The translations under genes were made by a program, and so were the position numbers. 21,178 nt of DNA from the IMG/VR virus record IMGVR_UViG_3300032322_000172, positions 1 to 21,178 of that record; one strand, written 5' to 3'. The notes beneath the pieces are model-generated. The model was not told the DNA's origin, searched no databases, and saw only the letters and a program-made list of their open reading frames with translations. Source of the stretch: a virus. Below, piece after piece: positions 1-21,178 of the stretch (the first letter of the stretch is position 1; each line of letters starts with the position of its first letter).

Positions 1-519
1 AAATCTCTCTCTGCCGGTGGACGCGAAACTCGCGCCAGTGAGGACGCCAGCCGGTCTGCACCTGAAGAAAAGTTCATGTCGTCGCAGGAACGTCGCAAGA
101 TGTGGAGTGACGAGTGGACACAGAGTGCGCTGCCAAAGTTGCCCGAACTTCCGGGCTGGCACCTTTGCTGGTTATCAACGACCAACAGCTACGACAGCAT
201 TGATAAGCGAATTCGGCTCGGCTATACGCCTGTCACACAGGACGAAATGCGTGGGTTTGAAAATTATCGCGTAAAGGCTGGAGAGCACGCTGGTTTTATC
301 GCCTGCAACGAAATGCTCCTGTTCAAGATTCCGATCGATATGTACCAGGACATTATGTTGCAGATGCACCACGAGAAGCCGATGGAGGAAGCGGAAAAGA
401 TCCGCGTCCAACTCGAGAATCTGCAGGGTGCGCGAGACTCGTCAGGTAAGCACCTGGGGAGGGTTGAAGGCGAGGGCTTTGGTGATATGGACCGTCACGT
501 TCCGGTTCCAACTTTTTAG
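1..519 (+). CDS. Head-assembly-region protein, 5'-truncated by window edge
   Basis: The reading frame is open from base 1, so the gene begins upstream of the window. The ATG at 76 is internal or an alternative start, because the codons before it read naturally into the same acidic/basic helical stretch. The visible C-terminal part (about 172 residues) has a charged N-terminal region, then a compact domain around HLCWLSTTN and RRxLGY-like text (actual residues KRIRLGYTPVT), and a helical tail. It resembles conserved proteins found just before the capsid genes in environmental podoviruses. Position suggests a role in head assembly, such as a scaffold-like or internal head protein, but no catalytic motif is visible. 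It ends at TAG 517-519, 29 bases before the next start. The functional assignment is inference from position only. Confidence 0.6.
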   Translation, partial: KSLSAGGRETRASEDASRSAPEEKFMSSQERRKMWSDEWTQSALPKLPELPGWHLCWLSTTNSYDSIDKRIRLGYTPVTQDEMRGFENYRVKAGEHAGFIACNEMLLFKIPIDMYQDIMLQMHHEKPMEEAEKIRVQLENLQGARDSSGKHLGRVEGEGFGDMDRHVPVPTF

Positions 520-548
520 AGCCGGGTCAATCAATCAAGGAGTAAATT

Positions 549-1121
549 ATGTCTGCGACTAATGCTCCGTTCGGTCTGCGCCCCGCGTTCCATCCAAGTG
601 GTTTGGATCGCGCTCAGGCGCTGGCTGGCGGTATCGCGTCGGGATACAACACCGACATTCTCAAGGGCCAGCCCGTCAAGCTGGACACTAACGGCAACAT
701 CGTTGTTGCGGCGGCAGGTGATGCGTTCCAAGGTGCCTTTGCGGGCGTCGAGTTTACGGACACTACTGGTCGTCGCCGCGTCTCGAACTACTGGCCTGCC
801 AACACGGCTTACCAGACGGGTTCCTGTGTGGCGTATTTCTATAACGATCCCAACATCGTTTATGAAATTCAGGCTGCGGGTTCGCTGAATCAAGACTCGA
901 TTGGCGACATGGCTAATCTAAGCAACACTACTGCTGGTTCGGCGGTTACTGGTCTGTCGCAATGCACGCTTTCCACCACGTTGGTTGGAGCTGGCAATAG
1001 CGCTCAGATGCTGATTCGCGATCTGGCTCCGTACCCTGACAATGCTTGGGGAGATGCGTACACGATTGTGCGCGTAACGATTAACGAGTCGCAGTTCAAT
1101 GCGTCCGTGAACGCCATTTAA
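549..1121 (+). CDS. Putative capsid decoration/stabilisation protein
   Basis: A 190-residue protein preceded by a strong Shine-Dalgarno (AAGGAG at 536-541) and placed directly before the major capsid gene. The N-terminus MSATNAPFGLRPAFHPSG is followed by a beta-rich, Gly/Ala/Thr-rich sequence without signal peptide, membrane segment or long helices. Small beta-rich proteins next to the major capsid gene are commonly head decoration or stabilisation proteins, which cement the lattice from outside. The segment around residues 30-90 (QPVKLDTNGNIVVAAAGDAF, then GVEFTDTTGRRR) has the look of such proteins, where a short barrel is made of turns rich in Asp, Thr and Gly. I recognise the sequence as a conserved phage structural type, but the decoration role is inferred from composition and neighbourhood. 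It could instead be another minor head protein. Confidence 0.6.
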   Translation: MSATNAPFGLRPAFHPSGLDRAQALAGGIASGYNTDILKGQPVKLDTNGNIVVAAAGDAFQGAFAGVEFTDTTGRRRVSNYWPANTAYQTGSCVAYFYNDPNIVYEIQAAGSLNQDSIGDMANLSNTTAGSAVTGLSQCTLSTTLVGAGNSAQMLIRDLAPYPDNAWGDAYTIVRVTINESQFNASVNAI

Positions 1122-1133
1122 GAGAGGTGAATC

Positions 1134-2048
1134 ATGGCCGCTCCAATGCGTAGTACCGACTTTCGGTCAATTGTTGAACCGATCCTTAATGAATGTTTCG
1201 ATGGTGTTTACGACCAGCGAGCTGACGAGTGGAGCCGAGTGTTCCGCGAGCAGCAGGGCATTCCCCGCAACTATCATGAAGAACCCGTCCTGTACGGCTT
1301 TGGCGCTGCGCCTGAGCTGCCTGATGGCACCCCGGTGACCTATCAGCAGGGTGGCGTACTGTTCCTCAAGCGCTATGTGTACAAGGTGTATGGCCTCGCC
1401 TTCGCCCTGACCAAAGTGCTGGTTGAGGACGGTGACCACATCCGTATTGGTCAGGTTTATGCTCGCCATCTGGCGCAGTCGCTGATCGAAACCAAAGAGA
1501 CGCTTGCCGCGAACGTGCTTAACCGCGCATTCAACGCTTCGTATCCTGGCGGTGACGGTGTGGCGCTGAACAGCAATGCGCATCCGATTGTCAACGGCAC
1601 GTTCAGCAACTTGCTGACGACCGCGGCAAATCTGTCGCAGACCTCGCTCGAGCAGATGCTGATCCAGATCCGTCAGGCTGTTGACAACAACGGCAAGAAG
1701 ATCCGTCTGGTTCCGCGGCAGCTCGTCGTGGCCCCCGGCAACGTCTTCCAGGCGGAGGTGCTGCTGAAGAGCGTGCTGCGTGCTGGCAACGCGAACAACG
1801 ACATCAACCCGATCAAGTCGATTGGCTTGCTCGACGAGGGTGCCGCGGTTATCTCGCGTCTGACCAGTGCGACCGCTTGGTGGGTTCAGACTGACGCGCC
1901 TGAAGGCATGAAGCTGATGATGCGCCGCGGTCTGGAAAAGACGATGGAAGGTGACTTTGAAACCGACTCCATGCGGTACAAAGCGACCGAGCGTTATGAC
2001 CTCGGCTTCACTGACCCGCGTGCGATGTACGGCACTCCTGGTGTCTAA
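1134..2048 (+). CDS. Major capsid protein (HK97-fold type)
   Basis: A 304-residue protein with GAGAGGTG just upstream of its ATG. It forms the head lattice. Features typical of HK97-fold capsid proteins lacking a long N-terminal delta domain are visible. There is an N-terminal arm, then a helical region around residues 100-135 (GQVYARHLAQSLIETKE followed by LAANVLNRAFN). Next comes the DGVALNSNAHPI segment (residues 141-152), a recurrent landmark in Mu gpT-like and related capsid proteins, where the form DGxALFSTxHP is common. A helical segment near 165-185 (SLEQMLIQIRQAV) leads into LVVAPGNVFQAEVLLKSVL. The late AWWVQTDAPEGMK region matches the usual C-terminal A-domain landmark. No obvious protease-cleaved prodomain is seen. 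This is the best-supported head gene in the window. Confidence 0.88.
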   Translation: MAAPMRSTDFRSIVEPILNECFDGVYDQRADEWSRVFREQQGIPRNYHEEPVLYGFGAAPELPDGTPVTYQQGGVLFLKRYVYKVYGLAFALTKVLVEDGDHIRIGQVYARHLAQSLIETKETLAANVLNRAFNASYPGGDGVALNSNAHPIVNGTFSNLLTTAANLSQTSLEQMLIQIRQAVDNNGKKIRLVPRQLVVAPGNVFQAEVLLKSVLRAGNANNDINPIKSIGLLDEGAAVISRLTSATAWWVQTDAPEGMKLMMRRGLEKTMEGDFETDSMRYKATERYDLGFTDPRAMYGTPGV

Positions 2049-2071
2049 GTAACCGAGAACGGAGAAACATT

Positions 2072-3100
2072 ATGGCCCTCACTAATTTCCCGAATGGGAT
2101 CACTAGTTTCGGGGTGCCTGTTCTCGGAACCATCGGCGGCTTGCCGTTTACTGGAAACTACTATTTTGTAGATCCATTGAACGGCGCTGATGGTAACGAT
2201 GGCACGCCTGAACTGCCGCTCAAAACGTTGTACGGCGCTTTGGCTAAATGTACTGCTGGCAACAACGATGTGGTTCTTCTGATGGGCGATGGTACTTCGG
2301 CGGGTTCTGCCCGTCTGAGTACGGCGCTTGCTCAGGAGATTAATTCGTCTGCGACCAACGGTACGCTGAACTGGAACAAGAACGCCACTCACTTGGTTGG
2401 TGTTTGCGCTCCGACTTCAGTAGCTCAACGAGCGCGTATTGCTCCGCCAGCGGGCACCTATACTGCCGCGACTTTCAACGCAACCACGTTTATCAACGTG
2501 ACTGCGTCGGGGTGTTACTTTGCAAACCTGTCTGTATTCTGCGGGTTTAGCACGGGTAATGCTGCGATGATTGCGTGGCAGGACAGTGGTAGTCGAAATG
2601 CGTACTCGAACGTCAACATCTTCGGCATGGCGGATGCAGCGTCTGCTGGAGGCGCGAACGCTCGGACGCTGAAGCTGCTTGGCGGTGGTGAGCACACGTT
2701 CATCAACTGCACCTTGGGCGGTGATACGGTGGCACGAAGCGCAGCAAATGCTACTGTCGAGCTGGCTAACGGAACAGCGCGGAACTCGTTCCTTGATTGT
2801 GTGTTTCCCTTCCAGGCTTCTGCTGCAACGCCCGTGGGTCTTAAGGTTGCGCAGGGGGGCATGGATCGGTACGCGCTGTTCAAGGGGTGTACGTTCATCA
2901 ACAACGTGGGTTCTACTTCAACCACGCTATCGGCGTTTGCAACGATTGCAACGTCGTCTGGCGGGCAGGTTGTTGTTGCAAACACGATGATGGTCGGCAT
3001 TACCGAGTTCGGTTCTGATGCTGCGTCACTGGGTCAGATTTACGTTGATATGGCCGCGCCGTCTGCAAGCGCTGGCGGTATCGCCGTGAATCCGTCCTAA
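2072..3100 (+). CDS. Right-handed beta-helix virion protein (head fibre or surface protein)
   Basis: A 342-residue protein with GGAG ahead of its ATG and only 23 bases from the capsid gene stop. After a short N-terminal anchor (MALTNFPNGITSFGVPVLG) comes NYYFVDPLNGADGNDGTPEL and then PLKTLYGAL. This is the classic entry of pectate-lyase-like beta-helix proteins (xYYVxxxGxDxxDGTxxxPxxTL). The remainder is a run of short Gly/Ala/Thr/Asn strands with aligned motifs such as GCYFANLSVF, HTFINCTLGG, NSFLDCVFPF and YALFKGCTFIN, each fitting one helix rung. No catalytic residues can be identified with certainty. Position beside the major capsid protein suggests a head-bound fibre or surface protein. 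An enzymatic depolymerase role is possible but not supported. Confidence 0.7.
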   Translation: MALTNFPNGITSFGVPVLGTIGGLPFTGNYYFVDPLNGADGNDGTPELPLKTLYGALAKCTAGNNDVVLLMGDGTSAGSARLSTALAQEINSSATNGTLNWNKNATHLVGVCAPTSVAQRARIAPPAGTYTAATFNATTFINVTASGCYFANLSVFCGFSTGNAAMIAWQDSGSRNAYSNVNIFGMADAASAGGANARTLKLLGGGEHTFINCTLGGDTVARSAANATVELANGTARNSFLDCVFPFQASAATPVGLKVAQGGMDRYALFKGCTFINNVGSTSTTLSAFATIATSSGGQVVVANTMMVGITEFGSDAASLGQIYVDMAAPSASAGGIAVNPS

Positions 3101-3105
3101 ATTTA

Positions 3106-3121
3106 CGGGGGGAAACCCCCG
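3106..3121 (+). promoter_or_regulatory. GC-rich RNA hairpin with GAAA tetraloop before the K/G-rich gene
   Basis: Bases 3106-3111 (CGGGGG) pair perfectly with 3116-3121 (CCCCCG), closing a GAAA loop at 3112-3115, a GNRA tetraloop. The hairpin starts six bases after the upstream stop and ends four bases before the AAGGAG ribosome-binding site (3125-3130) of the following gene. No T-run follows, so it is not a textbook intrinsic terminator. A processing, stability or translation-control element fits better. Confidence 0.55.
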
Positions 3122-3136
3122 ATAAAGGAGTGTGAC

Positions 3137-4243
3137 ATGGGTCAGTTTAAGCCGATGGTGAAGATGAAAACCACGGAGCCGTCTATTGAGCTGAAGCTCA
3201 AAAAAGGCGGTAAGGTGGAGAAGAAGATGCAGATGGGCGGGGATCCAGGCATGGCCCCTCCCGCTGCAATGCCTGCACGAGGCGGCATGATGGGTGCAAG
3301 AGCGCCTATGAAGCCGTCTATGGCCTCTCGTCGTCGTGCGATGCGTGCGATGCCTTCTGGTGCCGGTCCTGCGGCTCCTGTGGGCATGGCGGGTCGCATG
3401 ATGAAAGAGGGCGGGGAAAGTACAGCGTTGCAAGAACACGCTGCGAAGCCCGCTAGCAAGGCTCACAAAGGTCTGAAGACTGGTGGTGTGGTGATGGGAC
3501 AGGCCGGTTACAAAGCCGGTGGAATCATTAACACCGAAGGCCAGGGCGGCAAGTACCGTAACACCAAGATGGACACTGCGAAGCCTGATCATTCACCGGC
3601 AAAAACCGGTGGTGTGAAGATGGGCAAGCCTGGAGGGTATGCCACGGGAGGCGTTGCGAAGAGCAATGCTGGTGGCTACAAGAAGGGCGGTGTAGCCAAG
3701 ATGATGGGTGGCGGCATGGCTTACATGGAAGGTGGTGCCGCAAAAAAGGCTTTCGCGGCGGGGGGAGTTGTTGATAGCGGTGCCCCCGTCGCGATGCCTC
3801 AAGGCCGCAAGAAACCCAGTGCTCCTGTCTCGATTACGGCACTTTCTGGAACCTTCAAAAAAGGCGGCAAGGTAACTGCCGCTGAAGGCCGTCTTCAAAA
3901 GAACTTCAAGAAAGAAAACGCTCCGGCCATGAAAGCGGCTAAGGCGGACTCAAATGAGGTTTACAGCAAGTACGGCAAGAAGATGAAAGAGGGTGGCGTT
4001 CCTGCGTCTGTGCGCGACCAAAGGCAAACTGAAGAGAATCAGCGAGCCTATCAAAATTGGGAGCGGCTGCAGACGCAAGAGAACCAAGCCACGCGCAACG
4101 CCATCACTGGGTTGCCGCGGCGGATCGCTCGAGGCATCAAAGGCTTGTTCTCGTCAGAAGCGCCGAAAGGTAGTGTGACTGAAACCAAAGAATCGGTGAC
4201 AGTAGCGCCAGCCAAAAAGCGCGGAGGCGCGGTAACCTGTTGA
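3137..4243 (+). CDS. Lys/Gly/Met-rich basic repeat protein, unknown function
   Basis: A 368-residue protein with AAGGAG at a good distance from its ATG. It is low-complexity and strongly basic. The middle (residues about 20-245) is built from Lys-rich turns ending in paired glycines: LKKGGKV (21-27), MMKEGG (88-93), LKTGGVVMGQAGYKAGG (113-129), AKTGGVKMGKPGGYATGG (155-172), YKKGGVAKMMGGG and FKKGGKV (240-246). A more ordinary helical part follows (about 247-340), with another MKEGGV at 283-288 and an amphipathic stretch (NQRAYQNWERLQTQENQATR). The protein ends in a lone C-terminal cysteine (GGAVTC). There is no signal peptide or membrane segment. K/G-rich proteins of this style occur in aquatic phages. 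Binding or condensing packaged DNA is plausible but unproven. It sits between two stable hairpins, unlike its neighbours. Confidence 0.6.
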   Translation: MGQFKPMVKMKTTEPSIELKLKKGGKVEKKMQMGGDPGMAPPAAMPARGGMMGARAPMKPSMASRRRAMRAMPSGAGPAAPVGMAGRMMKEGGESTALQEHAAKPASKAHKGLKTGGVVMGQAGYKAGGIINTEGQGGKYRNTKMDTAKPDHSPAKTGGVKMGKPGGYATGGVAKSNAGGYKKGGVAKMMGGGMAYMEGGAAKKAFAAGGVVDSGAPVAMPQGRKKPSAPVSITALSGTFKKGGKVTAAEGRLQKNFKKENAPAMKAAKADSNEVYSKYGKKMKEGGVPASVRDQRQTEENQRAYQNWERLQTQENQATRNAITGLPRRIARGIKGLFSSEAPKGSVTETKESVTVAPAKKRGGAVTC

Positions 4244-4246
4244 CCT

Positions 4247-4270
4247 GAGTGGGGGCTTCGGCCCCCGCTT
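4247..4270 (+). promoter_or_regulatory. GC-rich hairpin with cUUCGg tetraloop after the K/G-rich gene
   Basis: Bases 4251-4256 (GGGGGC) pair with 4261-4266 (GCCCCC) around the loop TTCG (4257-4260), forming the exceptionally stable C(UUCG)G tetraloop. The stem extends outward by T-G, G-C and A-T pairs to 4248/4269. It lies between the stop at 4243 and GAGG before the ATG at 4287. The downstream bases GCTTCCCTTG are only mildly T-rich, so it could be a weak terminator or an mRNA 3'-end stabiliser. Confidence 0.6.
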
Positions 4271-4286
4271 CCCTTGAGGATTAAAA

Positions 4287-5039
4287 ATGGGAACATATTC
4301 TTCCGCGACCCGCCAAGGTGCCTACGAGCCGTTTGACCTTCAGGTTGCTCGCGGCCAAGTTGACGGTCATATTGGCATCGAAATTTTTGGCTTTACGCCG
4401 AACATCTCAAATACTGCATCTGGCCCCATGTGGGAAGGCCAAACGCAGTCGGGTGGCTTGTACACGCCGCCTTCTTCCGCTGCACCGTTGGTGCTGGTCA
4501 GCACCTCTGCATCCGACACCACGGCATTGAGCGTGCGAATTGAAGGCTGCGGAGCAGGCTTCGTCGCCTTGACCGAGACCATTGCGCTCAATGGCACGAC
4601 CAATGTGACGACCACAAACTCCTTCCTTCGCATCAATGCGATGTATGTGACCAATGGCACGAATGTCGGGGTCATCACTGCGAAAATCAGTTCGACGACT
4701 TATGCACAGATCAACGCTGGTGTTGGTCAGACGCAGATGTCGATTTATACCGTCCCAGCGGGATACACCTTCTACTTGTCGTACACCCAGTACGATGCCG
4801 CAATCGGGTTTACTTCCAGTGCATTTATGACGGCTCAGGAGTACAACAAGGACAATGTTTCTGGTGCAATCACAGTGACGCATCAGACTGTGTTCGTGCA
4901 AAAGCAAGAGACTCCGTTCACTGCGCCAATTGCTCACACCGAAAAAACTGACATTCAGTTCTGTGTGAAGTCCAGTTCTGGTGGTCCGCTGACTTGCAGT
5001 ATGTACGCAGGCGGCATCTTGATCAAGAACCCGGATTGA
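4287..5039 (+). CDS. Putative virion structural protein
   Basis: A 250-residue protein with GAGG before its ATG (TTGAGGATTAAAAATG). The N-terminus MGTYSSATRQGAYEPFDLQV leads into a beta-rich Ser/Thr/Gly protein. The stretch ending at residues 156-167 (INAGVGQTQMSIYTVPAGYT, then FYLS) and the earlier EGCGAGFVALTETIALNGTT segment recur in structural proteins of environmental short-tailed phages. No signal peptide, membrane helix or enzyme motif is seen. It sits among head and tail-completion genes, so a minor capsid, decoration or appendage role is likely. I recognise the family style but not a named member. Confidence 0.5.
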   Translation: MGTYSSATRQGAYEPFDLQVARGQVDGHIGIEIFGFTPNISNTASGPMWEGQTQSGGLYTPPSSAAPLVLVSTSASDTTALSVRIEGCGAGFVALTETIALNGTTNVTTTNSFLRINAMYVTNGTNVGVITAKISSTTYAQINAGVGQTQMSIYTVPAGYTFYLSYTQYDAAIGFTSSAFMTAQEYNKDNVSGAITVTHQTVFVQKQETPFTAPIAHTEKTDIQFCVKSSSGGPLTCSMYAGGILIKNPD

Positions 5040-5041
5040 TC

Positions 5042-5602
5042 ATGCCCGCCAAGTCGAAAGCTCAGTTCCGACTGCTTAAAGCTGCAGAACGAAATCCTGC
5101 CTTAGCAAAAAAGTTCGGCATCAAGCCGTCCGTTGCCAAGGAATACACTGAGCCAAACGTAGGCAAAAAAAGCTACGCAAAACTGCCAGAGCGCATGAAA
5201 GAAGGCGGTGTGGCCCAGTCGTTAAAAAAGGCCGGATTTTATGAACCGTCTAAAACTCAGTCTGAACGATTAAAAATTGTTGGTGACGTAACGACCAAAC
5301 CGCAACGATTAAAAATAGTTGAAAAGTTGTTTGCGGACAAAAGGTTGAAAAGCGGCGGTAGTGTGTCACTTGCTGTTGGTCGCGGTGAAAAGTTGCCTGT
5401 TGAGAAAGGTGCTGGTCTTACAGCCAAGGGCCGAGCAAAATACAATGCGGCAACGGGGAGCAACTTAAAGGCACCACAGCCTCAAGGCGGCGCACGCAAG
5501 GATTCGTTTTGCGCCAGAATGTCGGGTATGCCCGGACCAATGAAAGACGAAAAGGGCAAGCCAACGCGCAAGGCAGCGGCCTTAAACAGATGGAAGTGCT
5601 GA
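5042..5602 (+). CDS. Small basic Lys-rich protein, DUF6321-like C-terminus
   Basis: I chose the ATG at 5042, which directly follows the previous stop (5037-5039). A longer in-frame start at 4994 would overlap the upstream gene by 46 bases and add an unlikely N-terminus. The 186-residue protein begins MPAKSKAQFRLLKAAERNPA, a small-phage-protein opening. Basic MKEGGV and LKSGG motifs follow (52-57 and 102-106), like those of the K/G-rich gene upstream. A compact C-terminal module starts at KGAGLTAKGRAKYN (about 122-135), continues GSNLKAPQPQGGARKDSFCARMS in pieces, and ends in a terminal cysteine (NRWKC). The module looks like DUF6321-type proteins, recalled from family style and not searched. 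A nucleic-acid-binding or virion-internal role is speculative. Confidence 0.55.
   Translation: MPAKSKAQFRLLKAAERNPALAKKFGIKPSVAKEYTEPNVGKKSYAKLPERMKEGGVAQSLKKAGFYEPSKTQSERLKIVGDVTTKPQRLKIVEKLFADKRLKSGGSVSLAVGRGEKLPVEKGAGLTAKGRAKYNAATGSNLKAPQPQGGARKDSFCARMSGMPGPMKDEKGKPTRKAAALNRWKC
5265..5321 (+). repeat. Short in-frame direct repeat in the basic protein gene
   Basis: Two 18-base copies (5265-5282 and 5304-5321) match at 17 of 18 positions and are 39 bases apart. They encode ERLKIV and QRLKIV on a 13-residue period. The copies are AT-rich (AACGATTAAAAAT) compared with the flanking gene, suggesting a small local duplication. Confidence 0.6.
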
Positions 5603-5603
5603 T

Positions 5604-6665
5604 ATGGCCTACTCGGGAACTGTCGGAACAACTGTCATTCAAGTCCAGACTCTGATTGATCACGGTGCGCGTCGTGCTGGCAAGCTCGCTGAAGAGCTGA
5701 CTTCAGAGCAGGTTTTGAGTGCTCGAGAGTCGTTGTATTTTGTTCTGTCGAACCTGATCAATATTGGCATTCAGTATTGGGCAATCGACAAGAAGATCTA
5801 TGGGTTGAATGCTGATCAGTACGTCTACAAGCTGCCTGTTGGCGGCAACGACGTGTTGCAGGCCTTGTATCGGCGCATGAACAGGCCTTCTGGGTCGTAT
5901 GGAACGACTGCTGGCGGCATCGTTGAAAACGCGTTTGACTCAAATATAGACACAATTTGCACCCAATCAGCTCCGAATGGGTCTATATCCGTCAATTACG
6001 GGGCCAATAATCCGGTTTATATCGGTTCAATTGGCATTTTGCCGGGTGTAACAGGCAGTATTGACTACATTTTGGAGTATTCCGAAGACGGGTTGTCGTG
6101 GAGTACGCTCTATGATCCCGGTGTTCAAGCCTGGGTGAACAACGAGTGGATTTGGCACGATGTGGAGCCGGGTCAAACGGTGCAGTTTTACCGGATTCGG
6201 GCTAGAAATGGGTCTACGTTGTCGCTGCGAGAGCTGTATTTCGGGAACAATTCGACCGAAATCACGATGGCGCGGCTGAATCGTGATGACTACACCAACC
6301 TGCCAAACAAAAACTTTACCGCCAACCAACCCTTCCAGTATTGGTTCAATCGAACGATTCCCCAGGCGGAGATTACGCTTTGGCCGGTACCTTCGGACCC
6401 CTTTGTTCAGATGACAGTGTGGTACTCAAGGCAGATCATGGACGTGGGTGATCTGTACGGCGAGCTAGAGATCCCCCAGAGATGGTATTTGGCGGTTGTT
6501 AATATGCTGGCGCATCAAATGGCGCTCGAGCTTCCCGGAGTTGCTACGGATCGCATCAGTTACCTTGAGGGGCAGGCGGACAAGTACCTGACGCTTGCTG
6601 AAGTTGAAGAACGAGACAAGTCTCCAATCTACTTTGCGCCAAACATCAGCGTCTATACGAGGTAA
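5604..6665 (+). CDS. P22 gp4-like tail adaptor with inserted discoidin-like domain
   Basis: A 353-residue protein. Its outer parts look like the gp4/SU10-type adaptor that joins the portal to the tail. The N-terminal helical half (residues 1-95) has TLIDHGARRAGKL and SEQVLSARESLYFVLSNLIN. The C-terminal part (about 217-353) has RDDYTNLPNK, WPVPSDPFVQMTVWYSRQI and the helical IPQRWYLAVVNMLAHQMALE. Between them, residues about 97-216 form a separate beta-sandwich. NAFDSNIDTICTQS, SISVNYG, IGSIGILPG, YILEYSEDGLSWSTLYDPG and FYRIRARNGSTLSLRELYFG reproduce the strand order of F5/8-type C (discoidin/galactose-binding) domains. The insertion would project from the tail neck, perhaps to bind glycans. 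The adaptor call is strong. The ligand is unknown. Confidence 0.75.
   Translation: MAYSGTVGTTVIQVQTLIDHGARRAGKLAEELTSEQVLSARESLYFVLSNLINIGIQYWAIDKKIYGLNADQYVYKLPVGGNDVLQALYRRMNRPSGSYGTTAGGIVENAFDSNIDTICTQSAPNGSISVNYGANNPVYIGSIGILPGVTGSIDYILEYSEDGLSWSTLYDPGVQAWVNNEWIWHDVEPGQTVQFYRIRARNGSTLSLRELYFGNNSTEITMARLNRDDYTNLPNKNFTANQPFQYWFNRTIPQAEITLWPVPSDPFVQMTVWYSRQIMDVGDLYGELEIPQRWYLAVVNMLAHQMALELPGVATDRISYLEGQADKYLTLAEVEERDKSPIYFAPNISVYTR
5892..6251 (+). other. Discoidin (F5/8 type C)-like domain inserted in adaptor
   Basis: Residues about 97-216 of the adaptor. The landmarks are an N-terminal AFDSNIDT element, then a central YSEDGLSWSTLY, which is the usual SxDGxxWxxL signature of the fold, and a late FYRIRARN strand followed by LxLRELYFG. 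Boundaries are approximate (plus or minus five residues), set by where adaptor-like helical sequence stops and resumes. Confidence 0.65.
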
Positions 6666-6667
6666 TC

Positions 6668-7003
6668 ATGCCAAGATTCCTCGACACGCTAGGCTATTCA
6701 GACATAGCCATTGCGGTCTGTGATCGATGCAAGATGAAGCGCCCGCACGCGGTTATGAGGAGCGATCCGAACTTCCCAGGTTTGCAGGTATGCAATGAAG
6801 GCTGCGCGGACGAATTTGATCCGTACAGATTGGCTGCAAGAAAGACAGAGCGGATTACAATCAGGTTTCCGCGACCTGATTTGTCTGTTGCGGTGGACCC
6901 GAACAACCTGACCACAGGTGGCGACGGCAATTACGTTGTGTCTCCGGAGCAGAACACGCAGACCCCAGAGAACAACGGCAACTTGGACAGCATCGAGGTG
7001 TAG
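6668..7003 (+). CDS. Small zinc-ribbon protein of the tail/head region
   Basis: A 111-residue protein two bases after the adaptor stop, with GAGG before its ATG. It has four cysteines in CX2C-X20-CX3C order (C18, C21, C42, C46: CDRCKMKRPH and VCNEGC), consistent with one structural zinc site. The segment ADEFDPYRLAARKTE and a PRPDLSV motif follow, then a polar tail from about residue 75. The opening MPRFLDTLGYSDIAI and the Cys-DPYR arrangement recur in phage proteins next to adaptor or neck genes. The function is unknown: a head-tail completion or minor virion protein seems more likely than a regulator, because it lies inside the structural operon. Confidence 0.6.
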   Translation: MPRFLDTLGYSDIAIAVCDRCKMKRPHAVMRSDPNFPGLQVCNEGCADEFDPYRLAARKTERITIRFPRPDLSVAVDPNNLTTGGDGNYVVSPEQNTQTPENNGNLDSIEV

Positions 7004-7004
7004 T

Positions 7005-9638
7005 GTGGCGAATGTAACGATTACCCAATTACCGGCAGCGGGGCCAATTACCGGAACGGAGTTGGTGCCAGTCGTTCAGGGTGGTCAGACTGTTCGCACT
7101 ACCGCAGCCGCTCTGGCCGGATCTCCCGTACAGACTCAGACGTTCCTGACGCTCAATCAAGAGCCGACGCTGATTAACAGCCGTTACTTGCAGGGCGGAA
7201 CCGGTATTGGGCTGCTAGACAACGGGGCGTTGTCGTACCTTCAGGTGGTCCTAAACGGAGCCTCTGGGAGCCTGGAATCGGCTGCAAACGGCATTATTGT
7301 TAAGACAGGCGGAACGACGGTCACCAACCGATCTATTGTTGTGACCGGAAACGGCTTGGCCATTACAAACGGCAACGGTATTGCTGGCAACCCGACAATT
7401 GGATTGACTGGTCTGGCGTTGGCCATTGCTCAGGTATCCGGCACTGGGATGTTGGCGGTTGTGGGTGGATCTACGATTGCTGGCCGACAGTTGCTTGGTA
7501 CGGCCAATCAGATTGATGTTGCGTTCGGTGACGGATCGAATAGTCCAGTGTTTTCGCTGGCTACGAACCCGATTCTTCCGGGAACGGGGGCGGTAACGGT
7601 TCCAAAGGGTACGAGTGCTCAAAGACCGGTTGGTCAAGACGGGATGATTCGGTACAACACCGATACAAGCTCGCTGGAGGTGTATGACTCGGGTTCTTGG
7701 TCGAACTTGCCCACTGGCGCGGTTACGCTCATCAATACTGGAACGGGGCTGACGGGCGGTCCTATAACGTCTTCTGGGACGATTTCGATTGCTCCGACGG
7801 GGATTGCTGCTTCGACCTACGGATCTGCGGCAATTGTCCCGGTTTTGACGGTCAATGCTCAGGGACAGATTACTGGTGCGATTGATACGCCGATCTCTAT
7901 TGGTACCACTCAAATAACGTCTGGGGTACTGGATGTTAATCGAGGGGGCACCGGTATTGGAGGCTATGCGAATGGCGATTTGATCTACGCTTCTGGATCA
8001 ACAACGTTGTCATCTTTGACCATCGGAACGATTGGTCAGGTGTTGGTAGCAACAGGATCTGCCCCGCAGTGGTCAGATGTATCTACCGTTGCTGTAACCA
8101 CATTTGATGGCGGCACTACGGGATTGACCCCGTCTACGCCAACTGCTGGCGCGGTGTCTCTTGGCGGGGTTCTTGTTGGAGAAAACGGCGGTACGGGTGT
8201 CAATAACTCTGGCAAGACGATTACGCTCGGTGGGAACCTAACGACCTCTGGCGCATTTGCTCTGACGCTAACTCAGACCAATACGACGAACGTCACGCTG
8301 CCAACGACGGGCACATTGGCAACGTTGGCCGGGTCTGAAATTCTGACCAACAAAACAATATCTGGTGCGCTAAACACGTTAACGAACATTCCTAATGCTG
8401 CGCTTGATAACTCAAGCGTCACTATTGGGTCCACGTCAGTGTCATTAGGTGCGTCAACGCTAACGCTGGATGGATTGACTTCGGTAGCGGTAACTCAAGG
8501 TCCGTTGACTGCTTTACAGTTAGCCACTAAACAGTATGTTGATGATGCGGTGTCGTCGGGCATTAATATTCATCCGCCAGTAAGGGTAGAGACGCCCGCG
8601 GCGTTAAACGCCACCTACACTCCTGGCGGAACAGCAGTCACAGTAACGGACATTTCCGGCAATAAAACATTTACGTTTTCTACGTCACCGAGCTTGTCAA
8701 TCAACGATCAGATTGTTTTTTCTTCGACCTCTAACGGCATTGTTTCAGGAACTGCGTACTATGTTTTCTCAGTGCCTGCCGCAAATCAGATCACTCTTTC
8801 GTTGAGTTACAACGGCCCTGAATTAACAACGTTCATTAATGGCTCTGGGTTGACAATTGCTGGCCTAGTCAATGCAGGCGTCGGTGCAACTCTAACCAAC
8901 GCCGGAACAAAAGCTGCGTTACAGATCGATGGAGTAAACCTTTCAGTTACAAATCGCGTTTTGGTTTTGAACCAAGTCAATGCGTATGAGAACGGGGTCT
9001 ATACGGTTACAACCGTTGGAACGCCTGACCCCGGTGGTACTAACTGGGTTTTGACTCGAGCGTTAACAGAAGACAAGTACAAGCCAGATAGTACGACCGG
9101 CATGGGTCAAGGCGACTACTACTTTGTTCAAGAGGGTAATACAGGAGCGGGTCAGTCGTATGTGTTGACGACACCTAACCCGATCATTATTGGTACTACA
9201 AATCTAACGTTCACTCAGTTTTCTTCGTCGCAGGTGTATTCAGCGGGAACGGGTTTGACTCTTTCTGGCACGCAATTCAGTCTTACCGCTCCGGTGACTG
9301 CTGCGTTGGGAGGTACGGGACAAACGTCCTACACGGCAGGCGATCTAATCTACGCCACGGCCTCTACAACGCTTGCAAAGCTAGCCCTTGGGGCATCGAC
9401 TTATCTGTTGACTTCAAGTGGTACTGCCCCGCAGTACACTGATCCTGCTTCTGTATCGGTGGGATCGGCCACAAACGCAACGAACACAGGCATCACTGCA
9501 AGCAGTGTAAATGCTGATTACTATTTGACGGTAGTCAGTGCAACTACTGGCAATCTGCCGCAGTTGGTAGCGACGGGATTGACCGCAAACCCATCCACCG
9601 GGAAAATCACTGGTGGCATCGCTGGAGGTACCTTCTAA
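7005..9638 (+). CDS. Tail fibre protein, Gly/Thr-rich
   Basis: I place the start at the GTG at 7005, which has GAGGTG at 6995-7000 and immediately follows the previous stop. An in-frame ATG at 6918 would overlap the zinc-ribbon gene by 86 bases and gives an Arg/Thr-rich N-terminus unlike the family. The 877-residue product opens MANVTITQLPAAGPITGTEL, a conserved virion-attachment start of phage fibres. It continues as beta-rich Gly/Thr/Asn repeats, including two 49-residue copies beginning GGTG. A fibre domain then starts at LATKQYVDDAVSSGINIH and continues through RVLVLNQVNAYENGVYTV. It ends in GGTF. It probably forms a trimeric receptor-binding or fibre-shaft protein. Confidence 0.75.
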   Translation: MANVTITQLPAAGPITGTELVPVVQGGQTVRTTAAALAGSPVQTQTFLTLNQEPTLINSRYLQGGTGIGLLDNGALSYLQVVLNGASGSLESAANGIIVKTGGTTVTNRSIVVTGNGLAITNGNGIAGNPTIGLTGLALAIAQVSGTGMLAVVGGSTIAGRQLLGTANQIDVAFGDGSNSPVFSLATNPILPGTGAVTVPKGTSAQRPVGQDGMIRYNTDTSSLEVYDSGSWSNLPTGAVTLINTGTGLTGGPITSSGTISIAPTGIAASTYGSAAIVPVLTVNAQGQITGAIDTPISIGTTQITSGVLDVNRGGTGIGGYANGDLIYASGSTTLSSLTIGTIGQVLVATGSAPQWSDVSTVAVTTFDGGTTGLTPSTPTAGAVSLGGVLVGENGGTGVNNSGKTITLGGNLTTSGAFALTLTQTNTTNVTLPTTGTLATLAGSEILTNKTISGALNTLTNIPNAALDNSSVTIGSTSVSLGASTLTLDGLTSVAVTQGPLTALQLATKQYVDDAVSSGINIHPPVRVETPAALNATYTPGGTAVTVTDISGNKTFTFSTSPSLSINDQIVFSSTSNGIVSGTAYYVFSVPAANQITLSLSYNGPELTTFINGSGLTIAGLVNAGVGATLTNAGTKAALQIDGVNLSVTNRVLVLNQVNAYENGVYTVTTVGTPDPGGTNWVLTRALTEDKYKPDSTTGMGQGDYYFVQEGNTGAGQSYVLTTPNPIIIGTTNLTFTQFSSSQVYSAGTGLTLSGTQFSLTAPVTAALGGTGQTSYTAGDLIYATASTTLAKLALGASTYLLTSSGTAPQYTDPASVSVGSATNATNTGITASSVNADYYLTVVSATTGNLPQLVATGLTANPSTGKITGGIAGGTF
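7944..8090 (+). repeat. Fibre repeat copy 1 (GGTGxxxYxxGDLIYA unit)
   Basis: A 49-residue in-frame unit GGTGIGGYANGDLIYASGST that ends near PQWSDVSTV. It matches the copy at 9309-9455 in length and pattern: GGTG, GDLIYA, STTL, then a GSAPQW/GTAPQY turn. Identity is clearer in protein than DNA, so the duplication is old or conserved as a shaft unit common to many fibres. Confidence 0.65.
8631..8873 (+). other. Ig-like module inserted within the fibre domain
   Basis: About 81 residues (543-623) with strand-like text TVTDISGNKTFTFST, SINDQIVFSSTSNGIVSG and TAYYVFSVPAANQITLS. In the usual form of this domain a NATY start runs almost directly into GVGATLTNAG. Here the module sits between them, suggesting a nested insertion. 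Confidence 0.45.
9309..9455 (+). repeat. Fibre repeat copy 2 (GGTGxxxYxxGDLIYA unit)
   Basis: The second 49-residue copy, GGTGQTSYTAGDLIYATAST, ending near PQYTDPASV. It is separated by about 1.2 kb from copy 1 at 7944-8090, with the unrelated fibre domain between them. Confidence 0.65.
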
Positions 9639-9640
9639 TG
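9624..9640 (+). promoter_or_regulatory. Ribosome-binding site embedded in fibre stop junction
   Basis: GGAGGT (9624-9629) is both the Shine-Dalgarno for the ATG at 9638 and the codons for the two glycines of the C-terminal GGTF. The stop and start overlap as TAATG. The same 17-base pattern, 15 of 17 identical, closes the fibre-like gene at 19917-19933. Confidence 0.6.
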
Positions 9641-10852
9641 GCACAGGCCGGATTTACGCCCATATCGCTGTACTTCAGCACTACAGCGACGGCAACGCCG
9701 TCTGCGGGCAACTTAGCCAGCGGCGAGTTGGCAATCAACATCACTGATGGCAAGTTGTTCTACAAGGACAACGTTGGTGTAGTTCAAGTCATTGCAACCG
9801 CTTCCGGTGCTGCGTTTACTTGGCCCGGTGCCGGAATTGCCAACTCAACGGGATCCTCCTGGGGAACGTCGTACACGACTAGTGGAAGCGGGACTGTACT
9901 TGCGCTGACTACGTCTCCGACGTTTGTAACGCCGGTTCTTGGGACGCCCTCGTCCGGAAACCTGTCGAACTGTACGAACCTATCTTTGACCACCGGGGTG
10001 ACCGGAACGCTGCCTGTCGGGAATGGCGGCACAGGAATCACCGCGGGAACTTCTGGGGGGGTACCGTACTTCTCTGCGACTAATACGATTGCATCGTCGG
10101 CGGCACTAGCTGCAAACGCAATTGTGATCGGCGGCGGAGCTGGAGTGGCTCCGGCAACTACGACTACAGGCACGGGGGTCCTGACCGCGGTAGGGAACCA
10201 AGTCAACACAACGAACGGTCTGGTCACGCAAACGGCCACGCTGACCTCTAGCGCTCTGCTGCTAGGCGGCGGATCTGGGACGGGGATTTCGTCAACGACG
10301 ACTGGCACCGGGGTAGTAACGGCTGTTGGAAACAACGTCAACACGACCGGCGGTTTGGTGACGCAGTCTGGAACCTTGACGGCCAGTGCAATCTTGATTG
10401 GTGGCGGATCCGGAGCGGCGATCACCTCGACGACAACCGGAACCGGGGTTCTAACTGCTCTGGGCAACAACGCAAACGCTACGGGCGGTTTTACGACCAT
10501 CAACGGCACTGCTACGCTCACCAATAAGCGGATTGACCCTCGGGTATCTAGTACAGCCTCCACGGCCTCTATCACCCCGGATATTGCGTCTTTTGACCAG
10601 TACGCGGTGACTGCCCAGGCTGCTGGCCTAGCGATCAATGCCCCGACTGGAACGCCGGTTGACGGGAATAAGTTAGTCTTTCGCCTGTTGGATAACGGAA
10701 CGCCCAGAGCATTGACCTGGGACGGGACGTTTACGGCAATCGGGGTTACCATTCCTACAACCACAACTGCAAACAAAACAACGTATGTTGGGTGCATCTA
10801 CAACGCGAACAACACGCGCTGGGATGTGATCGCAGTGACAACTCAGGCTTAA
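9638..10852 (+). CDS. Second tail fibre protein with 45-residue tandem repeats
   Basis: A 404-residue protein coupled to the previous fibre gene by TAATG. It opens MAQAGFTPISLYFSTTATAT, then PSAGNLASGELAINITDGKL, a recurrent phage fibre N-terminus that attaches to the virion. Residues 161-295 are three tandem 45-residue units beginning AIVIGGGAG, ALLLGGGSG and AILIGGGSG, each with TTTGTGVxTAxGN. The C-terminal 110 residues change character: TLTNKRIDPRV, then a compact beta domain with GNKLVFRLLDNGTPRALTWD and NNTRWDVIAVTTQA. This is typical of a receptor-facing or trimer-closing tip. No enzymatic residues are apparent. It probably acts with the neighbouring fibre proteins. Confidence 0.72.
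   Translation: MAQAGFTPISLYFSTTATATPSAGNLASGELAINITDGKLFYKDNVGVVQVIATASGAAFTWPGAGIANSTGSSWGTSYTTSGSGTVLALTTSPTFVTPVLGTPSSGNLSNCTNLSLTTGVTGTLPVGNGGTGITAGTSGGVPYFSATNTIASSAALAANAIVIGGGAGVAPATTTTGTGVLTAVGNQVNTTNGLVTQTATLTSSALLLGGGSGTGISSTTTGTGVVTAVGNNVNTTGGLVTQSGTLTASAILIGGGSGAAITSTTTGTGVLTALGNNANATGGFTTINGTATLTNKRIDPRVSSTASTASITPDIASFDQYAVTAQAAGLAINAPTGTPVDGNKLVFRLLDNGTPRALTWDGTFTAIGVTIPTTTTANKTTYVGCIYNANNTRWDVIAVTTQA
10118..10522 (+). repeat. Three tandem 135-bp units in a fibre gene
   Basis: Exactly three in-frame 135-base units (10118-10252, 10253-10387, 10388-10522), each encoding 45 residues with the frame (A-x-x-I/L-GGGxG)...TTTGTGVxTAxGNxxN. The third unit diverges at its end (NATGGFTTINGTATLT). 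The units are similar enough for slippage or recombination to change copy number. Confidence 0.8.
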
Positions 10853-10855
10853 ACC

Positions 10856-11068
10856 ATGATTAAGATTGACTTCTCATTTGAAACCCCTTACGGCAAGTTT
10901 GCTGACGCTCTGCATCTTCCGGACGATCATGCGTTTACGGAAGCAGAGATCCAAGCCATGAAGGAACAGCGCCGGGACAACTGGATTGCTGTGGTGACCG
11001 CGCCTCCGGTTGAGGAGGTGCAACCCGAGTACATCGAGATCGATGGCGTCAAATATGTGAAGGCGTAG
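10856..11068 (+). CDS. Conserved small phage protein, unknown function
   Basis: A 70-residue acidic protein starting three bases after the fibre stop, with no clear Shine-Dalgarno, so translation may be coupled to the upstream gene. The sequence IDFSFETPYGKFADALHLPD, then FTEAEIQAMKEQRRDNWIAV is a short beta-hairpin plus helix. A Pro/Glu-rich linker (APPVEEVQPE) and a final strand IDGVKYVKA follow. It resembles small proteins found next to fibre genes in related phages, perhaps fibre chaperones or linkers, but this is inference. No membrane segment or signal peptide is seen. Confidence 0.5.
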   Translation: MIKIDFSFETPYGKFADALHLPDDHAFTEAEIQAMKEQRRDNWIAVVTAPPVEEVQPEYIEIDGVKYVKA

Positions 11069-11070
11069 TC

Positions 11071-14000
11071 ATGGCCGACAGATATTGGGTTGGCGGGACT
11101 GCCAACTGGGATGGTACTGCCGGTACCAAATGGGCTACTACGTCTGGTGGTGCTGGCGGCGCTTCTGTTCCTACCAGCGCGGATGATGTGTTTTTTGACG
11201 CTGCGTCGGGTGTTTCAACGGTTACTTTAGTAAGCGTAGCGACTTGTAGAAGTCTTAATTGCACTGGATTTACTGGAACTCTTACTGGCAGTGCAACTTT
11301 ACAAGTCTTTGGAGATTTTATTCTTGATGCTGGTATGACATATGGATCTTCTATAGACAATCAACTGAGAGCTTCTACTGGGTCTTGGATAATTAATACA
11401 AATGGAAAAACGTTAAACAGTTTATCAGTAGGTGTAGTAGTAAGCACAGCTACATGGTCGCTTGATGGTGCATTAACATTGTCAAATACTTTAACTGTGA
11501 CTTATGGCACATTCAATTCAAGCAATTACAATATAACTGCGGCGTCGATTAATTCTAATAATTCTAATGTTAGAAGTATTAATCTTGGATCAAGCAGCAT
11601 TACACTCAGTTTTAGTTTTCAAGCCACAACAACTACAAATCTTACACTCAATGCTGGTACATCCACGATTAACTTTACGCCCCAAAATGCAAATTTATTT
11701 TTTGGCACTAGTGGATCTCCCGGAACAGCAACTCTGTATAACATATCTTTTAGCTCAACGACTGCCGGCACTCACAATTTACGAGGATTGTTGACATTAA
11801 ATAATCTATCAGTAGCTGCGCCGTCCACCGCTGGAGTGACAATACTTCAAATTGAAGGTCGTCAAACCATCAACGGCACCCTCTCGACTACAGGCACAGC
11901 AGGAAACCGCCGCGTTTGGTTTCGCAGTCAAACCTACGGCCTAGCCCAAACCCTGACCGTCAACGCCACGCCCAGCCTGACCGACGCTGACTTCCGAGAC
12001 ATCTACGTCATCGGCACTGCTGCACCGATCTCTGGTACTAGGGTTGGTGATTTGAGAGGCATTAGAGGGATTACAAGGTCTACACCCAAATCTGTTTATT
12101 GGGTCACTGCTGCGGGTGGCAACTGGTCTGCTAACAACTGGGCAGCATCGTCTGGCGGCGCAGCATCAACTGACAACTTCCCGCTGGCTCAGGATACGGC
12201 TGTTATCGAGAACACCGGGCTGAATACGTCGGCTACGGTAACGCTGGACAATACTATTACTTACTTTGGCACTATCGATATGTCCACGCGGACGAACGCG
12301 ATGACGCTGGCGGGATCAACGGCATATACGGTTTACGGGGATTGGAAGTTTGGAAGCGGAGTAACAAGAAGCTACACCGGAGGCTTGACGTTTTCTGGTC
12401 GCAACACTCAGACAATTACGAGCGCCGGTAAAGCATTCGCTCAGGCTTTTACAATTGATACCTACGGCGGCACAGTTGAGCTTGCCGACGCTCTAAATAT
12501 TGGTTCCAACGCACTCACCGTCACCAACGGCACGTTCGATACTAAGAATTACAATGTTACTTCAGATTCCATATCCTCTAGCAACAGCAATATTAGGACA
12601 ATAACGTTAGGCTCAAGCACTGTTACCTTGGGAGGAAGTCCCGCAGTAAGCGCGTCAACAACAATAAATTTAACTTTTAACGCCGGGACGTCCCAAATAA
12701 ATATCACACGGCTTAGTGCGCAATTAACAGCTAGTAATCTTACATTTTATAATGTTTCATTCACGACTACGAGTGCATCAACGCACACTTTGCGCGGCGT
12801 GATGACGTTTAATTCTTTGTCTATAACTGCTCCATCGTCTGCAGGGCTTACCCAACTTTCTGTTGAAAACAACCAAACTATTACCGGCACTCTCACCGTC
12901 GCCGGAGCGACCCCTATCCGTCGCATCTTCATCCGTTCCGACACCATCAACACCACTCGCACCCTGACCGTTGGCACCCTATCCGCTACGGACTGCGACT
13001 TCAGGGACATCACGATAGCCGGTACTGCTGCGGGGTCATCTCCGACTCGCGCTGGTGACTGCGGTGGAAACTCTGGGATCACGTTCTCTGCTCCGAAGAC
13101 TGTGTACTGGAACCTCGCTGGGACGCAGAACTGGAGTGCTACGGCATGGGCACCGGGGTCCGGTGGGGTGCCTGACATCAACAACTTTCCATTGGCTCAA
13201 GATACTGCTGTATTTGATAATACAGGAGCAGTTGGAACAGTTACAATTAATGCTGTATGGAATACTGGTACGTTTGACGCGTCGGCGCGAACAAGCGCGA
13301 TGACATTAGATACTAATACCAACGTAGTTGGATTAATTGTATACGGAAGTTGGAAGTCTGGGACAGGCTTGTCAATAGTGTCATCAAGTGCAACAACAAA
13401 TTTTTTTACAATTGGTTCGCAAACACTAACAAGCAACGGAGTGCAATTTACTTTCAACTTAGGCTTTAATGGAAGAGCGACTGGCATTATGGAACTGTCG
13501 GACGCTTTGAGTTTAAGCTCTGACAAAACTATAAGTCTAAGTGGTGGTACGTTTGATGCAAAAACGTATAATGTTACATCTGGTGTAATTCAGTCAGGTG
13601 GGTCAAGCCCTAGAACAATAAAAATGGGCACAGGAACTTGGACTTGCTCCGGTGTAGGTTCCGTATGGAGTATTACCGACTTAACAAATGCCTCGTGGTA
13701 TAAACAGACAGCAAATATTGTCCTGTCCGACACAAGCGCCACTGCTAGAACATTTACAGGTGCTGGTCTTTCATACAACAAACTTACCATCGGCGGCGCG
13801 ACAGGCATATCGACCACAACTATCACCGGCGACAACCAATTCACCGAGCTTGCCAGCACAAAGACCGTTGCCCACACCATTGCGCTTGGCTCAACTACCC
13901 AAACCTTCGGCGCGTGGACCGTCACTGGCACCTCTGGCAACGTCGTCACCCTGACCGGCACGGGAACCTCTCATATTCTTGCCGGAGCCTGCACCTCGGG

Positions 14001-16266
14001 CATCGACTACCTTGCAATGGGCAGCATTGGCTTTTCAGCCTCCTCCCCCGCTGAGTTCTATGCTGGAGCCAACAGTACTGGAACCGCAGCCGCTCCGGTC
14101 TATCGCACAGCCAAGCCCGCTGACTCTACGCGCTATTGGGTTGGTGGTACGGGCAACTGGTCTTCGACAACCAAGTGGTCTACGTCGTCTGGTGGTGCCT
14201 CTGGTGCATCTGTCCCGCGAAGCCATGATGATGTTGTGTTCAACTCGGCGTCCAACGCAACGGCTTACACGGCTACGGTGGATGCAGTCACTGGCGGCAT
14301 CAGGGTGAAGGCTCTGACCATTGCTGGCCCAGCATCAGGAAACGTGACGCTTGCAGGATCAACTGCAATCGTGGGTATTCACGGCAACGTAACGCTACCA
14401 GCTACGGGGCTGACGAGGACTTATACGGGTGCGATCACTCTGACAGGATCAACGTCAGGCAAGACGCTGACGACGAATGGAGTAGCCCTGTCCTCTATAC
14501 TTACGGTGGACGGAATTGGGTGCGAGTGGACTTTAGGCAGCGCCTTAAATATCGGGACAAGTAATGATTTTAATATATATAACGGAAGTTTTATTACTGG
14601 AAATTACGCATTAACAGCAAACTTAATCAATGCAATAAAGGCAAACGGATGGACTACAGATAGAAGTATAAATTTAGGTAGCTCTACAATAACCACCGGG
14701 TCCGCACCTACATTTCCAATAATGTTTGGTACTACTACGGTAGAAGCAGATACATTAACATTCAATTGCGGCACATCAACAATATTAATTCCTGCTTTTA
14801 ATGGTACGTTTAATGGAAATGGTAAAACGTTTTATAACGTGTCACTTAATTATAACGGCAACGCCAGTTTAACAATTTCTGGTGCAAATACCTTTAATGA
14901 CCTATCCATAACCGGTATAACTGGTACTGGAATTAAAACAACTTCTTTTGCAAACAATCAAATCATCAATGGCACTCTGACTATCTCTGCTGGAACCGAC
15001 GCCACGATGCGGAACTTTGTCCGTTCCGACACTTTTGGAACGACCCGCACCCTGACCTGCGCCGCCGTCAGCATGACCGACGTAGACTTTCGGGACATCA
15101 CTATCGCTGGTGTTGCCGCACCTGCTACGGGTACGCGGATCGGGGACTGCAAAGGCAACAGCGGGATTACGTTTACAGCAGCAGCAAACAAATACTGGAA
15201 CCTCGCCGGAAACAACAACTGGACTGCGACGGCTTGGGCCACATCGAGCGGAGGTTCTCCGTCTATCAACAACTTCCCTCTGGCCCAAGACACCTGCATC
15301 TTTCAATCTACCAGCCCCGGTACAGGCGCTACAACGACAATCAGTATCGCCTACAACATTGGCACGATTGATATGTCGGCGCGTACAACTAACACGATGA
15401 CGCTGGCAACGGGATCAAGCTCTCCTTTTATTTACGGCAACTGGATCAACGGCACCGGCACTACGTTGACTGGTACTGGAACGCTGACGTTTGCTGGCCG
15501 TGGAAGCCAGACGGTTACTAGTGCAGGCAAGACGTTTACGCAGAATTTAACCATTGACACCCCAACTGGAACTGTAACTTTGCAAGATGCGTTAATTTGC
15601 AATCAACAAATGACGGTCACAAGGGGTGGTATTGACGGAAATAACTACAACGTAACTTTTACGGGAACAGGATCGTCTACCGGAGTTTTGTCATCAAATA
15701 CAAACACAAGAACCATTTCTATCGGGTCAGGGACTTGGACTATTGCCAGTACTAGTGGATGGAGCGTCTCAATAGCCACCAATTTCACCGTCACAGGCAC
15801 AGGCACAATTAGCCTGACTTCAACATCTTCTAATACCTTCACGGGCGGTAGCGTTGCTTACACCAATATCACCCTTAACCAAGGCGGTGCTGGCACTCTG
15901 ACGATCTCCGGCAACAACACCTTTAAGGACATCACGAACACCTACAAGGCTACGGGTGCTACAGCTATTTCCCTAGGCACGACCACCCAGCGCGTCTCTC
16001 AGTGGACAGCGGCAGGCGAGGCAGGGCGGGTTCTGACGGTTCAGGGGACTTCAGCCAGTTCTCCGGGGACGTTGATACTGACAGGTGCTACGAAGCCGAA
16101 TGTAGACTATCTAACAGTCACAGGGGTTCGTGCTTACGACCTTACGGATACTTGGTACGCTGGAACAAATTCAATCAACAATGGTTCTTTAGGATGGAAT
16201 TTTAATGTTGAGCCTGCGCCAAGCGGTTCAACAAGTGGATTCTTTTTGATGTTTATGCCTATGTAA
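11071..16266 (+). CDS. Giant modular adhesin / tail fibre (1731 aa, five modules)
   Basis: The largest gene in the window, two bases after the 70-aa gene. It has five modules of about 340-355 residues, each beginning YW(V/N) at residues 5, 343, 679, 1022 and 1375. Within each module a strand block contains a G(T/S/G)(F/I)xxxNYx(V/I/L)T motif, usually followed by R(T/S)I and a Gly-Ser turn. Most modules then have a block with FxxRSxT and (D/V)FRDI before the next module (FRDI at three sites). Modules 3 and 5 end in DYLxxx...YAG. The tail ends WNFNVEPAPSG then FFLMFMPM, a hydrophobic C-terminus. It is beta-rich with no enzyme motif, matching repetitive adhesins. No signal peptide is present, as expected for a virion fibre. 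Base composition alternates along the gene. Confidence 0.7.
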   Translation: MADRYWVGGTANWDGTAGTKWATTSGGAGGASVPTSADDVFFDAASGVSTVTLVSVATCRSLNCTGFTGTLTGSATLQVFGDFILDAGMTYGSSIDNQLRASTGSWIINTNGKTLNSLSVGVVVSTATWSLDGALTLSNTLTVTYGTFNSSNYNITAASINSNNSNVRSINLGSSSITLSFSFQATTTTNLTLNAGTSTINFTPQNANLFFGTSGSPGTATLYNISFSSTTAGTHNLRGLLTLNNLSVAAPSTAGVTILQIEGRQTINGTLSTTGTAGNRRVWFRSQTYGLAQTLTVNATPSLTDADFRDIYVIGTAAPISGTRVGDLRGIRGITRSTPKSVYWVTAAGGNWSANNWAASSGGAASTDNFPLAQDTAVIENTGLNTSATVTLDNTITYFGTIDMSTRTNAMTLAGSTAYTVYGDWKFGSGVTRSYTGGLTFSGRNTQTITSAGKAFAQAFTIDTYGGTVELADALNIGSNALTVTNGTFDTKNYNVTSDSISSSNSNIRTITLGSSTVTLGGSPAVSASTTINLTFNAGTSQINITRLSAQLTASNLTFYNVSFTTTSASTHTLRGVMTFNSLSITAPSSAGLTQLSVENNQTITGTLTVAGATPIRRIFIRSDTINTTRTLTVGTLSATDCDFRDITIAGTAAGSSPTRAGDCGGNSGITFSAPKTVYWNLAGTQNWSATAWAPGSGGVPDINNFPLAQDTAVFDNTGAVGTVTINAVWNTGTFDASARTSAMTLDTNTNVVGLIVYGSWKSGTGLSIVSSSATTNFFTIGSQTLTSNGVQFTFNLGFNGRATGIMELSDALSLSSDKTISLSGGTFDAKTYNVTSGVIQSGGSSPRTIKMGTGTWTCSGVGSVWSITDLTNASWYKQTANIVLSDTSATARTFTGAGLSYNKLTIGGATGISTTTITGDNQFTELASTKTVAHTIALGSTTQTFGAWTVTGTSGNVVTLTGTGTSHILAGACTSGIDYLAMGSIGFSASSPAEFYAGANSTGTAAAPVYRTAKPADSTRYWVGGTGNWSSTTKWSTSSGGASGASVPRSHDDVVFNSASNATAYTATVDAVTGGIRVKALTIAGPASGNVTLAGSTAIVGIHGNVTLPATGLTRTYTGAITLTGSTSGKTLTTNGVALSSILTVDGIGCEWTLGSALNIGTSNDFNIYNGSFITGNYALTANLINAIKANGWTTDRSINLGSSTITTGSAPTFPIMFGTTTVEADTLTFNCGTSTILIPAFNGTFNGNGKTFYNVSLNYNGNASLTISGANTFNDLSITGITGTGIKTTSFANNQIINGTLTISAGTDATMRNFVRSDTFGTTRTLTCAAVSMTDVDFRDITIAGVAAPATGTRIGDCKGNSGITFTAAANKYWNLAGNNNWTATAWATSSGGSPSINNFPLAQDTCIFQSTSPGTGATTTISIAYNIGTIDMSARTTNTMTLATGSSSPFIYGNWINGTGTTLTGTGTLTFAGRGSQTVTSAGKTFTQNLTIDTPTGTVTLQDALICNQQMTVTRGGIDGNNYNVTFTGTGSSTGVLSSNTNTRTISIGSGTWTIASTSGWSVSIATNFTVTGTGTISLTSTSSNTFTGGSVAYTNITLNQGGAGTLTISGNNTFKDITNTYKATGATAISLGTTTQRVSQWTAAGEAGRVLTVQGTSASSPGTLILTGATKPNVDYLTVTGVRAYDLTDTWYAGTNSINNGSLGWNFNVEPAPSGSTSGFFLMFMPM
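11083..16194 (+). repeat. Five-module internal repeat of the giant adhesin
   Basis: Module starts (TAT/TAC TGG) are at 11083, 12097, 13105, 14134 and 15193, all in one frame, spaced 1008 to about 1060 bases apart. Two module types can be seen from their openings. Type A (modules 1 and 4) begins RYWVGGT with VPxSxDDV. Type B (modules 2, 3 and 5) begins YW(N/V) and contains NNFPLAQDT or DNFPLAQDT. The order is A-B-B and A-B, each run ending in a DYL...YAG element, which suggests a higher-order duplication of an A-B unit. Confidence 0.7.
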
Positions 16267-16277
16267 GCGAGGCAAAA

Positions 16278-16769
16278 ATGGCACCATTGCTTGCCGGAAT
16301 CGTCTCCAGCCTGTTGCAAAACAACCTGCCAAAGGTTGCGCAGGCGGTTGTAAATAAGGGTCTGGACTACGTTCAGGAGAAGACAGGCATCGAGCTGAAG
16401 CCCGACATGAGCGCAGAAGAAGTCAAAGCTCTGCGCGAAGCAGCGCAGCGACACGAAGAGTTTAAGATCGAGCAAGCCAACAAGAACACGGCTGACGCTC
16501 GGGCGATGCAGGTTGCTGCATTGGGTCAGGATGACAAGTTCGCCAAACGATATGTTATGTATCTGGCCTCTTTTTGGTCATGTACGGCGGTCGTGTACAT
16601 TTTTCTTATAACTTTTACCCATATTCCTGAACTCAACATTCGGTTTGCCGACACGATCCTTGGGTTCCTGTTGGGTACGGTAGTGGCGACCATCATTAAC
16701 TTCTTTCTTGGATCGAGCGCTGGGAGCAAAGAAAAGACCGAGGCGCTGGCTGCGGAGTTGAAGAAATGA
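16278..16769 (+). CDS. Holin (3TM/GTA-holin-like)
   Basis: A 163-residue protein with GAGG before its ATG, directly upstream of the endolysin. A hydrophobic N-terminal helix (residues 1-25) is followed by a long charged helical region (45-90, with NTADARAMQVAALGQDDKFA). Two clear membrane segments follow at about 92-113 (VMYLASFWSCTAVVYIFLI) and 125-145 (TILGFLLGTVVATIINFFLG), then a short SSAGSKEKTEAL tail. This fits the GTA-type holin family described as holins of three TMs and the NTADARAM segment before the first membrane helix is typical. It would open the inner membrane so the endolysin can reach peptidoglycan. Its ATGA overlap with the endolysin supports joint translation. Confidence 0.78.
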   Translation: MAPLLAGIVSSLLQNNLPKVAQAVVNKGLDYVQEKTGIELKPDMSAEEVKALREAAQRHEEFKIEQANKNTADARAMQVAALGQDDKFAKRYVMYLASFWSCTAVVYIFLITFTHIPELNIRFADTILGFLLGTVVATIINFFLGSSAGSKEKTEALAAELKK

Positions 16770-17305
16770 AAGAGAACTGGCCGTTTGCCTTCGCTCAGAT
16801 GATCAAGCATGAGGGCGGGTTCACGGATGACGTGCGAGACATGGGTAACAGGCTACCTGATGGCCGCGCTGGGAGTACAAACCTCGGTGTGACGCAACGT
16901 GCCTGGGAGGCCCATGTTGGCCGCAAAGTGACGCATGAAGAGATGAGAGCGTTGACTCCGGAGCAGGTGAACTTGTTCTACAAGGCCAAGTATTGGGACG
17001 CGGTTCGGGCGGACGACCTGCCAGATGGCGTGGACTACGCGGTCTTTGACATGAGCGTAAACTCTGGCCCGCACAGGGCTGCGGTGACGCTGCAGCAAGC
17101 AGTAGGCGTCTTCCAGGACGGACTGATTGGTCCGAAGACTCTTGCAGCCGTCAATGCTTTGGACGCTGATAGACTGATTGAAGACTACTGCCTTCGGCGT
17201 ATAGACTTCATGCAAAGGTTGCCTTCGTGGGCAGACTTTGGCCGCGGATGGGAGCGTAGGGTTGATGAAGTCGCGGAAGCGGCGCAAAAACTGGCACAAG
17301 CATAG
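16766..17305 (+). CDS. GH108 N-acetylmuramidase endolysin
   Basis: A 179-residue protein overlapping the holin by four bases (ATGA) with GGAG upstream. The N-terminal half has the EGGF motif with the candidate catalytic Glu at residue 16. After a GRAGSTNLGVT element (the usual TNxGIT region, preceded here by NRLPDG), a helical part ALTPEQVNLFYKAKYWDAV follows. The second half (about 95-170: VFDMSVNSGPHRAAVTLQQA then DGLIGPKTLAAVN) matches the peptidoglycan-binding_3 domain that normally follows GH108. It cuts the glycan backbone of peptidoglycan to release progeny. There is no signal peptide, so it depends on the holin. The length is typical for the family. Confidence 0.88.
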   Translation: MKENWPFAFAQMIKHEGGFTDDVRDMGNRLPDGRAGSTNLGVTQRAWEAHVGRKVTHEEMRALTPEQVNLFYKAKYWDAVRADDLPDGVDYAVFDMSVNSGPHRAAVTLQQAVGVFQDGLIGPKTLAAVNALDADRLIEDYCLRRIDFMQRLPSWADFGRGWERRVDEVAEAAQKLAQA

Positions 17306-17312
17306 GTGAAGA

Positions 17313-17444
17313 ATGGAAACCGTCACAATCACTACACAGGTGTTGAATCAAATTCTGCAGTACCTTGGGCAGCGCCCGTATGTTGAGGTTGCAAACCTAA
17401 TCCATCAAATTCAGCAGGCGGCTGAACAGCAGGCCAAGGAGTGA
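17313..17444 (+). CDS. 43-aa conserved-looking small protein in lysis cassette
   Basis: A short ORF with AGGTGAAG just before its ATG, fitting exactly between the endolysin stop (17305) and the next gene at 17451. Translation: METVTITTQVLNQILQYLGQ, then RPYVEVANLIHQIQQAAEQQ and AKE. It forms a strand plus two amphipathic helices with many Gln, no membrane segment and no signal. Similar short RPYxEV-containing proteins occur near phage lysis genes. A lysis regulator or virion-associated role is possible but unproven. The strong ribosome-binding site and tight packing argue that it is real. Confidence 0.6.
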   Translation: METVTITTQVLNQILQYLGQRPYVEVANLIHQIQQAAEQQAKE

Positions 17445-17450
17445 TCAAAG

Positions 17451-17672
17451 ATGGATCAGCAGATGTTCATCAACATTGCGATTGGTATTGCTGGAGCGTT
17501 TGGCGGTTGGATTCTGAACTCGCTGTCTCGCTCAATTTTGCGGATTGAAGATCGGATTTCAGAGCTGCCGCTGCAGTATGTAACCCGCGACGACTATAGG
17601 GCAGACATTGCGGACATAAAAGGGATGTTGGCCAGAATTTTTGACAAGCTGGACAACAAGGTGGACAAGTGA
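17451..17672 (+). CDS. Small membrane/coiled-coil protein of lysis cassette
   Basis: A 73-residue protein six bases after the 43-aa gene. Residues about 6-25 (FINIAIGIAGAFGGWILNSL) are one membrane segment. A charged coiled-coil-like tail follows (RIEDRISELPLQYVTRDDYR then IADIKGMLARIFDKLDNK). The shape, membrane anchor plus outward coil, recalls Rz-type spanins or lysis accessory proteins. However, it lacks a lipoprotein box and the pair partner, so the function is open. It overlaps the next gene at its stop (GTGA). Confidence 0.5.
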   Translation: MDQQMFINIAIGIAGAFGGWILNSLSRSILRIEDRISELPLQYVTRDDYRADIADIKGMLARIFDKLDNKVDK

Positions 17673-18061
17673 CCTCCGCCACCAAGTCTGACCCGGCCAA
17701 GTGGAAGAGGATTGTCTCTTCCGTAAAGGCGTCTGGGAAGGGCGGCAAGCCAGGGCAGTGGAGCGCCAGGAAGGCGCAGCTAGCCACCCAGAAGTACAAG
17801 GCCTCTGGCGGGGGTTACAAAGGCCCGAAAAAGGCCGATAATTCGCTCAGTAAGTGGACGAAAGAGGATTGGGGCACCCGGTCTGGAAAGCCGTCTACGC
17901 AAGGGTCTGAGGCTACGGGTGAGCGGTACCTCCCCCGGCGAGCAAGAGAGAAGCTAACCGCTTCGGAATACGCCGCGACGACACGAGCAAAGCGTGAGGG
18001 GACGCGGCAAGGTAAGCAGTTTGTCCCGCAGCCGGAGTCTATTAAGAAAAAGGTGTGGTGA
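17669..18061 (+). CDS. DUF5872-like basic protein
   Basis: A 130-residue protein starting with GTG at 17669, which shares four bases (GTGA) with the upstream stop. It is very basic. KWKRIVSSVKASGKGGKPGQ, WSARKAQLATQKYKASGGGY (residues 31-50), NSLSKWTKEDWG and a RYLPRRAREKLTASEYAATT block (87-106) follow a fixed order I associate with DUF5872 proteins, which also occur in large eukaryotic DNA viruses. The recollection is from sequence style, without a search. No membrane or signal features. A virion-internal or nucleic-acid-binding protein is plausible because the charge is high. Its GTG start is reliable since no other start is available. Confidence 0.6.
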   Translation: MTSATKSDPAKWKRIVSSVKASGKGGKPGQWSARKAQLATQKYKASGGGYKGPKKADNSLSKWTKEDWGTRSGKPSTQGSEATGERYLPRRAREKLTASEYAATTRAKREGTRQGKQFVPQPESIKKKVW

Positions 18062-18696
18062 TGACTGTTGCAGCGGTAATGACGTATGACTCGCTAGTCA
18101 ACGACATCGAGACGTACCTCGAGCGTACAGATACGGCGACTCTTCAGAAGATCCCGCAGTTCATCATGCTCGCAGAGCAGGTGATTGCTTCGGAGCTAAA
18201 GTTCCTTGGTAACCTGACGGTTGCTCAGAGCACCATGATTGCCGGGGAACCTGTCATCGACAAGCCCGCTCGATGGCGCAAAACCGTGTCTATGAACGTA
18301 ACGGTTGGTGGCAAGAAGAATCCAATTTTGCTGCGCAAGTACGAATATCTTCGGGAATATTGGCCAGACGCTGTTGATGTGGATGTGCCAAAGTTCTATT
18401 GCGACTATGACTATACGCATTGGCTGGTGGCCCCGACCCCGGCGCAGGCGTACAGTTACGAGGTCTTGTATTACGAGCGTATTCAACCGCTGGACTCAAC
18501 CAACCAGTCCAACTGGTTTACTCAATACGCGCCTCAAGCGTTGCTATATGGATCTCTTCTGCAGGCTATGCCGTTTCTGAAGAACGATGAGCGAATGGCG
18601 ATGTGGCAGACACAATACTCGCAAATCATCCAAGTCTTGAAGACTGAGGACATTGCTCGAGTAGGCGACAGACAAACCGTTGTGAGGGATTCATGA
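18061..18696 (+). CDS. Second P22 gp4/SU10-like tail adaptor (no insertion)
   Basis: I chose the ATG at 18061, with AGG at 18051-18053 seven bases upstream. GTG codons at 18055 and 18058 sit too close to that site. It overlaps the preceding stop by one base. The 211-residue product follows the adaptor layout: an N-terminal helix with SLVNDIETYLERTDTAT, then IPQFIMLAEQVIASELKFLG, a beta region RWRKTVSMNV, and WLVAPTPAQAYSYEVLYYER. The C-terminal helices start TQYAPQALLYGSLLQAM. It resembles the portal-proximal adaptor of short-tailed phages. A second adaptor-like gene sits at 5604, carrying a discoidin insertion, so the two may form different rings or stages. Confidence in the fold is high, the exact ring uncertain. 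Confidence 0.72.
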   Translation: MTVAAVMTYDSLVNDIETYLERTDTATLQKIPQFIMLAEQVIASELKFLGNLTVAQSTMIAGEPVIDKPARWRKTVSMNVTVGGKKNPILLRKYEYLREYWPDAVDVDVPKFYCDYDYTHWLVAPTPAQAYSYEVLYYERIQPLDSTNQSNWFTQYAPQALLYGSLLQAMPFLKNDERMAMWQTQYSQIIQVLKTEDIARVGDRQTVVRDS

Positions 18697-19931
18697 GCTT
18701 TATTTCGCCCTTTACCGGCAACGTCATCCAGCCGACGGACGTATCGTTCCGCGCTATTACGTTGTCCACAGACGTGCAGTTGGAGTGGCCGATCAACGGC
18801 AGTCCTACGGATCAGCCAACTGCTCGGATCATGAATGTTACGGCTACGACTGGGGGCTTGAAGCTCAAGATGCCACCGGCCAATCAGGCGTCTGTAGGCG
18901 AGGACGCGCTGATTCGCAACGTAGGCGGTACTACGTTTACCGTCACAGACTATGACGGCAACACGATTATCACAATTTTGGCCGGAGAAGCGAAGTACAT
19001 CTATATCACCGCGAACCCGACGACCGCAGGAACCTGGGGCAACATCGCGTTTGGTGTAGGAACCAGTAACGCGGATGCGGCAACACTTGCTGGGTATGGC
19101 CTAAAAGCGATTTCAACGACGCTGAATCAAGCGCATCAAGTAACGGCATTTTCGTCTGACTACACTGCAGTGGCGTCCGATAGAGCTGCTTCGTACTTGT
19201 GGACGGGTGGTGCAGGAACGTTTACTTTAACCGCACCATCAACACTTGGTAATGATTGGTTTTTGATGATTCGTAACGGGGGTTCCGGTACTTTGACCGT
19301 GTCGCCCTCCGCTGGTTTAATAAACGGATCATCCAGTATTGCGATGCAGCCGTCAGATTCCGCAATCGTTATTTGTTCGGGTACTGGATTTTTTACTGTC
19401 GGACTTGGAAAATCAACGCAGTTTAACTTTACGCAATTGACTAAAGCTGTTACGTCTGGAAGCGTGACGTTGACAAGCGCAGAGGCCGCTAACGTTGTCC
19501 AGAAGTACACGGGAACGTTAAGCGGCAACGTGACGATTGTGTTGCCGCCGACCATTCAGGTGTACTACATCACCAATCAGACGGACGGCACTGGGGCAGG
19601 CTACAACATCACATTCACCACCGGCATTCTAGGAGCAGCGGTTGCCGCAATTGGCGCAGGGCAACAGGCAATTTTGATTTGCGATTCCGTAAATATGTTG
19701 AACGCCAACACTACGCTAGCCGGTGGTGGTACGTTTTCGCTGTTAAATGGATCAGCGGCTTCACCATCGTTAAATTTTGCGTCTGAATCAAATACTGGCA
19801 TCTTTCGTCCAGCATCAAATGAATTTGGAATTGCTGTTGCTGGAGTTCAAAAATTTGTTGCAACGTCATCAGGAATTTCAATCACTGGCACCGGTACGTT
19901 TTCGCAAGGCGTTTCAGGCGGTAGCTTCTAA
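18693..19931 (+). CDS. Fibre-like appendage protein
   Basis: A 412-residue protein overlapping the adaptor by four bases (ATGA) with GAGG upstream. It begins MSFISPFTGNVIQPTDVSFR, a conserved opening of a phage virion protein, followed by PARIM-like text NVTATTGGLKLKMPPANQAS. It then becomes Gly/Thr/Ser-rich beta sequence with an internal EAKYIYITANPTTAGTWGNI motif. A C-terminal SESNTGIFRPASNEFGIAV repeat, typical of tail-fibre beta segments, follows. It ends in GGSF, just like the fibre at 7005-9638. No membrane segment. It may bridge the tail tip to fibres or itself be a fibre. Confidence 0.65.
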   Translation: MSFISPFTGNVIQPTDVSFRAITLSTDVQLEWPINGSPTDQPTARIMNVTATTGGLKLKMPPANQASVGEDALIRNVGGTTFTVTDYDGNTIITILAGEAKYIYITANPTTAGTWGNIAFGVGTSNADAATLAGYGLKAISTTLNQAHQVTAFSSDYTAVASDRAASYLWTGGAGTFTLTAPSTLGNDWFLMIRNGGSGTLTVSPSAGLINGSSSIAMQPSDSAIVICSGTGFFTVGLGKSTQFNFTQLTKAVTSGSVTLTSAEAANVVQKYTGTLSGNVTIVLPPTIQVYYITNQTDGTGAGYNITFTTGILGAAVAAIGAGQQAILICDSVNMLNANTTLAGGGTFSLLNGSAASPSLNFASESNTGIFRPASNEFGIAVAGVQKFVATSSGISITGTGTFSQGVSGGSF

Positions 19932-19933
19932 TG
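19917..19933 (+). promoter_or_regulatory. Fibre stop junction with TAATG coupling
   Basis: GGCGGT (19917-19922) encodes the two glycines of GGSF and lies where a ribosome-binding site for the ATG at 19931 would fall. It is weaker than GGAGGT at 9624. The 17-base block matches 9624-9640 at 15 of 17 positions. Confidence 0.5.
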
Positions 19934-21178
19934 ACAGCAAAAGTTTTTGCCCTAGACACCAAAGCTGGAGTACAGCGCGACGGCACGTTATTTGACAAGA
20001 TGTTCTATAACGATGGCCGGTGGGTGCGATTCCAGCGCGGGCGTCCGCGAAAGATGTTGGGCTACCGGGTCATTTCTAATCAATTGACCGGGCCTTCTCG
20101 AGGCATCTGGGTTAACAGTCAGAACAATTTCTCGTCGGTGTTTTCTGGGTACTCTGACGGTCTTCAGGTCTTGTTGATTGACGACAACGGCGTTGGATCT
20201 GGTCTGCAAGATTTTAGTCTTAGCAATTTTACCGCCTCGCCGTTAAACCTTTGGCAGTTTGATGGATTTTACAGCGTTACCGGCGGCATCAATACTCTGT
20301 TGGCTCACCCTGGCCAGAATCTAACTTCTATTGATGACACGGTTGATACGCCTGTATTGATTGGCGACATCAACGGAACGTCACTAAGTCAGATTGGCGT
20401 GTTTACCGACTCTGTGACAACGGTCAGCGGGAACACTACTGTCACCTTGGCCGCGGCAAACCCGTTGATTGGAGCTGGCCAGACGATTACAGGAGCAGGG
20501 ATCCCGGCATCGACAACGGTTGTGTCGGTGTCTGGAACGTCGGTTGTTATATCGCAGGCTGCTACAGCCTCAGCCACAGTGACGGCCACGTTCAACAACA
20601 ACGTCAGCGTGTCTGGCGGTGTCGTGACGTTGCACCCGTATGTGTTTGTGTACGGCAACGCGGGATTGATTCGGAACTGTTCTGCGGGCAATCCTGACGA
20701 TTGGGTGTCTGCTGACGCTAACGAGGTCAACGTAGCGACCGGGAAAATTGTTCAAGCGCTGCCGGTTCGAGGAGGCTCTAATGCGCCATCTGGTCTGTTC
20801 TGGTCTGTTGATAGCTTGGTTCGAGTGTCGTTCGTTGGAGGAACGGGAACTCCGGCGCAATACTGGCGATACGACATTATTTCGAGCCAAACATCAATTT
20901 TGTCGTCTCAGTGCGTAATTGAGTACGACGGCATTTACTATTGGATTGGGGTAGATCGGTTTTTGTTGTACAACGGGACAGTTAAAGAAATCCCGAACGA
21001 CATGAATCAGAACTACTTTTTTGACAATCTGAACTACAACCAGCGTCAGAAGGTTTGGGCAACTAAAGTACCGCGGTATGGCGAGATCTGGTGGTTCTAC
21101 CCTCGAGGAAACGCGACCGAATGCACTGACGCAATTGTGTTCAACGTGCGTGAGCAGACGTGGTACGACGCAGGACAA
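19931..21178 (+). CDS. P22 gp10-like tail nozzle/hub protein, 3'-truncated by window edge
   Basis: Open to the last base, with 416 codons visible. It starts at ATG 19931 overlapping the previous stop (TAATG). N-terminal MTAKVFALDTKAGVQRDGTL, then NDGRWVRFQRGRPRKMLGYR is the recurrent opening of packaged-DNA-stabilisation or nozzle proteins. Repeated WD-like blades follow: SQCVIEYDGIYYWIGVDRFL, then YNGTVKEIPNDMNQNYFFDN, KVWATKVPRYGEIWWFYPRG and TECTDAIVFNVREQTWYD. These are typical of beta-propeller hub proteins such as P22 gp10 and the T7 gp12-type nozzle. Residues about 160-222 look like an inserted Ig-like module. It would form the tail tube end that closes the DNA channel. The remaining C-terminus lies outside the window. 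Confidence 0.75.
   Translation, partial: MTAKVFALDTKAGVQRDGTLFDKMFYNDGRWVRFQRGRPRKMLGYRVISNQLTGPSRGIWVNSQNNFSSVFSGYSDGLQVLLIDDNGVGSGLQDFSLSNFTASPLNLWQFDGFYSVTGGINTLLAHPGQNLTSIDDTVDTPVLIGDINGTSLSQIGVFTDSVTTVSGNTTVTLAAANPLIGAGQTITGAGIPASTTVVSVSGTSVVISQAATASATVTATFNNNVSVSGGVVTLHPYVFVYGNAGLIRNCSAGNPDDWVSADANEVNVATGKIVQALPVRGGSNAPSGLFWSVDSLVRVSFVGGTGTPAQYWRYDIISSQTSILSSQCVIEYDGIYYWIGVDRFLLYNGTVKEIPNDMNQNYFFDNLNYNQRQKVWATKVPRYGEIWWFYPRGNATECTDAIVFNVREQTWYDAGQ
20408..20596 (+). other. Ig-like module inserted in the nozzle protein
   Basis: Residues about 160-222: a Val/Thr/Gly/Ala-rich beta segment SVTTVSGNTTVTLAAANPLI, then GQTITGAGIPASTTVVSVSG and TSVVISQAATAS. The GxGIPAxTTVVSV pattern is a common short module in bacterial and phage surface proteins. 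It interrupts the propeller-like blades between SLSQIGVF and VVTLHPYVFV. Confidence 0.45.

Follow-up and report, generated by a model that had tools for sequence, protein, structure and literature searches.

Position-locked GC3 stripes and exchange of module interiors in a giant, predicted beta-helix gene of freshwater phages

The window analysed here, a 21,178-base IMG/VR virus contig, encoded tailed-phage structural genes, an endolysin and tail-fibre-like ORFs. The giant gene (Table 1) was preceded by ORFs whose PHROG matches were to head-decoration or unnamed families, and the endolysin followed downstream. In about 28 other carriers, a member of the same cluster as the 70-aa ORF directly upstream likewise sat immediately 5' of the giant gene, and this small protein is possibly an assembly partner of the giant protein. 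A further ORF (positions 18693-19931) matched a tail fibre family.

Table 1. Positions of the giant gene, its modules, interiors and frameworks, and the adjoining small ORF within the window
Feature	Position	Strand	Evidence
70-aa ORF directly upstream of giant gene	10856..11068	+	Small-protein cluster, 29 loci
Giant gene, predicted five-module beta-helix protein, 1731 aa	11071..16266	+	ORF; five HMM modules; AF2 model of modules 4-5, pLDDT 89
Module 1 (aa 4-340)	11080..12090	+	Module HMM match
AT-rich interior 1	11260..11850	+	GC3 step fit; interior replaced in 7 pairs, borders at codons 90/265 (median)
GC-rich conserved framework, interiors 1-2	11851..12630	+	Conservation and GC3 profile; first DFRDI-type strand, module 2 start
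Module 2 (aa 342-677)	12094..13101	+	Module HMM match
AT-rich interior 2, best-defined putative exchange cassette	12631..12876	+	GC3 fit 521-602; pair borders 518-522, 600-602
GC-rich conserved framework, interiors 2-3	12877..13311	+	Conservation and GC3 profile
Module 3 (aa 678-1012)	13102..14106	+	Module HMM match
AT-rich interior 3	13312..13770	+	GC3 step fit; interior shared despite divergent frameworks, 4 pairs
GC-rich conserved framework, interiors 3-4	13771..14487	+	Conservation and GC3 profile
Module 4 (aa 1021-1372)	14131..15186	+	Module HMM match
AT-rich interior 4	14488..14814	+	GC3 fit codons 1140-1248; median pair borders 1135/1252
GC-rich conserved framework, interiors 4-5	14815..15408	+	Conservation and GC3 profile
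Module 5 (aa 1374-1701)	15190..16173	+	HMM match; superposes on tailspike beta-helix, Z 15.6
AT-rich interior 5	15409..15768	+	GC3 step fit; no replaced pair, one shared-interior pair

A module HMM recognized five copies of about 340 aa in the window protein and 609 copies in 144 proteins, with two to six modules in each protein, a count lowered in some by contig ends. AlphaFold2 returned an all-beta model for modules 4 and 5 (pLDDT 89), predicted as a single chain. In VIA-align, module 5 superposed best on the Det7 tailspike (gp208; Z 15.6, rmsd 3.9 over 287 residues), with the Det7, P22, 9NA and HK620 tailspikes scoring Z 13-15.6 (P22-type about 14) and lyases and adhesins scoring about as high. 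Foldseek searches of the modelled modules against the PDB gave no match at E <= 0.001, and among viral proteins the best matches came from uncultured phages and were either unnamed or called 'parallel beta-helix repeat'. The giant protein had no accepted match in Pfam, PHROGs or NCBIfam. TIGR02601 (autotransporter-associated beta-strand repeat) reached 14.9 bits against a cut-off of 19.85, in module 5 only; a short partial match to DUF881 (PF05949; 20.7 bits, gathering cut-off 25) was judged spurious, and a CopC match was likewise below its cut-off. The five modules are thus predicted to be beta-helices of tailspike type, and the fold, the variability and the gene neighbourhood together suggest that the protein is likely a host-recognition fibre or spike. 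No relative was found in bacterial or archaeal genomes; the family consists of common, unclassified freshwater-phage proteins.

A preliminary description of this DNA had proposed, from GC counts of five 60-base lines, that base composition alternates within the giant gene. All five counts were exact on recalculation (28.3, 30.0, 65.0, 61.7 and 60.0%), and the alternation was confirmed by GC3 in 40-codon windows, which spanned 0.15 to 0.72. It recurred five times, with one AT-rich interior per module, and reached slightly past the range of 11221-15660 first given for it. To correct for amino acid composition, each codon was compared with the gene-wide GC3 of its own amino acid, and synonymous codons were shuffled among identical residues. 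GC3 was not constant after this correction, its range in 60-codon windows being 0.593 compared to 0.336 ± 0.041 in shuffles, none of 2000 of which reached the observed value. Fifteen of the 17 other ORFs in the window fell within or near their shuffle range; the tail-fibre-like ORF also exceeded it (0/2000) and the endolysin ORF was borderline (51/2000). The tail-fibre-like ORF held a second significant swing inside one gene: GC3 lay at about 0.6-0.8 up to codon 120, mostly between 0.3 and 0.5 in mid-gene, and at 0.10 near the end. AT-type codons, of which AGA had been named at the outset, were concentrated in the interiors of the giant gene, where AGA made up 43% of Arg codons (13% in frameworks), ATA 34% of Ile (10%) and TTA 25% of Leu (8%). 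The original description paired AT-rich with variable and GC-rich with conserved parts, and the smoothed GC3 residual, as a mean over relatives, correlated with amino acid conservation (r = 0.70). Interior 1 of the window was unusually AT-rich, with a GC3 of 0.17 (positions 11251-11430) against 0.46 ± 0.14 in relatives.

The comparison was extended to 80 IMG/VR loci, whose relatives aligned at 53-70% identity along most of the protein (L numbers below denote these and other loci). Interior GC3 (0.35) was lower than framework GC3 (0.59) in 66 of 66 non-redundant IMG/VR sequences, window included. Across 345 modules of near relatives, GC3 dipped mid-module at about HMM positions 91-210. A shallower dip lay in the same place in distant relatives (186 modules; profile correlation r = 0.89), and the dip was also locked to module phase in proteins with two to six modules. 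The stripes thus belong to the whole family, at set places in the module, and are not private to the window contig. Since every near relative showed the same pattern, the interiors must have had this property for long, and a single recent import does not account for it. Conservation (beta 0.59) and, beyond it, module phase (beta 0.38 ± 0.07) both predicted GC3. The GC3 effect was regional, with low values at conserved sites in variable neighbourhoods (-0.17) and not at variable sites in conserved ones (+0.02); codon-accuracy selection acting on individual conserved residues was rejected on this ground.

The preliminary description had further suggested that module interiors are exchanged between fixed conserved borders, and this is supported by direct replacement in relatives. 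Interiors with less than 72% nucleotide identity between two frameworks of more than 90% identity occurred in 87 pair/module cases (module 2, n = 56; module 4, n = 30; module 1, n = 1), many of which share contigs so that the counts are not independent. The converse, a shared interior between two different frameworks, was seen in six cases. In a separate segmentation, 71 pairs with frameworks more than 90% identical around the module-2 interior had a block scored as replaced by 45-55%-identical DNA, interior codon alignments being less certain than framework ones. The commonest borders of this block, codons 518-522 and 600-602 (some of the left ones fell on the limit of the range that was scanned), coincided with a two-level GC3 step fit of 521-602 that was made without pair information. 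The pair L012 and L014, for example, were 93-100% identical up to codon 520, 43-70% over codons 521-600 and 83-100% thereafter. Pair borders and GC3 steps agreed within 5 codons in module 4 and more loosely in module 1 (GC3 fit 64-260; 7 pairs). Two pairs in module 3 were segmented outside the interior and were unconvincing, and segmentation of the relatives gave no replaced-interior pair in module 5. We also found 363 tracts of at least 98.5% identity inside otherwise diverged pairs, and of their 78 merged sharp borders 7 fell in the lowest GC3 quartile and 34 in the highest, a distribution matched by no circular shift. On these alignments, cassette exchange between near-identical flanks is well supported in modules 2 and 4 and weakly supported in module 1. 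Replaced blocks of 80-110 codons at 45-55% identity are unlike the adenine substitution of a diversity-generating retroelement. The swaps are seen between relatives and not in the window contig itself, whose main frameworks had 76-89% (about 85%) DNA identity to their nearest relatives and whose interiors had no close relative, with about 50-61% amino acid identity at best.

Segment histories, which had been singled out as a check for separate ancestry, disagreed between interiors and frameworks. Rank correlations of segment distance matrices were 0.40 between frameworks, 0.17 between interiors and 0.20 between interiors and frameworks, compared to 0.27-0.89 for split halves of the same segment, the lowest value being that of the nearly saturated interior 2. 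In L156, L159 and L167, frameworks ranked as distant (0-0.3, except M2), and interiors 2 (0.70-0.80) and 5 (0.43-0.70) ranked middle to top in similarity; these outside lineages share some interiors, and not frameworks, with the window family. Best-matching modules nearly always occupied the same ordinal position in other proteins, indicating that exchange is allelic; shuffling of modules between positions along the chain was rejected. As carriers of the giant gene differed in their neighbouring genes, the whole gene also moves between phages.

We postulate that the giant gene encodes a chain of five tailspike-type beta-helix modules in which each middle would be an exchangeable cassette. During mixed infection, homologous recombination in the flanking GC-rich frameworks, presumably of RecA or annealase type, would replace an interior with the same-position interior of another phage, and the resulting diversity may be selected through host binding. 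Frameworks would stay in a lineage long enough to follow genome composition in part. Interiors would circulate in a pool common to phages of different GC and keep its AT-richness irrespective of the carrier, so that the striped GC3 would be a compositional image of the cassette borders. We give this reading a probability of roughly three in four. Regressed on flanking genes, GC3 had a slope of 0.14 in interiors and 0.33 in frameworks, and interior GC3 stayed at 0.32-0.36 as framework GC3 rose from 0.4 to 0.8, consistent with phages of different GC drawing on a shared pool. A simple mutation-selection model with a constant logit offset between interiors and frameworks was rejected, as the offset grew with framework GC3. 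In more AT-rich distant lineages interior GC3 was lower still (0.15-0.28), and there is thus no single pool value. Foreign AT-rich donors are a candidate source of this composition. Searches with single interiors for outside donors returned no relative of interior 4 and one 32%-identical relative of interior 1, a weak absence since exact short peptide words were needed; a framework stretch of similar length returned 143 relatives. The cultured Limnohabitans phage DC31, with a genome of 37.58% GC (PMC12195039), encodes a homologue of the same family (PQ492658.1, L082; about 55% identity over the aligned stretch) that differs in its flat GC3 of about 0.18, with no dip (0.18 vs 0.18), in an AT-rich genome. 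Its interiors were not clearly nested in the window family, and the missing dip counts against exchange from a common pool. The homologous ORF in DC31, of at least 1374 codons, lies at the record end, where the annotation has nothing but small hypothetical genes in its place, two of which run on the opposite strand.

Alternatively, interior exchange may be real and the AT-richness arise in place, through AT-biased mutation and a GC-favouring force, either codon selection or GC-biased gene conversion, that acts in the conserved, frequently recombining frameworks and is ineffective in interiors with fast turnover, linked selection and little internal recombination. This we consider a serious competitor whose chances fall slightly short of even. 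It accounts for the regional nature of the effect and for the tracking of conservation by GC3, and bacterial genes that recombine tend to be GC-richer (PMC4450053). It also accords with a balanced synonymous flux: the 75 polarised synonymous changes in interiors (40 AT-to-GC, 35 GC-to-AT) gave an equilibrium GC3 of 0.38 (0.27-0.50), near the present value, compared to 0.51 (0.48-0.53) in frameworks, a difference in bias with p = 0.027. Interiors thus look to be near their own equilibrium, unlike AT-rich DNA drifting back up, and this counts against a simple recent import. However, framework GC3 was at genome level (0.59; window flank, 0.58), leaving no GC excess to explain, and module phase predicted GC3 beyond conservation. 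Moreover, g8, g11, lys, g15 and g16 had no clear relation between GC3 and conservation, in small samples with fewer homologues. On balance we lean slightly to a shared pool as the origin of the AT-richness.

Selection of slow codons mid-module, so that each beta-helix folds during translation, would explain why the dip is locked to module phase in proteins with two to six modules, why phase acts independently of conservation and why AGA, ATA and TTA are enriched. We regard it as unlikely, because the effect of conservation was larger than that of phase, the DC31 homologue lacked any codon rhythm, and the coincidence of cassette borders with GC3 steps would be left unexplained. Still less credible is that the mosaics are assembly chimeras joined through conserved frameworks. 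Nearly all relatives are metagenomic contigs, in which some joins could be artefacts and frameworks of 95-100% identity could mislead assemblers, but one mosaic recurred in three assemblies from separate metagenomes (L013, L014 and L060) and another in two (L011 and L072), deep framework/interior discordance between lineages is not producible by joining present-day reads, and position-locked GC3 steps occurred inside every near relative. That the stripes merely mirror which amino acids (Asn, Ile, Thr, Ser) make up the variable strands is refuted, despite a modest excess of A/T at codon positions 1 and 2 in interiors, by the swing of 0.59 that persists after correction and by codon choice for one and the same amino acid differing by region (AAC for 46% of Asn in interiors vs 76% in frameworks).

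Mosaic phage adhesins are already known, and the central helices of tailspikes are receptor-binding, often enzymatic, variable and spread between phages. The model of module 5 superposes on the P22, Det7, 9NA and HK620 tailspikes. In contrast to them, the window family joins two to six helix modules per chain with a variable core in each, and the window protein has no significant sequence or Foldseek match. Bacterial surface antigens such as flagellin have a variable low-GC center and conserved ends used by homologous recombination; the giant gene has five such centers, and in a phage. The tail fibre of Alteromonas schitovirus A5 is reported to be a host-recognition module common to unrelated phages (PMC10579305). 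The likeness lies in one adhesin-type gene occurring across phages with different backbones; the difference is that a whole fibre-chaperone unit reportedly moves there and the window family also swaps interiors below the level of the gene, between fixed borders. Among the papers searched, none described GC stripes within single phage adhesin genes. What looks new here is that every module in a chain of two to six has an exchangeable core of its own, recognizable from base composition. The exchange unit in this freshwater-phage family would then be the module core, not the gene or domain, and base composition alone can reveal exchange borders within one gene, to a few codons in two modules. A bolder proposition, which we advance tentatively and hold to be rather less likely than not, is that the protein is a scaffold of two to six modules holding independently exchangeable binding cores from a common AT-rich pool, providing combinatorial host recognition in one gene. 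If so, unrelated freshwater phages would assemble combinations of cores by recombination in the GC-rich scaffold DNA. The family also offers an orderly system for asking what rate of recombination lets a sequence keep the composition of a pool rather than that of its carrier.

Several relatives departed from the common layout. In L059 (flank GC3 0.21), the frameworks of modules 1-4 were GC-rich and module 5 was wholly AT-rich (positions 6900-8111), making the gene a compositional chimera; a search for relatives of this AT-rich module returned only L059 itself. Framework 3, normally GC-rich, had a GC3 of 0.15-0.21 over about 40-60 codons in L019 and L070, which suggests AT-rich imports into the framework. 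In eight relatives (L051, L056, L057, L058, L066, L070, L073 and L078), about 170 residues of module 1 were missing in the region of interior 1, and alignment to the window protein resumed at residue 242.
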